From contig NZ_JAUSXG010000001.1 of the NCBI RefSeq assembly GCF_030815855.1, forward strand, positions 2,418,001-2,482,000: 64,000 nt of DNA, in the 5' to 3' direction. The translations under genes and the position numbers were made by a program. The notes under the pieces are model-generated. The model saw only the letters and a list, made by a program, of their open reading frames with translations, made no database searches and was not told where the DNA came from. This DNA is from Variovorax paradoxus (lineage in GTDB: Bacteria; Pseudomonadota; Gammaproteobacteria; Burkholderiales; Burkholderiaceae_C). This document shows positions 1 through 64,000 of the stretch, piece by piece. The stretch's first letter is position 1. Each line of letters begins with the position of its first letter.

Positions 1-149
<149 letters not shown>

Positions 150-1430
150 TCATCCGCGAAAACGGTAGCGCTCGAGCGACTCTGGCTTCATGGTGATCGA
201 GAATCCCGCGCCTGTCGGCGGCATGTACGCGGCGTTGCGAATCACGCAAGGCTCGACGAAGTGCTCATGCAGGTGGTCCACGTACTCGACCACCCTACCC
301 TCGCGCGTTCCGGCAATGCACAGGTAGTCGATCATCGAAAGATGCTGCACGTACTCGCACAGCCCCACGCCACCCGCATGCGGGCACACGGGCAGCTTGT
401 ACTTCGCGGCCATCAGCATCACCGCGAGAATCTCGTTCACGCCGCCGAGCCGGCACGCATCGATCTGCACCACGTCGATGGCCCCGCGCATGATGAACTG
501 CTTGAACATGATGCGGTTCTGGCACATCTCGCCCGTGGCCACCCTCACCACCGGCGCGATGCCTTCGCGGATCTTGCGATGGCCTTCCACGTCATCGGGA
601 CTCGTCGGCTCCTCGATGAACCAGGGCTTGGCGAACGCGAGCTGCCGCACCCAGTCGATGGCCTGGTCGACCTCCCACACCTGGTTGGCATCGATCATCA
701 GGTGCCGGTCGGGCCCGAGCACTTCGCGCGCCACTCTCAGGCGGCGGATGTCGTCCTGCAGGTCGCGCCCCACTTTCAGCTTGACGTGGTTGAAGCCCGC
801 GTCGACCGCCTCCTGCGCCAGATGCCGCAGCTTCTCGTCGGAGTAGCCGAGCCATCCGGCCGACGTGGTGTAGCACGGGTAGCCCTCGGCCTGTAGCGTG
901 GTCACGCGCTCGGCCTTGCCGGCCGCCGCATCACGCAGCAACGCCAGCGCCTCATCGCGCGTGATGCAGTCGGTGATGTAGCGAAAGTCGATGCAGCGCA
1001 CCAGTTCCTCGGGGCTCATGTCCGCCACCAGCTGCCACACCGGCTTGCCTTCGGACTTGGCCCACAGGTCCCACATCGCATTGACCACCGCGCCGGTCGC
1101 GAGGTGAATCGCGCCCTTGTCGGGGCCGATCCAGCGCAACTGGCTGTCGGAGGTGATGTGCCGCCAGAAGCGGCCCATGTCCTCGGCCACCCACTGCAGG
1201 TCGAGCCCGACGACCAGGTGACGCATCGCCTCGATGGCCGCGCAGCAGATCTCGTTGCCGCGGCCGATGGTGAAGGTCAGGCCGTGGCCTTCGAGCCCGG
1301 GCTGGTCCGTCTCCAACACGACATACGCCGCGGAGTAATCCGGGTCGGGGTTCATCGCGTCGGAGCCGTCGAGCTGCTGCGAAGTCGGAAAGCGCACGTC
1401 CAGTACGCGCATGGATCGGACGATGGTCAT
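150..1430 (-). CDS. fucD: L-fuconate dehydratase (enolase superfamily)
   Basis: A 426-residue enolase-superfamily enzyme of the usual length for L-fuconate dehydratase, which removes water from L-fuconate to give 2-keto-3-deoxy-L-fuconate in the cytoplasm. The N-terminus (DVRFPTSQQLDGSDAMNPDP) is typical of this subgroup. Catalytic features are all visible: the KLK pair in HVKLKVG, metal ligands in MIDANQ, IEEPTSPDD and ATGEM, and the base histidine in CPHAGGVGLCEY. Start chosen at 1430 because the family begins about ten residues before DVRFPTS. It lies between a sugar ABC importer and an SDR in one operon, which supports the assignment. Confidence 0.9.
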   Translation of the reverse strand: MTIVRSMRVLDVRFPTSQQLDGSDAMNPDPDYSAAYVVLETDQPGLEGHGLTFTIGRGNEICCAAIEAMRHLVVGLDLQWVAEDMGRFWRHITSDSQLRWIGPDKGAIHLATGAVVNAMWDLWAKSEGKPVWQLVADMSPEELVRCIDFRYITDCITRDEALALLRDAAAGKAERVTTLQAEGYPCYTTSAGWLGYSDEKLRHLAQEAVDAGFNHVKLKVGRDLQDDIRRLRVAREVLGPDRHLMIDANQVWEVDQAIDWVRQLAFAKPWFIEEPTSPDDVEGHRKIREGIAPVVRVATGEMCQNRIMFKQFIMRGAIDVVQIDACRLGGVNEILAVMLMAAKYKLPVCPHAGGVGLCEYVQHLSMIDYLCIAGTREGRVVEYVDHLHEHFVEPCVIRNAAYMPPTGAGFSITMKPESLERYRFRG

Positions 1431-1454
1431 GAACGGAGCCTTCGCGGAAAAGGA

Positions 1455-2408
1455 TCAGTCGTACAGAACGGCGGCGATCTTCGGATCGGCGATGTTGGTC
1501 TTGTCGTACCAGAAGAACCCGGTATCGACCACCTTGGGCAGCTTCTCGCCCTTGATCGCTTTCACCGCCATTTCCACGGTCTTGTAGCCCATGCCCACCG
1601 GGTTCTGCGTGATGGCGCCGGCCATGCTGCCGTCCATGATCGCGTTCTTCTGCTGCTTGCCGGAGTCGTAGCCGATGATCACGACCTTGCCGTTGCGCTT
1701 CATCTCCTTCACGCCATTGACCACGCCAATGGCGGAGCCCTCGTTGGCGCCGAAGATGCCCTTGATGTTCGGCGAGGCCTGCAATATGGACTTGGTGATC
1801 TCGGTCGACTTCAGCTGGTCGCCGCCGCCGTACTGAACGCTCACGATCTTGATGTTCGGGTAGGTCGACTTGATGCGGTTGACGAAGCCGTCGCGCCGGT
1901 CCACGCCGGTGCGGCTGGTCTGGTCGTGCACCACCAGCGCGACCTCGCCCGACTTGCCGATCAGCTCGGCCATCTTGTCGGCGGCCATGGCGGCGGCGGC
2001 CTTGTTGTCGGTCGTGGTGGTGGTCACGGGAATGTCGCTGTCCACGCCCGAGTCGAACGCCACCACGGGGATCTTCGCGGCCTGCGCCTTCTTCAGCAGC
2101 GGAATGGCGGCCTGGCTGTCGAGCGCGGCAAAGCCGACGGCCTGCGGCTTCTTCGCGAGCGCGGCGGAGAGCATGTCGATCTGCTTGTCGACCATCGCTT
2201 CGGTCTCCGGGCCTTCGAAAGTGACCTTCACCTTCAGGTCCTTCGCGGCCTGCTCGGCGCCCGACTTCACGGCTTGCCAGAACTGGTGCTGGAAGCCCTT
2301 GGACACGAGCGGAATGTAGATCTCCTGCGCCTGTTGCGCCTGCGCCAGCCCTGACAGGCCGATGAGGGCCGCGCCCAAGGTGTACGTGACTGCTCTTCTT
2401 TGAATCAT
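1455..2408 (-). CDS. sugar ABC transporter periplasmic binding protein (RbsB-like)
   Basis: A 317-residue periplasmic binding protein of the Peripla_BP_4 type, secreted by a cleavable signal peptide ending near residue 24 (LSGLAQA). The mature part shows the alternating fold of pentose and hexose receptors, including YIPLVSKGFQHQFWQ, the ligand-pocket FDSGVDSD and VVIIGYDSG near the second lobe. An AGGAGA ribosome site lies just before the ATG. It precedes fucD and follows its permease and ATPase, so it is the receptor of this importer. The ligand is inferred to be L-fucose or a related aldose from the pathway genes, not from the receptor itself. Confidence 0.88.
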   Translation of the reverse strand: MIQRRAVTYTLGAALIGLSGLAQAQQAQEIYIPLVSKGFQHQFWQAVKSGAEQAAKDLKVKVTFEGPETEAMVDKQIDMLSAALAKKPQAVGFAALDSQAAIPLLKKAQAAKIPVVAFDSGVDSDIPVTTTTTDNKAAAAMAADKMAELIGKSGEVALVVHDQTSRTGVDRRDGFVNRIKSTYPNIKIVSVQYGGGDQLKSTEITKSILQASPNIKGIFGANEGSAIGVVNGVKEMKRNGKVVIIGYDSGKQQKNAIMDGSMAGAITQNPVGMGYKTVEMAVKAIKGEKLPKVVDTGFFWYDKTNIADPKIAAVLYD

Positions 2409-2442
2409 GCAAAGTCTCCTGTGGTTGTAGAAATGGAGTGGG

Positions 2443-3498
2443 TCACTGCGTGCTGCCGCTGCGGCGGCGCAGGATGTCGGCGTACACGGCCAGGATGATG
2501 ATCACGCCCGTGACCACCGTCTGCCATTCCTGCGCGACCGAGAGAATGCGCAGGCCGTTGGTCAGCACGCTCATGATGAAGGCGCCGATGATCGTGCCGA
2601 CGATGGTGCCGGTGCCGCCGCTGAGCGAGGTGCCGCCGATGACCACCGCCGCAATCGCATCGAGCTCGTAGCCTTGCCCGAGCGCGGGCTGCGCGGAGTT
2701 CAGGCGCGAGGCGATCAGGAGGCCCGCAATGCCGCAGATGCCGCCGCTCACCGTGTAGACCACGACCTTCCAGAAATCGGTGTTCACGCCCGAGAGGCGC
2801 ACCGCCTCTTCGTTGCTGCCGAGCGCGAAGGTGTAGCGCCCCAGGATGGTCTTGTTGAGCACGATGCTCGCGGCCACCGCCACCAGGAACAGGATCAGCA
2901 CCGCGTTCGGAATCGGCAGCGCCGGAATGAAGTAGCCGATCAGCGAGTCCTGCGAGATCGCCGAAAAGTCCGGCGTGTCGTTGAAGTAGATCGGCTTGGT
3001 GCCCGAGATCACGAGCGACAGGCCCTTGAGCAGCATCATCATGCCCAGCGTCGCGATGAAGGGCGGGATCTTGAGCTTGGCGATCAGCACGCCCGAGACG
3101 AACCCGGCCAGCGCGCCGAAGAAGATGGCGGCTGCAATGCCGAGTGCAAGCGGCATGCCCATGTAGGTGAGCACCACGCCGGCCATGACGGCGCAGAAGG
3201 TCATCAGCGTGCCCACCGACAGATCGATGCCCGCGGTGATGATGACGAAGGTGCAGGCAATGGCCAGCACGCCGTTCACCGCGGTCGACTGCAGGATGCT
3301 CACGAGGTTGTCGGTCTGCAGGAACTGCGGCGACGCGAAGCTGAAGAACACCATCAGCACGATGAGGCTGGCAAAGGCCAAGAGCTTCTGCCGCGTGGCG
3401 GGGCGAAAGAGCCGCGCCTTCAGTGAGAAGCCGGGTACAGCAGTGCCGGCGGCGGTGGTGGCGGTGGGGGTCGTCAAAGTGTTGTCTCCAGTCGTCAT
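2443..3498 (-). CDS. sugar ABC transporter permease (RbsC-like)
   Basis: A 351-residue integral membrane permease of the BPD_transp_2 family. After a short Thr/Ala-rich cytoplasmic start it has about nine hydrophobic segments. Family signatures visible are GIDLSVGT in the first third and [16 protein letters not shown] near residue 265, the conserved motif of ribose and related sugar permeases. Its ATG overlaps the stop of the upstream ATPase gene (ATGA at 3495-3498), indicating translational coupling. It forms the membrane channel of the importer with the flanking ATPase and binding protein. Confidence 0.9.
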
Positions 3499-5006
3499 GC
3501 GGTGGCGGCAGCTTCACGCCGGGTGGCGAGCTGCATGATCTTTTCCTGCGAGGCTTCGCGCCCCGCCAGTTCGCCGGTGATGCGGCCTTCGCACATCACC
3601 AGCACGCGGTGGCTCACGCGCAATATCTCGGGCAGCTCCGACGAGATGATCACGATGGCCTTGCCCTGCTCGGCCAGTGCATTCAGCAGGCGGTAGATTT
3701 CGGCCTTGGCGCCCACGTCGATGCCGCGCGTGGGTTCGTCGAAGAAGAGCACGCTGCAGTCGCGCAGCAGCCACTTGGCAATCACGATCTTCTGCTGGTT
3801 GCCGCCCGAGAGCAGCCGCACCTGCTGGCGCACCGAAGGCGTCTTGATGTTGAGCTGTTTCACGTAGCGCTCGCCCGCCGCCCCGATGGCGGCCTGGTCG
3901 ATGAAGACGCCCATCGAGACGAACTGCTTCATGCTCGGCAGCGCGATGTTGGTTTCCACGTCCATGCCCGTGGCCAGGCCGAAGTGCTTGCGGTCTTCGG
4001 AGAGATAGCCGATGCCGTGCGCCACCGCATCCTCGGGCGACCGGATCGACACTTTCTTGCCGCGCACGAAGACCTCGCCCGCGTCGATCGGGTCGGCGCC
4101 GAACACCGCCCGTGCGAGCTCGGTGCGGCCCGCGCCCATGAGCCCCGCGAAGCCCAGGATCTCGCCCTTGCGCAGCACGAAGCTCGCATTGCGCACCATC
4201 GCGCCGCGCGTGATGCCGCGCGCCTCGAGCACGATCTCGTTGCCCGACGTGTCGGGAAAATCGTTCTCCACCTCGATGAGCTGGCGCCCCACCATCATGG
4301 CGATGAGCGAGTCCATCGGCGTCTCGGCCATCGAGACGGTGGCGATGTACTGGCCGTCCCGCATCACCGTCACGCGGTCGGCAATGCGCTTGAGCTCGTC
4401 CATCTTGTGCGAGATGTAGACGATGGCCACGCCCTGCGACCTGAGCTGGCCGATGATGCGGAACAGGTCGGCCACCTCTTCGTTGTTGAGCGCGGCGGTG
4501 GGCTCGTCCATGATGAGCACGCGCGAGTCGAACGAGAGCGCCTTCGCGATCTCGACCATCTGCTGCTTCGCCACGGTAAGTTCGCCGACCGGGGTGTGCG
4601 GGTCGATCCGCAGGTTCATGCGCTCGAAGATGCGCTCCGTTTCGGCGCGCATGGCGTCTTCGTCGATGAAGACGCCGAAGCGTCCGCGCGGCTCGCGGCC
4701 GATGAAGATGTTCTGCGCGGCGCTCAGGTGGTTCATCAGGTTCAGCTCCTGATGAATGATCCCGATGCCCAGCGCCTGCGCGGCGCGCGGGCTTGCAATA
4801 TCGACAGACTGGCCATCGAACGTCACTTCGCCGGAGTCCTTGCTGTAGACGCCGGCCAGCACCTTCATGAGCGTGGACTTGCCGGCGCCGTTTTCGCCCA
4901 TCAGCGCGTGCACCTCGCCGGGCAGCAGATCGAACTGCGCCTTGTCGAGCGCGCGCACGCCGGCGAAGGACTTGCAGAGGTCGCGGATGGTGACGATGGG
5001 TTGCAT
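3495..5006 (-). CDS. sugar ABC transporter ATP-binding protein, two fused ABC domains (RbsA/MglA-like)
   Basis: A 503-residue double ATPase. The first domain has Walker [10 protein letters not shown] and Walker [11 protein letters not shown], with the degenerate signature LTVAKQQ usual for this class. The second has a degenerate Walker A region ([10 protein letters not shown]), the signature LSGGNQQK and Walker [12 protein letters not shown]. This asymmetry is normal in carbohydrate-uptake (CUT2) ATPases. The gene follows the lactonase by 6 bp and overlaps the permease by 4 bp. It energises import of the operon's sugar at the inner membrane. Confidence 0.92.
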
Positions 5007-5012
5007 GCGTAT

Positions 5013-5888
5013 TCAGTCCGTCGAGATGGCGTAGAAGCGCTGCGCGGTGCCGCGCCAGATGTGCGACTGCTCGCCGGCCGACAAGCCGCCGATGCAGGCC
5101 TCGCTGACCTCGATCCAGCCCGCGTAGTCGCCCGCCAGCGTGAGCACCGGCCAGTCGCTGCCCCACATGAGGCGGTCGGCTCCGAAGCTTTCGAGCAGGT
5201 GCTCCCACACCGGGCGCACGGCGCGCACCGCCGCATCGGCATCGCCGTGGGTCGATGGCGGCGCTTCGCCCCAGAGGCCGGAGAATTTGCAGCACACCTG
5301 AGGCAGCGCGGCGAGCCCGGCCATGTCCTTGCGCCAGGCCGCGAAGGCCTCGCCGCCGTACGCGCCCACCGGCGGCTTGGCGGCGTGGTCGATCACCACC
5401 GGCAGCTGCGGCCAGTCCTTCAAAAAGCGCATCAGCGAAGGCAAATGCCGCGGCTTCACCAGCGCATCGAAGCGCAAGCCCAGGCGAACGAGCGCCTGGA
5501 TGGCGTCGGGGCGCGGCACGCGCGCGATCCAGTCGTCGTCGGGCAGGTCTTGGAGCATCGGCCGCACGCCCTTGAACTTCGGATGCCGCGCCATGCGCTC
5601 GAGCGAAGCCATGGCATCGGGGCTGCCCAGGTCGACCCAGCCGACCACACCGCCGACCACGTCGTGCGCGGCGGCCAGCTCGAGCATGAAGTCCGTTTCG
5701 GCTTCCGAGTCGGCCGCCTGCACCAGCACGGTCTGCTCCACGCCATGCGCGTGCAGGAGCGGCGCGAGATCCGCGGGAAGAAAGTCGCGCACCAGCGGCG
5801 CCAGGGCGGGCACGTCGGCGCGCAGCCACGTGTAGTCGCCGCGGGCGGGCCGCCAGAAATGCTGATGCGAGTCGATGCGTGTCGTCAT
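5013..5888 (-). CDS. amidohydrolase family lactonase (probable L-fucono-1,5-lactonase)
   Basis: A 291-residue protein of the amidohydrolase_2 / COG3618 family, whose characterised members open sugar lactones such as L-fuconolactone. The metal-binding start DSHQHFW sits at residues 5-11, the central VIDHAAKPP holds a conserved histidine, and WGSDWPVL near the C-terminus carries the catalytic aspartate. Start at 5888 (MTTRIDSHQHFW) is preferred because the motif is normally within ten residues of the N-terminus; an in-frame ATG at 5924 adds 12 unconserved residues. The operon supports the step between sugar dehydrogenase and fuconate dehydratase. Confidence 0.85.
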   Translation of the reverse strand: MTTRIDSHQHFWRPARGDYTWLRADVPALAPLVRDFLPADLAPLLHAHGVEQTVLVQAADSEAETDFMLELAAAHDVVGGVVGWVDLGSPDAMASLERMARHPKFKGVRPMLQDLPDDDWIARVPRPDAIQALVRLGLRFDALVKPRHLPSLMRFLKDWPQLPVVIDHAAKPPVGAYGGEAFAAWRKDMAGLAALPQVCCKFSGLWGEAPPSTHGDADAAVRAVRPVWEHLLESFGADRLMWGSDWPVLTLAGDYAGWIEVSEACIGGLSAGEQSHIWRGTAQRFYAISTD

Positions 5889-5985
5889 GCGTTTCAAATC
5901 GTCGCCGCCCGGGTTTCGGTCCATGGCGGGGGCCTATTCATTCAGATCGTGGCACCAGCGTCAACCATCACGAACCCGATCGGTG

Positions 5986-7050
5986 TCAGAACGAATGGCT
6001 GATGCCGAAGTACGTTCCCGATTGCCGGCCGCCCGCGGGCGGATTGTTGTTGGTGGCTTCCACCGAGAAATTGGCCGTCGCGCTGTTGTAGACCTTGCCC
6101 ACCGATGCATAGAGCAGCGTGCGTTTCGACAACGCATAGTTGGCGCCCAGCATGTACAGGTTGGCGCTGCCGGCGTTTCGGTTCTGCGCGACGCGGAACA
6201 CCGAGCCGATCAGCGTCAGCCAGGGCGTGAGCTTGTAGTTGGCGCCGACCCAGTAGTGGTTGGCCTTGCTCGGCGCGGTGAGCGGTGCATCGGGCGCCGA
6301 CAGCCGCTGGTAGCCGACGAACATCTTGAGATCGTCGAACAAGCTCGCGGTGCCGCCGAGCGTGAGCTCCTTCGAGGTATTGAACAGATCCGAATACCTG
6401 CCGTTCTTGTCGCGCGCCACGTCGTAGATGGCCCGCACTTCGAACGAGGGCGCGATGTACGACAGCGAGACGCCGTCCTTGCGCAGCTTCGTGAAGCCAT
6501 CGGCCTGCTCGCCCAGGCCTGTCTGCACGGTGGCGCTGAAGCCGCCCCAGGTCGGTGTCGTGTACTCGACGCCGTTGTCGTTGCCCTGCCAGTTGCGCCC
6601 GCGCACCAGCGTGGCGGTGCCGATGAACTGCTGGCCCGTGGGGTCGAGATACCAGACATCGTTGGCGATCGACAGGTTCTTGCCCAGCACCAGCTTGCCC
6701 CAGTAGTCCTGCAGGCCGACATAGGAACGCCGGTTGAGCAGCAGGTCGGCGCCGTTGGGCTTGGCCGCGGGCAGGTCGAAGCCGCCCTCGAGCACGAACA
6801 GGGCGACCATGCCACCGCCCAGGTCCTCGGTGCCTTTCACGCCCAGCATGCTGGTGCCCCATTGATTGCCGGCATGGCGCCACAGGCGTCCCCCGCCCTG
6901 GCCCGAATCGTTGGCGATGTTGTTCTGGTAGTCGGCCCCGGCAACGGCGCGGCCGTAGAGGGTCACGCTGCTCTGGGCCTGGACACTCGCTGCGCCGAAG
7001 CCGAGGCAACCGCAAGCAGCGCCCGCCATGGCGAGGGATCGGAAATTCAT
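5986..7050 (-). CDS. outer-membrane porin (Gram-negative porin, betaproteobacterial type)
   Basis: A 354-residue precursor with a signal peptide ending at SVQAQ, followed by the classical mature start SSVTLYGRAVAGADY of Burkholderiales trimeric porins, and ending in aromatic SGTYFGISHSF, the C-terminal Phe needed for outer-membrane assembly. Start at 7050 is set by AGGAGACAAGACG directly upstream; an upstream in-frame ATG at 7086 lacks such a site and lies in the operator region. It is the promoter-proximal gene of the fucose-type operon, so it probably admits the sugar across the outer membrane. Porins of this family are not very selective, so specificity is inference. Confidence 0.9.
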   Translation of the reverse strand: MNFRSLAMAGAACGCLGFGAASVQAQSSVTLYGRAVAGADYQNNIANDSGQGGGRLWRHAGNQWGTSMLGVKGTEDLGGGMVALFVLEGGFDLPAAKPNGADLLLNRRSYVGLQDYWGKLVLGKNLSIANDVWYLDPTGQQFIGTATLVRGRNWQGNDNGVEYTTPTWGGFSATVQTGLGEQADGFTKLRKDGVSLSYIAPSFEVRAIYDVARDKNGRYSDLFNTSKELTLGGTASLFDDLKMFVGYQRLSAPDAPLTAPSKANHYWVGANYKLTPWLTLIGSVFRVAQNRNAGSANLYMLGANYALSKRTLLYASVGKVYNSATANFSVEATNNNPPAGGRQSGTYFGISHSF

Positions 7051-7087
7051 CGTCTTGTCTCCTGTTGTTCTATGACTCTGGACCATC

Positions 7088-7142
7088 TGGCCTTACCAAT
7101 TTGGCTTGGCCACTTTGCCAGAATGTTAAATTGGCCTGACCA
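7088..7142. promoter_or_regulatory. cluster of TGGCnTnACCA-type operator half-palindromes between porin and GntR genes
   Basis: TGGCCTTACCA (7088-7098), TGGCTTGGCCA (7102-7112) and TGGCCTGACCA (7132-7142) are variants of one dyad. A further copy, TGGCATGACCA (7219-7229), spans the start codon of the regulator. FadR-subfamily GntR proteins typically bind TGGTnnnACCA-like dyads, so these are probably binding sites for the regulator encoded next to them. They would control both the minus-strand sugar operon and the regulator itself. Seen: the sequences and spacing; inferred: the protein that binds. Confidence 0.6.
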
Positions 7143-7222
7143 GAGCAAACCCTTTGAGGGTTTTCCTCCCCCGTAAGTGGAAGGTTTTAAGAGAAATCAG
7201 CCGCAGAGGCTGTCAAACTGGC

Positions 7223-7972
7223 ATGACCAATTCACCGCCCGCCCCTGCACCGATTTCCATGCTTCCTCCCCCTAAGCCCACCGACACCCGCCGGCTCTAC
7301 CAACAGATCGCGGACCAGATCCGGGCTTTCATCCGGGACGGCAACCTGCCCGCCGGGGCGCGCTTGCCCCCTGAGCGGGAGCTGGCCTTGCAGCTGGGTG
7401 TCTCGCGACCTTCATTGCGCGAGGCGCTGATCGCCCTCGAGATCGACGGGCGCATCGAGATCAGGATGGGTTCGGGCGTCTATGTCTGCGCCTCGCAGGA
7501 CGCGCCGGAGCACGCAACCCCCGCGGTCGGCGAAAGTCCATCGGAGATGATCCAGGCGCGCGCCATGCTCGAAGGCTCGGTGGTCACGCTGGCCTCGGCC
7601 CGCGTCACGCCGCAGCATCTGGAGCGCGTGAAGGCATCGCTGGAAAGCATGCGCCGCGACGGCCTCAACGGCCGCACGCAGATCGACAACGACCGGCGTT
7701 TTCACATCGCCATTGCCGAGATGACGGGCAACTCGGTTCTCGTGCGGCTGGTCGGCGAACTGTTCGACGGGCGGCACAGTCCGATCTCGTCGCGCATGAG
7801 CGAGCGCGCCGAGAGTCCGCATGCATGGAAGGCCGCGTTCGCCGAGCACGAGGCGATCTACCGGGCGCTGGAGGCGCGGGATCCGCAGGCCGCCGTGGCC
7901 GCCATGCTGCATCACCTGAGCGCGTCGCATGCACGGTGGACGGAGGAACCTGCGTCGCCTGCGGCCGACTGA
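7223..7972 (+). CDS. FadR-subfamily GntR transcriptional regulator
   Basis: A 249-residue regulator. An N-terminal winged helix (RLYQQIADQIRAFIRDG, then LPPERELALQLGVSRPSLREAL) is followed by an all-helical FCD ligand domain with the metal-binding pattern DNDRRFHIAIAEM, FAEHEAIYRAL and AMLHHLSASH. Start at 7223 is preferred; an ATG at 7259 would also keep the whole winged helix. It is divergent from the sugar operon and has operator-like dyads in the gap and over its own start, so it is the likely repressor of that operon, responding to the sugar or a pathway acid. Confidence 0.88.
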   Translation: MTNSPPAPAPISMLPPPKPTDTRRLYQQIADQIRAFIRDGNLPAGARLPPERELALQLGVSRPSLREALIALEIDGRIEIRMGSGVYVCASQDAPEHATPAVGESPSEMIQARAMLEGSVVTLASARVTPQHLERVKASLESMRRDGLNGRTQIDNDRRFHIAIAEMTGNSVLVRLVGELFDGRHSPISSRMSERAESPHAWKAAFAEHEAIYRALEARDPQAAVAAMLHHLSASHARWTEEPASPAAD

Positions 7973-8086
7973 TCGGGCCAGTGCCTTGCGGATCTCGGCC
8001 ACGCGTTCGGCCGTGAACACGGCGCTGGCCGGCAGGTCTGAAGGCCGATGCTATTCTTCAGGCCCATCAAACTTCAGGCGGTCCGG

Positions 8087-8587
8087 ATGCGCTTCAAGCC
8101 CGTAGCAGTCGTGCTCCTTTGTGCAAGCGCAGTGTCTGCCGCCGATGGGCCCACCGCGACGACGACAACGCTCTACAAGTCCACCGGCCCCGATGGAAGA
8201 ACGATCTATAGCGACACGCCACAACCACAGGCGCGCGACTCCAAGACATTGACGTTCAAGAACCTGCCGGCCAGTTCCTTGTCGAGTGAAACCCTTGCGT
8301 ACATCGAACAGCTGCGCAAGTCTTCGAACGCCGGAGCATCCGCTCCACCGCCTCGTGACACGGTGCTTTTCTCCGCCAAGTGGTGCGGCTATTGCAGACA
8401 GGCGAAAGCCTATCTGGCCGCCAAGAGCATCGGCTACCGCGAGGTGGACATCGATACCGCGGAAGGCAAGTCGGCCTACGCGCAACTCGGAGGCAATAGC
8501 GGCGTGCCACAGCTTTTCGTGAATGGCCGAGGCATTACAGGCTTCAGCGCTGCCGCCTATGACGTGTTCTTGCAGGCCCGCAAATAG
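8087..8587 (+). CDS. DUF4124 and glutaredoxin-domain exported protein
   Basis: A 166-residue protein with a signal peptide (FKPVAVVLLCASAVSAA), a DUF4124 domain around residues 25-55 (TLYKSTGPDGRTIYSDTP) and a C-terminal glutaredoxin fold. The redox motif is WCGYC at about residue 100, with the cis-proline loop SGVPQLFVNG. Proteins of this architecture are common in Burkholderiales and presumably act as periplasmic thiol-disulfide proteins; their partners are unknown. Start at 8087 gives a clean signal peptide, while an ATG at 8048 adds 13 residues. It is convergent with the EF-G-like gene. Confidence 0.8.
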   Translation: MRFKPVAVVLLCASAVSAADGPTATTTTLYKSTGPDGRTIYSDTPQPQARDSKTLTFKNLPASSLSSETLAYIEQLRKSSNAGASAPPPRDTVLFSAKWCGYCRQAKAYLAAKSIGYREVDIDTAEGKSAYAQLGGNSGVPQLFVNGRGITGFSAAAYDVFLQARK

Positions 8588-8644
8588 CACGCGACAAGCC
8601 GCGCGTCGTTTCATGCGCCCGCTCAGCCCCGGCTGACAGCGTGC

Positions 8645-8680
8645 GTCCTGAAATCAGGACCTGATCCGGGTTTCTTTTTT
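8645..8680 (+). terminator. possible rho-independent terminator
   Basis: GTCCTGAAATCAGGAC (8645-8660) is a perfect 7-bp stem with a 2-base centre. It is followed, after a 10-base spacer, by the T-rich run TTTCTTTTTT (8671-8680). It lies between two convergent genes, 57 bp after the glutaredoxin gene. The spacer before the T-run makes this only a moderate candidate. Confidence 0.4.
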
Positions 8681-10739
8681 ACTCCTCTTCGCGCACCCGG
8701 TACTGCCCCGTCAGCGTCTGCTGAACCCCCGGCGGCACGGCTTCGTAGTGCGACAGCGCGGTGGTGTAGCGGCCCTGGCCGCTGGTCATTGCATTGAGCC
8801 GCGACTGGTAGTTGGCCAGTTCGGCCATGGGCACCTGCCCGCCGACGGCCACGGTGCCACCGCCCAGGGCCGAGGTACCGGTGACCAGGCCGCGCCGCGC
8901 CGACAGGTCGCTCGTGACATCGCCGACCGAATGCTCGGGCACGGCGATCTCGATCCGGACAATCGGCTCGAGCACGACCGGCCGGGCTTCGCGCACCGCG
9001 GCCATGAAGGCCTTGCGGCCGGCCGTCGCGAAGGCGACGTCCTTGCTGTCGACGCTGTGGTGCTTGCCGTCGTGCACCACGACGCGCACATCGACCACGG
9101 GGTAGCCGGCGATCGCCCCGCTCGCCAGCACCTCGCGCACGCCCTTCTCCACCGCGGGGATGAACTGGCCCGGAATCGCGCCGCCCCTGACCTCGTCGGC
9201 GAATTGAAAGCCGGCACCGCGCGCCAGCGGCTCGATGCGCAGGAAGACCTCGCCGAACTGGCCGGCGCCGCCGGTCTGCTTCTTGTGGCGGTGGTGGCCC
9301 TCGGCCGTTGCGGTCACGGTCTCTCGGTACGCAATGCGCGGCGGCCGCGTCAGGACCTCGAAGCGGTACACCTCGCGCAAGCGTTCGAGCACGATGCGCA
9401 GGTGTAGCTCGCCGAGCCCGTAGAGGACCGTCTCGTTGGTTGCGGCCACATGCTCTATGCGCAGGCACGGATCCTCGGCCACGAGCTTGCCGAGGATTTC
9501 CCAGGCGCGTTGCTCGTCGCCATGGCGCTTGGGCTCCACGGCCAGGCCGTGCACCGGCACGGGAAACGCGAGCGGTGCGAGATGCACGTGGCTGTCTTCG
9601 GCCGCGTCGTGCAGCACGGCATCGAAATGGATCTCCTCGACCTTGGCCACCGCCACGATGTCTCCCGGCACCGCATGCGACACCTCCACATGGTCCTTGC
9701 CCTGGAGCATGAACAGGTGCCCCACCTTGAACGGCTTGCGCCCGTCGCCGATGTAGAGCTGGCTGTCGCGCGTGATCGTGCCCTGGTGCACGCGGAAGAT
9801 GCCCATCTTGCCGACATACGGATCGACCGTGACCTTGAACACGTGCCCCAGCACGTGCAGCGACGGGTCGGGCCTGGCTTGCATGGGCTTGGCCTCGGCG
9901 CCCTCGCCGACGATGAAGTCCGGCGGGTTGGCCTCGGTCGGGTCGGGCAGCAGCTTGACGATCACGTCCAGCAGCTCGGCCACGCCGGCGCCGCTGCGCG
10001 AAGAGACGAAGCACACCGGGATCAGGTGGCCTTCGCGCAGCGCCTGCTCGAGCGGCGCGTGCAGCTCGGCCGGGTCCACGTCGCCCTCCTCGAGGTAGCG
10101 CTCGACGAAGGCCGCATCGACTTCGACCACCTGCTCCACCAGCGCGCGATGCGCCGCTTCGACGGGGCCGAAGTCGGACCGTCCGAAGCGGTTGAAGAAG
10201 CAGTCCACCACCTGTCTGCCGACGCCGTCGGGCAGGTTCAGCGGCAGGCATTCGCGGCCGAAGGTCGCCTGGATGTCGGCCAGCAGGCCCGCCAGCGAGA
10301 CGCCCTGCGAGTCGATCTTGTTGACGATGATCATGCGGGCGAGGCGGCGCGAGGCCGCGTACTCCATCATGCGCACCGTCATCGGCTCGATGCCGGTGGC
10401 GGCATTGATGACCACCGCCGCCGTCTCGACCGCCTCCAGCGCCGGCAGGCTCTGGCCCAGGAAGTCGGGGCCGCCGGGCGTGTCGATGAAGTGGATGCGC
10501 GTGCCGGCATGCGTGAGGTGCATCACCGATGCGTTGAGCGAGTGCAGCATGCGGCGCTCCAGCGGGTCGTGGTCGCTGACGGTGCTGCCTCGCTCGATGC
10601 TGCCGCACGCGGCGATGGCGCCCGCCTTGTACAGCAAGGCCTCGGCGAGGGAACTCTTGCCGGCGGCCGCGGCGCCGACGAGCGCCAGCGTTCGCACTGC
10701 TTCCACTTCGGCCGTAGGGCCGCTCGATCGGCTTGGCAT
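8679..10739 (-). CDS. elongation factor G-like GTPase (FusA paralogue)
   Basis: A 686-residue translation-factor-type GTPase. G motifs are GAAAAGKSS (G1), DTPGGPDF (G3) and NKID (G4). The EF-G domain order II-V follows, ending in GGGTVAVGGQVPMAELANY, typical of domain V. It is the divergent 'EF-G-like' subfamily rather than housekeeping EF-G, which lies with rpsL and tufA in most genomes. Start at 10739 is set by AAGGAG nine bases upstream; an earlier in-frame start would add 51 unconserved residues. Function in the cell is unknown; a ribosome-associated or stress role is only a guess. Confidence 0.85.
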   Translation of the reverse strand: MPSRSSGPTAEVEAVRTLALVGAAAAGKSSLAEALLYKAGAIAACGSIERGSTVSDHDPLERRMLHSLNASVMHLTHAGTRIHFIDTPGGPDFLGQSLPALEAVETAAVVINAATGIEPMTVRMMEYAASRRLARMIIVNKIDSQGVSLAGLLADIQATFGRECLPLNLPDGVGRQVVDCFFNRFGRSDFGPVEAAHRALVEQVVEVDAAFVERYLEEGDVDPAELHAPLEQALREGHLIPVCFVSSRSGAGVAELLDVIVKLLPDPTEANPPDFIVGEGAEAKPMQARPDPSLHVLGHVFKVTVDPYVGKMGIFRVHQGTITRDSQLYIGDGRKPFKVGHLFMLQGKDHVEVSHAVPGDIVAVAKVEEIHFDAVLHDAAEDSHVHLAPLAFPVPVHGLAVEPKRHGDEQRAWEILGKLVAEDPCLRIEHVAATNETVLYGLGELHLRIVLERLREVYRFEVLTRPPRIAYRETVTATAEGHHRHKKQTGGAGQFGEVFLRIEPLARGAGFQFADEVRGGAIPGQFIPAVEKGVREVLASGAIAGYPVVDVRVVVHDGKHHSVDSKDVAFATAGRKAFMAAVREARPVVLEPIVRIEIAVPEHSVGDVTSDLSARRGLVTGTSALGGGTVAVGGQVPMAELANYQSRLNAMTSGQGRYTTALSHYEAVPPGVQQTLTGQYRVREEE

Positions 10740-11098
10740 GGCATGCACTCCTTGGCGTCCGGAGGACCGGCCGACGCCTCCGAGGGCTCGGGTGTTGCGC
10801 GTGGACGCGGGGCCAGCGTACGGGATTGATCGTGCCGACGCAACTCCGCCGCCGCAGGCCCGGGCTCGCTGCGCCTTCGGCGACAAATTCATCGCGCGCG
10901 TTACAGACTCATACGTTGTCCTACAACTATGGCATTACTGCCGATACTTTGAGGCGATTTTCTTTGCATTCTTTGATTGACGTAGCCCGAAGACTGCCCG
11001 AATAATCCGCCCGCTGCGTCGTACGACAACTGATGTTGTACGACATCTGACGACGCGGCCCGATTGCCCCGGACATTCAATCAACAAAGGGAAACGCC
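10740..11098. promoter_or_regulatory. divergent intergenic region with three TTGTnnnACAA-type dyads
   Basis: This 359-base stretch separates the divergent EF-G-like and PL10 lyase genes and has no coding sequence I can support. It contains TTGTCCTACAA (10916-10926, a perfect dyad) and a pair of variants, TCGTACGACAA (11019-11029) and TTGTACGACAT (11036-11046), with centres 17 bases apart. Dyads of this form are typical GntR-family operators. The site pair is 53-80 bases before the lyase start, where it could block or activate its promoter. Confidence 0.5.
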
Positions 11099-12943
11099 AT
11101 GAAACGCAGACAGTTTGCAATTTCGGTCCTGTCTCCCGTCGCGCTGGCCGCCTGTGGCGGCGGCGGAAACGACGGGCCGAACTTTCCTCCGATCCCCGCG
11201 CCGCCGCCGCCCCCTCCCGCTCCCCCTCCCGCCCCGACTCCGCAGGCCACCGCTTCCGCAGCGCTCAAGCGCGCGGCAAGCTACATGGACGAAGTGGTCT
11301 CCTACAAGGGCGGCTATGTGTGGTCGTACTCGCCCGACCTCATGCAGACATTCGGAGAAATGGAGGCCAAGCGCACCATGCTGTGGCTGCAGCCGCCGGG
11401 CACCTCGTCCATCGGCCATATCTACCTGGACGCCTATCACGCAACCGGTGACGAACGCTTCTACCAGGCGGCCGACCGCACCGCCAAGGCCGTCGCGGCG
11501 GCCCAGCACAGCTCCGGTGGATGGAACTACATCTACGACTTCGCCGGCGAAGCGTCGCTGCAGCACTGGTACGAGACGGTGGGCATGAACGGCTGGCGCC
11601 TCGAGGAGTTCCAGCACTACTACGGCAACGCGACCTTCGACGACGCCACCACCGCCGTGGCCTCGCAGCTGATGCTGCGCATGTACCTCGAAAAGAAGGA
11701 CCCGGTCTACCAGGCCGCGACCGACAAGGCCATCCAGTTCATCACCGATGCGCAGTTCGGCGCTCAGTTCGGCATCGCCGACGGAGGTTGGCCGCAGCGC
11801 TTTCCGCACAACCCGAACGCCATCACTTCGATGCCTCTGCCCAATCCGCAGCAGTTGCCGGCAGGCGCGCGCGCGGGCATGGAAGACAGCGACTACACGC
11901 TGCACGTGACCTTCAACGACGACGTCATGGGCGAGAACATCAAGTTCCTGACCATGTGCGTGATGGCGCTGGGCCGCACCGACCTGGTGGCCAACATCAC
12001 GCGGGCGATGGATTGCATGCAGCGCATGCAGTGGACCTCTGGGGCGCTGCCGCTGCAGTCGGGCTGGAGCCTTCAGCACCTGTCGCGCGAAACGAACGGC
12101 CGCCCGGCGGGCGCTCCGGCCGGTGCGCGCTCTTACGAGCCGCGTTCGCTCGCCACGCACACCACGCAGACCAACATCCAGCAGCTGTTCGGCTACTTCA
12201 CGCTGACCGGCGACAAGAAGTACCTGTCGCAGCTGCAAAAGGCGATCGACTGGCTGAAGTCGCCCTCGATCCAGTTGCCCGCCGATGTCGCGACCCTCAA
12301 TCCGCTGCTCGCCGGCCGCAACGTGGCCACGTTCATCGAGCTCGATACGAACGAGCCGCTCTACATCCACCGCTACGGCTCCAACATCCACAACGGCGCG
12401 TACTTCTTCGACAAGGACATCACCAACACGATCAGCCACTATTCGTCGGGCCGCTCGGTGAATGCCGCCGCGCTGCAAAAGCGCCTGGACGAACTCAATG
12501 CGATGACGCAGCCGCAGATCGATGCCATGGTCGCCAAGTCGCCGCTGCGGGCCACCACCGCGCGGGCTTTGCCGAAGTACTTTGCCGCCGTGCGCGAGGT
12601 GGATTTCCCGGACCTGTTCGAAGGCGCGGTGCTGAAGACGCCGGTGGTGCCCGAATCGGAAGTGCAGACGATCGTGGCCGCGCTGGTGGACGGCAACTAC
12701 TGGACCGCGCCCGTGCCCGAGATCGTGAACCCGTACCGCGGCAACGGGCCGACGACGCCGTACACCGGCACGGCCTACCGCAGCCGCCACGTGGGCGACA
12801 TCTACGACACCTCGCCCTATCCGGCCGATGCGCCGCCGGAGATCGAGCCGTATGTGAAGCGCGAAAAACCGCAGTTCATCATCACGTCGAACTTCATCGC
12901 CCGCATGGGACGGTTGATCTCGTTCATTTCGCCGGTGGCCTGA
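11099..12943 (+). CDS. PL10-type pectate lyase-like lipoprotein
   Basis: A 614-residue exported protein. The N-terminus MKRRQFAISVLSPVALAAC ends in a lipobox (LAAC), so it is probably a lipoprotein. A Pro/Ala-rich linker (about residues 30-50) tethers an all-helical catalytic part. Signatures of the PL10 pectic acid lyase family include GGWNYIYDF, GGWPQRFP and repeated helical pairs around residues 60-330. Lyases of this family cleave polygalacturonate. The protein is much longer than the minimal PL10 domain and its C-terminal 200 residues match nothing I recognise, so the substrate may differ. No partner gene is adjacent. Confidence 0.72.
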   Translation: MKRRQFAISVLSPVALAACGGGGNDGPNFPPIPAPPPPPPAPPPAPTPQATASAALKRAASYMDEVVSYKGGYVWSYSPDLMQTFGEMEAKRTMLWLQPPGTSSIGHIYLDAYHATGDERFYQAADRTAKAVAAAQHSSGGWNYIYDFAGEASLQHWYETVGMNGWRLEEFQHYYGNATFDDATTAVASQLMLRMYLEKKDPVYQAATDKAIQFITDAQFGAQFGIADGGWPQRFPHNPNAITSMPLPNPQQLPAGARAGMEDSDYTLHVTFNDDVMGENIKFLTMCVMALGRTDLVANITRAMDCMQRMQWTSGALPLQSGWSLQHLSRETNGRPAGAPAGARSYEPRSLATHTTQTNIQQLFGYFTLTGDKKYLSQLQKAIDWLKSPSIQLPADVATLNPLLAGRNVATFIELDTNEPLYIHRYGSNIHNGAYFFDKDITNTISHYSSGRSVNAAALQKRLDELNAMTQPQIDAMVAKSPLRATTARALPKYFAAVREVDFPDLFEGAVLKTPVVPESEVQTIVAALVDGNYWTAPVPEIVNPYRGNGPTTPYTGTAYRSRHVGDIYDTSPYPADAPPEIEPYVKREKPQFIITSNFIARMGRLISFISPVA

Positions 12944-12983
12944 GCGCGCCCCGGCGATGCGCGCGGCGGCGGAAAATTTGACG

Positions 12984-13502
12984 CTAGGGCCGATGCAGTT
13001 TGAGTTCCTGCGTGAACGTTCCATCTCCGTTGGGTACGGATGTCATTTCACCCGTGAAACCGCCGTATCTGCCGGTAGCGCCGATCACCGCCAGGACAGA
13101 CGGTCCCTTCTCGGCCTCCTGGCCGGCCACGACCACAGCTCCGTCGTCCATCGTCAGGGTCCATTGGCACTGGCCATAGGCTCCCGCGCGGGTGGCGATG
13201 CAATAGCCGCTGTTGGTGCCGATGTCCTTGCGGTCCTTGTCCATCAAGGGCTGATCGAACACGAACATGTCGCCCTGGGATGGCCCCGAGGCCCCCAGAT
13301 CGACGCCGCCCTTGTTGCCCCGGGTGCCATCGGCCATCGTGGTCATCTGCAGTTCTTGCCGATGCGGTGGCGCCGCCGGCATGCTCGACGCCGCTGCCGC
13401 AGAGAAGAAGCTGCCCCCGCCTTCCCCTCCCCCTCCTCCGCATCCCTGCAATGCCCCTATGGCAAGCAGTGCGCCGATTCCCGTGATCGCTTGTTTTTTC
13501 AT
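12984..13502 (-). CDS. lipoprotein with allene-oxide-cyclase/dirigent-like barrel
   Basis: A 172-residue protein with a lipoprotein signal (lipobox around LQGC at residue 21), then a Gly-rich spacer and a compact beta-rich domain. The pattern GYCIATRAGAYGQCQWTL, then TGRYGGFTGEM and a terminal TQELKL, resembles the allene oxide cyclase/dirigent-type barrel found in secreted bacterial proteins. Two cysteines in the core could pair. The enzymatic role in bacteria is unknown, and plant dirigent relatives steer radical coupling of phenols. It is convergent with the PL10 lyase gene; the 40-base gap shows no clear terminator. Confidence 0.65.
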   Translation of the reverse strand: MKKQAITGIGALLAIGALQGCGGGGGEGGGSFFSAAAASSMPAAPPHRQELQMTTMADGTRGNKGGVDLGASGPSQGDMFVFDQPLMDKDRKDIGTNSGYCIATRAGAYGQCQWTLTMDDGAVVVAGQEAEKGPSVLAVIGATGRYGGFTGEMTSVPNGDGTFTQELKLHRP

Positions 13503-13515
13503 GACTCAACTCCCT

Positions 13516-13692
13516 TCAGAAAATGTCAGGCAGCGGCCGCATCGCACGCTGCGTGCCGACACCCAGCACTTCCGCACTGCCCAGCGTGTGCATGCGCAGC
13601 ACATCGAACGCACTCAAGACCGAGGCGCTCTGCCGGCTGGCGCGGATCTGATAGAGCGCGGCGCGCATGTTCTCGAACCGCGGCGGCGGGCG
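13516..13692 (-). pseudogene. C-terminal remnant of an amidohydrolase (deaminase-type)
   Basis: Reading the minus strand gives a 58-codon open stretch ending at the TGA at 13516-13518. It contains RFENMRAALYQIRASRQ and then VLSAFDVLRMHTLGSAEVLG. This pattern, a helix with two or three basic residues followed by a T-x-G-x-A helix, is the C-terminal signature of cytosine/guanine-deaminase-like amidohydrolases. It is preceded in frame by a TAG, has no start codon of its own, and the sequence after LGV no longer fits the family. No other part of such a gene is visible. The family assignment is by eye. Confidence 0.5.
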
Positions 13693-13925
13693 CTATCTGG
13701 GAACTGCCATTGCCGGTGGCTGCAAGCGGAAATTTTCATGACGTCCTCCATGGGTGACGCCATTGCACCTGAAGAGACGCTGTGTGTTCCCTTGGCATCC
13801 GTGACATAAGTCGATGTCTCGAGCAAAGCCGACGAAAACTTCTTAACAGCCGTTGCCGATCCGCGCTGAGCAGATTCCTTTTTAAGTTTGCAGACCCGTA
13901 AGCTCTGGGCTTCCGATCCGGCAAA
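13693..13925. other. non-coding stretch between amidohydrolase remnant and LysR gene
   Basis: Short open frames exist here on both strands but none has a ribosome site or recognisable protein content. The sequence is noticeably less GC-rich near 13800-13890 than its surroundings. I see no convincing promoter, terminator or repeat. With the adjacent remnant it makes up about 400 bases of decayed DNA. Confidence 0.4.
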
Positions 13926-14864
13926 TCACGTGCTGGCGAGTGCCCCGCCGCTCACGAGCTGCCACAGCGCCTCGGCCACGGGGGCCATGCTTGCAGCCTG
14001 GCGGTACAACCGGATGTCCACCGGTACCCGCCAGGCGCCTTTGCCCGCATCCGTCAGCGCGCCGCTGCGCAGGTCGTCGGCGACCAGGCTCATGGGCAGC
14101 CACGCGAGCCCGCGTCCTTCGAGCGCCATGGTTCTGAGCAGCGCGGCGTGGTGGGCCGTGAAAACCACCGACAGCGACGACGTGAAGTCCTTGCCGAACT
14201 CGCTGTCCTGGATCGCCCGCATGATCCGCCCCAGGCCCGAGGCGTCGCTGTACGCCAGCACCGAAGGCGCTTGCGCGGTGCCAAGCGCATGCAGCGGCAC
14301 GCCCTGGGCATCGGGTGCCGACACCGGAACCAGCACGTCTTCGCTCAGCCGCAGAACCGGGTACTGCCCTTCGTCGAGCCGCCCTGGTGCGCCGGCATGG
14401 CCGTGGCACAGCACGAACTGCACGCGGCGCTGCAGCATCAGGTCTTCGCAGGCTTGCGAACTGTCTGAAATCGTCTGGATCGGCCCGAGGCTCAGCCGGC
14501 TTTCCACGCTGCCCAGCCAGCGCGGAAAGAAGGTCAGCGACAGCACATGCGTGGCGGCAAATCTCAGGCTTGCCGCGGCCACGTCGTGTGCCGCGCGCGC
14601 CTTGATGCGGGCGGCTTCCAGGCCGGCCAGCAGCTCCTTCAGCAGCGGCTCAAAGCGCTTGCCCGCCGCGGTCAGTGCCGCGGGATGCGCACTGCGGTCG
14701 AACAGGTCCACACCCACCCACTCTTCCAGCGCGCGAATGTGCCGGCTGAACGCCGGCTGGGCGATGGAGCGCACCTGCGCCGCGCGCGAGAAATTGCCGG
14801 TCTCGGCCAGGGCAATGAAGTCTTCCAGCCATTCGAGGTCGAGGGGGCGGTTGCCGGGGCCCAT
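13926..14864 (-). CDS. LysR-family transcriptional regulator
   Basis: A 312-residue LysR regulator. The N-terminal winged helix LDLEWLEDFIALAETGNFSRAAQ, with the recognition segment AQPAFSRHIRALEEWVG, is followed by a two-lobed effector domain. Start at 14864 (MGPGNRPLDLEWL) places the HTH at the usual position; in-frame starts at 14918 and 14987 would add long unconserved tails that run into the divergent gene. It is divergent from the DHDPS/tartrate operon and separated by 112 bases containing a T-N11-A dyad, so it most likely regulates that operon. Confidence 0.87.
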   Translation of the reverse strand: MGPGNRPLDLEWLEDFIALAETGNFSRAAQVRSIAQPAFSRHIRALEEWVGVDLFDRSAHPAALTAAGKRFEPLLKELLAGLEAARIKARAAHDVAAASLRFAATHVLSLTFFPRWLGSVESRLSLGPIQTISDSSQACEDLMLQRRVQFVLCHGHAGAPGRLDEGQYPVLRLSEDVLVPVSAPDAQGVPLHALGTAQAPSVLAYSDASGLGRIMRAIQDSEFGKDFTSSLSVVFTAHHAALLRTMALEGRGLAWLPMSLVADDLRSGALTDAGKGAWRVPVDIRLYRQAASMAPVAEALWQLVSGGALAST

Positions 14865-14881
14865 GTGCTGCGCAATCGGTT

Positions 14882-14900
14882 GAATAGTTGTATGCGATTC
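14882..14900. promoter_or_regulatory. LysR-type T-N11-A box
   Basis: GAAT-N11-ATTC (14882-14885 and 14897-14900) is a 4-base dyad with the T-N11-A spacing typical of LysR-family binding sites. It is 18 bases upstream of the lysR start and 77 bases before the divergent operon start, a normal position for a recognition site that serves both promoters. Confidence 0.5.
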
Positions 14901-14976
14901 GAGTATTGGACGGCGCATGCCCCGCTGGCCAAAGATGCACCCATTCCTGCACCTTGAACCACAACGGAGACACAGC

Positions 14977-15915
14977 ATGCCTTCCATCGCGAATTATCGC
15001 GGGATCATTCCCGCCATTTCCTGTCCTTTCACGGCCGACCACCGCATCGACGAGCCGGCGCTGCGCAAGCTGGCCTCGTGGCTTGCGGGGCATGAGGGCG
15101 TCGTCGCGATCATGACCAACGGCCACACCGGCGAGGTGTTCTCGCTCACCCCCGCCGAACGCGCCGAGGTGACCCGCATCGTCGCCGACGAGCTGCGCGG
15201 CCGCACGCCGGTGATTTCGTCCATCGTGTGCGAAGGCCTGGCCGAAGCCGCCGAGCATGCACGCGCAGCGCAGGCCGCCGGCGCCGTGGCGCTCGACGTG
15301 ATGCCGCCCCACCACTGGCTGCGCTTCGGCTTCACGCCGGGCCATGCGCTGCAGTACTTCGAGGCCATTCACCGCGCCGCCCCGGAACTGGACCTGGTCT
15401 GCCACGTGTATCCGGCCTGGACACGCGCCTCCTACTCGTCGCAACTGCTGGCCGAGTTGGCCCGCCTGCCCTACCTGCAGGCCTTCAAGGTCGGCCAGCG
15501 CGACATGAACAAGTACGCCCGCGACATCCAGGCGATTCGCGAGGCCGATGCCTCCAAGGCCATCCTCACCTGCCATGACGAGTACCTGCTGGCCTCGATG
15601 GTGCAAGGCGTGGACGGCGCGCTGGTCGGCTTCGCCACCTTCATTCCGCAACTGATCATCGACCTGTGGAACGCGGTGAAGGCCGGCGACCTGAAGAAGG
15701 CCATGGCGGTGCAGGCGCTCATCACGCCGCTGAAAGACGCCGTGTACGGCGGCGGCGAGCCGACCGGCGAAGCGCATGCGCGCATGAAGGGCGGCATGTA
15801 CCTGGCCGGCGTGCTCGGCAACGCCACCGTGCGCCCGCCGACCGAGGCGCCCAATGCGCGCGAAATGGATGCGCTGCGCGCCGCCGTCGAGCAGGCCGGC
15901 TTGTCCAAGCGCTGA
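14977..15915 (+). CDS. dihydrodipicolinate synthase-family aldolase/dehydratase
   Basis: A 312-residue TIM-barrel enzyme of the DapA/NanA superfamily. The Schiff-base lysine is in QAFKVGQRD (about residue 171) and the catalytic tyrosine in CHVYP. The usual GTTGE loop reads TNGHTGE, so the acyl-binding pocket differs from true DHDPS. Start at 14977 follows CGGAGACACAGC. It is the first gene of an operon with a Bug receptor, an SDR and D-tartrate dehydratase, so it is a catabolic member, perhaps for a keto-acid or sugar-acid, not lysine synthesis. The substrate is unknown. Confidence 0.82.
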   Translation: MPSIANYRGIIPAISCPFTADHRIDEPALRKLASWLAGHEGVVAIMTNGHTGEVFSLTPAERAEVTRIVADELRGRTPVISSIVCEGLAEAAEHARAAQAAGAVALDVMPPHHWLRFGFTPGHALQYFEAIHRAAPELDLVCHVYPAWTRASYSSQLLAELARLPYLQAFKVGQRDMNKYARDIQAIREADASKAILTCHDEYLLASMVQGVDGALVGFATFIPQLIIDLWNAVKAGDLKKAMAVQALITPLKDAVYGGGEPTGEAHARMKGGMYLAGVLGNATVRPPTEAPNAREMDALRAAVEQAGLSKR

Positions 15916-15980
15916 ACGCACGCCCCCCGGGGCCGGCACCGCCGCGCCCTTCCCCAGAAAACCAGAAGGAGACAAGAGAC

Positions 15981-16952
15981 ATGCAACGCAACCATTTCCT
16001 GCGCGCGACCTTCGCGGCCCTCGCGCTTGCCGCGGCATCCTCCGGCTTCGCGCAGACCCCAGCATGGCCCACCCGCCCGGTGCGCATGGTGATTCCGTTT
16101 CCGCCCGGCGGCACGCTCGACACCGTCGGCCGCCTGCTCGCGCAGAAGCTCGGCGACCAGATGGGACAGCCCTTCATCGTCGAGAACCGCCCCGGCGGCA
16201 ATGGCGTGATCGGCGCCGACGTGGTGTCGAAGGCGCCGGCCGACGGCTACACGCTGCTGTTCAATGCCTCGACCTTCACCACGGCGCCGATGACGATGAA
16301 ATCCGTGCCCTACGAGGTCGTGCGCGACTTCACGCCGGTGGCGCTGGTCGCCAAGGCACCGCTGTCGGTGGCCATCAACAAGAACCTGCCGATCACCGAC
16401 GTCAAGTCGCTCATCTCGTACGCCAAGGCCCATCCGGGCAAGATGACGTTTGCCGTCGGCTCGATCGGGTCGGCCGGCCACCTGTCGACCGAGCTGCTCA
16501 AGCGCGCGGGCGGGCTCGACTACCTCATCGTGCCGTACAAGGGCACGGCGCCGGCCTTCCAGGACCTGATCGGCGGCCAGATCGACGGCTTCATCGACCC
16601 GATCCTCGGTTCGCTGCAGTACCACAAGAGCGGCATGCTGCGCGTGGTGGCCGTCACTTCGGCGGCCCGCGCCACCAGCCTGCCGAACGTGCCCACGGTG
16701 GGCGAAAGTATTCCGGGCTACGAGTTCTACAGCTGGTACGGCCTGTGGGGTCCGGCCAAGCTGCCGCCGGCGATCACACAGCGGCTCAATGCCGAAGTGA
16801 ACAAGGCGCTCGGCACCGACATGCGCGAGACGCTCAACGCGCAGGGGCTGCTGCTCACGCCGGGCAGTGTCGACGACTTCGCCAAGTTCCAGCAGGCCGA
16901 CATGGAGCGCTCGAAGAAGATCATCACCGAGGGCAACATCCGTGTCGAATAA
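15981..16952 (+). CDS. Bug-family tripartite tricarboxylate transporter receptor (TctC-like)
   Basis: A 323-residue periplasmic solute receptor. The signal peptide ends near SSGFAQT; the mature start has PVRMVIPFPPGGTLD, then ADGYTLLFNAST and VPYKGTAPAFQDL, all typical of Bug receptors that bind carboxylates without ion pairing. An AGGAGACAAGAGAC ribosome site precedes the ATG. No tctA/tctB membrane genes are nearby, so it must share a transporter encoded elsewhere or act as a sensor. The operon suggests a dicarboxylic or hydroxy-acid ligand such as tartrate. Confidence 0.88.
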   Translation: MQRNHFLRATFAALALAAASSGFAQTPAWPTRPVRMVIPFPPGGTLDTVGRLLAQKLGDQMGQPFIVENRPGGNGVIGADVVSKAPADGYTLLFNASTFTTAPMTMKSVPYEVVRDFTPVALVAKAPLSVAINKNLPITDVKSLISYAKAHPGKMTFAVGSIGSAGHLSTELLKRAGGLDYLIVPYKGTAPAFQDLIGGQIDGFIDPILGSLQYHKSGMLRVVAVTSAARATSLPNVPTVGESIPGYEFYSWYGLWGPAKLPPAITQRLNAEVNKALGTDMRETLNAQGLLLTPGSVDDFAKFQQADMERSKKIITEGNIRVE

Positions 16953-17643
16953 GGCTGCGCCGCATGCGGTGGTCACGGGCAGCAGCAGCGGCATCGGCCG
17001 CGCCATTGCGTCGCATCTGCTGGACCAGGGCTGGCGCGTGAGCGGACTTGACTTGGCAGCCCCCACACTGACACATGCCGCCTTCGCCCATGCGACGGTG
17101 GACCTGTCGAAAGCCGAAGACATCGCGCGCGCCACCACGGCCTTGCAGGATGTCGATGCGCTGGTGCATGCGGCCGGCGTGCTGCGCGTCGGCCCGCTGG
17201 GCCAGCTCGACCATGCCGGCGGCGAGCTGATGTGGCGCCTGCATGTCGACGCCGCCACGCGGCTGGCCGACGCTCTCGTGCCCGCGATGGCCGCTCGCGG
17301 AAGCGGCCGCGTGGTGTTCGTCGGCAGCCGTGTCGCGCAAGGCATGCCCGGCCGCGGCCAGTACGCCGCCACCAAGGCGGCGCTGATCGCGCTCGCGCGC
17401 AGCTGGGCGGCGGAGGTCGCGGCGCAGGGTGTGACCGTCAACGTGGTGTCACCCGGCGCAACGCAGACCTCGATGCTGCAAGACCCCGCACGCGCCGGCA
17501 GCGCGCCGCGCCTGCCGCCGATCGGCCGGCTGATCCAGCCCGAGGAAATCGCCGCGCTGGTCGCCTTTCTTCTCTCGGCTCCGGCCGCGGCCATCACCGG
17601 CCAGGACATCGCCATCTGCGGCGGTGCGTCGCTGCACCGCTGA
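16942..17643 (+). CDS. short-chain dehydrogenase/reductase
   Basis: A 233-residue SDR starting with GTG at 16942, inside the last codons of the receptor gene (11-base overlap). Upstream in-frame ATGs would add residues with no SDR similarity. The cofactor motif TGSSSGIGRA is at residues 10-19 and the catalytic YAATK near residue 136. The end (TGQDIAICGGASLHR) matches classical SDR C-termini. It is encoded between the receptor and D-tartrate dehydratase, so it probably oxidises a hydroxy-acid in the same pathway. Confidence 0.82.
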   Translation: MSNKAAPHAVVTGSSSGIGRAIASHLLDQGWRVSGLDLAAPTLTHAAFAHATVDLSKAEDIARATTALQDVDALVHAAGVLRVGPLGQLDHAGGELMWRLHVDAATRLADALVPAMAARGSGRVVFVGSRVAQGMPGRGQYAATKAALIALARSWAAEVAAQGVTVNVVSPGATQTSMLQDPARAGSAPRLPPIGRLIQPEEIAALVAFLLSAPAAAITGQDIAICGGASLHR

Positions 17644-17675
17644 ATTTCTCCTCCCTCTCCCATCACGCAACAGAC

Positions 17676-18843
17676 ATGAAAATCGTCAACATCCTCGAGT
17701 CCACGCGGCCCATCAAGTCGGACATCCGCAACGCCTACATCGACTTCTCGAAGATGACCCTGAGCCTCGTGGCGGTGGTCACCGACGTGATCCGCGACGG
17801 CAAGCCGGTGGTGGGCTACGGCTTCAATTCCAACGGCCGCTACGGCCAGGGCGGCCTGATCCGCGAGCGCTTCCTGCCGCGCCTGCTCGAAGCCGAGCCG
17901 GCATCGCTCGTCGACGAGACCGGCGACAACCTCGATCCGCACAAGATCTGGGCCCGCATGATGATCAACGAGAAGCCCGGCGGCCACGGCGAGCGCTCGT
18001 GTGGCCGTGGGCACCATCGACATGGCCGTGTGGGATGCCGTCGCCAAGATTGCCGGCAAGCCGCTGTACCAGCTGCTGGCCGAGCGCTATGGCAGCGGCA
18101 CGCCCGACCCGCGCGTGTTCGTCTACGCCGCGGGCGGCTACTACTATCCCGGCAAGGGCGTCGAAGGCCTGCAGCGCGAGATGACCAGCTATCTGGAACG
18201 CGGCTACTCGGTGGTCAAGATGAAGATCGGCGGCGCCACGCTGGCCGAAGACTGCGAACGCATCGAGTCGGTGCTCAAGATTCTTGGCCCCGGCCAGCAG
18301 CTGGCCGTGGATGCCAACGGCCGCTTCGACCTGAAGACCGCCGTCGACTACGGCCGCGCGCTCTCGCAGTACCCGCTCTTCTGGTACGAGGAAGCCGGCG
18401 ACCCGCTCGACTACGAACTGCAAGCCAGGCTCGGCGAGGTGTACGCCGGCCCCATGGCCACGGGCGAGAACCTGTTCTCGATGCAGGATGCGCGCAACCT
18501 GATCCGCCACGGCGGCATGCGGCCCGACCGCGACTGGCTGCAGTTCGATTGCGCGCTGAGCTACGGCCTGGTCGAGTACCTGCGCACGCTCGACATGCTG
18601 AAGGCCAACGGCTGGTCGCCCTCGCGCTGCATTCCGCATGGCGGCCACCAGATGTCATTGGCCATTGCAGCAGGCCTGGGCCTCGGCGGGAACGAGAGCT
18701 ACCCCGACCTGTTCCAGCCGTATGGTGGCTTTCCCGATGGCGTGAAGGTGCAGAACGGGTACGTCACCTTGCCGCCCCTGCCGGGCATCGGCTTCGAAGG
18801 CAAGGCCGATCTCATCGCCGAGATGCGCGCGCTCGCAAGCTGA
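17676..18843 (+). pseudogene. tarD: D(-)-tartrate dehydratase, disrupted by a single-base frameshift
   Basis: The two halves together match enolase-superfamily D(-)-tartrate dehydratase, which converts D-tartrate to oxaloacetate. The first frame runs MKIVNILESTRPIKSDIRNA to KPGGHGERS at 17999. The second resumes at 18001 with VAVGTIDMAVWDA and goes to the stop at 18843. One extra base, the T at 18000 or a neighbour, separates them. Removing it restores 388 residues, the family length, with the catalytic KMK (VVKMKIGG), AVDANGR, WYEEAGDP, ATGEN and PHGGHQM all intact. Nothing else looks decayed, so this is either a very recent mutation or a sequencing error. Confidence 0.85.
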
Positions 18844-18989
18844 ACTGCTAATACCAATGCACCCATGCCGAACGTCATGGAGTCGAAAGTGGTGCGAATT
18901 TTCCGACACCTCTTGTAGCGTGTTCCGCACGGTGACTGGGGTGCCACCCTGAGCACAAGCCGAAGTTGTTGGGCTAGTATTTCTTTACA

Positions 18990-19229
18990 GTGCCAGCAAC
19001 ACCCAGACCCATCGAATACCTGCTCGAACTCGAGCACGCCAGCTTCCCGGTCCACATCCGGGACCGGGAGGTGATCCAGGCCATTGCGGTTCTGAAGGCG
19101 ATCGGCTGCATCGAGGCGGAAATCTCTCCGCCTCTCGATCTCTGCAGCTCGTTCGAAGACTACGAGTCCGCGGTGGTCAGGCAGATCACGCCGGCGGGGC
19201 GAACTGAACTCGCAGCGGAGTACGGTTAG
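18990..19229 (+). CDS. conserved hypothetical protein, 79 residues
   Basis: A 79-residue protein with a GTG start. It reads as a small conserved protein of a type I associate with Burkholderiales (pattern HIRDREVIQAIAVLKAIGCIEA, ending in VVRQITPAGRTELA), with one predicted helical region and no signal peptide or membrane segment. Function is unknown. It is preceded by an A/T-rich stretch (TAGTATTTCTTTACA) that could hold a promoter, and it is convergent with the thiolase-like gene 19 bp away. Confidence 0.5.
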   Translation: MPATPRPIEYLLELEHASFPVHIRDREVIQAIAVLKAIGCIEAEISPPLDLCSSFEDYESAVVRQITPAGRTELAAEYG

Positions 19230-19248
19230 CGTACCGTCGAGCACCGCT

Positions 19249-20424
19249 TCACAGCGCCTGCGCCAGTCCAAGCACGGCCGTGGCCTGGCTCGACAGCGTG
19301 CCGCCGTTGCCGTGCGCCAGCGCCGTGACAGCGCCGGCCACCTGCCGCTCGCCGCCTTCTCCGCGAAGCTGCCGCACCGCCTCGATCAACGCGAAGATTC
19401 CATACATGCCCGGATGAACGCAAGAGAGCCCGCCGCCGTTGGTGTTGACCGGCAGCCGGCCACCGGGCGCGATGGCGCCGTCGCGCACGAAGGCCCCCCC
19501 CTCGCCCTTGGCGCAGAAGCCCAGGTCTTCAAGAAACAGCAGCACGTTGATCGTGAACGCGTCGTAGAGCTGCACCACGTCGATGTCGCGCGGCGCGAGG
19601 CCCGCCATGCCGAACGCCGCCCGGCCGCTGTCGCGGGCTGCCGTCATCGTCAGGTCATGCATCGACGAAATCTGCCGGTTCCACACGGCCGTGCCGGTGC
19701 CCAGCACATGCACCGGTTCGCGCGGCAAGTCCCGCGCGTGGTCGGCACGCACCAGCACGAAGGCGCCCGCGCCGTCGGTCACGAGGCAACTGTCGCGCAC
19801 GCTCAGCGGGTCGCAGACCATGCGCGCACCAAGCACGTCGTCGATCGACAGCGGGCCGCGCATGAATGCCTCGGGGTTGAGCCGCGCCCAGGCGCGCGCG
19901 GCCACCGCCACCTCGGCCAGGTCGCGCCGCGTGGTGCCGAACTCATGCATGTGGCGCGATGCGGCCAGCGCGTAGGCCGAGAGCGGCTGCATCGGTTCAT
20001 ACGGCGTTTCGTAGGGCTGCGGGTCGAGGAAGCGCCGGCTGGCCACCACTTCCTTGCGCCCGAAGGTGGCCGTGCGCTGCGCGCTTCCGTAGCAGACGAG
20101 CACCGCATTGCACTGGCCGCTGGCCAGGGCCTGCATGGCCGGCAGCAGGTGCGCGATGAAGCTGGAGCCGCCGAGCATCGTGCTGTCGATGTAGCTCGGG
20201 CGGAGGCCGAGGTACTCGATGACCGGCATGGCCCACATCGTTGCGCTTGCGCTGGCGGTGCAGAGTCCGTCGATGTCCTTCATGGCCAGTCCGGCGTCGG
20301 CGACGGCGCGGCGCGCGGCTTCGGCCAGCAGTTCCATGTCGGTGTGGCCGGGGGCCTCGCCGCAGCCGTAGGTGGCCACGCCCGCGATGGCGGCGCTGCC
20401 GCGCAGTTGCTTCAGCGTGGTCAT
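19249..20424 (-). CDS. thiolase-fold protein of Ltp2/SCP2 type lacking the catalytic cysteines
   Basis: A 391-residue thiolase-fold protein. Compared with true SCP2 thiolases the nucleophile position reads STMLGGSS, with Met83 where the catalytic Cys belongs. The C-terminal Cys region reads GNGGTLSSQAT, also without Cys, but the active histidine is kept in GGLSCVHPGMYG. This is the pattern of Ltp2-like proteins, which act as retro-aldolases in steroid side-chain breakdown together with a DUF35 partner. Its ATG overlaps the stop of a DUF35 gene (ATGA at 20421-20424), matching that pairing. Aldolase activity is inference. Confidence 0.8.
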   Translation of the reverse strand: MTTLKQLRGSAAIAGVATYGCGEAPGHTDMELLAEAARRAVADAGLAMKDIDGLCTASASATMWAMPVIEYLGLRPSYIDSTMLGGSSFIAHLLPAMQALASGQCNAVLVCYGSAQRTATFGRKEVVASRRFLDPQPYETPYEPMQPLSAYALAASRHMHEFGTTRRDLAEVAVAARAWARLNPEAFMRGPLSIDDVLGARMVCDPLSVRDSCLVTDGAGAFVLVRADHARDLPREPVHVLGTGTAVWNRQISSMHDLTMTAARDSGRAAFGMAGLAPRDIDVVQLYDAFTINVLLFLEDLGFCAKGEGGAFVRDGAIAPGGRLPVNTNGGGLSCVHPGMYGIFALIEAVRQLRGEGGERQVAGAVTALAHGNGGTLSSQATAVLGLAQAL

Positions 20425-20834
20425 GCGGCGTCTCCCGTGGCGGCGCCGAAAACCACCATGCCGCTGCCGCCCGGCGGCACCACCACGCGCGCCCGCACCC
20501 GCAGGCCGATGCGCACGTCGGCCAACGGCATGCCTTCGACCCGGCTCATCAGGCGCACGCCTTCGTCGAGCTCGACGATGCACACGTTGTAGTCGCCGCC
20601 GGCCTCGGGCTTGCGGCGCACCGTGGTGACGGCATACACGGCGCCGGTGCCGGCGGGCGCCACCATCGCGGGTTCCCCCGCGCCGCAATGCGGGCACAGC
20701 GCCCGCGGAAAGTACACCGCGCGCTGGCAGGCGCCGCAGCGCTGGATGAGAAAGCGGCCCGCGTCCAGCTCGGCCTGGTGGCGCGCCAGCACGCCGGTGG
20801 CGGTAGCTTGTGATGTCGTCGATGAATTCGTCAT
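20421..20834 (-). CDS. Zn-ribbon/OB-fold DUF35 protein
   Basis: A 137-residue protein with an N-terminal rubredoxin-like zinc ribbon (CGACQ then CPHCG, about residues 33-51) and a C-terminal OB-fold (GTGAVYAVTTVRRKPEAGG to RVRARVVVPPGG). DUF35 proteins bind acyl-CoA and form complexes with thiolase-fold partners. It precedes such a partner with a 4-base overlap. Start at 20834 is the first ATG compatible with the family; a GTG at 20864 is also in frame. Confidence 0.85.
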   Translation of the reverse strand: MTNSSTTSQATATGVLARHQAELDAGRFLIQRCGACQRAVYFPRALCPHCGAGEPAMVAPAGTGAVYAVTTVRRKPEAGGDYNVCIVELDEGVRLMSRVEGMPLADVRIGLRVRARVVVPPGGSGMVVFGAATGDAA

Positions 20835-20999
20835 TGAGTCATTGAAATCGCCGGAGTCCGGCACGGGTTGCGTCGAGCATGCCGGCTATGCCCCGTCCGC
20901 GCCATTCGCGATTGCCGAAGGGCCCCCTCGGCGTGGCCGAACCGACCAGACGGTCTGCGCAAATGATTCTTTCTGCCAACGGCTTTCAGGCTTTGTGCC

Positions 21000-21024
21000 A
21001 TGGGCGCGCGAGGCGCCCATTTTT
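21000..21024 (+). terminator. hairpin with T-run upstream of the CoA-transferase gene
   Basis: ATGGGCGC (21000-21007) and GCGCCCAT (21013-21020) form a perfect 8-bp stem with loop GCGAG, immediately followed by TTTTT (21020-21024). This is the structure of a rho-independent terminator reading rightward. It stands 44 bases before the CoA-transferase start with no rightward gene upstream (the DUF35 gene runs left). It may end a short leader or small RNA starting in the preceding 170 bases, or act as an attenuator. Confidence 0.6.
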
Positions 21025-21067
21025 AGACTGCAACGCGCCCGTTCCAAATTCACCCAGGAAAAATTCG

Positions 21068-22237
21068 ATGGAGACAACCGGCGCATCGCGCCCGCCGCTG
21101 GCCGGCATTCGCGTACTCGACCTGACCCGCTTGCTGCCTGGGCCGGTCTGCACGCTGCACCTGGCCGACCTTGGCGCCGAGGTGCTCAAGATCGAGGACA
21201 CGGGCCTTGGCGACTACGCCGCGCCGGCCCTGCGCGCCATGGTCCAGCGCAACAAGAAAGGCATGCGGCTCGACCTGAAGCAAGCCGACGGCGTGGCGCT
21301 GCTGCACCGCCTGGCCGAAACCGCCGACGTGCTGGTCGAAGGCTTCAGGCCGGGCGTGATGGACCGGCTGGGCGTGGGCTATGCCGCCCTTTCCGCGGTG
21401 AACCCGCGCCTGGTCTATTGCAGCATTACCGGCTTTGGGCAGACCGGGCCTTACCGCGACGAGCCGGGGCACGACCTGAACTACTGCGCGCTCAGCGGCG
21501 TCAGCGACCAGATCGGCCGCGACGACGCGGGCCCCGCCCTCTCCAACCTGCCCATCGCCGATTTGCTCGGCGGCTCGATGAACGCAGTGATGGGCATTCT
21601 TGCCGCCTTGTTCGATGCGGCGCGCACCGGCACCGGCCGCCATGTGGACATCTCCATGGCCGACGGCGTGCTGGCGCATGCGCTGGTGCCGCTGGTCACG
21701 CTGGCCACGCAGGGCGCCACGCGCCGCGCGGGCCTCGACAAGCTCAGCGGCGCGCTGCCCTGCTATGCCATGTACCGCACGCAGGACGGGCGGCACCTTT
21801 CGGTCGGCGCGCTCGAATACAAGTTTTGGGAGCGCTTCTGCGACGTGCTCGGCCGGCCCGACCTGAAGCCGATGCACATGCCGCCCGACCGCGCCACCGC
21901 CGAGCGGGTTCGCGCCGACGTGGCGGCTCTTATCGAGGCACGGCCGCTCGCGTACTGGGCCGACGTGTTCCATGGCCGGCAGTGCTGCGTCACGCCCGTG
22001 CTGCGGCTCGAAGAGGCGCTGGTGCACGAGAACTTCATCGCGCGCGGCATGGTGCATCCGCCGGCCGCCGAAGGCGGCGCGCCGCAGCTGGCCTGCCCCG
22101 TGAGGATGACCGGCTTCGAGTTTTCGATCGAGCGGCCGGCGCCCTCGCCGGGCCAGGACACCGACGAGGTGCTCACCGCGCTGGGGCACGACGAAGCCAC
22201 GCGCGCCGACCTGCGCCGGCGCGGCGTGGTGGGCTGA
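21068..22237 (+). CDS. CaiB/BaiF (family III) CoA-transferase
   Basis: A 389-residue family III CoA-transferase. The N-terminus (LAGIRVLDLTRLLPGP, LADLGAEVLKIED) and the catalytic aspartate in DISMADGVLAHAL (about residue 198) are intact. These enzymes move CoA between carboxylic acids or racemise 2-methylacyl-CoAs. Start at 21068 follows CCAGGAAAAATTCG. It is the first rightward gene of the acyl-CoA island and could activate the imported acid or act as a racemase; sequence alone does not separate these. Confidence 0.88.
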   Translation: METTGASRPPLAGIRVLDLTRLLPGPVCTLHLADLGAEVLKIEDTGLGDYAAPALRAMVQRNKKGMRLDLKQADGVALLHRLAETADVLVEGFRPGVMDRLGVGYAALSAVNPRLVYCSITGFGQTGPYRDEPGHDLNYCALSGVSDQIGRDDAGPALSNLPIADLLGGSMNAVMGILAALFDAARTGTGRHVDISMADGVLAHALVPLVTLATQGATRRAGLDKLSGALPCYAMYRTQDGRHLSVGALEYKFWERFCDVLGRPDLKPMHMPPDRATAERVRADVAALIEARPLAYWADVFHGRQCCVTPVLRLEEALVHENFIARGMVHPPAAEGGAPQLACPVRMTGFEFSIERPAPSPGQDTDEVLTALGHDEATRADLRRRGVVG

Positions 22238-22321
22238 GCAGCACGACGCCGCCCGGTGCAGCTGCTCCTAGAATCCCGCCATGCGTGCGCCGAACGGGGC
22301 GCTGCCGCATCCGGAACGTTC

Positions 22322-23359
22322 ATGGCCCCCAGGCAGACACCGACACACAGCACGCGTCACACCATCGGCATCCAGCACGTCGATCAGATCCTGATCGGCG
22401 CGCGTGCGCGGGGCGCCGATGTGGATGCGCTGCTGCAGCGTGCGGGCATCTCGGCGGCGCTGCTCGATGCGCCGCTTTCGCGGGTCACACAGGACCAGTT
22501 CGCGGCCCTCATCTTTGCGCTTCGCCACCGGTTGCGCGATGAGCTGTGGGGCCTGTGCAGCCAGCCGGTACCGACCGGGAGCTTTGCGCAGGCCACGCGC
22601 CTCCTGATCCGCTGCCGCACGCTCGGAGAGGCCCTGACGCTGGGACTGCGCCACTACCGTTTGCTGCTCAGCGATTTCGTGCCGCGCCTGCATGTGCAGC
22701 AAGGCGAGGCCACGTTCGCGCTGGTGCCGCGCGTGCCGCTCACGGCTTCGGTGGCGTACGCCCAGCGGGCGTTCTCTTTTCTTGCCTATGGACTGGTGTC
22801 GTGGCTCGTCGCGCGGCGCGTACCGCTGCTGCAGGTGGACTACCCGCACCAGGACGAGCGCGCCAGCGATGCGCCCGCGTTGTTCCAGGCACCGGTGCGT
22901 TTTGGCACGGGCTGCACCGGCTGGTGCTTCGAGGCGCGCTGGCTCGAACTGCCGGTGGTGCAGAACGAGCAAAGCCTCGAAGAATTTTTGCGTCAGGCAC
23001 CGGCGAGCCTGCTGGTGAAGTACCGCGACCAGACCAGCATGACCGAGCGCATCCGCCGAATCTTGCGTCGTCAGTTGGCCGATGAACTGCCTTCTCTCGA
23101 AGCGGTCGGCAAACAGCTGGCCGTCACGCCGCAGACATTGCGCCGCCGCCTGGCCGAAGAAGGCCAAGGCTACCGTGCCATCAAGGACGACCTGCGGCGC
23201 GATGCCGCCATCGAGTACCTGGCGCGGCCCGAGCTGAACCTGGTCGAAATCGCGCAGCGGCTCGGCTTCTCCGAAGCCAGCACTTTTCACCGCGCCTTCA
23301 AGCACTGGACCGGCGTGGCCCCGGGCGAATACCGAACCACGCGGCTGCGCGAGCACTGA
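22322..23359 (+). CDS. AraC-family transcriptional regulator with arabinose-binding-like N-domain
   Basis: A 345-residue regulator. The N-terminal part (IGIQHVDQILIGARARGADVDALLQ onward) is of the AraC 'Arabinose_bd' class seen in OruR/ArgR-like regulators. The C-terminus carries two HTH units, with LPSLEAVGKQLAVTPQTLRRRL and LVEIAQRLGFSEASTFHRAFKHWTG as the recognition elements. Start at 22322 follows the family's usual short lead. It lies between the CoA-transferase and the receptor/thiolase operon, so it is the probable activator of the island. Confidence 0.88.
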   Translation: MAPRQTPTHSTRHTIGIQHVDQILIGARARGADVDALLQRAGISAALLDAPLSRVTQDQFAALIFALRHRLRDELWGLCSQPVPTGSFAQATRLLIRCRTLGEALTLGLRHYRLLLSDFVPRLHVQQGEATFALVPRVPLTASVAYAQRAFSFLAYGLVSWLVARRVPLLQVDYPHQDERASDAPALFQAPVRFGTGCTGWCFEARWLELPVVQNEQSLEEFLRQAPASLLVKYRDQTSMTERIRRILRRQLADELPSLEAVGKQLAVTPQTLRRRLAEEGQGYRAIKDDLRRDAAIEYLARPELNLVEIAQRLGFSEASTFHRAFKHWTGVAPGEYRTTRLREH

Positions 23360-23458
23360 GCCCGCCGCAGCGGCAGGCTGATCGATCGTGCCAATCCGAA
23401 TCATCGGTTCGGCCATGGGCCGCACGGCACCGTCTCCCTAAACTTTCGTCATCGGTCC

Positions 23459-23471
23459 TGCGAAATTCGCA
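23459..23471. promoter_or_regulatory. palindromic candidate operator before the second Bug gene
   Basis: TGCGAA-A-TTCGCA is a perfect 6-bp dyad around one central base, 80 bases before the receptor start at 23551 and just after the AraC gene. It could bind an activator or repressor of the long operon. No other copy was noticed in this island, so the link to the AraC protein is only positional. Confidence 0.4.
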
Positions 23472-23550
23472 AGGTTCGACATGACACCGGCCACCGCCGG
23501 CGATCGCCCACAGGCAGCGACACAGCGGCCGAAAAAGACAGGAGACAGAG

Positions 23551-24537
23551 ATGACGTATCGCGCTCTTTCCCGCCGCCAGGCCCTTGGCGCACTTGCCGC
23601 ATCGGCCGCGTGCCTTGCCGCCGCGCCGGCGGTCCTGGCCCAGCCGCCCGCCTATCCGCACAAGCCCGTGACGCTGATCCTGCCCTTTCCCGCGGGGGGT
23701 GCCAGCGATGCGCAGATGCGTGCCATTGCATTGGCGCTGGGCAAGGAAATCGGCCAGACGGTTGTGGTGGTCAACCAGGCGGGCCTGGCCGGCACGCTGG
23801 CGCCGGCGGCCATGGCGCGCAACGCGGCACCCGACGGCTACACCATCTCCGTCGCTCCGGCCACGCTGTTTCGCCTGCTGCATCTGCAGAAGGTGAGCTA
23901 CGACCCGGTGACCGACTTCACCTACATCATCAATCTCACGGGCTTCACCAACGGCTTTGTCGTGCGCGACGACGCACCTTGGAAGACGCTGCAAGACCTG
24001 CTCGACGACGCCAAGCGCCGTCCGGGACAGATCAGCTACAGCTCGACCGGCGTGGGCAGCGGCGGCCACATTGCAATGGAACGCCTGTCGCGCGCCACGG
24101 GCCTGAAGTTCAACTTCATTCCGTTCAAGGGCATGGCCGAGGAAACCAGCGCGCTGCTCGGCGGGCATATCGACGTCATCTCCGACCCCGGTTGGGGCGC
24201 GCTGGTCGAGAGCGGCAAGGCCCGCGTGCTCGCCACCCTGGGCGACAAGCGCCTGAAGCGCTGGCCGCAGGTGCCCACGCTGAAGGAAATGGGCCACGAC
24301 ATCACCGTCAATTCGCCGGTCGGCATCGTCGGTCCCAAGGGCATGGACCCGGCGCTGGTGAAGACGCTGCACGACGCATTCCACCGCGCGATGAAAGACC
24401 CGGCGTACCAGCGTGCGCTGGAGCTCTACGACCAGCCCGACCTCTACATGTCGAGCGCGGCGTACCAGCAATACGCCGCCGAGCAGACGGCGCGCGAAAA
24501 GATCTTCATCGAACAGCTCGGCATCAAGCTGCAGTAG
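23551..24537 (+). CDS. Bug-family periplasmic receptor
   Basis: A 328-residue receptor. The twin-arginine-like start (SRRQALGALAAS) and a cleavage site after AVLAQ indicate export. The mature part has PVTLILPFPAGGASD, PDGYTISVAPAT and FIPFKGMAEETSALLGG, as in Bug proteins. It begins the main catabolic operon of the island. It is similar to the receptor at 30463 (shared FNFIPFKG and RLKRWPQVPT/RLKRWPDVPT segments), so the two look like paralogues. No tctAB genes are present. Confidence 0.88.
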   Translation: MTYRALSRRQALGALAASAACLAAAPAVLAQPPAYPHKPVTLILPFPAGGASDAQMRAIALALGKEIGQTVVVVNQAGLAGTLAPAAMARNAAPDGYTISVAPATLFRLLHLQKVSYDPVTDFTYIINLTGFTNGFVVRDDAPWKTLQDLLDDAKRRPGQISYSSTGVGSGGHIAMERLSRATGLKFNFIPFKGMAEETSALLGGHIDVISDPGWGALVESGKARVLATLGDKRLKRWPQVPTLKEMGHDITVNSPVGIVGPKGMDPALVKTLHDAFHRAMKDPAYQRALELYDQPDLYMSSAAYQQYAAEQTAREKIFIEQLGIKLQ

Positions 24538-24582
24538 GCCGCGTCGCCTTTTCTTCTTCCATTCCGTGACCCAGGAAAGACC

Positions 24583-25767
24583 ATGAAACGCAAAGTCATC
24601 GTTGCCGGCGTCGGCATGATTCCCTTCAGCAAACCCGGCAAGAGCGACCCTTACCTCGTGATGGGCGAGCGTGCCGCGCGCCTTGCGCTCGACGATGCAC
24701 GCGTGCCCTATGCCGAAGTGCAGCAGGCCTGCGTGAGCTATGTGTATGGCGACTCGACCGCCGGCCAGGCCGCCATCTACCGTGTCGGCCTCACCGGCGT
24801 GCCGGTGTTCAACCTCAACAACAACTGCTCCAGCGGATCGAGCGCGCTCTTCCTCGCGCGGCAGGCCGTCGAGAGCGGCATGGTCGAATGCGCGCTGGCG
24901 CTGGGCTTCGAGCAGATGGTGCCGGGCGCGCTGAAGGGCGCGTACGACGACCGCCCCTCGCCGATGGCGCGCTTCGCCGAAGAAATGACCGCCCTGCAGG
25001 GCTTCGACCCCGCCGCACCGCGCGCTGCGCAATTCTTCGGCGGCGCCGGGCGCGACTACATGAAGGAATACGGCATCCGCGCCGACACCTTCGGCCGCAT
25101 CTCGGTCAAGGCGCGCCAGCATGCGGCGCGCAACCCGATGGCCGTGTTCCGCGACACCGTCACGCTCGACGAGGTGATGGCCGCGCCGACGGTGTTCGAG
25201 CCGATGACGCGGCTGCAGTGCTGCCCGCCCACCTGCGGCGCCGCCGCGGCCGTGGTGTGCTCGGAAGACTTCGCGCGGCGCCACGGCATCGACACCACGG
25301 TTTCGATTGCCGCGCAAGCCATGACGACCGACAGGCCCAGCACCTTCGACGCCCACGACATGCGCAAGGTGGTCGGCTACGACATGACGGTGGCCGCCGC
25401 CCGGCAGGTGTACGAGGCGGCCGGCATCGGCCCCGAAGACATCGACGTGGTGGAGCTGCACGACTGCTTCACCGCCAATGAGCTCATCACCTACGAAGGG
25501 CTCGGCCTCACGCCCGAAGGCACGGCGGAAAAATTCATTCTCGAAGGCGACAACACTTATGGCGGCCGCGTGGTCACCAATCCGTCCGGCGGGCTGCTTT
25601 CCAAGGGCCATCCCCTCGGTGCGACCGGGTTGGCCCAATGTGCCGAACTCACCTGGCAGCTGCGCGGCCAGGCCGAACAGCGGCAGGTGGAGGGCGCGCG
25701 CCTCGCGCTGCAGCACAACCTTGGGCTGGGCGGCGCCTGCGTGGTCACGCTCTACCAGCGCGCTTGA
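24583..25767 (+). CDS. SCP2-type thiolase (3-ketoacyl-CoA thiolase / lipid-transfer protein)
   Basis: A 394-residue thiolase of the SCP-x/Ltp class. Unlike the protein at 19249 it has a full active site: Cys82 in NNNCSSGSSALF, the histidine in SKGHPLGATG and the final cysteine in GGACVVTLY. The reaction expected is thiolytic cleavage of a branched or bulky 3-ketoacyl-CoA. It lies between a receptor and a MaoC pair in the same operon, so it supplies the thiolase step of the island's beta-oxidation. Confidence 0.88.
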   Translation: MKRKVIVAGVGMIPFSKPGKSDPYLVMGERAARLALDDARVPYAEVQQACVSYVYGDSTAGQAAIYRVGLTGVPVFNLNNNCSSGSSALFLARQAVESGMVECALALGFEQMVPGALKGAYDDRPSPMARFAEEMTALQGFDPAAPRAAQFFGGAGRDYMKEYGIRADTFGRISVKARQHAARNPMAVFRDTVTLDEVMAAPTVFEPMTRLQCCPPTCGAAAAVVCSEDFARRHGIDTTVSIAAQAMTTDRPSTFDAHDMRKVVGYDMTVAAARQVYEAAGIGPEDIDVVELHDCFTANELITYEGLGLTPEGTAEKFILEGDNTYGGRVVTNPSGGLLSKGHPLGATGLAQCAELTWQLRGQAEQRQVEGARLALQHNLGLGGACVVTLYQRA

Positions 25768-25778
25768 GGGGCAGCGGG

Positions 25779-26222
25779 ATGATCGACCGCCGCTTCATCG
25801 GCCACGCCCTCCCCGCCTTCGATGTGCGCGTGGAGGCCGGCCGGCTGCGCTTCTTCGCCAAGGCCACGGGCCAGACCGATCCGCTGTACGTGGATGAAGA
25901 AGCGGCTCGCGCAGCCGGCCTGCCCGGGTTGCTCGTGCCGCCCACATTCCTGTTCTGCCTGGAGATGGATGCGCCCGACCCCGCCGCCATCCGCAACCTG
26001 CTGGGCATGGACTACCGCAGGCTGCTGCACGGCGAGCAGCAGTTCACGTATCACGCCCCGGCGCACGCCGGCGACACGCTGCGCTTCGAGCAACGCATCG
26101 AGGACATCTACGACAAGAAAGGCGGCGCGCTGGAGTTCGTGGTGCGCCGCACGCAGGTACGCAACCAGCGCGATGCGCGCGTAGCCGAACTGCGCGCCGT
26201 GACCGTGCTGCGCAATGCCTGA
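25779..26222 (+). CDS. MaoC-like hotdog protein, FAS1-type N-terminal dehydratase domain
   Basis: A 147-residue hotdog-fold protein (PF13452-like): RFFAKATGQTDPLYVDEEAARAAG, then LLVPPTFLFCLEM. It lacks the full Asp-His hydratase dyad of its neighbour. In characterised systems this kind of protein forms a heterodimer with a second MaoC unit that carries the catalytic residues. Its ATG is 12 bases after the thiolase stop, and the partner starts 21 bases after its own stop. It probably shapes the binding site for a bulky enoyl-CoA. Confidence 0.82.
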   Translation: MIDRRFIGHALPAFDVRVEAGRLRFFAKATGQTDPLYVDEEAARAAGLPGLLVPPTFLFCLEMDAPDPAAIRNLLGMDYRRLLHGEQQFTYHAPAHAGDTLRFEQRIEDIYDKKGGALEFVVRRTQVRNQRDARVAELRAVTVLRNA

Positions 26223-26242
26223 ACGGTTCTGAACGCACCACC

Positions 26243-26677
26243 ATGACCTCGACAACTTCGCACATTCTCCGCTTCGCCGACCTGCAGGTCGGCGATACGC
26301 TGCCCGCGCTCGAACTCGAACCCGTTTCGCGCCTGATGCTCGCGCTGTACTGCGGCGCATCGGGCGACCACAACCCGATTCACGTCGACATCGACTTCGC
26401 ACGCAGCGCCGGGCAGGCCGACGTGTTCGCCCACGGCATGCTGTCGATGGCCTGGCTCGGCCGGCTGCTGACGAACTGGGCGCCGCCCTCGGCGCTGCGC
26501 AGCTACGGCGTGCGCTTTGCGGCCATCACGCACGTGGGCGACCGGGTGCGTTGCGAAGGCCGCGTGGCCGAGAAATTCGAAGTGGGCGGCGAGCGCCGCA
26601 TGCGGCTCGAGCTCTCCACCATCGATCAGAACGGCCAGGTCAAGCTCACGGGCGATGCCGTGGTGGCCCTGCCTTGA
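26243..26677 (+). CDS. MaoC-type enoyl-CoA hydratase
   Basis: A 144-residue R-specific hydratase hotdog domain. The active-site segment GASGDHNPIHVDIDFARSAG has the Asp-x4-His pair, followed by the overhang FAHGMLSMAWLG. Together with the upstream PF13452-like protein it resembles the heteromeric ChsH1/ChsH2 hydratases. Expected reaction: hydration of a 2-enoyl-CoA to a 3-hydroxyacyl-CoA in the cytoplasm. Confidence 0.85.
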   Translation: MTSTTSHILRFADLQVGDTLPALELEPVSRLMLALYCGASGDHNPIHVDIDFARSAGQADVFAHGMLSMAWLGRLLTNWAPPSALRSYGVRFAAITHVGDRVRCEGRVAEKFEVGGERRMRLELSTIDQNGQVKLTGDAVVALP

Positions 26678-26708
26678 TCTCTTCATCTTCCCCAACGCAT
26701 TCCAATCC

Positions 26709-27542
26709 ATGAACAAGCTGAACAAGTTGCACGACAAGGTGGCCCTGGTGTCGGGCTCGGGGCGCGGCATCGGCCGCAGCATCGCACTCAAGCTTGCGAG
26801 CGAAGGCGCGCGCGTGGTGGTCAACGACCTCGACGAGGCACCGGCCGCCGAAACCGTGGCGGCCATCCGCGAGGCCGGCGGCCAGGCCGTGGCCTGCATC
26901 GGAAGCGTGACGCAGCCCGACTTCGGCGCGCGCTTCGTCGGCACCGCGATCGAAACCTATGGCGGGCTGGACATCATCGTCAACAACGCCGGCTACACCT
27001 GGGACAACGTGATCCAGAAGATGAGCGACGAGCAATGGGAAGACATCCTCGCCGTGCACCTGACCGCGCCCTTTCGCATCCTGCGGGCCGCGGCCGGCTT
27101 CATCCGCGAAGCGTCCAAGCGCGAGGCCGAGGCCGGCACGCCGGTGCTGCGCAAGGTGGTGAACATCTCCTCGACCTCGGGCGTCTACGGCAACGCGGGC
27201 CAAGCCAACTACGCGGCGGCCAAGTCGGGCATCAATGGGCTGACCAAGGCGCTTGCAAAGGAATGGGGCCGCTACAAGGTCAACGTGAACAGCGTGGCCT
27301 TCGGCCTCATCAGGACGCGGTTGACCGAGGCGGACGCCAACGCCGATGCCAGCATCGACATCGACGGCCGCCAGATCAAGGTCGGCGTGAACCCGCAGAT
27401 ACTCAAGAACGCCGAATCGCTGATACCGCTGGGCCGTGGCGGCACGGCCGAAGAAGCGGCGGGCGCCGTCTACCTGTTCTGCATTCCCGAGTCGGACTAC
27501 GTCAGCGGACAGGTGCTGGTCTGCGGCGGCGGCCGTCCCTGA
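26709..27542 (+). CDS. SDR, probable 3-hydroxyacyl-CoA dehydrogenase
   Basis: A 277-residue SDR with cofactor motif SGSGRGIGRS, NNAG (IVNNAGYTWD), catalytic serine in NISSTSG and YAAAK. An insertion with many acidic residues (about 205-235, DANADASIDIDGRQIKVG) is typical of multifunctional-enzyme-type 3-hydroxyacyl-CoA dehydrogenases. Placed between the hydratase and an acyl-CoA dehydrogenase, it fits oxidation of the 3-hydroxyacyl-CoA before thiolysis. Confidence 0.83.
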   Translation: MNKLNKLHDKVALVSGSGRGIGRSIALKLASEGARVVVNDLDEAPAAETVAAIREAGGQAVACIGSVTQPDFGARFVGTAIETYGGLDIIVNNAGYTWDNVIQKMSDEQWEDILAVHLTAPFRILRAAAGFIREASKREAEAGTPVLRKVVNISSTSGVYGNAGQANYAAAKSGINGLTKALAKEWGRYKVNVNSVAFGLIRTRLTEADANADASIDIDGRQIKVGVNPQILKNAESLIPLGRGGTAEEAAGAVYLFCIPESDYVSGQVLVCGGGRP

Positions 27543-27558
27543 GCCGGAGCCGCGAGCA

Positions 27559-28719
27559 ATGCCCTTGCCCACCGCTGCACGCCCCTGGATGGACGCCGAG
27601 CTGTCCATGCTGGCCGACACCGCACGCCGCTTCTTCGAAACGGAGTGCGTGCCGCGCCAGGAAGAATGGGCGCGCCAGCACCACCCCGATCGCGCCATCT
27701 GGCGCCGCGCGGGCGAGCTCGGCCTGCTGTGCCCGGGCATTCCGGAAGCCTACGGCGGCGGTGGCGGCGGCGTGCTGCATGAGGCGGTGATCTGCGAAGA
27801 GCAAGGCCGCGCGCTGGTCAACAGCTTCAGCCTCAACGTGCACAGCGGCATCCTCGCGCATTACCTGCTGGGCTACGGCTCTGAAGAGCAAAAGCTGCGC
27901 TGGCTGCCGAAGATGGCCAGCGGGGACATGGTCGGCGCCATTGCCATGACCGAACCCGGGGCGGGCACCGACCTTCAGCGCATCAAGACCTCGGCGCGGC
28001 TGGACGGCAACCACTACGTTCTGGACGGTGCCAAGACCTTCATCACCAACGGCCTGCATGCCGACCTGGTGTGCGTCGCGGTGAAGACCGACCCTGCACA
28101 GGGCGCCAAGGGCATTTCGCTGCTGATGGTGGAAACCGTCGACCTGCCGGGCTTCCGGCGCGGCAAGCTGCTCGAGAAGGTGGGACAGCGCGGCCAGGAC
28201 ACGGTCGAACTGTTCTTCGACGAGGTGCGCGTGCCGGCTTGGAACCTGCTCGGCGACACCGAAGGCCGCGGCTTCGTGCAGCTCATGCAGCAGCTGCCGC
28301 GCGAGCGGTTGCTCATTGCAGTGGGCGCCGCCGCCACGATGCAGCGCGCGGTGGACGACACCGTGGCCTACGCCGCGCAACGCCAGATCTTCGGCGACAC
28401 CCTGATGAGCCTGCAGAACACGCGCTTCCGCCTCGCTGAATGCCAGACGCAGGCGACCATTGCACGTAGCTTCGTCGACGACTGCATGGCCCGCCTGCTG
28501 CGCGGCGAGCTGGACGCCGCCACCGCTGCCATGGCCAAGTGGTGGAGCACCGACGCACTGTGCCGCGTGGCCGACGAGTGCGTGCAGATCCACGGGGGCT
28601 ACGGCTACATGAGCGAATACCCGATTGCGCGCATCTGGGCCGACGCACGCGTCGGCCGCATCTACGGCGGTTCGACCGAGGTGATGAAGGAAATCATCGC
28701 TCGCGCGATCGAACCCTGA
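27559..28719 (+). CDS. acyl-CoA dehydrogenase
   Basis: A 386-residue FAD enzyme. Features: AIAMTEPGAGTDLQ (flavin and substrate loop), KTFITNG, QIFGDTLMSLQNTRF, QIHGGYGYMSEYPIARIWADAR and the catalytic base glutamate in YGGSTEVMKEI near the C-terminus. It dehydrogenates an acyl-CoA to the 2-enoyl-CoA. Start at 27559 is 16 bases after the SDR stop. It is a single, homomeric-type subunit, unlike the paired ACADs of actinobacterial steroid clusters. Confidence 0.9.
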   Translation: MPLPTAARPWMDAELSMLADTARRFFETECVPRQEEWARQHHPDRAIWRRAGELGLLCPGIPEAYGGGGGGVLHEAVICEEQGRALVNSFSLNVHSGILAHYLLGYGSEEQKLRWLPKMASGDMVGAIAMTEPGAGTDLQRIKTSARLDGNHYVLDGAKTFITNGLHADLVCVAVKTDPAQGAKGISLLMVETVDLPGFRRGKLLEKVGQRGQDTVELFFDEVRVPAWNLLGDTEGRGFVQLMQQLPRERLLIAVGAAATMQRAVDDTVAYAAQRQIFGDTLMSLQNTRFRLAECQTQATIARSFVDDCMARLLRGELDAATAAMAKWWSTDALCRVADECVQIHGGYGYMSEYPIARIWADARVGRIYGGSTEVMKEIIARAIEP

Positions 28720-28756
28720 CCTCGATCCCATCCAGCAAGAACCGGTTCCGCCGCCC

Positions 28757-30445
28757 ATGACCGACCGCTCCGCCCTCGCCGAGACCCCGCCATCGCACTG
28801 GCCGCGCGGGCTGCCCGCACGCATTCACGTGCCGCGCATCACGCTGTGGCAGCAGCTCGAATCGGCGGCGCTGCGCTTTCCCGACAAGCCCGCTATCTTC
28901 TTCTGCGAGAACGCCGTCACCTATGCCGCGTTGCACGGCCAGGCCGTGCGGCTGGCCGGCCACCTGCAGCAGCACGGCGTGAACCGCGGCGACCGCGTGC
29001 TGCTGCTGAGCCAGAACTGCCCGCAGTTCGTGGTCGCGTTTCATGCCATCGTGCGCGCGGGCGGCGTGGTGGTTCCGATCAATGCCATGAGCACCGCGGC
29101 CGAGGTGTCGCACTACCTGGCCGACAGCGGCGCCCGCGTGGCTTGCGTGGCGCAGGAACTGCTCGCGGCGGTGGCACCTGCGCTGCAAGACGGGCGGCTC
29201 GCACATGCCGTCGTGCACACCTACTCCGATGCATTGGGGCACCCGCCCACGCAGCCGGTGCCCGACAGCGTGACAGCGGCGCGCATGCCGCTCGACCTGC
29301 CCCGCGCGGTGGCGTGGCAGGCGGCGTTGGCCGACGCGCCGCCGCCGCATGACGTGGACACGCAGCCCACCGACCTGTGCCTGCTGCCCTACACCTCGGG
29401 CACCACGGGCCATCCCAAGGGCTGCATGCACACGCACCGCACCGTGCTGGCTTCGACGTACGGCGCCGCCCTGTGGCGCGGCCTGCATGCCGAGGCGGTG
29501 GTGCTCGCGGTGGCGCCGCTCTTTCACATGCTCGGGCTGCAGAACGCCATGCTGATGCCGATTTCGCAAGGCGCCACCGTCGTGATGCTGCCGCGCTGGG
29601 ATGTGGTGGCCGCGGGCCGCGCCATCGAGCGCTACCGTGTCACCACCTGGGCCGCGCCGCCCGCGATGCTGAACGACTTCTTCGCGCACCCCGAAACCGT
29701 GCAGCGCGACCTGCGCAGCCTCAGCATGCTCAACGGCGGCGGCGCCCCGATGCCGCAGGCGGTTGCCGCTCTGCTGCGGGAGCGCTTCGGTATTTCGTAT
29801 GTGGAAGGCTATGGGCTCACCGAGACGGCCTCGTTCCTGCACGGCAACCCGCCGGGCAACGGCAAGACGCTGTCGCTCGGCCTGCCGGCTTTCGGCGTCG
29901 ATTCACGCATCGTCGACCCGGTCACGCTGGCGCCGCTGCCCGACGGCGAAGTCGGCGAACTCGTCACGCATGGCGAGCAGCTCATGCTCGGCTACTGGAA
30001 CAACCCCGAAGCCGACGCGGCCGCCTTCTTCGAGCGGGACGGCAAGCGCTTCTTTCGCACCGGCGACCTTGCGTGCCGCGATGCCGACGGCTTCTTCTTC
30101 ATGCGCGACCGGCTCAAACGCATGATCAATGTCAGCGGCTTCAAGGTGTGGCCGGCCGAGGTGGAAGACCTTCTTCACCAGCACCCGGCCGTGCACGAGG
30201 CCTGCGTGGTGGCCGTGCCGGACGCCCGCCAGGGTGAGTCCGTACGCGCGCTGGTGGTGTGCAGGCCGGGCGCGCAGGTCGATGTGGAAGGCATTGCCGC
30301 GTGGTGCCGCGAGCGGCTTTCGGCCTACAAGGTGCCGCGCAGCGTGGTGTTCCGCAGTGCGCTGCCCAAATCGGAAACCGGCAAGGTGCGGTGGCGGCTG
30401 CTGCAGGAAGAAGCCATGGCCGAAGTCGAACGCGCCGTGCACTGA
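28757..30445 (+). CDS. acyl-CoA synthetase (AMP-forming)
   Basis: A 562-residue ANL-superfamily ligase. P-loop YTSGTTGHPKGCMHTH, A5 motif GYGLTETAS, A7/A8 region RTGDLACRDADGFFF and RLKRMINVSGFKVWPAEVE, and the final catalytic lysine in KSETGKVRW are all present. It adenylates and thioesterifies a carboxylate, probably a medium or long-chain-type acid. A second ligase of a different subgroup is encoded at 31969 in the same operon, so two acids or two stages are activated. Confidence 0.9.
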   Translation: MTDRSALAETPPSHWPRGLPARIHVPRITLWQQLESAALRFPDKPAIFFCENAVTYAALHGQAVRLAGHLQQHGVNRGDRVLLLSQNCPQFVVAFHAIVRAGGVVVPINAMSTAAEVSHYLADSGARVACVAQELLAAVAPALQDGRLAHAVVHTYSDALGHPPTQPVPDSVTAARMPLDLPRAVAWQAALADAPPPHDVDTQPTDLCLLPYTSGTTGHPKGCMHTHRTVLASTYGAALWRGLHAEAVVLAVAPLFHMLGLQNAMLMPISQGATVVMLPRWDVVAAGRAIERYRVTTWAAPPAMLNDFFAHPETVQRDLRSLSMLNGGGAPMPQAVAALLRERFGISYVEGYGLTETASFLHGNPPGNGKTLSLGLPAFGVDSRIVDPVTLAPLPDGEVGELVTHGEQLMLGYWNNPEADAAAFFERDGKRFFRTGDLACRDADGFFFMRDRLKRMINVSGFKVWPAEVEDLLHQHPAVHEACVVAVPDARQGESVRALVVCRPGAQVDVEGIAAWCRERLSAYKVPRSVVFRSALPKSETGKVRWRLLQEEAMAEVERAVH

Positions 30446-30462
30446 CGATCAAGGAGACAAGC

Positions 30463-31470
30463 ATGCAGACCTCATCTTTTCCTTCCGCCCATCCGGCGCT
30501 GACACGCCGGGCCCTCGGTGCCGGTGCGCTCGCCGTAATCGGCATGGCGGCGCTCGGTCGGCACGGCACGGCGCTGGCGGCCGAGTTTCCGTCCAAGCCC
30601 ATCACCGTCATCCTCCCGTTTCCGGCGGGCGGCATGCTCGACGCGGTGGTGCGCGCCATGCTCGACGCGGCCTCGCAGGAAATCGGCCAGCCCTTCGTGC
30701 TGACGCACAGGGCGGGAGCGGGCGGCGTCACGGGCACGGCCAGCCTCACGACCATGGGTGACGCCGACGGCTACACGCTGGCCGTGATGCACAACACCGT
30801 CATCCGCCAGCCGCACATGATCAAGGTGCCGTGGGACCCGCGGACCGACTTCAGCTACGTGATCGGCATGGCCGGCCTGGCCACCGGCATTGCGGTGGCG
30901 GCCGATGCGCCATGGAAAAACCTCGCGGACCTGCTGGCCGATGCCAGGAAGCGCCCGGGCGAGATCAGCTGGGGCAACGTCGGCAGCACCAGCATCAACC
31001 GCATCTATGCCGAGCGGCTGGCGCGCGCGGCAGGCGTCAAGTTCAACTTCATTCCGTTCAAGGGCGGCAACGAGCAGCTCACCGCCCTCATCGGCCGCCA
31101 CCTCGACGTGTCGGGCGACCCGGGTTTCGGCGCGATGGCAACAGGCGGCAAGGTGCGCGTGCTGGCCACGTTCACCGAAGAGCGCCTGAAGCGCTGGCCC
31201 GACGTGCCGACGGTCAGGGAACAGGGTTACAACCTCGTGATCCAGTCGCCGTTCGGACTGGTGGCCCCGAAGAATCTCGATCCGAAGATTTCCGCGCGCT
31301 TGCAGACGGCGCTGCGCAAGGGCATGGAAGACGCGACCTACCAGCGCCTCCTGAGCGATTTCGACCTTGCCGCTTGGCCGATGGACGGCACCGCATTCCG
31401 CGCCTACGCGCTGGCCCAGTACACACGCGAGAAGCAGATGCTCGACGAGGTCGGCTTCAAGCCCGAATGA
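30463..31470 (+). CDS. Bug-family periplasmic receptor (second in this island)
   Basis: A 335-residue receptor with a twin-arginine-type leader (TRRALGAGALAVIGMAALG) and mature signatures PITVILPFPAGGMLD, DADGYTLAV and FNFIPFKGGNEQL. An AAGGAGACAAGC ribosome site is visible. Its stop overlaps the start of the following thioesterase (ATGA at 31467-31470). It resembles the receptor at 23551, so two related ligands or a duplication are likely. Confidence 0.88.
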   Translation: MQTSSFPSAHPALTRRALGAGALAVIGMAALGRHGTALAAEFPSKPITVILPFPAGGMLDAVVRAMLDAASQEIGQPFVLTHRAGAGGVTGTASLTTMGDADGYTLAVMHNTVIRQPHMIKVPWDPRTDFSYVIGMAGLATGIAVAADAPWKNLADLLADARKRPGEISWGNVGSTSINRIYAERLARAAGVKFNFIPFKGGNEQLTALIGRHLDVSGDPGFGAMATGGKVRVLATFTEERLKRWPDVPTVREQGYNLVIQSPFGLVAPKNLDPKISARLQTALRKGMEDATYQRLLSDFDLAAWPMDGTAFRAYALAQYTREKQMLDEVGFKPE

Positions 31471-31946
31471 ATCTCGTGCAGATGAACGAAACCCTCACCG
31501 AAGCCGAATCGATGGCGCGCCCCGTCGCGGGACCCGATCGCCACGTGCCCTTTCTCGAACTGCTCGCCGCCAGCCGCGACTTTGCCGCCGACGGCAAGGC
31601 GGTGGTCTCGCTCGACCTGCGGCCCGAGCTGTGCAACAACCACGGCGGCGGCCATGGCGGCGTCGTCATGACGCTGCTCGACAGCGCCATGGCGCATGCC
31701 GCGCTCAGCCGCATCGGCTACAGCCGCGAAGTGGTGACCATCGACATGCACATCGGCTTCATGCGCCCCGCGGCAGGCCGCCTCGTGGCCACCGGCCGCG
31801 CGACGGGCGGTGGGCGCTCGGTGTGTTTTTGCGAAGCCGAGCTGATCGACGGCGGCGGAACCGTGGTGGCCAAGGCGATGGGCACCTTCCGCTACCGCGC
31901 GCCGGCCGATGCAAAAGCCGCCGTCGATGCGTCTTGCCGCAACTGA
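31467..31946 (+). CDS. PaaI-type hotdog thioesterase
   Basis: A 159-residue hotdog thioesterase: NNHGGGHGGVVMTLLDSAMAHAA holds the HGGVxxxLxD motif, followed by VTIDMHIGFMRPA. Proteins like this hydrolyse aryl- or acyl-CoA thioesters and may free CoA from dead-end intermediates. ATG at 31467 overlaps the receptor stop. A second, related thioesterase is at 33512. Confidence 0.82.
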   Translation: MNLVQMNETLTEAESMARPVAGPDRHVPFLELLAASRDFAADGKAVVSLDLRPELCNNHGGGHGGVVMTLLDSAMAHAALSRIGYSREVVTIDMHIGFMRPAAGRLVATGRATGGGRSVCFCEAELIDGGGTVVAKAMGTFRYRAPADAKAAVDASCRN

Positions 31947-31968
31947 ATCCACGGAGCCGGAGACTCAC

Positions 31969-33522
31969 ATGTACCTGACACAGGGCCTGCACCGCGCGGT
32001 GCAGCGCCATCCGAACAAGACGGCATTGCGCCATGTCGCGGAAGACTCTGAACGATCGCTCGACTTCGCCGAACTCCTGGACGCGGTGGCGCGCCATGCG
32101 GCCGCGCTGCAGGCACGGGGCATACGGCCCGGTGACCGCGTGGCGCTGCTGGCGCCCAACAGCGACCGGCTCATCGTGGGGCTGTGGGCCTGCTGGTGGC
32201 TCGGCGCGGTGGCGTGCCCGCTGAACACGCGATGGAGCGTGCCCGAGTTCCGCCATGCGCTGGCCGACGCGGGCGCCCTCCTGCTGGTGACCGACGATGC
32301 GATGAGCGAGGCCGGTGCAGCGTTGGGCGACCTGGCACCGGTGCTGTCGTTCAGCAGGCTGGCCGGCGAGGCGGCGGGTTGCGCCGTGTTGCCCGACAGC
32401 CGCACCGGCGGCGACGCGCTGTGCACCCTGCTCTACACCGGCGGCACCACGGGCCGCTCGAAGGGCGTGATGCTCTCGCACGCCAATTTTTGGACGGCCT
32501 CGATGACGCGCGCCGCCGAACTGCCGAACTCGCCCGACAGCGTGTCTTTGCTGGTGGCGCCGCTGTTCCACGTGGCCGGGCTCGGCCGGCTGGTGGGCCA
32601 GTCGATCGTCGGCGGCACCTGCCTCACGATGCCGAACTTCAGGCCGGAGCCGGTGCTCGCGGCCATCGAGCGCCACGGCATCACCGACACCGTGATGGTG
32701 CCGAGCATGCTGCAGAGCGTGCTCGACTGGTCAGGCTTCGACCCGGCGCGCGCGCAGTCGCTGAACCGCATCGCATTCGGCGCCGCGCCCATGCCGCCCG
32801 ACCTGCTGGACCGCGCCCTTCAGGCCTGGCCCGAGGCCGAGTTCTTCCAGGCCTACGGCCTGACCGAAACCGCAGGCGCCGTCTGCATCAATCCGCCAGA
32901 GAATCACCGCGGCGCGGCACGCCTTGCGGACCGGTGGCGCTCGGTGGGCCGAGCCGGCCTCGGCGCCGAGATCCGCATCGTCGACGAATCGGGCGCCGAC
33001 CTGCCGCGTGGAGCGGTCGGAGAAATCGTGGTGCGCGGCCCCATGGTCACGCGCGGCTACTGGAACCTGCCGGAGGTCACCCGGCAAGCATTCCGGGACG
33101 GCTGGTTTCGCACCGGCGACGCCGCGCGCATGGACGAAGACGGCTACATCTTCATTGCCGACCGGCTCAAGGACATGATCATTTCGGGCGGCGAAAACGT
33201 CTATTCCGGCGAGGTCGAGGCGGCGCTGCGCAGCCATCCGGCGGTGTCCGACGCCGCGGTGATCGGCGTGCCGGATGCACGATGGGGCGAAGCGGTGCAT
33301 GCGGTGGTCGTGGTGCGCGCGGGGCATCCGGCGGCCGATGCGGTGAATGGTTCGGCAAGCGATGCCGTCGCGGCCGAACTCGTCGCCGAGCTCACGGTCT
33401 GGTGCCGCCGCGAACTGGCCGGCTACAAGTGCCCGCGCAGCATCGCCTTTGCCGACAACCTGCCGATGAGCGCCGCCGGCAAGGTGCTCAAGACCGCTCT
33501 GCGCGCCGCGTATGGCCGATGA
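31969..33522 (+). CDS. acyl-CoA synthetase (AMP-forming), second in operon
   Basis: A 517-residue ANL ligase distinct from the one at 28757. Motifs: LLYTGGTTGRSKGVMLSH, AYGLTETAG, RTGDAARMDEDGYIFI, RLKDMIISGGENVYSGEVE and the terminal lysine in SAAGKVLK. The GGENVYSGEVE form is common in medium- or short-chain and aromatic acid ligases. Its end overlaps the next gene by 11 bases. Confidence 0.9.
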   Translation: MYLTQGLHRAVQRHPNKTALRHVAEDSERSLDFAELLDAVARHAAALQARGIRPGDRVALLAPNSDRLIVGLWACWWLGAVACPLNTRWSVPEFRHALADAGALLLVTDDAMSEAGAALGDLAPVLSFSRLAGEAAGCAVLPDSRTGGDALCTLLYTGGTTGRSKGVMLSHANFWTASMTRAAELPNSPDSVSLLVAPLFHVAGLGRLVGQSIVGGTCLTMPNFRPEPVLAAIERHGITDTVMVPSMLQSVLDWSGFDPARAQSLNRIAFGAAPMPPDLLDRALQAWPEAEFFQAYGLTETAGAVCINPPENHRGAARLADRWRSVGRAGLGAEIRIVDESGADLPRGAVGEIVVRGPMVTRGYWNLPEVTRQAFRDGWFRTGDAARMDEDGYIFIADRLKDMIISGGENVYSGEVEAALRSHPAVSDAAVIGVPDARWGEAVHAVVVVRAGHPAADAVNGSASDAVAAELVAELTVWCRRELAGYKCPRSIAFADNLPMSAAGKVLKTALRAAYGR

Positions 33523-33979
33523 GATGCCCGACGTGATGGCCGCTGAGATGACCACCGCGGAGCACAGCGCGGCGGAAGCCCGCCGCGGCGCCTACGCCCG
33601 CGTACCGTTCACGCGGATGATGGGCGTGCAGCGTGCCTATTCGGAAGGCGGCCGGGCACGGCTCCTGATCGATGCGCGGCCCGAACTGCAGAACGTGATC
33701 GGCGCCGTGCACGGCGGCGTGATCCTCACCATGCTCGACGTGGTGATGGCGAGCGCGGCGGTTTCGCTGGTCGACTTCACCAAGACGGCTGTCACGCTGA
33801 ACCTGAATACCAGCTTCCTGCGGCCCGGCCTCGGCTGCATCGTGGCAGACGGCTTGGCGCTGGAGACCCACGACGGCGTCGTTTCGTGCTCCGCCGAGGC
33901 GCGTGACGCCAGCGGCGAGCTGGTGGCCAACGCGCTCGGGTCGTTTCGCTACCTGCCACTTCCGCCGTCGGAATCCTGA
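33512..33979 (+). CDS. PaaI-type hotdog thioesterase, second copy
   Basis: A 155-residue hotdog thioesterase with the active loop NVIGAVHGGVILTMLDVVMA and the strand AVTLNLNTSFLRPG. Start at 33512 lies inside the ligase gene; later ATGs at 33527 and 33548 would also keep the domain. Paired with the thioesterase at 31467, it suggests that CoA thioester turnover matters in this pathway. Confidence 0.78.
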   Translation: MADEMPDVMAAEMTTAEHSAAEARRGAYARVPFTRMMGVQRAYSEGGRARLLIDARPELQNVIGAVHGGVILTMLDVVMASAAVSLVDFTKTAVTLNLNTSFLRPGLGCIVADGLALETHDGVVSCSAEARDASGELVANALGSFRYLPLPPSES

Positions 33980-34014
33980 GCGCGGCGGCGCCTTTCTTCA
34001 TTCATACATCGCCC

Positions 34015-34851
34015 ATGACCGAACACGCAGAAGCTTCTCTCGCCCCGTCGCCCGAGGTGGCCTTCGACTTCCAGGGCCGCACGGTTTTCGTCGCCGGCGG
34101 AAGCAGCGGCATCAATCTGTCGATCGCCGAGGCTTTCGCCCGGCGCGGCGCCCGCGTCGGCATCGCCAGCCGCTCGCCCGAACGCGTCGCCGCCGCCGTC
34201 GAGCGCCTGCGCAGCCACGGCGGACGGGCCGAGGGCTGGAGCGCCGACGTGCGCGATGCGGACAGCATCGGCGCCGCGCTGGCCGCGGCGCACGAAGCCT
34301 TCGGCCCCATCGACGTGCTGGTGTCGGGGGCCGCCGGCAACTTCGTGGCGCCGGCACTCGGCATGTCGAGCAAGGGCTTTCGCACAGTCATCGACATCGA
34401 CCTGGTGGGCACCTTCAATGTGCTGCGCTCGGCGCATGAATTCTTGCGGCGGCCGGGCGCATCGGTCATCAACATCTCGGCACCGCAGGCCGCCAACCCC
34501 ACGCCCTACCAGGCGCATGTGTGCGCCGCCAAGGCCGGTGTCGACATGCTCACGCGCGTGCTGGCCATGGAATGGGGCGCCGATGGCGTGCGCGTCAACT
34601 CGATCGTCCCGGGCCCGATCGGCGACACCGAAGGCGTGCGCCGGCTGGCGCCCAGCCCGGAAGCGCTCGCGGCCATGGCGGCGTCCATTCCCCTGGGGCG
34701 CTTCGGCCGCACCGAAGACGTCGCGCTGATGGCGCTGATGCTGAGTTCGCCGTGGTCGAGCTTCGTCACGGGGGCCGTCATTCCGGTGGACGGCGGCAGT
34801 TCGCTGGCCGGCGGGCGCGATCTGGGCTCAGCGCTGAAGCCGGCCCCCTGA
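34015..34851 (+). CDS. 2,4-dienoyl-CoA reductase-like SDR (DECR2 type)
   Basis: A 278-residue SDR. The cofactor motif is AGGSSGINLSIAE. The usual catalytic YxxxK is replaced by HVCAAKAG: the lysine stays but the tyrosine is absent. Together with SKGFRTVIDIDLVGTFN and VRVNSIVPGPIGDTEG, this is the pattern of peroxisomal-type 2,4-dienoyl-CoA reductases. Expected role: NADPH reduction of a conjugated dienoyl-CoA so that beta-oxidation of an unsaturated chain can continue. It directly precedes a PaaG-like isomerase, which fits. Confidence 0.8.
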   Translation: MTEHAEASLAPSPEVAFDFQGRTVFVAGGSSGINLSIAEAFARRGARVGIASRSPERVAAAVERLRSHGGRAEGWSADVRDADSIGAALAAAHEAFGPIDVLVSGAAGNFVAPALGMSSKGFRTVIDIDLVGTFNVLRSAHEFLRRPGASVINISAPQAANPTPYQAHVCAAKAGVDMLTRVLAMEWGADGVRVNSIVPGPIGDTEGVRRLAPSPEALAAMAASIPLGRFGRTEDVALMALMLSSPWSSFVTGAVIPVDGGSSLAGGRDLGSALKPAP

Positions 34852-34879
34852 CTCCGCCTACGCTCTTTCAAAAACATCA

Positions 34880-35686
34880 ATGACCACATCCGAAGCTTCC
34901 CGAACCTACGAGCGCATCCGCTTCGAAACCGATGGCACGACGGCGGTACTGACGCTCGACGACCCCGCGACCCGCAACGCGCTCGGTCCGGCCATGCGCG
35001 AAGAAGTGGCCGACGCGGTGCGGCGCGTGCGGCACGACCGCGGTGTGCGCGCCCTGGTCATCACCGGCGCCGGCGGGCACTTCTGCTCCGGCGGCGACCT
35101 GCGCAGCATCGCGAGCGCGGGCCTGGACAACCAGGGCTGGCGAGAACGCCTGCACGACCTGCATGGCTGGCTGCGCGACCTGATCACGCTTGACCGCCCG
35201 GTGATCGCCGCGGTCGACGGCGCCGCCTTCGGCGCAGGATTCGGGCTGGCCATGGCGGCCGACTTCGTGATCGCCACGCCGCGCGCGCGCCTCTGCGTGT
35301 CCTTCGTCAAGATCGGGCTCGTGCCCGATTGCGGCACCTTCTATACCTTGCCCCGCATCGTCGGCGCGCAGCGCGCCAAGGAACTGATGCTCTCGGCGCG
35401 AGAGGTCGACGGCGAAGAGGCACTGCGCCTCGGTCTGGCCATGGAGCTGCAGGCGCCCGAGCAGCTGCTTCCCCGCGCACGCGCACTGGCCGACAGCTTC
35501 GCCGGCGCCTCGCCCTCGGCGGTGAGCCTTATCAAGCGCACCCTGGCTGCCGCGGACGACCTCGACACCCGGCTCGAACTGGAGGCCAATGCGCAGGCGC
35601 TGGCCATGGGAACCGCCGGCCATCGCGATGCCGTGGCGGATTTCCTCGCCAAGCGTGCGCCGCGCTTCCAGTGGCCGGGCGGCTGA
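34880..35686 (+). CDS. enoyl-CoA isomerase/hydratase family protein (PaaG-like)
   Basis: A 268-residue crotonase-fold protein with the oxyanion-hole segments AGGHFCSGGDL and GAAFGAGFGLA. The two glutamates of true enoyl-CoA hydratases are absent: the first position is Gly in FGAGFGLAM. Instead FVKIGLVPDCG carries the aspartate typical of PaaG-type isomerases, which shift double bonds. An isomerase function next to a dienoyl reductase is therefore more likely than hydration, which the MaoC pair can perform. It is the last gene of the operon. Confidence 0.8.
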   Translation: MTTSEASRTYERIRFETDGTTAVLTLDDPATRNALGPAMREEVADAVRRVRHDRGVRALVITGAGGHFCSGGDLRSIASAGLDNQGWRERLHDLHGWLRDLITLDRPVIAAVDGAAFGAGFGLAMAADFVIATPRARLCVSFVKIGLVPDCGTFYTLPRIVGAQRAKELMLSAREVDGEEALRLGLAMELQAPEQLLPRARALADSFAGASPSAVSLIKRTLAAADDLDTRLELEANAQALAMGTAGHRDAVADFLAKRAPRFQWPGG

Positions 35687-35716
35687 ACGGCCGGCGCCCT
35701 CGCAACGAACCCGCGG

Positions 35717-36790
35717 CTACGGCAGGTTCTCGCGAAAAATCACCTGGCTGCGGGTGGCTTCCACACCCCCGAGCGCTTCGCGCCCGTCGCGCAAATTGGC
35801 GAAGATGCGCACGCAGTTCATCAGCGTCGTGTGCGGGCTTTGCGTAATCACCGCGTCCATGCTGCCGTCGATCAGCAGCGTGCGCGTGTCGGGCGTGAGC
35901 CCGTGCCCGATGAAGACCACCTTCTGCTCGCGTCCGGCCTCTTTCAGCGCCCGCGCCACGCCGTCGGATGCACCGCCGATGTTGTAGATGCCGCCCATGT
36001 CGGGATACTGCTCCAGCAGCGCGCGGGTCTGGCGGTAGTTCTTGCCGGCGTCGTCCTGCCCTTCGCGCAGGCCCACCACCTCGAGCCGCGGAAACATCTC
36101 GTCGATCACGTGCAGGAAGCCGGCTTCGCGCTCTTCGTGGGCCTTGTAGCTCAGGCTGCCCGCGATGAGCGCGACCTTGGCGGCGCGCGCACCGATGAAG
36201 CGGCCGATGAGGTAGCCCGCGGTGCGCCCGGCCGCGCGGTTGTCCAGCCCCACGAACGCGGCCCGCTCCGAGTTCGACAGATCAGAGATCAGCGTGACCA
36301 CCGGCAGCCCGCGCGCGGCCAGCGCCGCGACCGCCTCGCGCACCGCGGGGTGCTCCAGCGCCATCATCGCGATGCCGTCGCAGCGCTGGCCGTGGCGCCG
36401 CAGCGCGTCCGCCAGCTCCTGCGGATTGAAGCTCTCGATGAACACCGTGCGGCACTGCACGTTGAACGGCGCCCAGTGCTCCTGCGAATAGCCCACCATG
36501 TCGCCCAGCATGCGGATGAAACGGTTGGTGCCGGCGGGCAGCAGGAACACCAGCCGAAGCGGCGGCGGCGTGAGCGCCGCGTAGAGCTCGGGGCCCGGCA
36601 GGTAGTCGAGCTCGCCCGCGGCCTTGAGCACGCGCTGCACCGTGGCGTCGCGCACGCCGGGGCGGCGGTTGAGCACGCGGTCGACAGTCGCGGTCGACAC
36701 CTGAGCCGCACGCGCGATGTCGACCACGCGCGCGCGGCGCGCATCGGTCGGCATCGAGGTCGGCAACGGAGGTGAAGGGTTATCCCGCAT
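35717..36790 (-). CDS. LacI-family transcriptional regulator
   Basis: A 357-residue LacI regulator. HTH: VVDIARAAQVSTATVDRVLNRRPGV; the effector domain resembles periplasmic sugar-binding proteins (VTLISDLSNS, FVGLDNRAAGRTAGYLIGRF). 'VDRVLN' instead of VSRVLN is a known variant of sugar-acid and inositol regulators. An alternative start at 36754 would still hold the HTH. It is convergent with the island's last gene and divergent from the TRAP/RuBisCO-like operon, whose promoter region carries repeated TGCATC sites, so it is the likely regulator of that operon. Confidence 0.87.
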   Translation of the reverse strand: MRDNPSPPLPTSMPTDARRARVVDIARAAQVSTATVDRVLNRRPGVRDATVQRVLKAAGELDYLPGPELYAALTPPPLRLVFLLPAGTNRFIRMLGDMVGYSQEHWAPFNVQCRTVFIESFNPQELADALRRHGQRCDGIAMMALEHPAVREAVAALAARGLPVVTLISDLSNSERAAFVGLDNRAAGRTAGYLIGRFIGARAAKVALIAGSLSYKAHEEREAGFLHVIDEMFPRLEVVGLREGQDDAGKNYRQTRALLEQYPDMGGIYNIGGASDGVARALKEAGREQKVVFIGHGLTPDTRTLLIDGSMDAVITQSPHTTLMNCVRIFANLRDGREALGGVEATRSQVIFRENLP

Positions 36791-36823
36791 ACATCAAAAA
36801 CCATCAGGGTCGAGTTTGACCTG

Positions 36824-36884
36824 GATGATGCATCCTTTTATCTTCGCTGTGGCTCGAATTGAATGGTGCATCAGATTGCATCAA
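36824..36884. promoter_or_regulatory. TGCATC-repeat operator region between lacI-type and TRAP genes
   Basis: Three TGCATC cores occur within about 55 bases: GATGCATC (36827-36834, a perfect palindrome), TGGTGCATCA (36864-36873, one mismatch from TGATGCATCA) and TTGCATCAA (36876-36884). LacI proteins bind such short dyads. The first two are 38 bases apart centre to centre. They cover the gap between divergent genes, so they could control both. Confidence 0.55.
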
Positions 36885-36913
36885 CCGCATTCCGAAGATC
36901 CAGGAGACAAAAC

Positions 36914-37933
36914 ATGACATCGCTGACCCGCCGCAGTGCTTTGCGCACCCTTTCCGCCCTTCCCGCCGCCGGCATCGTGTCGGCCGTGCCGCGCATCGCG
37001 CGCGCCGCGGAGTTCTCGTACAAGTACGGCAACAACCTGCCGCTCAGCCATCCGCTGAACGTGCGCGCGCAAGAGGCTGCCGACCGCATCGCCAAGGAAA
37101 CCAACGGCCGGGTCGAGATCAAGATCTTTCCGAACAACCAGCTCGGTGGCGACACCGACATGCTCGCGCAGGTGCGTTCGGGCGGCATCGAGTTCTTCAC
37201 GCCGTCTGCACTCGTCATTGCCACGCTGGTGCCGGTGGCCGCCATCAACGCGGTGGGCTTCGCCTTCAACGACTACGCCCAGGTGTGGGGCGCCATGGAC
37301 GGCAAGCTCGGCGCCCACGTGCGCGGCGCCATCGCCAAGTCGCGCCTCTATGCCTTCGAGAAGATGTGGGACAACGGCTTTCGCCAGACCACGAGCAGCA
37401 AGGCCGCCGTCTCGAATGCCAAGGACATGGACGGCCTGAAGATCCGCGTGCCCGTGAGCCCACTGTCGATCTCCATGTTCAAGGGCCTGGGCGCCGCGCC
37501 CGCGAGCCTGCAGTTCAGCGAGGTCTACTCGGCCCTGCAGACGAAGATCGTCGATGCGCAGGAAAACCCGCTGCCGATCATCCAGGTGGCCAAGCTGTTC
37601 GAGGTGCAGAAGTTCTGCTCGCTCACCAACCACATCTGGGACGGCTACTGGTTCATTGCCAACGGCCGCGCCTGGGAGGCGCTGCCCGACGACCTCAAGA
37701 CCATCGTGGCGCGCGCCATCAACGACGCCGGCATGCAGCAGCGCGAAGACATCAAAAAGCTCAACGAATCGGTGGTCGGCGACCTGCAGGCCAAGGGCCT
37801 CACCATCAACCGCCCGACCGCCGACAGCTTCCGCGCCAAGCTGCGCGAGTCGGGTTTCTACGGCGAATGGAAAGGCCGCTTCGGCCCCCAGGCGTGGGCG
37901 CTGCTCGAAGGCACCGTCGGCAAGCTGGCCTGA
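36914..37933 (+). CDS. TRAP transporter solute-binding protein (DctP family)
   Basis: A 339-residue periplasmic receptor of the DctP family. The twin-arginine-like leader (TRRSALRTLSAL) is cut near RIARAAE. Family segments are YKYGNNLPLSHPLNVRAQEAADRI, IKIFPNNQLGGDTDMLAQVRSGG and QENPLPII. The carboxylate-binding arginine lies in MDGLKIRVPVS. Start at 36914 follows CAGGAGACAAAAC. Expected ligand from the operon: a sugar acid. Confidence 0.9.
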   Translation: MTSLTRRSALRTLSALPAAGIVSAVPRIARAAEFSYKYGNNLPLSHPLNVRAQEAADRIAKETNGRVEIKIFPNNQLGGDTDMLAQVRSGGIEFFTPSALVIATLVPVAAINAVGFAFNDYAQVWGAMDGKLGAHVRGAIAKSRLYAFEKMWDNGFRQTTSSKAAVSNAKDMDGLKIRVPVSPLSISMFKGLGAAPASLQFSEVYSALQTKIVDAQENPLPIIQVAKLFEVQKFCSLTNHIWDGYWFIANGRAWEALPDDLKTIVARAINDAGMQQREDIKKLNESVVGDLQAKGLTINRPTADSFRAKLRESGFYGEWKGRFGPQAWALLEGTVGKLA

Positions 37934-37939
37934 GCGGCC

Positions 37940-39847
37940 ATGGTGCATGAATCCACTTTCGAGGCGGCGACCCTCCTGGACGAGGACGTGGGCGCCGGCC
38001 CTTCGGCCAATGCGCTGAGCGGCATGGCCGCGCGCGCCGACCGCGTGCTCGGCGGCGCCGTCGAGGCCGTGGCCGCGCTGCTGGTGCTGGCCGAGATCTG
38101 CGTGCTGTTCGCGGGCGTGGTGTCGCGCTACGTGTTCCACGCGCCGCTGGTGTGGTCGGACGAACTCGCGTCGATCCTGTTCCTGTGGCTCTCGATGCTC
38201 GGGGCCGTGGTGGCGCTGCGGCGTGGCGAGCACATGCGCATGACGGCGCTGCTGCAGAAGGTGGCGCCCTCGACGCGCGCCATGCTCGACGCATTCGCCA
38301 TCGCGGCTTCGATCACGTTCCTGGTGCTCATCGTCTGGCCCTCGATCGACTACGCGCACGAAGAGTCGTTCATCGTCACGCCCGCGCTGGAAATCAGCAA
38401 CGCCTGGCGCGCCGCGGCCATTCCGGCCGGCATCGGCATCATGCTGGTGATGGCGCTGCTGCGGCTGATGCGCGTGTGCACAGGAAGGCAGATAGCAGTC
38501 GCGGTGCTCGGCATGGCCGCGCTGGTGGCCGCCTTCTGGCTCGCCGCGCCACTGTTCGCAACGCTCGGCAAGTTCAACCTGGTTGTCTTCTTCGTGGTCG
38601 TGGTGGCGGCCACGGTGCTTTCGGGCGTGCCCATCGCGTTCTCGTTCGCGCTCGCCACCTTCGGCTACCTGGCGCTCACCACGCGCACGCCGCTGCTGGT
38701 AATGGTGGGGCGGCTCGACGAAGGCATGTCGCACCTGATCCTGCTCGCGGTGCCGCTCTTCATTTTCCTGGGCGCGCTGATCGAGATGACGGGCATGGCA
38801 CGCGCCATGATCCAGTTCCTCGCGAGCCTGCTGGGCCATGTGCGCGGCGGCCTCTCGTATGTGCTGATCGGCGCGATGTACCTGGTGTCTGGCATTTCGG
38901 GCTCCAAGATCGCCGACATGGCGGCCATTGCGCCCGTGCTGTTCCCCGAGATGGTCAAGCGCGGCGCCAAGCCCGGCGACCTGGTGGCGCTGCTCTCGGC
39001 CACCGGTGCCCAGACCGAAACGATTCCGCCATCGATCGTGCTGATCACCATCGGCTCGGTCACGGGCATTTCGATTGCCGCGCTGTTCACGGGCGGGCTG
39101 CTGCCGGCCGTGGTGCTGGGCGCGGCGCTGTGCGTGGTCGTGTGGTGGCGCTACCGCCGCGAAGACCTGGGCGGCGTGCAGCGCTACAGCAAGCGCGAAA
39201 TCGGCAAGCTGCTGATGGTCGCGCTGCCCGCGGTGCTGCTGCCCTTCGTGATCCGCGCCGCCGTGGTCGAAGGCGTGGCCACGGCCACCGAGGTATCGAC
39301 CATCGGCATCGTGTACTCGGCGCTGGTCGGGCTCTTCGTGTACCGGCAGTTCGACTGGAAGCGGCTCAAGCCGATGCTGGTCGACACGGCCTCGCTCTCG
39401 GGCGCGATCATCTTCATTGTCGGCTGCGCCACAGCCATGGCCTGGGGCCTCACGCAGTCGGGCTTCTCGCAGGACCTGGCCCGCGTCATGGGCGCGCTGC
39501 CGGGCGGCGCCTACGGCTTCCTGGCCGTATCCATCGTCGCCTTCATCGTGCTGGGCAGCGTGCTCGAGGGCATTCCGGCCATCGTGCTGTTCGGCCCCTT
39601 GCTGTTTCCCATTGCCAAGGCCGCGGGCGTGCACGAGGTGCACTACGCGATGGTTGTGATCTTCTCGATGGGCATCGGCCTCTTCGCACCGCCCTTCGGC
39701 GTCGGCTACTACGGCGCATGCGCGGTGAGCAAGGTCAACCCCGACGAAGGCATCAAGCACATCTGGGGCTACATCGCGGCAATGCTGGTGGGCCTGGTGA
39801 TCGTGGCCGCCTTCCCGTGGTTCTCGACCGGCTTCCTGAAATTCTGA
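37940..39847 (+). CDS. TRAP transporter fused permease (DctQ-DctM)
   Basis: A 635-residue membrane protein joining the small DctQ domain (about residues 30-190, four helices, with VVSRYVFHAPLVWSDELASIL) to the large DctM domain (about 195-635, with VLSGVPIAFSFALATFGYLA and VPLFIFLGALIEMTGMARAM). Such fusions are a normal variant of TRAP transporters. The gene starts 6 bases after the receptor stop. It moves the receptor's ligand inward using the sodium or proton gradient. Confidence 0.9.
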   Translation: MVHESTFEAATLLDEDVGAGPSANALSGMAARADRVLGGAVEAVAALLVLAEICVLFAGVVSRYVFHAPLVWSDELASILFLWLSMLGAVVALRRGEHMRMTALLQKVAPSTRAMLDAFAIAASITFLVLIVWPSIDYAHEESFIVTPALEISNAWRAAAIPAGIGIMLVMALLRLMRVCTGRQIAVAVLGMAALVAAFWLAAPLFATLGKFNLVVFFVVVVAATVLSGVPIAFSFALATFGYLALTTRTPLLVMVGRLDEGMSHLILLAVPLFIFLGALIEMTGMARAMIQFLASLLGHVRGGLSYVLIGAMYLVSGISGSKIADMAAIAPVLFPEMVKRGAKPGDLVALLSATGAQTETIPPSIVLITIGSVTGISIAALFTGGLLPAVVLGAALCVVVWWRYRREDLGGVQRYSKREIGKLLMVALPAVLLPFVIRAAVVEGVATATEVSTIGIVYSALVGLFVYRQFDWKRLKPMLVDTASLSGAIIFIVGCATAMAWGLTQSGFSQDLARVMGALPGGAYGFLAVSIVAFIVLGSVLEGIPAIVLFGPLLFPIAKAAGVHEVHYAMVVIFSMGIGLFAPPFGVGYYGACAVSKVNPDEGIKHIWGYIAAMLVGLVIVAAFPWFSTGFLKF

Positions 39848-39884
39848 TCACAACAACACACTCACATCACCGGAGCCAACCGCA

Positions 39885-40424
39885 ATGAGTCGATTCCTCG
39901 GCGAGATCCGCCAGCTGGGCTATGTCGTGCACGACATCGAAGCCGCCATGGACTACTGGAGCACCACGCTGGGCGTGGGCCCATGGTTCTACAACCCCAA
40001 GGTGCCCATCAAGAACTACCGCTACAACGGCGAGGCGCACGAGCCGCACAACTCGGTGGCGCTCGCCAATTCGGGCTACGTGCAGGTCGAACTGATCCAG
40101 ACGCGCAACGACGTGCCATCGATGTACCGCGACTTCCTTCAGGCCGGCCGCACCGGCCTGCAGCACGTCGCCTACTGGACGGCCGACTACGACGCCGACC
40201 TGGCGCGCCTCACCGCACAGGGTTTCAAGCCGGTGATGAGCGGCGAAGTTGGCGAGCGCGGGCGCTTCATCTACTTCGACACCGAGTACCACCCGGGCAC
40301 CGTCATCGAGCTTTCCGAAGTGGCAGGGCCGAAGGGCAAGATGTTCGACCTGATCCGCAGCGCCTCCGAGGGCTGGGACGGCAGCGAGCCGGTGCGGCCC
40401 TTTCCCGACCTGAGCAAGCTGTGA
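39885..40424 (+). CDS. VOC-superfamily (glyoxalase/epimerase-like) protein
   Basis: A 179-residue vicinal-oxygen-chelate protein with two beta-alpha-beta-beta-beta units (LGYVVHDIEAAMDYWSTTLGVGP and LQHVAYWTADYDADLARLTAQGF). Probable metal ligands: Glu in VQVELIQ, His in LQHVAYW and Glu in TVIELSE; the first ligand, His in methylmalonyl-CoA epimerase, appears to be a Gln before LGYVV. An epimerase or isomerase role is plausible. Encoded directly before a RuBisCO-like protein, it may provide an isomerase step missing from the cluster. Confidence 0.75.
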   Translation: MSRFLGEIRQLGYVVHDIEAAMDYWSTTLGVGPWFYNPKVPIKNYRYNGEAHEPHNSVALANSGYVQVELIQTRNDVPSMYRDFLQAGRTGLQHVAYWTADYDADLARLTAQGFKPVMSGEVGERGRFIYFDTEYHPGTVIELSEVAGPKGKMFDLIRSASEGWDGSEPVRPFPDLSKL

Positions 40425-40426
40425 CG

Positions 40427-41695
40427 ATGGCGCCTGAACGCATCCGCGCGCGCTACCTGATCGAGACGCCGGTGGACCCGGCCGCCGTGGCCGAGGTGAT
40501 GGCCGGCGAGCAATCGTGCGGCACCTTCACACGCGTGGAGGGCGAAACCGATGCGCTGCGCGAACGCGCGCGCGCGACGGTCGAGGCGATCACCGAGCTG
40601 GAACCGGCCTCTTCGCCGAGCCTGCCGAACGCACTGCTCGAACGCAAGGGCACGCGCGGCCCGTGGCGGCGTGCGCATGTCGACATCTCGTTTCCCGTGG
40701 CGAACATCGGTGCCAACCTGCCGACGCTCGCGGCCACGGTGTCGGGCAACCTGTACGACCTCGGCGAAGTGACGGGCCTGCGGCTCGAATCGCTGCAGGT
40801 GCCGGCCGCCTACCGCGCGCGGTTCGAGATGCCGCGTGTCGGCATCGCCGGCACGCGGCGCGCCACGGGCGTGGCGAGCGGTGCGCTGGTCGGTACGATC
40901 ATCAAGCCGAACGTGGGGCTGTCGGCCGTGGAGACGGCGGCGCTGGTCGCACGGCTCTGCGCCGCGGGCGTCGATTTCATCAAGGACGACGAGGTCTGTG
41001 CCGACCCCGCGCATGCGCCGCTCGCCGAGCGCGTCCCGGCCGTGATGGCCGCCGTGCGCGCGCACCAGGAACGCACCGGCAAGCACGTGATGGTGGCCTT
41101 CAACATCACCGACGAAACCGATGCGATGAAGCGGCATGCCGATCTCGTCGAGCGCGAAGGCGGCTCGTGCGTCATGGCGAGCCTCAACTGGTGCGGCCAC
41201 TCGGGCATCCAGACGCTGCGGCGCCACACGGGCCTGGCGCTGCACGGGCACCGCAACGGCTACGGTGCACTGTCGCGGCACCCGCTGCTCGGTATTTCGT
41301 TCCAGGCCTACCAGACGCTCTGGCGCCTCGCGGGCGTGGACCACATGCACGTGCACGGCCTGCAAGGCAAGTTCTCGCAGCCCGACAGCGAAGTCATCGA
41401 ATCGACCCGCGACTGCTTCACGCCGCTCACCGATGCGGCGGACGACCGCGTGATGCCCGCCTTCTCGTCCGGCCAATGGGCGGGCACGGTGCCCGCCACC
41501 TGGGCGGCCATCGGCAGCGACGACCTGCTCTTCATGGCCGGCGGCGGCATCCTTGCGCACCCGGACGGCGCGGAAGCCGGCGTGACCAGCATCCGTCAGG
41601 CCTGGTCGGCTGCCCGAGCGGGCACCGCGCTGGCGGATGCGGCGAAACACGCACCCGAACTCGCACGCGCCCTCGCCTTCTTCGGCAGGCCATGA
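40427..41695 (+). CDS. RuBisCO-like protein, form IV (candidate 3-oxo-isoapionate-4-phosphate enzyme)
   Basis: A 422-residue RuBisCO large-subunit homologue without a small subunit gene nearby. Conserved: GTIIKPNVGLS with Lys160, the activation segment FIKDDEV (Lys186, Asp188, Glu189), LHGHRNGYG with His273 and Arg276, loop 6 GLQGKFSQ with Lys315, and the phosphate-binding AFSSGQWAG and GGGILAHPDGAEAG. The carbamate lysine is therefore present, as in acid-sugar RLPs. Pairing with a DUF1537 kinase (4-base overlap) matches the D-apiose branch in which a kinase makes 3-oxo-isoapionate-4-phosphate and an RLP (OiaT or OiaX) cleaves it. The exact reaction is not decided. Confidence 0.82.
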   Translation: MAPERIRARYLIETPVDPAAVAEVMAGEQSCGTFTRVEGETDALRERARATVEAITELEPASSPSLPNALLERKGTRGPWRRAHVDISFPVANIGANLPTLAATVSGNLYDLGEVTGLRLESLQVPAAYRARFEMPRVGIAGTRRATGVASGALVGTIIKPNVGLSAVETAALVARLCAAGVDFIKDDEVCADPAHAPLAERVPAVMAAVRAHQERTGKHVMVAFNITDETDAMKRHADLVEREGGSCVMASLNWCGHSGIQTLRRHTGLALHGHRNGYGALSRHPLLGISFQAYQTLWRLAGVDHMHVHGLQGKFSQPDSEVIESTRDCFTPLTDAADDRVMPAFSSGQWAGTVPATWAAIGSDDLLFMAGGGILAHPDGAEAGVTSIRQAWSAARAGTALADAAKHAPELARALAFFGRP

Positions 41696-43020
41696 CCTCC
41701 GCTCCGACCGTCGTCTATTACGGCGACGATTTCACCGGCGCCACCGACACGCTCGGCACCGCGGCGCGCGCGGGCCTGCGTGCCCTGCTGTTCCTGGAGA
41801 CGCCCGATGCCGCGCGGCTCGAACACGCCGGCCCGCTCCACGTGCTGGGCATCGCGGGCGCGGCGCGTGCGATGACCCCCGAGGCGATGCAGGCCGAACT
41901 GGGCCCCGTCGCCGCGCTGTTCCGTTCGCTCGGCGCGCGCGTGCTGCACTACAAGACCTGCTCGACCTTCGACAGCGCACCGCACATCGGCTCCATCGGC
42001 GCCGCCGTGCGCGCGCTGCGCACCGCCGTCGAGCAACCGTGGACGGCCATCGTCGGCGGCCAGCCCAACCTCGGCCGGCATTGCCTGTTCGGCCACCTGT
42101 TCGCCGCGGCGGGCGCCGGCGGCGAGGTGTTCCGCATCGACCGGCATCCGACGATGAGCCGTCACCCCGTCACGCCGATGGATGAGGCGGACCTGCGGCT
42201 TCACCTCGCCAGGCAGGGGCTGGCCGATGTGCGCTCCATACCGTTCACCGCCGCGTCGCAGGGCACGGATGCGCTCGGCGAGGCGCTGCAGCGCACGTTG
42301 CAGCAGCCCTTTTCCGGCACCGGCGCCGTGCTGTTCGACGTGGCCGACGCAGCGCAGCTCGCAACCATCGGCGAGGTGCTGTGGGCACAGGCCAGCCGTG
42401 CCACGCTGCTTGCGGTGGGGCCGAGCAGCGTGGTCGACGCACTGGCCACGGCGCTCGGACCAAAGCATGCCGATGCACCGGCAGAGCGGCCGCGGGTGGC
42501 CCCCGCACGCGGCCCCGTGCTGGTGCTGGCCGGAAGCCTCTCGCCTGTGACGGCGCGGCAGGTGGCGGCGGCGCAGTCTTTCGACACCGTGTGGCTCGAC
42601 GCACCGATGCTCGCGCAGCGGGATGCCGCCACGCTGGCGCGCCACGCCCGGGACATCGTGAACGAGCTCTCCCGCGGCCGCAACGTGCTGGCCTGCACGC
42701 GGCCCGCAGAGGCGCAGATGCCGCCCGTCGCCGGATTCGATGCGCAGGCGCTCGCGCGCGCCGGTGGCGACCTGCTCGCCAGGGTGCTGGCGATGGTGCC
42801 GCTGCAACGCGTCGGCATCGCCGGCGGCGACACCTCGAGCCACGGCGTGCAGGCGCTCGATGCGTGGGGGCTGTCCTATGTGGCGGACATGGGGGCCGGC
42901 GCCTCGCTGTGCCAAGTGCACAGCGACCACCCCGCGCTCGACGGCATGGAGATCATGTTGAAGGGCGGCCAGATGGGCTCGGCCGACGTGTTCGAGCGCC
43001 TGGTGCACGGCATCGCCTAG
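41692..43020 (+). CDS. DUF1537 acid-sugar kinase family protein (OiaK/OtnK-like)
   Basis: A 442-residue four-carbon acid-sugar kinase family member. N-terminal YYGDDFTGATDTLG holds the catalytic aspartates; KTCSTFDSAPHIGSIG and VGGQPNLGRH are substrate segments; the C-terminal nucleotide-binding part has AGGDTSSHGVQAL and MLKGGQMGSADVFERL. These kinases phosphorylate 3-oxo-tetronates or 3-oxo-isoapionate with ATP. It starts within the stop of the RuBisCO-like gene (ATGA at 41692-41695), which ties the two together. Confidence 0.87.
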   Translation: MTSAPTVVYYGDDFTGATDTLGTAARAGLRALLFLETPDAARLEHAGPLHVLGIAGAARAMTPEAMQAELGPVAALFRSLGARVLHYKTCSTFDSAPHIGSIGAAVRALRTAVEQPWTAIVGGQPNLGRHCLFGHLFAAAGAGGEVFRIDRHPTMSRHPVTPMDEADLRLHLARQGLADVRSIPFTAASQGTDALGEALQRTLQQPFSGTGAVLFDVADAAQLATIGEVLWAQASRATLLAVGPSSVVDALATALGPKHADAPAERPRVAPARGPVLVLAGSLSPVTARQVAAAQSFDTVWLDAPMLAQRDAATLARHARDIVNELSRGRNVLACTRPAEAQMPPVAGFDAQALARAGGDLLARVLAMVPLQRVGIAGGDTSSHGVQALDAWGLSYVADMGAGASLCQVHSDHPALDGMEIMLKGGQMGSADVFERLVHGIA

Positions 43021-43176
43021 AGCCCTTCACGCAGCCAGCGGGGGCCGGCTCGCTCGCCTGGCGTGCGTGTCCGGCCTTGTGCGCCGCCGCACCAGTTCCG
43101 AGCGCGGGCTGCGCTGGAGCGCCCGCTTTGGCGGCCGCGTCAGGTGCGTCTCACGGCAAAACCGCGATCGCGTGCG

Positions 43177-43193
43177 CAGGCACGGTCTTTGCA
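43177..43193 (+). promoter_or_regulatory. candidate sigma-54 promoter of nirB
   Basis: CAGGCACGGTCTTTGCA at 43177-43193 matches the -24/-12 consensus (TGGCACG-N4-TTGCA) with one change in the first box and the exact GG-N10-GC spacing (GG 43179-43180, GC 43191-43192). Transcription would start about 43204, leaving a leader of some 176 bases. Nitrite and nitrate assimilation genes are often under sigma-54/NtrC control, which supports the call. Confidence 0.65.
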
Positions 43194-43218
43194 TGACCAG
43201 GAGATCACGGTGTAACGA

Positions 43219-43346
43219 AGCACCGCTTTGGTGTGGTTTTCGCGGTCTTGCGAATACCCGGCGCAGGAAGCGCCAGCACCTTCAGCCCGCACTCTGCGGG
43301 CAACCCTCCCCCCAACCCCGTCCGTCAATGCAGCCCGCCAGGCTGC
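43219..43346 (+). promoter_or_regulatory. hairpin-rich leader of nirB with NtrC-like dyad
   Basis: Four stems follow one another: CACC/GGTG with loop GCTTT, GGCGC/GCGCC with loop AGGAA, GCCCGC/GCGGGC with loop ACTCT, and GCAGCC/GGCTGC with loop CGCCA. The first also reads as an NtrC-like GCACC-N5-GGTG site. Nitrate-assimilation leaders in several proteobacteria fold into hairpins bound by ANTAR antiterminators, which recognise paired six-base loops; here the loops are five bases, so that model does not fit as it stands. Confidence 0.45.
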
Positions 43347-43379
43347 GTTGCGGCATTTGCATTTGAAAGGCCCCACCCC

Positions 43380-45848
43380 ATGAAGAAACTCAAGCTCGTG
43401 ATGGTCGGCAACGGCATGGCCGGCGTACGCACGCTGGAAGAGCTCCTGAAGCTCGCCCCGGACCTGTACGACATCACCGTCTTCGGTGCCGAGCCGCACC
43501 CCAACTACAACCGCATCCTCCTGTCGCCCGTGCTCGCCGGCGAGCAGACCGTGGACGAGATCGTGCTCAACAGCTGGGAGTGGTACACCGACAACCACAT
43601 CACCCTGCACGCCGGCAAGAAAGTCGTCGAGGTCGACCGCGTCAAGCGCATCGTGCGCGCCGTGGATGCGCAAGGCGCCGTCACCGAGGCCGCCTACGAC
43701 CGCCTCCTGATGTGCACCGGCTCCAACCCCTTCATGCTCCCGGTGCCCGGCAAGGACCTCAAGGGCGTCATCGCCTACCGCGACATCGCCGACACCGACT
43801 ACATGATCGAGACCGCCAAGACCCACAAGCACGCGGTGGTCATCGGCGGCGGCCTCTTGGGCCTGGAGGCGGCCAACGGCCTGATGCTGCGCGGCATGAG
43901 CGTCACCGTGGTGCACGTCATGCCCTGGCTCATGGAGCGCCAGCTGGACGACGTGGCCGGCAAGCTGTTGCAGAAGTCCCTGGAAGACCGGGGCCTGAAG
44001 TTCCTCATCGGCGCCCAGACCCAGGAGCTCGTCGGTGGCGATGATGGCCGGGTCAAGGCCATCCGCTTCAAGGACGGCACCGAAGTGGCCGCCGACCTGG
44101 TCGTCATGGCCGTCGGCATCCGCCCCAACGTGGAGCTGGCCGAGAAGATGCGCCTGCACTGCAACCGCGGCATCGTGGTCAACGACACCATGCAGACCGT
44201 GACCGATGCGCGCATCTACTCGGTGGGCGAATGCGCCGCCCACCGCGGCATCGCCTACGGCCTGGTCGCCCCTCTCTTCGAGCAGGCCAAGGTCGCGGCC
44301 AACCACCTGGCCCAGTTCGGCATCGGCCGCTACCTGGGCTCGCTCACCTCCACCAAGCTCAAGGTCACGGGCATCGACCTGTTCTCGGCCGGCGAGTTCA
44401 TGGGCGGCGAAGGCACCGAGGAGATCGTCATGAGCGACCCCTTCGGCGGGGTCTACAAGAAACTGGTCATCAAGGACGACAAGCTGGTGGGCGCGTGCCT
44501 CTACGGCGACACGGTGGACGGCAGCTGGTACTTCAAGCTCCTGCGCGACGGGCGCAGCGTGCACGACATCCGCGACAAGCTGATGTTCGGCGAATCCAAC
44601 ATCGGCGACACCGGCCACGAGGGCCACAACAAGGCCGCCAGCATGCCCGACGAGGCCGAGGTGTGCGGCTGCAACGGCGTGACCAAGGGCACCATCTGCA
44701 AGGCGATCAAGGACAAGGGCCTGTTCACGCTGGACGAGGTCAAGAAGCACACCAAGGCCAGCGCCAGCTGCGGCTCGTGCACCGGCCTGGTGGAGCAGAT
44801 CCTGATGTTCACCGCCGGCGGCGACTATTCGGCCACGCCCAAGAAGAAGGCGGTGTGCGGCTGCACCGATGCGAGCCACCAGGATGTGCGCGAAGCCATC
44901 AAGAAGGAACACTGGCTCAGCCACGACGCGGTGTACCGCGGCCTGGGCTGGCGCACGCCCAACGGCTGCGCGACCTGCCGCCCGGCGATCAACTACTACC
45001 TGATCTCGACCTGGCCCAAGGAGGCCAAGGACGATCCGCAGAGCCGCTTCATCAACGAGCGCAGCCACGCCAACATCCAGAAGGACGGCACCTACTCGGT
45101 CATTCCGCGCATGTGGGGCGGCCACACCACGCCGGACGAGCTGCGGCGCATCGCGGATGCGGCCGACAAGTACAAGATCCCGACGGTCAAGGTGACGGGC
45201 GGCCAGCGCATCGACCTGCTGGGGGTCAAGAAGGAAGACCTGGAAGGGGTCTGGAAGGACATCGGCATGCCCTCGGGCTTTGCGTATGCCAAGAGCCTGC
45301 GCACGGTGAAGACCTGCGTGGGCAGCGAGTGGTGCCGCTTCGGCACGCAAGACAGCACCCAGATGGGCAAGGACCTGGAGCGGGCGCTGTGGGCGATGTA
45401 TTCGCCGCACAAGGTCAAGCTGGCTGTATCCGGCTGCCCGCGCAACTGCGCCGAGGCGGGGATCAAGGACGTGGGGGTGATCGGGGTGGACTCGGGCTGG
45501 GAGCTGTACGTGGGCGGCAACGGCGGCATCAAGACCGAGGTGGCGCAGTTCCTGGTGAAGGTGAAGACGGCCGCCGAGGTGATGGAGTACTCGGGTGCCT
45601 TCCTGCAGCTGTACCGCGAGGAAGGCTGGTACCTGGAGCGCACGGTGCACTACATCGGTCGGGTGGGGCTGGACTATGTGAAGAAGAAGATCCTGGAGGA
45701 CGAGGCCGGGCGCAAGGCATTGTGGGAGCGGCTGCAGTTCGCGCTGGATGGGGAGCCCGATCCCTGGTTCGAGTCGAGCCAGGCGTCTGTGGATGTGCGG
45801 CAGTTCACGCCGGTTGCCGTGGTGGACGAGGCAACGCAAGCGGCCTGA
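43380..45848 (+). CDS. nirB: assimilatory nitrite reductase, large subunit
   Basis: An 822-residue NAD(P)H-dependent nitrite reductase, reducing nitrite to ammonia. N-terminal FAD/NAD domains (VMVGNGMAGVRTLEELL, AVVIGGGLLGLEAANGL), a BFD-type [2Fe-2S] region with cysteines in VCGCNGVTKG and ASCGSCTG, and the C-terminal sirohaem/4Fe-4S half with TCVGSEWCRFG and VSGCPRNCAEAG. Start at 43380 gives the family N-terminus MKKLKLVMVG. Full length, no sign of decay. It forms a complex with NirD, encoded 18 bases downstream. Confidence 0.95.
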   Translation: MKKLKLVMVGNGMAGVRTLEELLKLAPDLYDITVFGAEPHPNYNRILLSPVLAGEQTVDEIVLNSWEWYTDNHITLHAGKKVVEVDRVKRIVRAVDAQGAVTEAAYDRLLMCTGSNPFMLPVPGKDLKGVIAYRDIADTDYMIETAKTHKHAVVIGGGLLGLEAANGLMLRGMSVTVVHVMPWLMERQLDDVAGKLLQKSLEDRGLKFLIGAQTQELVGGDDGRVKAIRFKDGTEVAADLVVMAVGIRPNVELAEKMRLHCNRGIVVNDTMQTVTDARIYSVGECAAHRGIAYGLVAPLFEQAKVAANHLAQFGIGRYLGSLTSTKLKVTGIDLFSAGEFMGGEGTEEIVMSDPFGGVYKKLVIKDDKLVGACLYGDTVDGSWYFKLLRDGRSVHDIRDKLMFGESNIGDTGHEGHNKAASMPDEAEVCGCNGVTKGTICKAIKDKGLFTLDEVKKHTKASASCGSCTGLVEQILMFTAGGDYSATPKKKAVCGCTDASHQDVREAIKKEHWLSHDAVYRGLGWRTPNGCATCRPAINYYLISTWPKEAKDDPQSRFINERSHANIQKDGTYSVIPRMWGGHTTPDELRRIADAADKYKIPTVKVTGGQRIDLLGVKKEDLEGVWKDIGMPSGFAYAKSLRTVKTCVGSEWCRFGTQDSTQMGKDLERALWAMYSPHKVKLAVSGCPRNCAEAGIKDVGVIGVDSGWELYVGGNGGIKTEVAQFLVKVKTAAEVMEYSGAFLQLYREEGWYLERTVHYIGRVGLDYVKKKILEDEAGRKALWERLQFALDGEPDPWFESSQASVDVRQFTPVAVVDEATQAA

Positions 45849-45866
45849 ACGAGAAGGAACAAAGCA

Positions 45867-46283
45867 ATGAACAACAGCAACACCAACGAGTGGAAAGTGA
45901 TCTGCCGCGTCGAGGACATTCCGGTGCTGGGCGCCCGCCGCGTGGCGCGCCCGGTGGGCGTGGATGTGGCGGTGTTCCGCAATGCCGAGGACCAGGTCTT
46001 CGCGCTGCTGGACCGTTGCCCGCACAAGGGCGGCCCCTTGAGCCAGGGCATCGTGTTCGGTACCAGCGTGGCATGCCCGCTGCACAACTGGGCCATCGGC
46101 CTGGACGATGGATGCGCCAAGTCGCCCGATGAAGGCTGCACGCCGAAGTTCGCGGTGAAGGTGGCTGAAGGCGTGGTGCACCTGAATTCGAAAGAGCTCG
46201 CCACGCATGCGGTGGAGCTCGATCGCCCGGTCGCGGGGCCGGCCAACCGCGCCCGTCTCGAGACCGAAGACTCTGCCGTCTGA
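45867..46283 (+). CDS. nirD: assimilatory nitrite reductase, small subunit
   Basis: A 138-residue NirD protein with a Rieske-type fold. The segments DRCPHKGGPLSQGIV and ACPLHNWAIGLDDG occupy the Rieske positions and retain a Cys-x-His and Cys-x2-His pattern, more complete than in enterobacterial NirD, which lacks the cluster ligands. It therefore might bind a [2Fe-2S] cluster. It follows nirB directly and supports its activity. Confidence 0.92.
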   Translation: MNNSNTNEWKVICRVEDIPVLGARRVARPVGVDVAVFRNAEDQVFALLDRCPHKGGPLSQGIVFGTSVACPLHNWAIGLDDGCAKSPDEGCTPKFAVKVAEGVVHLNSKELATHAVELDRPVAGPANRARLETEDSAV

Positions 46284-46296
46284 CACAACGAACACC

Positions 46297-47127
46297 ATGA
46301 GCCTCACTCTCAGGTCCTCGTCGCGCAGCGACGACCGCAACCCGGGCATGCCGCCCGCGCACGGCCGCTGCACGCTGGTCGGTGCCGGCCCGGGCGATCC
46401 CGAACTGCTCACGATCAAGGCGCTCAAGGCCATCCAGTCGGCCACGGTGCTGCTCGTCGACGACCTGGTCAGCGATGAGATCGTCGCCATGGCACAGCCC
46501 GGTGCACGCGTGATCCACGTCGGCAAGCGCGGCGGCTGCAAGAGCACGCCGCAGAGCTTCATCGAGCGGCTGATGATCATGGCCGTGCGCGAAGGCGAGC
46601 ACGTCGTGCGGCTCAAGGGCGGCGACCCTTTCATCTTCGGCCGCGGCGGCGAAGAGGTCGAGCACCTGGCGCAGGCCGGCATCCATGTCGAGGTGGTGAA
46701 CGGCATCACGTCCGGCCTTGCCGGTTTGACCTCGCTCGGCGTGCCGCTGACGCACCGCGACCATGCACAGGGCGTCGTCTTTATCACGGGGCATGCAAAG
46801 CCTGGTGCGCCGGGCACCGACTGGCACGCGCTGGCCGCCACGGCGCATGCCGCGCGGCTCACGCTGGTCATCTACATGGGCGTGTCGGGCGCGGGCCGCA
46901 TCCAGGAAGAGTTGCTGAGCGGCCTGCCGCCTTCGACGCCGATCGTCGTGGTCCAGAGCGCCAGCCTGCCGACCCAGCGGCACGCGGTGGGAACACTCGC
47001 GACGCTGGAGCAGACCATTGCCGGCAACGGCCTGTGCAGCCCTTCGATCATCGTGGTGGGCGATGTCCTGCAAGGACTGGCCGCCGCGGCGTGTTCCGCA
47101 CCTCTTGCGCTCGAGAAGGCCGCCTGA
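46297..47127 (+). CDS. cobA: uroporphyrinogen-III C-methyltransferase (SUMT)
   Basis: A 276-residue SAM-dependent methyltransferase making precorrin-2 on the way to sirohaem, the cofactor of NirB. Motifs: CTLVGAGPGDPELLTIKAL, LKGGDPFIFGRGGEEV, GITSGLAGLTSLGVPLTHRD and VIYMGVSGAGRIQ. It is the stand-alone form, without CysG dehydrogenase/chelatase domains. Start at 46297 leaves a short Arg/Ser-rich tail before the catalytic domain. Placement after nirD fits cofactor supply. Confidence 0.92.
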   Translation: MSLTLRSSSRSDDRNPGMPPAHGRCTLVGAGPGDPELLTIKALKAIQSATVLLVDDLVSDEIVAMAQPGARVIHVGKRGGCKSTPQSFIERLMIMAVREGEHVVRLKGGDPFIFGRGGEEVEHLAQAGIHVEVVNGITSGLAGLTSLGVPLTHRDHAQGVVFITGHAKPGAPGTDWHALAATAHAARLTLVIYMGVSGAGRIQEELLSGLPPSTPIVVVQSASLPTQRHAVGTLATLEQTIAGNGLCSPSIIVVGDVLQGLAAAACSAPLALEKAA

Positions 47128-47155
47128 GGCCTCGGCCTCCCCTCGCCTCTTTTTT
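47126..47155 (+). terminator. possible terminator or attenuator between cobA and the FNT gene
   Basis: GAGGC-CTCG-GCCTC (47126-47139) overlaps the cobA stop and is followed, 10 bases on, by TTTTTT (47150-47155). The stem is short and the T-run displaced, so read-through into the FNT gene is likely; at best it reduces downstream expression. Confidence 0.3.
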
Positions 47156-47189
47156 CTTCCTCTATTTTTTCATCGAACCAAAGCAACGC

Positions 47190-48002
47190 ATGGCCTATTT
47201 GCAGCCTTCCGAATTCGTCACCAAGATGGTCGACGCCGGTGAATCCAAGATCTTCATGTCCACCCGAGACACGCTCATCCGCGCCTTCATGGCGGGTGCG
47301 ATCCTGGCGCTGGCGGCCGTGTTCGCGGTGACCATCAACGTGCAGACCGGCTATTCGATCATCGGCGCGATCCTGTTCCCGGTCGGCTTCTGCATTCTTT
47401 ACCTGCTCGGCTTCGACCTGCTGACCGGTGTGTTCGTGCTGACGCCGCTCGCGCTCATCGACAAGCGCCCCGGCGTCACCATCGGCGGCGTGCTGCGCAA
47501 CTGGGGCCTGGTGTTCGTCGGCAACTTTCTCGGTGCGTTCACCGTGGCCGTGCTCATGGCCATCGTCTTCACCTTCGGCTTCACGAGCCCGCCCGACAAG
47601 GTCGGCCAGGTGATCGCCACCATCGGCGAGGCGCGCACGCTGGGCTATTCCAACCACGGCGCGGCGGGCATGCTGACGCTCTTCGTGCGCGGCATGCTGT
47701 GCAACTGGATGGTGTCTACGGGCGTGGTGGGTGCGATGATCTCGACCTCGGTCTCCGGCAAGGTGATTGCCATGTGGATGCCGATCATGGTGTTCTTCTT
47801 CATGGTGTTCGAGCACTCGGTGGTCAACATGTTCCTGTTTCCGTCGGCGCTGCTCATGGGCGGCAACTTTTCGATCATGGACTACATCATCTGGAACGAG
47901 ATCCCCACGGTGCTGGGCAACCTCATCGGCGGCCTGTCGTTCACCGGCCTGACGCTGTACGCGACGCACGTGAAAACGGCACCCAAGCGCGTCCCCCGCT
48001 AA
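47190..48002 (+). CDS. formate/nitrite transporter family channel (NirC-like)
   Basis: A 270-residue FNT channel with six membrane segments. Seen: AFMAGAILALAAVF, LGFDLLTGVFVLTPL, WGLVFVGNFLGAF, RGMLCNWMVSTGV (slit residues) and FEHSVVNMFLFP, the conserved histidine-bearing segment. It moves nitrite (or formate) across the inner membrane. Its position in the nirBD operon favours nitrite import over formate. Confidence 0.9.
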   Translation: MAYLQPSEFVTKMVDAGESKIFMSTRDTLIRAFMAGAILALAAVFAVTINVQTGYSIIGAILFPVGFCILYLLGFDLLTGVFVLTPLALIDKRPGVTIGGVLRNWGLVFVGNFLGAFTVAVLMAIVFTFGFTSPPDKVGQVIATIGEARTLGYSNHGAAGMLTLFVRGMLCNWMVSTGVVGAMISTSVSGKVIAMWMPIMVFFFMVFEHSVVNMFLFPSALLMGGNFSIMDYIIWNEIPTVLGNLIGGLSFTGLTLYATHVKTAPKRVPR

Positions 48003-48027
48003 ACAAGCCTTTTTGCGCCGCGTGACG

Positions 48028-49761
48028 ATGCGCTCCGCACTCGCGGTCTCGATCGGCCAGCACTCCGACAAGGGGCGCAAGGAAACCAACCAGGATTTCC
48101 ACGGCGCCGCCCTGCCGGAGGGGCAGGTCCGCAGTGCCAAGGGCGTGGCAATTGCCATTGCCGACGGCATCAGCAGCAGCGACGTCAGCCATGTGGCCAG
48201 CGAGTCGGCGGTCCGGAGCTTTCTGACCGACTACTACTGCACCTCGGACGCATGGAGCGTGAGCCGCTCGGCACAGCGGGTGCTCACGGCCGCCAACGCC
48301 TGGCTGCATGCGCAAACGCAAAACGGCGGCGGCCGATTCGACAAGGACCGCGGCTACGTCTGCACCTTCAGCGCGCTGGTCGTCAGGTCGACCACCGCGC
48401 ATGTCTTTCATGTGGGCGACACCCGCGTCTACCGCTGGCATGCAGGCGCACTCGAGCAGCTGACCGAAGACCACCGGGTTTCGGTGGGCGGCGGACAAAG
48501 CTACCTTGGCCGCGCGCTGGGCATCGGTCCGCATGTGGAGATCGACTACCGCGCCATTCCCATCGAGCCCGGCGATGTCTTCCTGCTGACCTCGGATGGC
48601 GTTCATGAGCATGTCGACGCTGCCGCGATAAAGGCGGCGCTGGATGCAAACCCCCGCGACCTCGACGCCGCGGCTCGCAGCATTGCCGAGGAAGCCTACG
48701 GCCGCGGCAGCCCCGACAACCTGACGGTGCAGATCGTCCGGATCGATGCGCTGCCCGAGGGCGACATCAACGAACTGCAAGCACAGCGCGCCGCGCTGCA
48801 GCTGCCGCCGATTCTCGAGGCGCGCATGCGCTTCGACGGCTACACCATCGTGCGCGACCTGCACCACAGCCACCGCAGCCACATCTACCTGGCGACCGAC
48901 GACGACACAGGCCAACGCGTGGTGCTCAAGACCCCTTCGGTCGATCTGCAGAACGACGAAGCCCACCTGGACCGCTTTCTGCTCGAAGAATGGGTGGCGC
49001 GGCGCATCGACAGTGCGCACGTGCTCAAGCCGCACGCCACCCATCGCAAGCGCAACCATCTCTACGTGGCGATGGAATTCGTCGAGGGGCAAACGCTGTC
49101 GCAGTGGATGGTCGACAACCCGCGGCCGAGCCTCGAATCGGTGCGCGGCATCGTCGAGCAGCTTGCGAAAGGCCTGCAGGCTTTCCATCGCCTGGAAATG
49201 CTGCACCAGGACTTGCGGCCCGAAAACATCATGATCGACCGCACGGGCACGGTGCGCATCATCGACTTCGGCTCGGCCTGGGTGGCCGGCCTGGACGACA
49301 GCACGCTGGCAGGGCGGGAGCAGATACTGGGCACGGTGCAGTACACGGCGCCCGAATACTTCGTGGGCGAAGGCGGCTCGGCAAGGTCCGACCTGTTCTC
49401 GCTGGCCGTCATCGTCTACCAGATGCTGACCGGACGCCTGCCCTACGGCGCGCAGGCGGCACGCATCAGGACGCGGGCCGACCAGCGGAACCTGCAGTAC
49501 AGGTCCGCGCTGGACACGCAAACCACCATTCCGGCGTGGATCGACGAAGTGCTGAGGAAGGCGTTGCACCCTAACCCGCTCAAGCGCTACGAGGTGCTGT
49601 CGGAGTTCGTGCAAGACCTGAGGCAGCCCCACCCGGATTTTTTGAACAGCCGCGGCACACCGCTGGTCGAGAAGAACCCGGTGATTTTCTGGAAGTGCAC
49701 GACCTTGCTGCTGGGCATCGCGGTGCTTGTGCTGCTTGGCTTGCTCAGCCGGCGAGGCTGA
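48028..49761 (+). CDS. bifunctional PP2C phosphatase / Ser-Thr kinase membrane protein
   Basis: A 577-residue fusion. The PP2C phosphatase (about residues 1-245) has metal aspartates in NQDFHG, IADGISSSD, TSDGVHEH and SPDNLT. The kinase domain (about 265-535) has the lysine in VVLKTPS, catalytic loop HQDLRPENIM (HQD instead of HRD) and IDFGSAW; no GxGxxG loop is visible. A single membrane helix (TTLLLGIAVLVLLGLL) ends the protein. Similar fused genes stand next to nirB/nasA in Pseudomonas. Start at 48028 is preferred over a TTG at 48013. It may tune nitrogen assimilation by protein phosphorylation. Confidence 0.87.
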   Translation: MRSALAVSIGQHSDKGRKETNQDFHGAALPEGQVRSAKGVAIAIADGISSSDVSHVASESAVRSFLTDYYCTSDAWSVSRSAQRVLTAANAWLHAQTQNGGGRFDKDRGYVCTFSALVVRSTTAHVFHVGDTRVYRWHAGALEQLTEDHRVSVGGGQSYLGRALGIGPHVEIDYRAIPIEPGDVFLLTSDGVHEHVDAAAIKAALDANPRDLDAAARSIAEEAYGRGSPDNLTVQIVRIDALPEGDINELQAQRAALQLPPILEARMRFDGYTIVRDLHHSHRSHIYLATDDDTGQRVVLKTPSVDLQNDEAHLDRFLLEEWVARRIDSAHVLKPHATHRKRNHLYVAMEFVEGQTLSQWMVDNPRPSLESVRGIVEQLAKGLQAFHRLEMLHQDLRPENIMIDRTGTVRIIDFGSAWVAGLDDSTLAGREQILGTVQYTAPEYFVGEGGSARSDLFSLAVIVYQMLTGRLPYGAQAARIRTRADQRNLQYRSALDTQTTIPAWIDEVLRKALHPNPLKRYEVLSEFVQDLRQPHPDFLNSRGTPLVEKNPVIFWKCTTLLLGIAVLVLLGLLSRRG

Positions 49762-49794
49762 GTGTCGATTCAGAAGGATTGAGCCCGCGTCCCT

Positions 49795-49826
49795 TTGGAC
49801 AAACGGGCCTTCCGGTCCAATTTCCT
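49795..49826 (+). terminator. possible terminator between nitrite and arsenic operons
   Basis: TTGGAC (49795-49800) pairs with GTCCAA (49815-49820); an inner CGG/CCG stem (49804-49806, 49812-49814) sits inside with loop GCCTT and a three-base bulge. It is followed by TTTCCTT. It lies 34 bases after the kinase stop and could end both convergent operons, though the T-tract is weak. Confidence 0.4.
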
Positions 49827-49836
49827 TGAAACGTTT

Positions 49837-49920
49837 TCACCGTGAACGGTCGTAGAACGGCGAAGGCTTCATGCCGCCCTGCTCGTCGAATCCAAGAAAC
49901 GCCTTCGCCAGGCAGGTCCT
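49837..49920 (-). pseudogene. C-terminal remnant of arsH
   Basis: On the minus strand the frame ending at the TGA at 49837-49839 reads LAKAFLGFDEQGGMKPSPFY then DRSR. This is close to the C-terminal segment of ArsH flavoproteins (pattern KAFxxFDExGRMKPSPYYDR). In intact ArsH some 17 more residues follow, here lost after DR. Upstream of LAKAF the frame no longer matches. It lies just downstream of acr3 in the ars operon, where arsH normally stands. The motif match is by eye from memory of the family. Confidence 0.6.
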
Positions 49921-50012
49921 GGACCTTCGGATGGCTCTCCGGTGCGTCTGCGCCGGCAGAAGTTTGTCAGCAGCGGGAACCTGGAAAAGTGGTCTGGTCG
50001 ACGTTTGGAAGC

Positions 50013-51071
50013 TCAGGATTCATACCAACCGCGCGATGCATTCACCACCTTCACAACCGCCAACATGACCGGGACTTCGATGAGCACGCCCACGACGGTC
50101 GCCAGCGCGGCGCCCGAGTGGAAGCCGAAGAGACTGATGGCGGCAGCCACGGCCAGCTCGAAGAAGTTGGAAGCGCCGATCAGCGCAGAGGGGCACGCAA
50201 TGCTGTGCTTCTCGCCCACCTTGCGGTTGAGCCAGTAGGCCAAGCCCGAGTTGAAGACCACCTGAATCAGGATCGGCACGCCCAGCATGGCGATGACAAG
50301 CGGCTGATCGATGACGGCTTTTCCCTGGAATGCAAAGAGCAGCACGAGCGTCAACAGCAGCGCTGCGATCGACCACGGGCCGATGCGGTGCATCACGCGC
50401 TCGAAGGCGGCAGGACCCGCCCTCAGCAGCTGCCGGCGCCAGAGCTGCGCGAAGATCACCGGCAGGACGATGTAGAGCACCACCGAGGTGATGAGCGTGT
50501 CCCAGGGCACGGTGATCGCGGACATGCCAAGCAGCAAGGCCACGATCGGCGCGAAGGCAAACACCATGATGGTGTCGTTCAGGGCCACCTGGGACAGCGT
50601 GAACACAGGGTCGCCGCCGGTCAGCCGGCTCCAGACAAAGACCATGGCGGTGCATGGCGCGGCCGCCAGCAGGATGAGCCCGGCGACGTAGCTGTCCAGC
50701 TGCTCGGCAGGCAGGTAACCTGCAAAGACCTGGCGCACGAAGAGCCACGCCAGGAGCGCCATCGAGAAAGGCTTCACGGCCCAGTTGATGAAGAGCGTGA
50801 CGCCGATCCCACGCCAATGGTTCTTGACGTTCGCGAGAGCTGCGAAGTCGACCCGCAACAGCATCGGGATGATCATCACCCAGATGAGCACGCCGACGGG
50901 AATGTTGACCCGGGCGACCTCGAGCCGGCCGACCGCCTGAAACACGCCGGGCAGCAGCTGCCCGAGCGCGATGCCGATCCCGATGCACAGGAACACCCAG
51001 ACGGTCAGATAGCGCTCGAAGACGCTCATGGAAGCCACGCGTGCAGGCTTGCTGTCGATCACGGCGCTCAT
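50013..51071 (-). CDS. acr3: ACR3-family arsenite efflux permease
   Basis: A 352-residue membrane transporter of the ACR3 (BASS superfamily) type with ten predicted helices. The essential cysteine of helix 4 is in AAAPCTAMVFVWSRLTGG, and the N-terminal IPVGVLIWVMIIPMLLRVDF is a family signature. It exports arsenite from the cytoplasm using the proton gradient. It follows arsC by 9 bases and is last in the operon except for the arsH remnant. Often annotated arsB in error; this is not ArsB. Confidence 0.93.
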   Translation of the reverse strand: MSAVIDSKPARVASMSVFERYLTVWVFLCIGIGIALGQLLPGVFQAVGRLEVARVNIPVGVLIWVMIIPMLLRVDFAALANVKNHWRGIGVTLFINWAVKPFSMALLAWLFVRQVFAGYLPAEQLDSYVAGLILLAAAPCTAMVFVWSRLTGGDPVFTLSQVALNDTIMVFAFAPIVALLLGMSAITVPWDTLITSVVLYIVLPVIFAQLWRRQLLRAGPAAFERVMHRIGPWSIAALLLTLVLLFAFQGKAVIDQPLVIAMLGVPILIQVVFNSGLAYWLNRKVGEKHSIACPSALIGASNFFELAVAAAISLFGFHSGAALATVVGVLIEVPVMLAVVKVVNASRGWYES

Positions 51072-51080
51072 GGAGTTTTT

Positions 51081-51578
51081 TCAGTTCGAGGAAATGCGCT
51101 GCAGATGAGCCTGCAGCGCGTCGTTGCTCATCTCTTCCAAGCCGTCGAGCTGGACCAGCTGGAGCATGCGGTAGGCAAGGGCCTGGCGCGTCAACTCGAA
51201 GGCCTGCCGCTTTGCCTCTTCACCGCCGGGTGCATTGGAAGGATCCGGGTATCCCCAGTGCACTTTGACTGGGGTACCCGGCCAGTAGGGGCAGACCTCC
51301 TGAGCGGCGCTGTCGCACACCGTGATGACGGCCCGCATTGGAGGCGCGTCTGCCACTGCGAACTCGTCCCAGCTCTTGCTGCGGTAGCTGGAGATGTCGA
51401 CGCCGGCCGCGTGCAGCGCTTCGATCGCGAAGGGGTTGATGCGTCCGCTCGGGCTGCTGCCGGCGCTGAAGGCCCTGACGTCCTTGCCGAGCTTTTTCGC
51501 CCAGTGGTTCAACATGCCCTCGGAGAGCACGCTGCGCGCCGAGTTGTGGGTGCAGAGAATGAGGATGTTCGTCGTCAC
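51081..51578 (-). CDS. arsC: arsenate reductase (low-molecular-weight phosphatase / thioredoxin-coupled type)
   Basis: A 165-residue arsenate reductase. N-terminal CTHNSARS is the phosphatase-type CX5R loop; the additional redox cysteines appear in TVCDSAAQEVCPYWPG, as in thioredoxin-coupled ArsC. It reduces arsenate to arsenite for export. GTG start at 51578 is inferred because the family begins TTNILILCTHNS; the GTG overlaps the TGA of a 20-codon open frame (51575-51637). Upstream residues in the same frame are unrelated. Confidence 0.88.
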   Translation of the reverse strand: MTTNILILCTHNSARSVLSEGMLNHWAKKLGKDVRAFSAGSSPSGRINPFAIEALHAAGVDISSYRSKSWDEFAVADAPPMRAVITVCDSAAQEVCPYWPGTPVKVHWGYPDPSNAPGGEEAKRQAFELTRQALAYRMLQLVQLDGLEEMSNDALQAHLQRISSN

Positions 51579-51637
51579 TTGGGCTTTTCGATCTCGCGAG
51601 CTTTGTGCTGGATGGCCATACGCTCCAGCTTGGACAT
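51575..51637 (-). CDS. possible 20-residue upstream peptide coupled to arsC
   Basis: Minus-strand frame ATG (51637) to TGA (51575-51577) gives the 20-residue basic peptide MSKLERMAIQHKAREIEKPK. Its stop overlaps the arsC GTG (GTGA), the arrangement of a translationally coupled leader peptide. It begins 34 bases after the arsI-like stop. I do not recognise it, and it could also be the decayed end of a lost gene. Confidence 0.3.
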   Translation of the reverse strand: MSKLERMAIQHKAREIEKPK

Positions 51638-51670
51638 TGGCAGGGAAGATGCGGAAGCTGGCTGGCGAGC

Positions 51671-52138
51671 TCAGCGGGCGCAGCAAGCGTTCTTCGAGAG
51701 GCCCAGCTGTTCGGCAGCTTTCGTGGCCAGGCCTTGAACCTGCTGGCTGACCTGGTCGCGTCGCTGGCCGAAGATCCTGGATGCATCCATTGTTCTGTAG
51801 TGCTCCCAAGCCAGGCCTTGCGGATCAGTGACCCAGTGCTTCTCGCTCTTGGCGTAGCAGCAGACCGTGTCCCCCTCGTCAAATAGAGTGCTGTCAGCCG
51901 CGCTGGCGCGGCGCTTCAGGTCGGCCAGCTCTTCCTCGCTCTCGGCCTGGAAGCCGAGGTGATCAACCCCTTTGCCTCGGCTGACGGTGGAAATTGCAAA
52001 GTTGACGCGGGGATCTTCCAGCATCCATTTCGCATAGTCGGGCTCGAGCCGAGCGGGCTCCGCGTCGAAGAGCTTGGAATAGAAATCGACGCTCTTGGAG
52101 AGGTCGTCAACATGCAGGTGAACGTGAAAGCGCTTCAT
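51671..52138 (-). CDS. ArsI/CadI-like VOC protein (possible C-As lyase)
   Basis: A 155-residue vicinal-oxygen-chelate protein. Features: N-terminal FHVHLHVDDLSKSVDFYSKL, metal histidine in GVDHLGFQ, adjacent Cys93-Cys94 in DTVCCYAKSEKHWV, Glu in AWEHY, and a C-terminal CCAR pair. Vicinal cysteines at this place are the hallmark of ArsI, the Fe(II) dioxygenase that cleaves the carbon-arsenic bond of methylarsenite and aromatic arsenicals. It lies between arsR and arsC, which fits. Proteins of this group are often labelled CadI; lyase activity is not proven. Confidence 0.8.
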   Translation of the reverse strand: MKRFHVHLHVDDLSKSVDFYSKLFDAEPARLEPDYAKWMLEDPRVNFAISTVSRGKGVDHLGFQAESEEELADLKRRASAADSTLFDEGDTVCCYAKSEKHWVTDPQGLAWEHYRTMDASRIFGQRRDQVSQQVQGLATKAAEQLGLSKNACCAR

Positions 52139-52150
52139 GGGTGATCTCCT

Positions 52151-52477
52151 TCAGGGTGAACAAACCTTGGCGCCATTGGCGGTGAGGCAGGCCTCGCCCT
52201 GGCAGCAGTTTTCAGTGAGGTAGCCGAGCAGTGCGTTCATTTGGTCGAAGGCGGCGCGGTAAATCAGATTGCGCCCCTGCCGCTCCTGCGAGACCAGGCC
52301 CGCATGCGTCAGCTCCTTCAGGTGGAACGACAGGCTGGTGGCGGGCACGCCGATTGCGTCGACGAGGGCGCCGGGCGTCAATCCACCAGGCCCGGCGACG
52401 ACCAGGCAGCGAAAGACCTGCAGTCGGACGGGCTGCGCCAGCGCAGCAAGGGATCGGACAACGTCGTTTTCTTCCAT
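52151..52477 (-). CDS. arsR: ArsR-family arsenical-responsive repressor
   Basis: A 108-residue winged-helix repressor. HTH: TPGALVDAIGVPATSLSFHLKEL. The usual ELCVCDL metal site is absent; instead cysteines cluster at the C-terminus (Cys91, Cys92, Cys97, Cys106 in NCCQGEACLTANGAKVC), like the Acidithiobacillus-type ArsR in which a C-terminal cysteine triad binds As(III). It is first in the ars operon. The only promoter seen lies so close that the mRNA may start at the ATG. Confidence 0.92.
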   Translation of the reverse strand: MEENDVVRSLAALAQPVRLQVFRCLVVAGPGGLTPGALVDAIGVPATSLSFHLKELTHAGLVSQERQGRNLIYRAAFDQMNALLGYLTENCCQGEACLTANGAKVCSP

Positions 52478-52479
52478 GA

Positions 52480-52512
52480 TTCGACAATATTCGAATAATC
52501 GAAGAAATGCAA
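52480..52512 (-). promoter_or_regulatory. ars promoter with overlapping ArsR operator
   Basis: Read on the minus strand: -35 TTGCAT (52512-52507), 17-base spacer, -10 TATTGT (52489-52484). The spacer holds the palindrome ATTCGAAT (52489-52496), flanked by TTCGA (52480-52484) and TCGAA (52499-52503). A repressor bound there would block RNA polymerase. Transcription would start about 52477, the A of the arsR ATG. Confidence 0.65.
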
Positions 52513-52627
52513 GAGCGGCAGCTGGTCTTGTTGCCGCTGGAGACTTCGTTCAACGGCCCCAAGTGGCGGTTCTCGTTTGTCAGGCGACTGGCGTCGCGAC
52601 CTCGCGCAACGCCACCTGCTGTGCGAG

Positions 52628-53047
52628 TCATAGGGCCAACTGCGTCAAGGCCCAGGCCACAGCACCCAGCTGTGCCACGTTGAGCATCATCCCGGCGATG
52701 TGAAGCCGGCGGAACTGGAAGATCGACGCGTCGATGGCCGGGATCGTGTGACGCAGGACGTCCATTCGCGGGATGATGATCCATCGGCGCAGCGCGTACG
52801 CCAAGGTTGCGATGACAGCCATGCCAAGGGCGAATGCAGGCTTGCCGGACCAGGCGAAGCTGAGAGCTGCAGCGCCCGCCGTCAGTACCACAGCAAGGTA
52901 ATAGACGTTGAACAGGCTCCGGATGAAGTGCGAATCCAGCGGAGTGTCATGCTTGAGCACCAGCAGGGGCAGCGAGCCCATCATGAAAAACCCCATCCAG
53001 ACGAGCAAGAGGACCGTCGCGATGAGCGCAATGACAATGGAAAGCAT
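52628..53047 (-). CDS. small integral membrane protein, unknown function
   Basis: A 139-residue protein with four predicted membrane helices (about residues 4-26, 47-68, 71-89 and 113-135). No catalytic motif recognised. The loop MDVLRHTIPAIDASIFQFRRLH is amphipathic. It resembles small hypothetical membrane proteins of Proteobacteria. It lies between the arsenic operon and an AraC gene on the same strand, 75 bases after the AraC stop; a link to either is not evident. Confidence 0.6.
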   Translation of the reverse strand: MLSIVIALIATVLLLVWMGFFMMGSLPLLVLKHDTPLDSHFIRSLFNVYYLAVVLTAGAAALSFAWSGKPAFALGMAVIATLAYALRRWIIIPRMDVLRHTIPAIDASIFQFRRLHIAGMMLNVAQLGAVAWALTQLAL

Positions 53048-53122
53048 CTGAACCCTCCGCGTCTCGAAGCATACCCGGAGCCAAGTCGCTGATTCGACTG
53101 AGCAGGCACAGGTCTCGGGCCC

Positions 53123-53944
53123 TCATGCGGCCTGCTTCCACTCCCGCGGCGACAGGCCGCTTTGCGCCTTGAAAGCGCGCGACAACGCGGCTTCGCTCCC
53201 GTAGCCGACCTCTTGCGCAATGAGCTTGAGCGGACGCCCCTGACGCAATGCCTGCTGCGCGAGGCCGACGCGCCAGCGTTGCAGGTACACCCCCGGCGTG
53301 CATCCCACGGTGTCGCGGAACTGGATGGCGAACACGCTGCGCGACATGCCTGCTTCGGCGGCCAGCGCGTCGAGCGTCCATTCGAGCGCCGGCTTCTCAT
53401 GCATGGCCACCACGGCGTTGCGCAACCGCGGATGCGAGAGTCCCGCGAGCAGGCCGGAGCGGGTTTGCCCCTTTTCCATCAGGTGCCTGAGCACCTGGAT
53501 GAGCACCACGTCGAACAGGCGGTTCAGCAGCACCTGCTTGCCGCAGCGCTGCTCGAAGGCTTCTTCGAACAGCAGCTCCAGCACGCCCTCGGTGCCGTCG
53601 ATTTCTTCCAGCGGCAGGCAGACGAACGCGGGCAACGCAGCCAGGATCGGGTTCGCGGCGCCACCTTCGAACTGCAGGTGCGCACAGGCAAAGTCCGCGC
53701 CGTGCACGTCGTTGGTGATGAACCTGTGCGCCATCGGCCGCGGGTACATCAGAAGGCTGGGCCGCTCGATGCGCAGCACCTCCGCGCCGCCGTGGCTCAC
53801 GCCCACCTCTCCGCGGCGCACCAGGTGCAGCTGGCCGGTGGCGCCCTCCCCGTCGAGGTCGTTGATTCCGCACAGCGCGCCGGTATGGAACACCCGCGCG
53901 CTCACGGAAAAGTGCGTCAGCAGGGCTTCGAGCCGATCAGGCAT
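53123..53944 (-). CDS. AraC-family regulator with cupin N-domain
   Basis: A 273-residue regulator: an N-terminal cupin-type sensor (TGALCGINDLDGEGATGQLHLVRRG, of the AraC_binding/cupin_6 class) and two C-terminal HTH units (LDALAAEAGMSRSVFAIQFRDTVG and KLIAQEVGYGSEAALSRAFKAQSG). Start at 53944 is supported by TTGGAG seven bases upstream. It is divergent from a secreted alpha/beta hydrolase, a pairing often seen with AraC proteins of this class, and probably activates it. Confidence 0.87.
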   Translation of the reverse strand: MPDRLEALLTHFSVSARVFHTGALCGINDLDGEGATGQLHLVRRGEVGVSHGGAEVLRIERPSLLMYPRPMAHRFITNDVHGADFACAHLQFEGGAANPILAALPAFVCLPLEEIDGTEGVLELLFEEAFEQRCGKQVLLNRLFDVVLIQVLRHLMEKGQTRSGLLAGLSHPRLRNAVVAMHEKPALEWTLDALAAEAGMSRSVFAIQFRDTVGCTPGVYLQRWRVGLAQQALRQGRPLKLIAQEVGYGSEAALSRAFKAQSGLSPREWKQAA

Positions 53945-53962
53945 GAAATACTCCAAGTCAAG

Positions 53963-53981
53963 TTATCAGGACTTTTTATCA
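53963..53981. promoter_or_regulatory. TTATCA direct repeat between AraC and hydrolase genes
   Basis: TTATCA at 53963-53968 and again at 53976-53981 form a direct repeat with a 13-base period in an A/T-rich patch 80-98 bases before the hydrolase start. AraC proteins typically bind directly repeated boxes, although usually with a longer period, so this is a tentative site. Confidence 0.35.
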
Positions 53982-54060
53982 CCAATCGTTTCACCACGCA
54001 GCTAAAGTTCGTTCTGTCGATTCCGACCTGAAACCTCAACCCGAATCAAAGGAAAGAAAC

Positions 54061-55017
54061 ATGAACGCGTACCTTCCCCGCCTGAGCCGCATCTTCGCCG
54101 TGGCCGCGCTGGCTGTTGCGGCCAATACCGTGTTCGCCGCCGACAAATCGGCCGTTCGCCAGCCGGCGCCCGCGGTTGCCAAGACCGCCAGCTACATCAC
54201 CACCAAGGACGGCGTGCAGCTCTACTACAAGGACTGGGGGCCTAGGAACGGCCAGGTCGTGACCTTCAGCCACGGCTGGCCGCTGAATTCGGACAGCTGG
54301 GAATCGCAGATGATTTTCCTCGCCTCGAAGGGCTACCGCGTGATTGCGCATGACCGCCGCGGCCATGGCCGCTCGAGCCAGCCCTGGGAAGGCAACGACA
54401 TGGACCACTACGCCGACGACCTGGCGACGGTGATCAACACGCTGGGTGTGAAGGACGTGACGCTGGTCGGCTTCTCCACCGGCGGCGGTGAGGTGGCGCG
54501 CTACATCGGCCGCTACGGCACCGGCCGCGTCAAGAAGGCGGCGCTGGTGAGCGCGGTTCCGCCGCAGATGCTGAAGACCGACAAGAACCCGGGCGGCCTC
54601 CCCATCGAGGTGTTCGACGGCATCCGCAAGGGCGAGTTGGAGAACCGCTCGCAGCTGTATCTCGACATTGCCTCGGGCCCGTTCTTCGGCTTCAACCGGC
54701 CGGGCGCGAAGGTGTCGCAGGGCTCCATCCAGTCGTTCTGGGCGCAGGGCATGCAGGCCGGCCACAAGAACACGTACGACTCGATCGCGGCGTTCTCGGC
54801 CACCGACTTCACCGAAGACCTGAAGCGCTTCGACGTGCCGACCCTGGTCGTGCATGGCGACGACGACCAGATCGTGCCGATCGATGCCTCTGGCCGGGCT
54901 TCCGCCAAGCTGATCAAGAACGCCAAGCTGATCGTCTATGCGGGCGCACCGCACGGGCTCGCCGACACGCACAAGGACCGGCTCAACAACGACCTGCTGA
55001 ACTTCATCAAGGAATAA
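54061..55017 (+). CDS. exported alpha/beta hydrolase (non-haem chloroperoxidase-like)
   Basis: A 318-residue hydrolase with a signal peptide ending near NTVFAAD. The mature enzyme has the oxyanion [10 protein letters not shown], nucleophile serine in GFSTGGGE, aspartate in [10 protein letters not shown] and histidine in [11 protein letters not shown], the complete triad of bacterial haloperoxidase/esterase family members. Most relatives are cytosolic, so the signal peptide is a variant. Natural substrate unknown; perhydrolase or ester cleavage are typical in vitro activities of this family. Confidence 0.88.
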
Positions 55018-55118
55018 GCAGGCGCGGCGCAGAAATCAAATTCACGCGCCGAACCAATCAAAGCAGGGATGCCGGGTCCTGCCATGGGAGCTGCCCGAGC
55101 GGCAAGCCCCAATGCGCA

Positions 55119-55160
55119 AAAACCTAGCCCAATGTCCGGGCGCCCGGTGGGGCGCCGGAC
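55119..55160 (-). terminator. rho-independent terminator of the small-protein genes
   Basis: Read on the minus strand, GTCCGGCGCC (55160-55151) pairs with GGCGCCcGGAC (55144-55134, one bulged base). A T-tract (TTTTT, complement of 55119-55123) follows ten bases later. It lies just after the stop of the gene ending at 55169. The strong stem makes it likely, although the T-tract is displaced. Confidence 0.5.
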
Positions 55161-55168
55161 CCAGGCGC

Positions 55169-55414
55169 CTACTTCTGCGTGTTGCCGGCCGGTGCGGCCT
55201 CTCGGCTTTTTTCCTTGTCCTTGTCCTGCTGCGCCTTCGGCAGCTTGACCTTGGTCACGGTCACGGACACCGGGTCGCTGGCGGGGAAGGACTCCTCGAC
55301 GCCGCTGTCCAGGGCCTCTTCGCTGGGCGCCTGCTCCACTGGCTTTGCCGTTTCGACCGGCGGTTTTCCGTGGTTCTTGGAGGTGGGAAAGGGGAAAGCT
55401 TTTTCCGAAGTCAT
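55169..55414 (-). CDS. small hydrophilic protein with SFPASDP motif
   Basis: An 81-residue Lys/Glu/Pro-rich protein without signal peptide or membrane helix. It contains LDSGVEESFPASDPVSVT; a short E-x-SFPASDP stretch is common in small, disordered bacterial proteins of unknown function, often in stress-related loci. Start at 55414 after AGGAGCCCCCT. Together with the gene upstream it forms a two-gene unit of disordered proteins. Confidence 0.65.
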   Translation of the reverse strand: MTSEKAFPFPTSKNHGKPPVETAKPVEQAPSEEALDSGVEESFPASDPVSVTVTKVKLPKAQQDKDKEKSREAAPAGNTQK

Positions 55415-55440
55415 AGGGGGCTCCTCGGCCAGGCAAGCCG

Positions 55441-55701
55441 CTAGGGCTTGCGCGGCTCCTTGTTGGTTTCCGAGCGGAAGTTTTCCCGCAACCCGTAGGC
55501 CGCGGAACCGTCGTGGCGCGATGCCTCCGCGTTCTTGCGCTTGCCCGCCATGCGTTCGGTGGGCGCCGGTGCCGAGTCTTGCTCTCCGGCGGCGGAGGAA
55601 CTGCCGGTGAACTTTTCTCCCGCGCCGATGTTGTCCACCCCGCCGTCGGTCGTTGGCCGGGTTCCGTCGCCTGAACCCAGGCTTCCGGGTGTCCTGCTCA
55701 T
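55441..55701 (-). CDS. small disordered protein, unknown
   Basis: An 86-residue protein rich in Gly, Ser, Arg and Glu, with no recognisable fold (SRTPGSLGSGDGTRPTTDGG, then SAAYGLRENFRSETNKEPRKP). The strong ribosome site CAGGAGGCAGACCT before ATG 55701 supports that it is real. An in-frame ATG at 55737 would give a longer product without such a site. Possibly a stress-induced protein; I do not recognise it. Confidence 0.55.
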   Translation of the reverse strand: MSRTPGSLGSGDGTRPTTDGGVDNIGAGEKFTGSSSAAGEQDSAPAPTERMAGKRKNAEASRHDGSAAYGLRENFRSETNKEPRKP

Positions 55702-55994
55702 AGGTCTGCCTCCTGTTTCCTGTTCGCTCGAGAGCAAAGGTAGAAGAAGGAATCGATTCTGAGAGCGCTCCGGAACATCGACGTAGGACGGCGCCAGCGT
55801 CCCTTAGTCGGAAGCATCCTCGCCTCCGGGGGCTTTTTACATTGTTGAATGTGTCCCGGAATCCGGTTTTGCCGACGCGCAACACCTCGCCCGTCGCGTC
55901 TGAATAGATCGGCATCCGATGCCCCTATTGACATTCGAGTGTGATAAATTCACATTTATAACAATATGACACATTCATTGACCGGCCAATCTGA
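55702..55994. other. intergenic region before the minor pilin operon
   Basis: No gene is supported here. It includes an unusually A/T-rich stretch (about 55925-55985) with TGTGA-TAAAT-TCACA (55940-55954), a CRP-like dyad with one base too few in the spacer, followed by TTTATAACAATATGACAC. TTGACA occurs at 55928-55933. This stretch should hold the pilE promoter, but no exact -35/-10 pair with normal spacing is clear. Confidence 0.45.
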
Positions 55995-56402
55995 ATGACA
56001 AAGCACTCGTTTTCGCGCAAACGCAATGGCTTCACATTGATCGAGGTGATGATCACGGTCGCGATCGTTGCGATCCTGGCTTCCATCGCGTACCCCAGCT
56101 ACGGGCGCTACATCATTCGAGCCAAGCGCTCCGCGGCCCAGGCGCAAATGATGGACATCGCCAACCGGCAGCAGCAGTTTCTGCTGGCCAACCGCATTTA
56201 CGCGGACAAGACAACCCTGACCGCCAGCGGCTACTCCCTGCCTGCCGAGGTTGCAGCCAACTATGGCTACACGATCACCCTCTCGGACCCGACTGCTCCT
56301 CCCGCATTTCTGCTGACCTTCAGCCCCACGGGAAACCAGCAGGCGGACGGGGACCTGACGCTCGACCACACAGGCGCGAAAACGCCGGCGGACAAATGGT
56401 GA
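55995..56402 (+). CDS. pilE: type IV minor pilin PilE
   Basis: A 135-residue type IV pilin-like protein. The prepilin peptidase site is RNG|FTLIEVMITV with the Glu at +5, followed by the hydrophobic alpha-helix typical of pseudopilins; the body ends in PADKW. Length and place, first in a minor pilin operon, fit PilE of Pseudomonas/Burkholderiales type rather than a major pilin. It is processed and methylated by PilD and incorporated at the pilus tip. It overlaps pilV by 7 bases. Confidence 0.88.
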   Translation: MTKHSFSRKRNGFTLIEVMITVAIVAILASIAYPSYGRYIIRAKRSAAQAQMMDIANRQQQFLLANRIYADKTTLTASGYSLPAEVAANYGYTITLSDPTAPPAFLLTFSPTGNQQADGDLTLDHTGAKTPADKW

Positions 56403-56986
56403 CGTCCCGCCCCCCAGCCGGACGCGGCCGCATGCAACGCGGCGCCACGCTGCTCGAAGTGCTGGTCACGCTGCTGATCGTCTCCTTCGGACTGTTCGGC
56501 CTCGTGGGCCTGCAGGCCCGCCTGCAGTCGTCCGAAATGGAGTCCTATCAGCGTTCGCAGGCGCTGATCCTGCTTAACGACATGGCGAGCCGCATCGCGA
56601 TCAATCGCCGCGTGGCTTCGAGCTACGTCACCACCGCGCCGCTGGGCGCCGGGGCCACCTGCCCCGCCAGCACCGGGTCGCGCCAGCAGGTGGACGCCGG
56701 CGAATGGTGCAACGCGCTGCAGGGCGCGGCCGAAACCTCGGGCACCACCAAGCTCGGCGCCATGATCGGTGGGCGGGGTTGCGTGGAAGACCTGGGCAAC
56801 AACGAATACCTGATCACCGTCGCCTGGCAGGGCCTCGTGCCCATCGCCGCACCCCCGGAAGGCGTGGCCTGCGGCAAAGACGCGTACGACGTGGCCCCCA
56901 CCGCAACAACGCCAAGCCCGCAGTGCACCGCCGACAGGTGCCGCCGGACCGTGACGACGCTGGTGCGCATCGGGGTGCTTTCATGA
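56396..56986 (+). CDS. pilV: type IV pilus minor pilin PilV
   Basis: A 196-residue minor pilin with the cleavage site QRG|ATLLEVLVTLLIVSFG and the conserved LVGLQARLQSSEMESYQRSQA. The C-terminal globular part has four or more cysteines (TCPAST, GEWC, GRGC, VACG, CTADRC). Start at 56396 overlaps pilE; an in-frame start at 56432 (MQRGATLLE) would give the shorter leader peptide. It is part of the priming complex with PilW, PilX and PilY1. Confidence 0.86.
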   Translation: MVTSRPPAGRGRMQRGATLLEVLVTLLIVSFGLFGLVGLQARLQSSEMESYQRSQALILLNDMASRIAINRRVASSYVTTAPLGAGATCPASTGSRQQVDAGEWCNALQGAAETSGTTKLGAMIGGRGCVEDLGNNEYLITVAWQGLVPIAAPPEGVACGKDAYDVAPTATTPSPQCTADRCRRTVTTLVRIGVLS

Positions 56987-58146
56987 GGCGGGCGCGCCCC
57001 GCGCCCGGAGTTTGCCGGTCTGCTCGTGCATCGCTGCGCCAGCGCGGCCTGACGCTGATCGAGCTGATGGTGTCGGTCACCATCATGCTGATCGTGCTGG
57101 CGGCGCTGATTGCGCTGTTCCTGAATGTGAACAGTACCCAGCGCGAAATGGTCAAGGTCAACCGCCAGATCGAGAGCGGCCGGCTCAGCGTCTTCGTGCT
57201 GGAAAACGAGGTTTCGCACGCGGGCTTCTGGGAAAACTACATGCCCGAGTTCGACGACCTCACGGTGTCGGCCGTACCCGCCAAGGTGCCTACCGGCGCC
57301 GCGCCCGATCCATGCCTTCCCTATTCGGCGGCCACATGGACCGAAGACTACAAGCGCAGCCTGCTCGACGTGCCCGTACAGGCCTACGACGCCGTGCCGG
57401 CCAGCTGCGCCGCGCTGCTGACCAACAAGAAAGCCAACACCGACGTGCTGGTGGTGCGCCATGCCGAAACCTGCGTGGCGGGCATGCCGAACTGCGAAGC
57501 CGACGCGCTGGGCAAGCTGTATTTCCAGTCGTCGTTCTGCGGTACTCAGAAGCCGTCTGATTTCGACCTCAGCACGGCCGGCTTCGCCACCATGCTGGCC
57601 AAGAACTGCACGGCGCCGTCGCCCAAGCGCAAGTTCATTTCCGACATCTACTATGTGCGCGACTACGCGGAAACGGTCGGCGACGGCATACCGACGCTGG
57701 CGCGGTCGCGCTTCGACCTCTCGGCCACCGGGCTGGGTCAGCAGCCGCCGGTGCCGCTCATCGAAGGTGTCGAAGGCTTCCGCGTGGAGCTGGGCCTGGA
57801 CACGCTGAGCAAGACCGGAGCAGCCGTGAACTACACCCAGGCGATCTCCTGGGCCGATGCGACCAACCGATCGACACCCACCAACCGCGGCGACGGAAGC
57901 CCCGACGGCAACTTCGTTCATTGCAGCACGGCGTCGCCCTGCACCGCCGACCAGCTGATCAACGTCGCCTCGCTCAAGCTCTATGTGGTCGCACGCAGCC
58001 TGGAAATTTCTCCGGGCCATACCGATGCGCGCACCTACAACCTGGGGAGCACGACGCTCGGCCCCTTCAACGACCACTACAAGCGGCATGCGTTCACCAC
58101 CGCGGTGCGCCTGACCAACGTGACCGGCCGCAGGGAAACGCCGTGA
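56983..58146 (+). CDS. pilW: type IV pilus minor pilin PilW
   Basis: A 387-residue PilW protein. Prepilin site QRG|LTLIELMVSVTIMLIVLAALIALFL, then the long globular domain typical of PilW (VLENEVSHAGFWENY early in it). ATG overlaps the pilV stop (ATGA at 56983-56986) and its own stop overlaps the pilX start. Needed for pilus assembly and for anchoring PilY1. Confidence 0.88.
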   Translation: MRRARPAPGVCRSARASLRQRGLTLIELMVSVTIMLIVLAALIALFLNVNSTQREMVKVNRQIESGRLSVFVLENEVSHAGFWENYMPEFDDLTVSAVPAKVPTGAAPDPCLPYSAATWTEDYKRSLLDVPVQAYDAVPASCAALLTNKKANTDVLVVRHAETCVAGMPNCEADALGKLYFQSSFCGTQKPSDFDLSTAGFATMLAKNCTAPSPKRKFISDIYYVRDYAETVGDGIPTLARSRFDLSATGLGQQPPVPLIEGVEGFRVELGLDTLSKTGAAVNYTQAISWADATNRSTPTNRGDGSPDGNFVHCSTASPCTADQLINVASLKLYVVARSLEISPGHTDARTYNLGSTTLGPFNDHYKRHAFTTAVRLTNVTGRRETP

Positions 58147-58703
58147 AGATGACATCCACACACCCCTTGCGCCGGCAAGGCGGCGCGGCGTTGATCGTCG
58201 GGTTGATCATGCTGGTGCTCATCACGCTGGCCGTCACGGCGGGGTTCACCCTCAGCAACACCAACCTCAAGTCGGTCGGCAACATGCAGAACCGGAACGA
58301 GGCCGTGGCCGCAGCCAACCGCGCCATCGAGGAAGTGGCGGCCTCGCTGCTGCTGCCGGGCGTCGACGGCTCGCCTTCGCTGGCCATGCCGCAACGCACC
58401 GAGAGCCGGGTCGACATCAACAACGACGGCACCATCGACTACACGGTAGAGATCGCCGCGCCCACCTGCGTGCGCGCCACGAAGTCCACCGACACCGGCG
58501 GCGGCGGCACCGCCGGCCCCGGCGGCATCGGCGGAAACTCTTCCAGCAGTGGCTCGGGCCTCAATGCCCTGCCCGACCAATACAACTCGGTGTGGGACAT
58601 CAGCACCACGGTGACCGATGCCAAAACCGGTGCGTCCACCGCGGTGCGCCAGGGCGTGCGAGCGCTGCTGAACAAAGCGCAGTTCGAAGCGCTGTGCTCG
58701 TAG
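58143..58703 (+). CDS. pilX: type IV pilus minor pilin PilX
   Basis: A 186-residue PilX-family protein: RRQGGAALIVGLIMLVLITLAVTAGFTLSN replaces the usual GFTLIE with GAALIVG, normal in PilX. NMQNRNEAVAAANRAIEE follows. A Gly/Ser-rich loop (about residues 120-140) is specific to this copy. The GTG at 58143 overlaps the pilW stop (GTGA); an ATG at 58149 is an equally possible start. It sits in the tip complex. Confidence 0.85.
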   Translation: MKMTSTHPLRRQGGAALIVGLIMLVLITLAVTAGFTLSNTNLKSVGNMQNRNEAVAAANRAIEEVAASLLLPGVDGSPSLAMPQRTESRVDINNDGTIDYTVEIAAPTCVRATKSTDTGGGGTAGPGGIGGNSSSSGSGLNALPDQYNSVWDISTTVTDAKTGASTAVRQGVRALLNKAQFEALCS

Positions 58704-58749
58704 CACGCGCCATCCTCCGAATGATCACGACGACGAACGGATCGACATC

Positions 58750-61700
58750 ATGAAAAAGAACTTCTTCCGGCCGCTCTGGGCCGCCGCGCTGCTGATGCTC
58801 AGCCTGTCCGCGGCTCAGGCGGAAGACATCGATCTGTTCGTCGGCTACAACCAGACCGTGGCGGACGCACCGAACGTGCTGTTCGTGGTGGACAACACCG
58901 CCAACTGGACTCCGATGTTCGCCGCCGAGATGAACGCGCTGGCCAGCGCGTTCGAGAGCCTGCCCACGGGCAAGTTCAAGGTCGGCGTGATGATGTTCAG
59001 CGAAACGGGCGGAGGCAACTCGAACGTCGACGGCGCCTACCTGCGCGCCGGCGTGCGCCTGATGGACGACGCCACCAAGGCCAAGTACGGCACGATGATC
59101 CGCAACCTCGACGTCAGCGCCGACAAGTCCAACGGCGGCAAGGCCGGCAAGATGATGGCGGAGGTGTACCGCTACCTGGCCGGCCAGGCGCCAATGGCCG
59201 GCAACAACAAGCTGAAGGCCGACTACACGGGCAATGTCTCCACCTACGGCAGCGGCAAGAACGAGTCCGCCGGTTCGGTGGCTTCCCGGGCGATCTGGGC
59301 GCTTCCCGGCAATCCGCTGAATGCATTCGGCGGCACCACCTACAACGCGCCCAACACCGCGAACTGCATCGGCACCTACGTCATCTACATCAGCAACGGC
59401 GCCGCGCAGGACAACAGCAGCGACACCACGACGTCCACCAATGCGCTGCGTACGGCCGGAGGCACCACCACCACCATTCCGCTGAGCCCGAGCGGCTCGC
59501 AGGACAACGTGGCCGACGAATGGGCCAAGTTCCTGCAGAGCAGCATGGGCGTGAAGGTCTACACGGTCGAAACAGCGACGGCCTCCGGCGGCCAGGGTCC
59601 CGGCTGGAGCGCGCTGCTCAAGAGCATGGCGGGCCAGAGCAAGGGTGAGTACTATGACCTCAGCGCCAAGGTCGACCTGGGCCTGGCGCTCAAGGAGGCG
59701 CTCGACGACATCTTCAGCAAGATCCAGTCGGTCAACAGCGTGTTCTCGTCGGTGAGCCTGCCCGTGAGCGTGAACACGCAGGGCACCTACCTGAACCAGG
59801 TGTTCGTGGGCATGTTCCGCCCCGACGATTCCGCCTATCCGCGCTGGAACGGCAACCTCAAGCAATACAAGCTCGGGCTCGACAGCAGCAACCAGCTGAT
59901 CCTGCAGGACGCGGCCGGCGCCAACGCCATCAACAACCAGACCGGCTTCATTGCGCCCTGCGCACGAAGTTTCTGGACACCCGCGCCGAGCGACACCGAT
60001 GCGTACTGGAGCTTCCGGCCCGCGGGCGACTGCCTTGGCAAGGAGGCGGCCGAAAGCCCGGACGGCAACGTGGTCGAAAAAGGCGCGCAGGGCTACATGC
60101 TGCGGCAGGTGCTCACGGCCGACCGCAACGTCCAGACCTGTGCACCGGGCAACTGCTCGATCCTGACAAGCTTCAGCACCGGCAATACGGCCGGCATCAC
60201 CGCGGCAGCCCTGGGCGCACAAAGCGACGCCGAACGTGCCACGCTGATCGAATGGCTGCGCGGCCTGGACAACAAGGGCGACGAGCGGACCGATTCGACC
60301 GGCAAGCCCCTGACCTCCACGACCGCCATGCGGCCTTCGGTGCACGGCGACGTGGTGCATTCGCGCCCCGTGGCCATCAACTACGGCACCGATGCCGCCC
60401 CGCAGGTGGTGGTGTTCTACGGTGCCAACGACGGCGTGCTGCGCGCCGTCAACGGCAACCAGAGCGCGGCCATCGGCTCGGCGGCGCCCGGCAGCGAGTT
60501 GTGGGCTTTCGTGCCGCCGGAGTTCTACGGCAGCATCAAGCGGCTGTACGCCAACACCACGCGCATCAGTTTTCCCGGTGTGCCAGTGAGCGTGGGCGCT
60601 ACAGCTCCCAAGCCCTATGGCATGGACGGCGCCATGGCGGCCTACCGCCAGGGTACGTCGGCGTGGCTCTACGCGAGCATGCGCCGCGGCGGCCGCCTGG
60701 TGTATGCCTTCGATGTGTCGAACCCCACGGCGCCCATTCTGAAATGGCGCAGGGGCTGCCCGAACCAGGACAACGATGTCGGTTGCGATACCGGCGCGAA
60801 CGACATGAGCGGCATCGGCCAGACCTGGTCGGCTCCCAAGATCGTGAAATCGGCCGGCTATGGCGCCGGCAGCACGCCCATGGTGATGTTCGGCGGCGGC
60901 TACGACAAGTGCGAAGACGTCGACACCACCGACCCGACCAAGGCATGCGGCACGGCCGCCAAGGGCAACAAGGTCTACGTGCTCGACGCCAGCACCGGCG
61001 ACGTCCTGAAGACCTTCACCACCGACCGTGCGGTGACCGGCGAAGTGACCATCGTGAACGACAGCGCGGGCCTGGCCAAGATCGCCTATGCGGCCGACCT
61101 GGGCGGCAACGTCTACCGCATTGCCATAGGCGCTGCCGCACCGGGCAGTTGGACGATGACCAAGATCGCCTCGCTCGGCTGCGCCACGACGACCGCCACC
61201 TGCACGCCCAACCGCAAGTTCATGTTCGGCCCCGATGTGGTCGAAGACAACGGCCTCTACGTGCTGCTGCTGGGCTCTGGCGACCGCGAAAAGCCGCTGC
61301 GGTCCTATGCCGCTGCGCTTGGCGTCTCCAACCGCTTCTACATGATGGTGGACAAGCCCGCCGACGCCACTTGGCTCACCAGCGAATCCAGCAACTGCGA
61401 CGGCAACTCGCTGCTGTGCCACGGATCCCTGCTGGCCATCACCGGCACCGATGCGCCTACGCCCACCGCACTGGCGGCCAAGAAAGGCTGGTACCTGGTG
61501 CTCGCGGCCGGCGAACAGGTGGTGACTTCGTCGGTCACGGCCTACGGCAACACGACCTTCAATACCCACACGCCCACCAACCCGGCCGTGAGCCAGTCGT
61601 GCCGAGCCGACCTGGGGACCGCCAACGTCTACAACCTGTCGTACCTCAACGCCACGGGGCAGAACGGCGCCCGCTTCCAGAACGTGGTCGGCGGCGGCCT

Positions 61701-61860
61701 TGCGCCCTCGCCCGTGGTCGGCCGGGTCATGGTGGGCGACACCTTCCGCGACGTGGTGATCGGCGCCAACCCCGATTCGTTCCTGAGCCCGAAGGGCGCG
61801 GCGGTCAAGACCGCCTTCACGCAGCCCAAGGGCCGCGTCTACTGGTTCATCCAGAAGTAA
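58750..61860 (+). CDS. pilY1: type IV pilus tip adhesin/biogenesis protein PilY1
   Basis: A 1036-residue exported protein with signal peptide to AAQAE. The N-terminal third has a von Willebrand A-like fold (NVLFVVDNTANW, then FKVGVMMFSE and IYISNGAAQDN); the C-terminal half is the PilY1 beta-propeller (VVVFYGANDGVLRAVNG, RGGRLVYAFDVSNPTAPILKW). The calcium-binding DxDxD loop common in this half is not evident by eye. It supports pilus extension and adhesion and sits at the pilus tip. Confidence 0.9.
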   Translation: MKKNFFRPLWAAALLMLSLSAAQAEDIDLFVGYNQTVADAPNVLFVVDNTANWTPMFAAEMNALASAFESLPTGKFKVGVMMFSETGGGNSNVDGAYLRAGVRLMDDATKAKYGTMIRNLDVSADKSNGGKAGKMMAEVYRYLAGQAPMAGNNKLKADYTGNVSTYGSGKNESAGSVASRAIWALPGNPLNAFGGTTYNAPNTANCIGTYVIYISNGAAQDNSSDTTTSTNALRTAGGTTTTIPLSPSGSQDNVADEWAKFLQSSMGVKVYTVETATASGGQGPGWSALLKSMAGQSKGEYYDLSAKVDLGLALKEALDDIFSKIQSVNSVFSSVSLPVSVNTQGTYLNQVFVGMFRPDDSAYPRWNGNLKQYKLGLDSSNQLILQDAAGANAINNQTGFIAPCARSFWTPAPSDTDAYWSFRPAGDCLGKEAAESPDGNVVEKGAQGYMLRQVLTADRNVQTCAPGNCSILTSFSTGNTAGITAAALGAQSDAERATLIEWLRGLDNKGDERTDSTGKPLTSTTAMRPSVHGDVVHSRPVAINYGTDAAPQVVVFYGANDGVLRAVNGNQSAAIGSAAPGSELWAFVPPEFYGSIKRLYANTTRISFPGVPVSVGATAPKPYGMDGAMAAYRQGTSAWLYASMRRGGRLVYAFDVSNPTAPILKWRRGCPNQDNDVGCDTGANDMSGIGQTWSAPKIVKSAGYGAGSTPMVMFGGGYDKCEDVDTTDPTKACGTAAKGNKVYVLDASTGDVLKTFTTDRAVTGEVTIVNDSAGLAKIAYAADLGGNVYRIAIGAAAPGSWTMTKIASLGCATTTATCTPNRKFMFGPDVVEDNGLYVLLLGSGDREKPLRSYAAALGVSNRFYMMVDKPADATWLTSESSNCDGNSLLCHGSLLAITGTDAPTPTALAAKKGWYLVLAAGEQVVTSSVTAYGNTTFNTHTPTNPAVSQSCRADLGTANVYNLSYLNATGQNGARFQNVVGGGLAPSPVVGRVMVGDTFRDVVIGANPDSFLSPKGAAVKTAFTQPKGRVYWFIQK

Positions 61861-61861
61861 G

Positions 61862-62383
61862 GTGCGCAAGGTGCGGATAACGAAGGGCATGCGCGCACGC
61901 GGCTTCACGCTCGTCGAGCTGATGGTCACCATCGTAGTGCTGGTGGTGCTGGTGTCGGTGGCCGTGCCCTCCTTCGACAACATCCGGCTTTCGAGCCGCT
62001 TGACCTCCTACTCGACCGATCTCGTGGCCGGCAGCCAGCTGGCCCGGAGCGAAGCCATCAAGCGCAATGCGGCGGTGACGCTGTGCGCCTCGTCCAACGG
62101 CACGGCCTGCGCCACCAACGGCCAGTGGGAAGCCGGCTGGATCGTCATCAGCAACGGCGGGCAAGTCATCCAGAAGCAGCCCGCCACCGCCAGCGGCTAC
62201 CAGATGCGCGACAGCGGCGGCCTCAGCGCCCTCTCCTTCGAGGCCACCGGGGTGGGCGGTACCGCGGCCAACATCACGATCTGCCGGGCCACTCCCCTGG
62301 GTAACCAGGAGCGGGTGGTCAAGATCAGTGCCACGGGACGCTCCTCGATCACGCGAACCAACGCAGGCAGCTGCGGTGCGTGA
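61862..62383 (+). CDS. GspH/FimT-family minor pilin
   Basis: A 173-residue pseudopilin: ARG|FTLVELMVTIVVLVVLVSVAVPSF, then the GspH core with LVAGSQLARSEAIKRNAAVTLC and ICRATPLGNQERVVKISATGR near the end. Internal Cys residues can pair. A GTG at 61862 starts 2 bases after the pilY1 stop; a later ATG at 61889 gives a shorter leader. FimT/FimU-type proteins complete the minor pilin set; in some bacteria they bind DNA. Confidence 0.84.
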   Translation: MRKVRITKGMRARGFTLVELMVTIVVLVVLVSVAVPSFDNIRLSSRLTSYSTDLVAGSQLARSEAIKRNAAVTLCASSNGTACATNGQWEAGWIVISNGGQVIQKQPATASGYQMRDSGGLSALSFEATGVGGTAANITICRATPLGNQERVVKISATGRSSITRTNAGSCGA

Positions 62384-62504
62384 GTGAGTGAGGTCTTTTT
62401 TGTGCGATCCTCGGCGACGCGGACAATAGTGCACTAATGCAGCCTTCAGGACTGCCAGTTCACGCCGCTTTTCGGCCGTCGCATCAGTAAATACGCTTCA
62501 TTTC

Positions 62505-63347
62505 ATGGAACACCAGTTGGACTGGGCACTTGCCGCCTGCGCCCGCATCCTGCGGCCGGTGGTGAGGCTCGCCCTGGCCATGGGGGTGAAGCATCCGCAC
62601 CTGGAAGTCTTGCTGCGCGACCTGCTGCTGGAAGAAGCCAAGCGCTCCTGGCGCAAGCAGGGCGTGTCAAAGCCGAACATCAGCCAGCTGTCGGTCACGA
62701 CCGGGCTGAACCGCAAGGCCGTGACGGCCAAGGTTCGCGAAACCGTCGACGCCCTGCCCCACACCGAAATATCAGCCGCGGCGAAGACCTTCACGCTGTG
62801 GTTGCAGATGGTGTCGGAAAACCATGCCTACCAGCGGCTGCCGATCACCGCCGACGGCGAGGACATGCCCTCGTTCGAAACCGTGGCCAGGCTCGGCAGC
62901 CGCGGCAATGTGCACCACCGCACCATCCTCGACGAGCTGGTGCGCCTGAACATGGCGGCCGAGCAGAACGGCTGCGCCGAGCTCAAGGTCGACGGCTTCG
63001 TGCCCGAGGGCGACCTGCAGTCGATGCTGGCGTTTCTGGGCGACAACGGCCGCGACCACCTGCTGGCCGCGGTGTCCAACACCCTCGGCGAGCAGCCCCG
63101 CATGCTCGAGCGCGCGGTGTTTGCGCGCGGCCTGGAGCTGGAAGATTGCGAAAATATCCATCAACTGGTGCGCGAACGCTGGTCCGCACTGCACCATGAA
63201 CTGGCGGGCGAGATGACGCGCGCCGTCGACCGGGCTCCGAGCGGCGCCAAAGGGCGCATCCGGGTTGGCATCTACACGTATTATGAAGACGACGCGGCGC
63301 CGCTGGTGCCAGGCGTCGCCCCCCAGCGGGAAGAGAAGACACCATGA
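62505..63347 (+). CDS. DUF6502-family protein
   Basis: A 280-residue protein of the DUF6502 family, common in Betaproteobacteria. A helix-turn-helix-like segment (ISQLSVTTGLNRKAVTAKVR, about residues 59-78) suggests DNA binding; the rest is helical and has no catalytic motif. Function is unknown. Its stop overlaps the ATG of a DUF5666 lipoprotein gene (ATGA at 63344-63347), so it may control it. Confidence 0.82.
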   Translation: MEHQLDWALAACARILRPVVRLALAMGVKHPHLEVLLRDLLLEEAKRSWRKQGVSKPNISQLSVTTGLNRKAVTAKVRETVDALPHTEISAAAKTFTLWLQMVSENHAYQRLPITADGEDMPSFETVARLGSRGNVHHRTILDELVRLNMAAEQNGCAELKVDGFVPEGDLQSMLAFLGDNGRDHLLAAVSNTLGEQPRMLERAVFARGLELEDCENIHQLVRERWSALHHELAGEMTRAVDRAPSGAKGRIRVGIYTYYEDDAAPLVPGVAPQREEKTP

Positions 63348-64000
63348 AAAATCACTGCCGATGGATGCGCGGCATCCTCTTTGCAGGAGCCATCGCCTTG
63401 CTGCTCTCGTGCGGGGGCGGGGGCGGTGGTGGAGGTTCCGCAAGCAGCGTGGGCGTTGGCAGCGGCACCGCCGCGGGCAGTTCGGGCGACAACTCGGCCG
63501 GTACGGGCACGGGTGGTGGTAGCGGCACAGGCACCGCGGGCGGAGCCGATGGTTCGGGTGGCACCGGCAGCACTGGCAGCGCGGGCGGCACGAGCGGTGG
63601 CACCGACGGCACGAGCACGGCCGGCAATGGCAGCGGCGACGGCGTGGGATCGGGCGGCACCGGCGTGAGCACGGCCGACGCGACCGGCGTCGGCTCCGTG
63701 GGTGGGCTGGGCAGCATCATCTTGAACGGCGTGCGGTACAAGACCTACCCGGAAGCCCCTGATGGCATCGCCCCCGCCAATTTCAGTCTCGAAGACACCA
63801 GCGAGCTGCAGATCGGCATGAGCGTGCGCATTGCCGGCAAGATCGACAGCGAGTTCACCGCCGCGACGGCGCAGCAGGTCGTTTCGGCTGCCGAATTGCG
63901 CGGTGCGGTGTCGACCATCAATGTCGGGGCCGGCAGCTTCGTGGTGATGGGCACCACCGTCTCTACCGACAACGCGACCGTGTGGAGTGGCGCGACCGGC
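63344..64000 (+). CDS. DUF5666-type lipoprotein, N-terminal part
   Basis: The first 219 residues lie in the window and the frame stays open to base 64000. The signal (AGAIALLLSC) ends in a lipobox; the next 100 residues are a Gly/Ser/Thr-rich low-complexity stalk. A beta-rich repeat with VGSVGGLGSIILNGVRYKT, then LRGAVSTINVGAGSFVVMG, matches DUF5666. Such proteins probably display repeated barrel units at the cell surface. It is co-translated with the DUF6502 gene. Confidence 0.8.
   Translation, partial: MKNHCRWMRGILFAGAIALLLSCGGGGGGGGSASSVGVGSGTAAGSSGDNSAGTGTGGGSGTGTAGGADGSGGTGSTGSAGGTSGGTDGTSTAGNGSGDGVGSGGTGVSTADATGVGSVGGLGSIILNGVRYKTYPEAPDGIAPANFSLEDTSELQIGMSVRIAGKIDSEFTAATAQQVVSAAELRGAVSTINVGAGSFVVMGTTVSTDNATVWSGATG

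What the first reader, a model, noticed from the sequence alone, without database searches (positions are those of the whole stretch)
36824..43020. RuBisCO-like protein / DUF1537 kinase cluster with a VOC protein and TRAP transporter
The RLP keeps the carbamate lysine segment and the phosphate-binding loops and is translationally coupled to a DUF1537 kinase, as in the kinase branch of D-apiose catabolism. But the cluster has no apiose dehydrogenase, lactonase or isomerase; only a VOC protein lies between transporter and RLP. It may use a ready-made acid (apionate or isoapionate) and the VOC protein may be the isomerase, a possible new variant.
Basis: partly seen in the sequence, partly recalled or inferred. 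Interest (0 to 1): 0.7.

Follow-up and report, generated by a model that had tools for sequence, protein, structure and literature searches.

The report
VOC-coupled RuBisCO-like sugar-acid pathway
A compact, repeatedly found bacterial gene set (uptake system, a small metal-site enzyme, a kinase and a RuBisCO relative) looks like a shortcut version of the known apiose breakdown route that starts from an acid that is already oxidised, and it gives a testable job to a RuBisCO-like protein of known structure.

Summary
Window 35717-43020 carries LacI(-), TRAP receptor, fused TRAP permease, a VOC protein, a RuBisCO-like protein (RLP) and a DUF1537 kinase; RLP and kinase overlap by ATGA. It is not an apiose cluster. 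RLP and kinase fall well below the NCBIfam OiaX/OiaK cut-offs (433 and 306 bits against 700). VOC-linked RLPs form one clade (100/99), apart from the two named OiaX rows, and that clade holds the crystal structure 3NWR. The linkage is tight: in two genome samples VOC relatives of 66% identity or more lie beside an RLP in 13 of 13 genomes, while the transporter is exchanged for other types. Only 2 of 24 clusters read hold a dehydrogenase, so the pathway probably needs an acid already at the keto level. One genome joins the same LacI/TRAP/VOC front end to an apiose-side RLP-kinase pair, which suggests the same intermediate, 3-oxo-isoapionate or a near analogue. Proposed route: import, VOC isomerisation, 4-phosphorylation, RLP cleavage, probably hydrolytic. 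Substrate and VOC reaction are inferred, not shown. New variant of a known kind.

The parts
35717..36790 (-). LacI-family regulator, divergent from the operon
   Evidence: Pfam LacI 50.9 bits and Peripla_BP_4 144.7 bits; a LacI gene is there in 23 of 24 clusters read
36791..36913 (.). divergent promoter region with GATGATGCATC at 36824-36834, possible LacI operator (weak)
   Evidence: GATGCATC found in 3 of 22 intergenic stretches; twice in the whole window
36863..37933 (+). TRAP solute receptor (DctP); likely start ATG 36914
   Evidence: Pfam DctP 233.6 bits; 64% identical to PDB 4OAN chain A; Arg195 in IRVP invariant in 14 rows
37940..39847 (+). fused DctQ-DctM TRAP permease
   Evidence: Pfam DctQ 97.1 and DctM 349.4 bits
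39885..40424 (+). VOC protein, proposed metal-dependent isomerase; candidate metal ligands Q10, E69, H94, E142
40427..41695 (+). RuBisCO-like protein, proposed phosphorylated 3-oxo-acid hydrolase or decarboxylase
   Evidence: Pfam RuBisCO_large 216.4 bits; OiaX model 433 of 700 bits; 73% identical to PDB 3NWR; clade support 100/99
41692..43020 (+). DUF1537 kinase, proposed 3-oxo-acid 4-kinase; ATGA overlap with the RLP
   Evidence: Pfam SBD_N 176.7, NBD_C 86.9 bits; OiaK model 306 of 700 bits, 3-oxo-tetronate kinase 154.6 of 350; 21 VOC-cluster kinases one clade 100/97

Best explanation
A LacI-controlled uptake and breakdown unit for a branched C4-C5 sugar acid that already carries a keto group. 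The TRAP system imports it. The VOC protein, with a glyoxalase/epimerase-type metal site, isomerises it without any cofactor to 3-oxo-isoapionate or a near analogue. The DUF1537 kinase phosphorylates O4. The RLP, with a carbamylated lysine, cleaves the 3-oxo acid 4-phosphate, more likely by hydrolysis (3-phosphoglycerate plus glycolate, as recalled for OiaT) than by decarboxylation. Shown by calls: anatomy, fixed VOC-RLP-kinase linkage, relation to but separation from OiaX/OiaK, lack of a linked dehydrogenase in most clusters, partner swap with an apiose-side pair in one genome. Inferred: the substrate, the order of steps, the VOC reaction, the products.
For: Gene order and coupling. VOC (66% identity or more) beside an RLP in 8 of 8 genomes of a 399-genome order sample and 8 of 8 (68% or more) of a 398-genome phylum sample, 13 distinct genomes together. 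The transporter changes while the three enzymes stay: of 24 clusters, 12 fused TRAP, 11 TRAP with separate permeases, 1 ABC, so the VOC protein looks like a core enzyme. SDR in only 2 of 24 (L004, L142; 77% identical to each other). No strong ApnO homologue in 10 of 12 cluster genomes, the window's included; controls G179 and G102 ring. Partner swap: G606 carries LacI (62%), receptor (75%), QM (76%), VOC (83%) joined to an RLP and kinase of the apiose side; the AU test rejects that RLP within the VOC clade, p 3e-5; its kinase sits with apiose-side kinases at 96/96. Receptor 64% identical to 4OAN of R. palustris HaA2; a review lists 2-acetolactate among TRAP ligands of a large survey, and I recall 4OAN as the entry modelled with it; acetolactate is the dideoxy analogue of 3-oxo-isoapionate. 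VOC fold nearest to methylmalonyl-CoA epimerases, HPPD-type domains and a glyoxalase I. No RpiB family in 10 of 13 cluster genomes, the window's included, so the recalled tetrulose-phosphate route after an OiaX-type decarboxylation looks unavailable there.
Against: I found no published activity for any member of the clade in the held papers. 4OAN-type receptors nearest to 4OAN (80 loci kept of 575 relatives, mostly Bradyrhizobium and Rhodopseudomonas) show no RLP and no VOC gene within the DNA held (20 of the 80 are under 20 kb), and 66 of 80 hold an acyl-CoA synthetase-like gene, so the ligand cannot simply be carried over. The 4OAN ligand is recalled. The partner swap rests on one genome. 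Two apiose-side genomes (G284, G029) also lack the ApnO homologue, so its absence is not specific; G749 and G678 have the VOC unit and a strong ApnO match elsewhere. The K177-place Asn and a mostly-VHG for VNG change are clade marks that could mean another substrate. RpiB absence matters only through recalled roles of LerI/DerI; G207, G678 and G729 do have RpiB, and the R. leguminosarum OiaX cluster shows no such isomerase among its annotated genes within 9 kb either. An unlinked dehydrogenase cannot be excluded.
Confidence: 0.42

Rival explanations
1. An apionate (or isoapionate) catabolic unit: TRAP imports the aldonic acid, an unlinked dehydrogenase oxidises it, then VOC, kinase and RLP act.
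For: In Cupriavidus a related TRAP receptor (53% to the window's) shares a stretch with an RLP-kinase pair, an alpha/beta hydrolase and an ApnO homologue. An SDR sits in front of the transporter in 2 of 24 clusters (L004, L142). G749 and G678 carry a strong ApnO homologue elsewhere in the genome.
Against: 22 of 24 clusters read have no dehydrogenase; no strong ApnO homologue in 10 of 12 cluster genomes, the window's included. In G678 the ApnO homologue lies 1.3 kb from a second RLP, away from the VOC unit.
Confidence: 0.2
2. A tetronate-type unit: a 2-oxo-tetronate is isomerised by the VOC protein to 3-oxo-tetronate, phosphorylated, and decarboxylated by the RLP to dihydroxyacetone phosphate, in place of OtnI and OtnC.
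For: Explains three enzymes, no dehydrogenase and no downstream gene. The kinase also matches the 3-oxo-tetronate kinase model (154.6 bits).
Against: The OiaK model scores twice as high (306 bits). The genome has a second DUF1537 gene that groups with the second kinase of L007, which by position is its annotated otnK. Partner swap with an apiose-side pair.
Confidence: 0.12
3. The VOC protein acts after the RLP, for example shifting the carbonyl of erythrulose 1-phosphate made by an OiaX-like decarboxylation.
For: A glyoxalase-type site fits proton shifts on alpha-hydroxyketones; RpiB family missing in 10 of 13 genomes would leave room for a substitute.
Against: Gene order puts VOC before RLP and kinase (weak); the RLP is not in the OiaX branch; an aldose-phosphate isomerase would still be needed.
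Confidence: 0.12
4. The VOC protein is a binding or detoxifying accessory, and the pathway is kinase plus RLP alone.
For: Some VOC proteins only bind (recalled); no VOC is annotated in four SDR-type RLP-kinase regions.
Against: Kept beside the RLP in 12 of 13 VOC-clade genomes of the two samples, through changes of transporter; metal-site residues invariant. The exception, G052, is on a 3 kb contig.
Confidence: 0.1

Closest known systems
D-apiose catabolism, kinase branch (OiaK with OiaX or OiaT); Carter et al. 2018, seen only as described and cited in passages of PMC6302742
   Same: RLP joined to a DUF1537 kinase; RLP and kinase score best against the OiaX and OiaK models; one genome mixes the two systems
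   Different: No Gfo/Idh dehydrogenase, lactonase or ApnO; TRAP in place of sugar ABC; VOC protein added; LacI in place of NanR; below equivalog cut-offs; different RLP branch
SDR + RLP + DUF1537 kinase regions with TRAP (L007, L011, L012) or MFS (L013)
   Same: Nearest RLP neighbours in the tree; related receptor (51-54% to the window's) in the three with TRAP; same kinase family
   Different: SDR (and in L007 a hydrolase and ApnO homologue) in place of VOC; LysR or NanR regulators; KPS in place of KPN
PDB 3NWR, deposited as 'A rubisco-like protein'
   Same: Lies inside the VOC clade, 73% identical to the window RLP
   Different: No function in the name as listed; its own gene context not seen here
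3-oxo-tetronate pathway (OtnI, OtnK, OtnC); otnK and otnC annotated in L007
   Same: Isomerase, then DUF1537 4-kinase, then decarboxylase logic (pathway recalled)
   Different: Different isomerase and decarboxylase families; kinase in another branch
Methylmalonyl-CoA epimerase / glyoxalase I (VOC)
   Same: Fold and metal-site positions
   Different: 26.5 bits against a 114.95 cut-off for the epimerase model; no CoA pathway or glutathione partner in the unit

Membership tests
OiaX (3-oxo-isoapionate-4-phosphate decarboxylase) | NCBIfam NF042437 score at or above 700 bits | tested here: not met
   433.1 bits; 426.3, 391.5, 394.5 bits for three other VOC-clade RLPs
OiaX (3-oxo-isoapionate-4-phosphate decarboxylase) | Position on the branch of named OiaX | tested here: not met
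   Separate starred branches in two trees, with two named OiaX rows
OiaT (transcarboxylase/hydrolase) | Clade with the characterised Xanthobacter enzyme | tested here: inconclusive
   No named OiaT sequence was found; the apiose-side clade holds Xanthobacteraceae RLPs and the window RLP is outside it
OiaT (transcarboxylase/hydrolase) | Hydrolysis to 3-phosphoglycerate and glycolate | not testable with these tools
   Needs purified enzyme
OiaK (3-oxo-isoapionate kinase) | NCBIfam NF042436 score at or above 700 bits | tested here: not met
   306 bits
DUF1537 acid-sugar kinase family | SBD_N and NBD_C domains over Pfam cut-offs | tested here: met
   176.7 and 86.9 bits against 25 and 28.3
RuBisCO superfamily, form IV-like | RuBisCO_large domain with carbamate K-D-D-E segment, below the cut-offs of bona fide RuBisCO models | tested here: met
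   216.4 bits; KDDE in 24 of 24 clade rows; rubisco_III 226.1 of 497.45 bits
Apiose catabolic cluster | Apiose dehydrogenase, lactonase and ApnO near the RLP-kinase pair | tested here: not met
   None in the window unit; no ApnO homologue at E 0.001 in the whole genome; dehydrogenase and lactonase were not searched genome-wide
VOC isomerase/epimerase type | Four metal-ligand positions of glyoxalase I / methylmalonyl-CoA epimerase kept | tested here: met
   Q10, E69, H94, E142 conserved; ligand identities in the known enzymes are recalled
VOC isomerase/epimerase type | Isomerase or epimerase activity | not testable with these tools
   Needs assay

The most novel reading that the evidence does not exclude
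The VOC protein is a cofactor-free alpha-ketol isomerase: it does by itself the skeletal shift that ApnO does with NAD, interconverting a 2-oxo branched acid (2-oxo-apionate type) and 3-oxo-isoapionate, and so feeds a RuBisCO-like hydrolase. That would be a new reaction for the VOC superfamily and an oxidation-free entry into the RLP pathway, and would give a function to the 3NWR clade.
Probability: 0.15. Interest if true: 0.72.

Novelty: new variant of a known kind. Interest (0 to 1): 0.5.

Why it matters
It gives a compact hypothesis for an RLP clade with a solved structure (3NWR) and no function in its name, found here in beta- and alphaproteobacteria, among them isolates from soil, plants and sea. 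If right, the apiose-type kinase/RLP module has several interchangeable front ends (ApnO, SDR, VOC), and a VOC enzyme stands where others have a redox step. It would also point to an environmental supply of branched keto-acids.

Tried and rejected
Plain apiose cluster: rejected, no linked upstream genes and no ApnO homologue in the genome (one search had no control genome, one search had). OiaX or OiaK membership: rejected on scores and trees. Tetronate kinase: less likely, a separate otnK-like gene exists at G000:C1:5560278. Transfer of the 4OAN ligand by linkage: weak, none of the 80 fetched 4OAN-type loci shows an RLP or VOC gene; these are the nearest 80 of 575 relatives, 20 of them under 20 kb, and two (L090, L093) show a 26-30% kinase-like match. 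VOC paralogues of about 50% identity lie in other contexts (SDRs, Bug-type receptors; named by similarity and by eye) and did not reveal the reaction. LacI operator: GATGCATC in only 3 of 22 intergenic stretches. Receptor model poor, pLDDT 43; used only to read the 4OAN title, which was cut before the ligand. Rows dropped: L140, a second copy of the G052 RLP, from the trees; 12 RLP rows (L140 among them) left out of the second RLP tree to shorten it, which also left out the RuBisCO row; the kinase of L175 was not among the 43 rows; G237 was seen only in short loci. The RLP searches used cut-offs of 1e-60 and 1e-135, the VOC searches 1e-30 and 1e-45. Literature: searches listed no held paper on a VOC-RLP-kinase unit; the primary papers of Carter 2018, Vetting 2015, Zhang 2016 and Erb 2018 are not held. 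PMC5812351, PMC6302742 and PMC7325909 were seen as passages only.
Full report
Observation. The window lies in a 5.95 Mb single-contig genome whose nearest named RLP relatives are Variovorax. A divergent LacI gene (35717-36790, minus) faces an operon of TRAP receptor, fused TRAP permease, VOC protein, RLP and DUF1537 kinase. The VOC stop is 2 bases before the RLP ATG (40427); RLP and kinase overlap by ATGA (41692-41695). The genes on the other side of LacI (AMP-binding ligases, a TctC receptor, thioesterase, SDR, enoyl-CoA hydratase) look like a separate acyl-CoA operon.

Known-family tests. The RLP scores 433 bits against the OiaX model, cut-off 700; the kinase 306 against OiaK, cut-off 700. 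Ten other RLPs, three of them VOC-linked, also fall short of OiaX. RLPs named OiaX in the plasmid records listed are 41-44% identical to the window RLP. The closest solved RLP is 3NWR, 73% identical.

Trees. In a 60-row RLP tree the 24 VOC-labelled rows form one clade (100/99); 3NWR and one contig-end copy (G052) are inside it, the two named OiaX rows are on a separate branch. The nearest neighbours are RLPs of the SDR-type regions (99/98; the matching fork has only 79/97). The kinase tree repeats the picture: 21 VOC-cluster kinases form one clade, 100/97. RLP and kinase thus seem to have evolved as a pair.

Active site. The VOC-clade rows keep the carbamate lysine with D and E and the K175, H294, R295, H327, K334 equivalents; the K177 place is Asn in 24 of 24, Ser in the other RLP groups, Ala in the two OiaX rows, Lys in the genome's own RuBisCO. 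RuBisCO residue numbers are recalled.

Linkage. In 399 genomes of the order, VOC-clade RLP occurs in 9 and the VOC protein at 66% identity or more in 8; all 8 are adjacent, and the ninth RLP sits on a 3,025-base contig with no VOC in the 1.7 kb before it. In 398 genomes of the phylum, 7 have a VOC-clade RLP, all with VOC beside it; VOC at 68% or more occurs in 8, the eighth being G606. Three genomes are in both samples. More distant VOC relatives (48-54%) are a separate group, not beside an RLP in the stretches read.

Gene content. I read 24 clusters in full: the window, 12 named plasmid records and 11 genome stretches. Every one has VOC, RLP and kinase in that order. LacI is found in 23; G098 has a LysR gene there. 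The transporter is a fused TRAP in 12, a TRAP with separate permeases in 11, and an ABC system with a family 3 binding protein in 1 (G377). An SDR lies between LacI and transporter in 2, Neorhizobium L004 and G352 (L142); the two SDRs are 77% identical. Selection note: these clusters were found by RLP or VOC similarity; the two Azospirillum records are near copies.

Redox argument. The characterised pathway reaches 3-oxo-isoapionate from apionate by an oxidation (recalled; paper not held). The candidate oxidoisomerase, the 'phosphogluconate dehydrogenase C-terminal domain' protein that sits in apiose-type regions (its role is recalled), is absent from G000 with two queries. Of 12 VOC-cluster genomes tested, G749 and G678 have a strong match elsewhere; 10 do not, though G658 has a 22-bit partial match. 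Controls G179 and G102 ring, but two apiose-side genomes, G284 and G029, are empty too. In G678 the match lies 1.3 kb from a second RLP, which I did not place in a tree. An isomerase cannot replace an oxidation; hence the substrate is most simply a keto-acid. That is inference.

Partner swap. G606 holds LacI (62%), receptor (75%), permease (76%) and VOC (83%) of this type, followed by an RLP and kinase of the apiose side. Forcing that RLP into the VOC clade costs 96 log-likelihood units (AU p 3e-5). Its kinase groups with apiose-side kinases, including that of the R. leguminosarum OiaX cluster (96/96). Two different kinase/RLP pairs thus serve the same front end, which suggests one intermediate. 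One genome only.

Receptor. It is 64% identical to 4OAN from R. palustris HaA2 RPB_2686. A review says a large survey found 2-acetolactate as a TRAP ligand (passages of PMC5812351); that 4OAN is this entry is recalled. Acetolactate carries a tertiary 2-hydroxyl and a 3-keto group, like 3-oxo-isoapionate without two hydroxyls. Against easy transfer: none of the 80 nearest 4OAN-like loci (of 575 relatives) shows an RLP, and 66 of 80 hold an acyl-CoA synthetase-like gene.

Products. The RpiB family is absent in 10 of 13 cluster genomes, the window's included; G207, G678 and G729 have it. Where it is absent the recalled route from erythrulose 1-phosphate is not available; this tilts towards hydrolysis, weakly.

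Verdict. A real, conserved, small catabolic module, related to but outside the described apiose enzymes. Substrate class fairly likely, exact substrate and VOC reaction open.

Noticed in passing
G000:C1:2936174-2937097 (outside the window): The genome also holds a RuBisCO large chain with KDDEN, GKLEGD and SGGIH motifs and 457 Pfam bits, so it may be able to fix CO2.
   Followed up: partly
G000:C1:5560278-5560949 (outside the window): Second DUF1537 gene, grouping with what is by position the annotated 3-oxo-tetronate kinase of L007.
   Followed up: partly
L073, L090, L093, L094 (Microvirga): 4OAN-type TRAP receptors there sit near an SDR 55-57% identical to the SDR of the Neorhizobium VOC-RLP cluster, hinting at a shared substrate family.
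   Followed up: partly
L017, L030 (Rhodopseudomonas, Bradyrhizobium): 4OAN-type TRAP genes followed by an AMP-binding acyl-CoA synthetase-like gene, found in 66 of 80 such loci; the acid may be activated with CoA there.
   Followed up: partly
L138 (G377): VOC-RLP-kinase unit with an ABC transporter (family 3 binding protein) in place of TRAP.
   Followed up: yes
window 36824-36834; L153, L009, L155: TTTGATGCATCAAA-like palindromes before the receptor gene in some clusters, possible LacI operator.
   Followed up: partly
window 43233-49761: Nitrite reductase-type protein, small Rieske protein, tetrapyrrole methylase, formate/nitrite transporter and a joined protein phosphatase/kinase follow the cluster.
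   Followed up: partly
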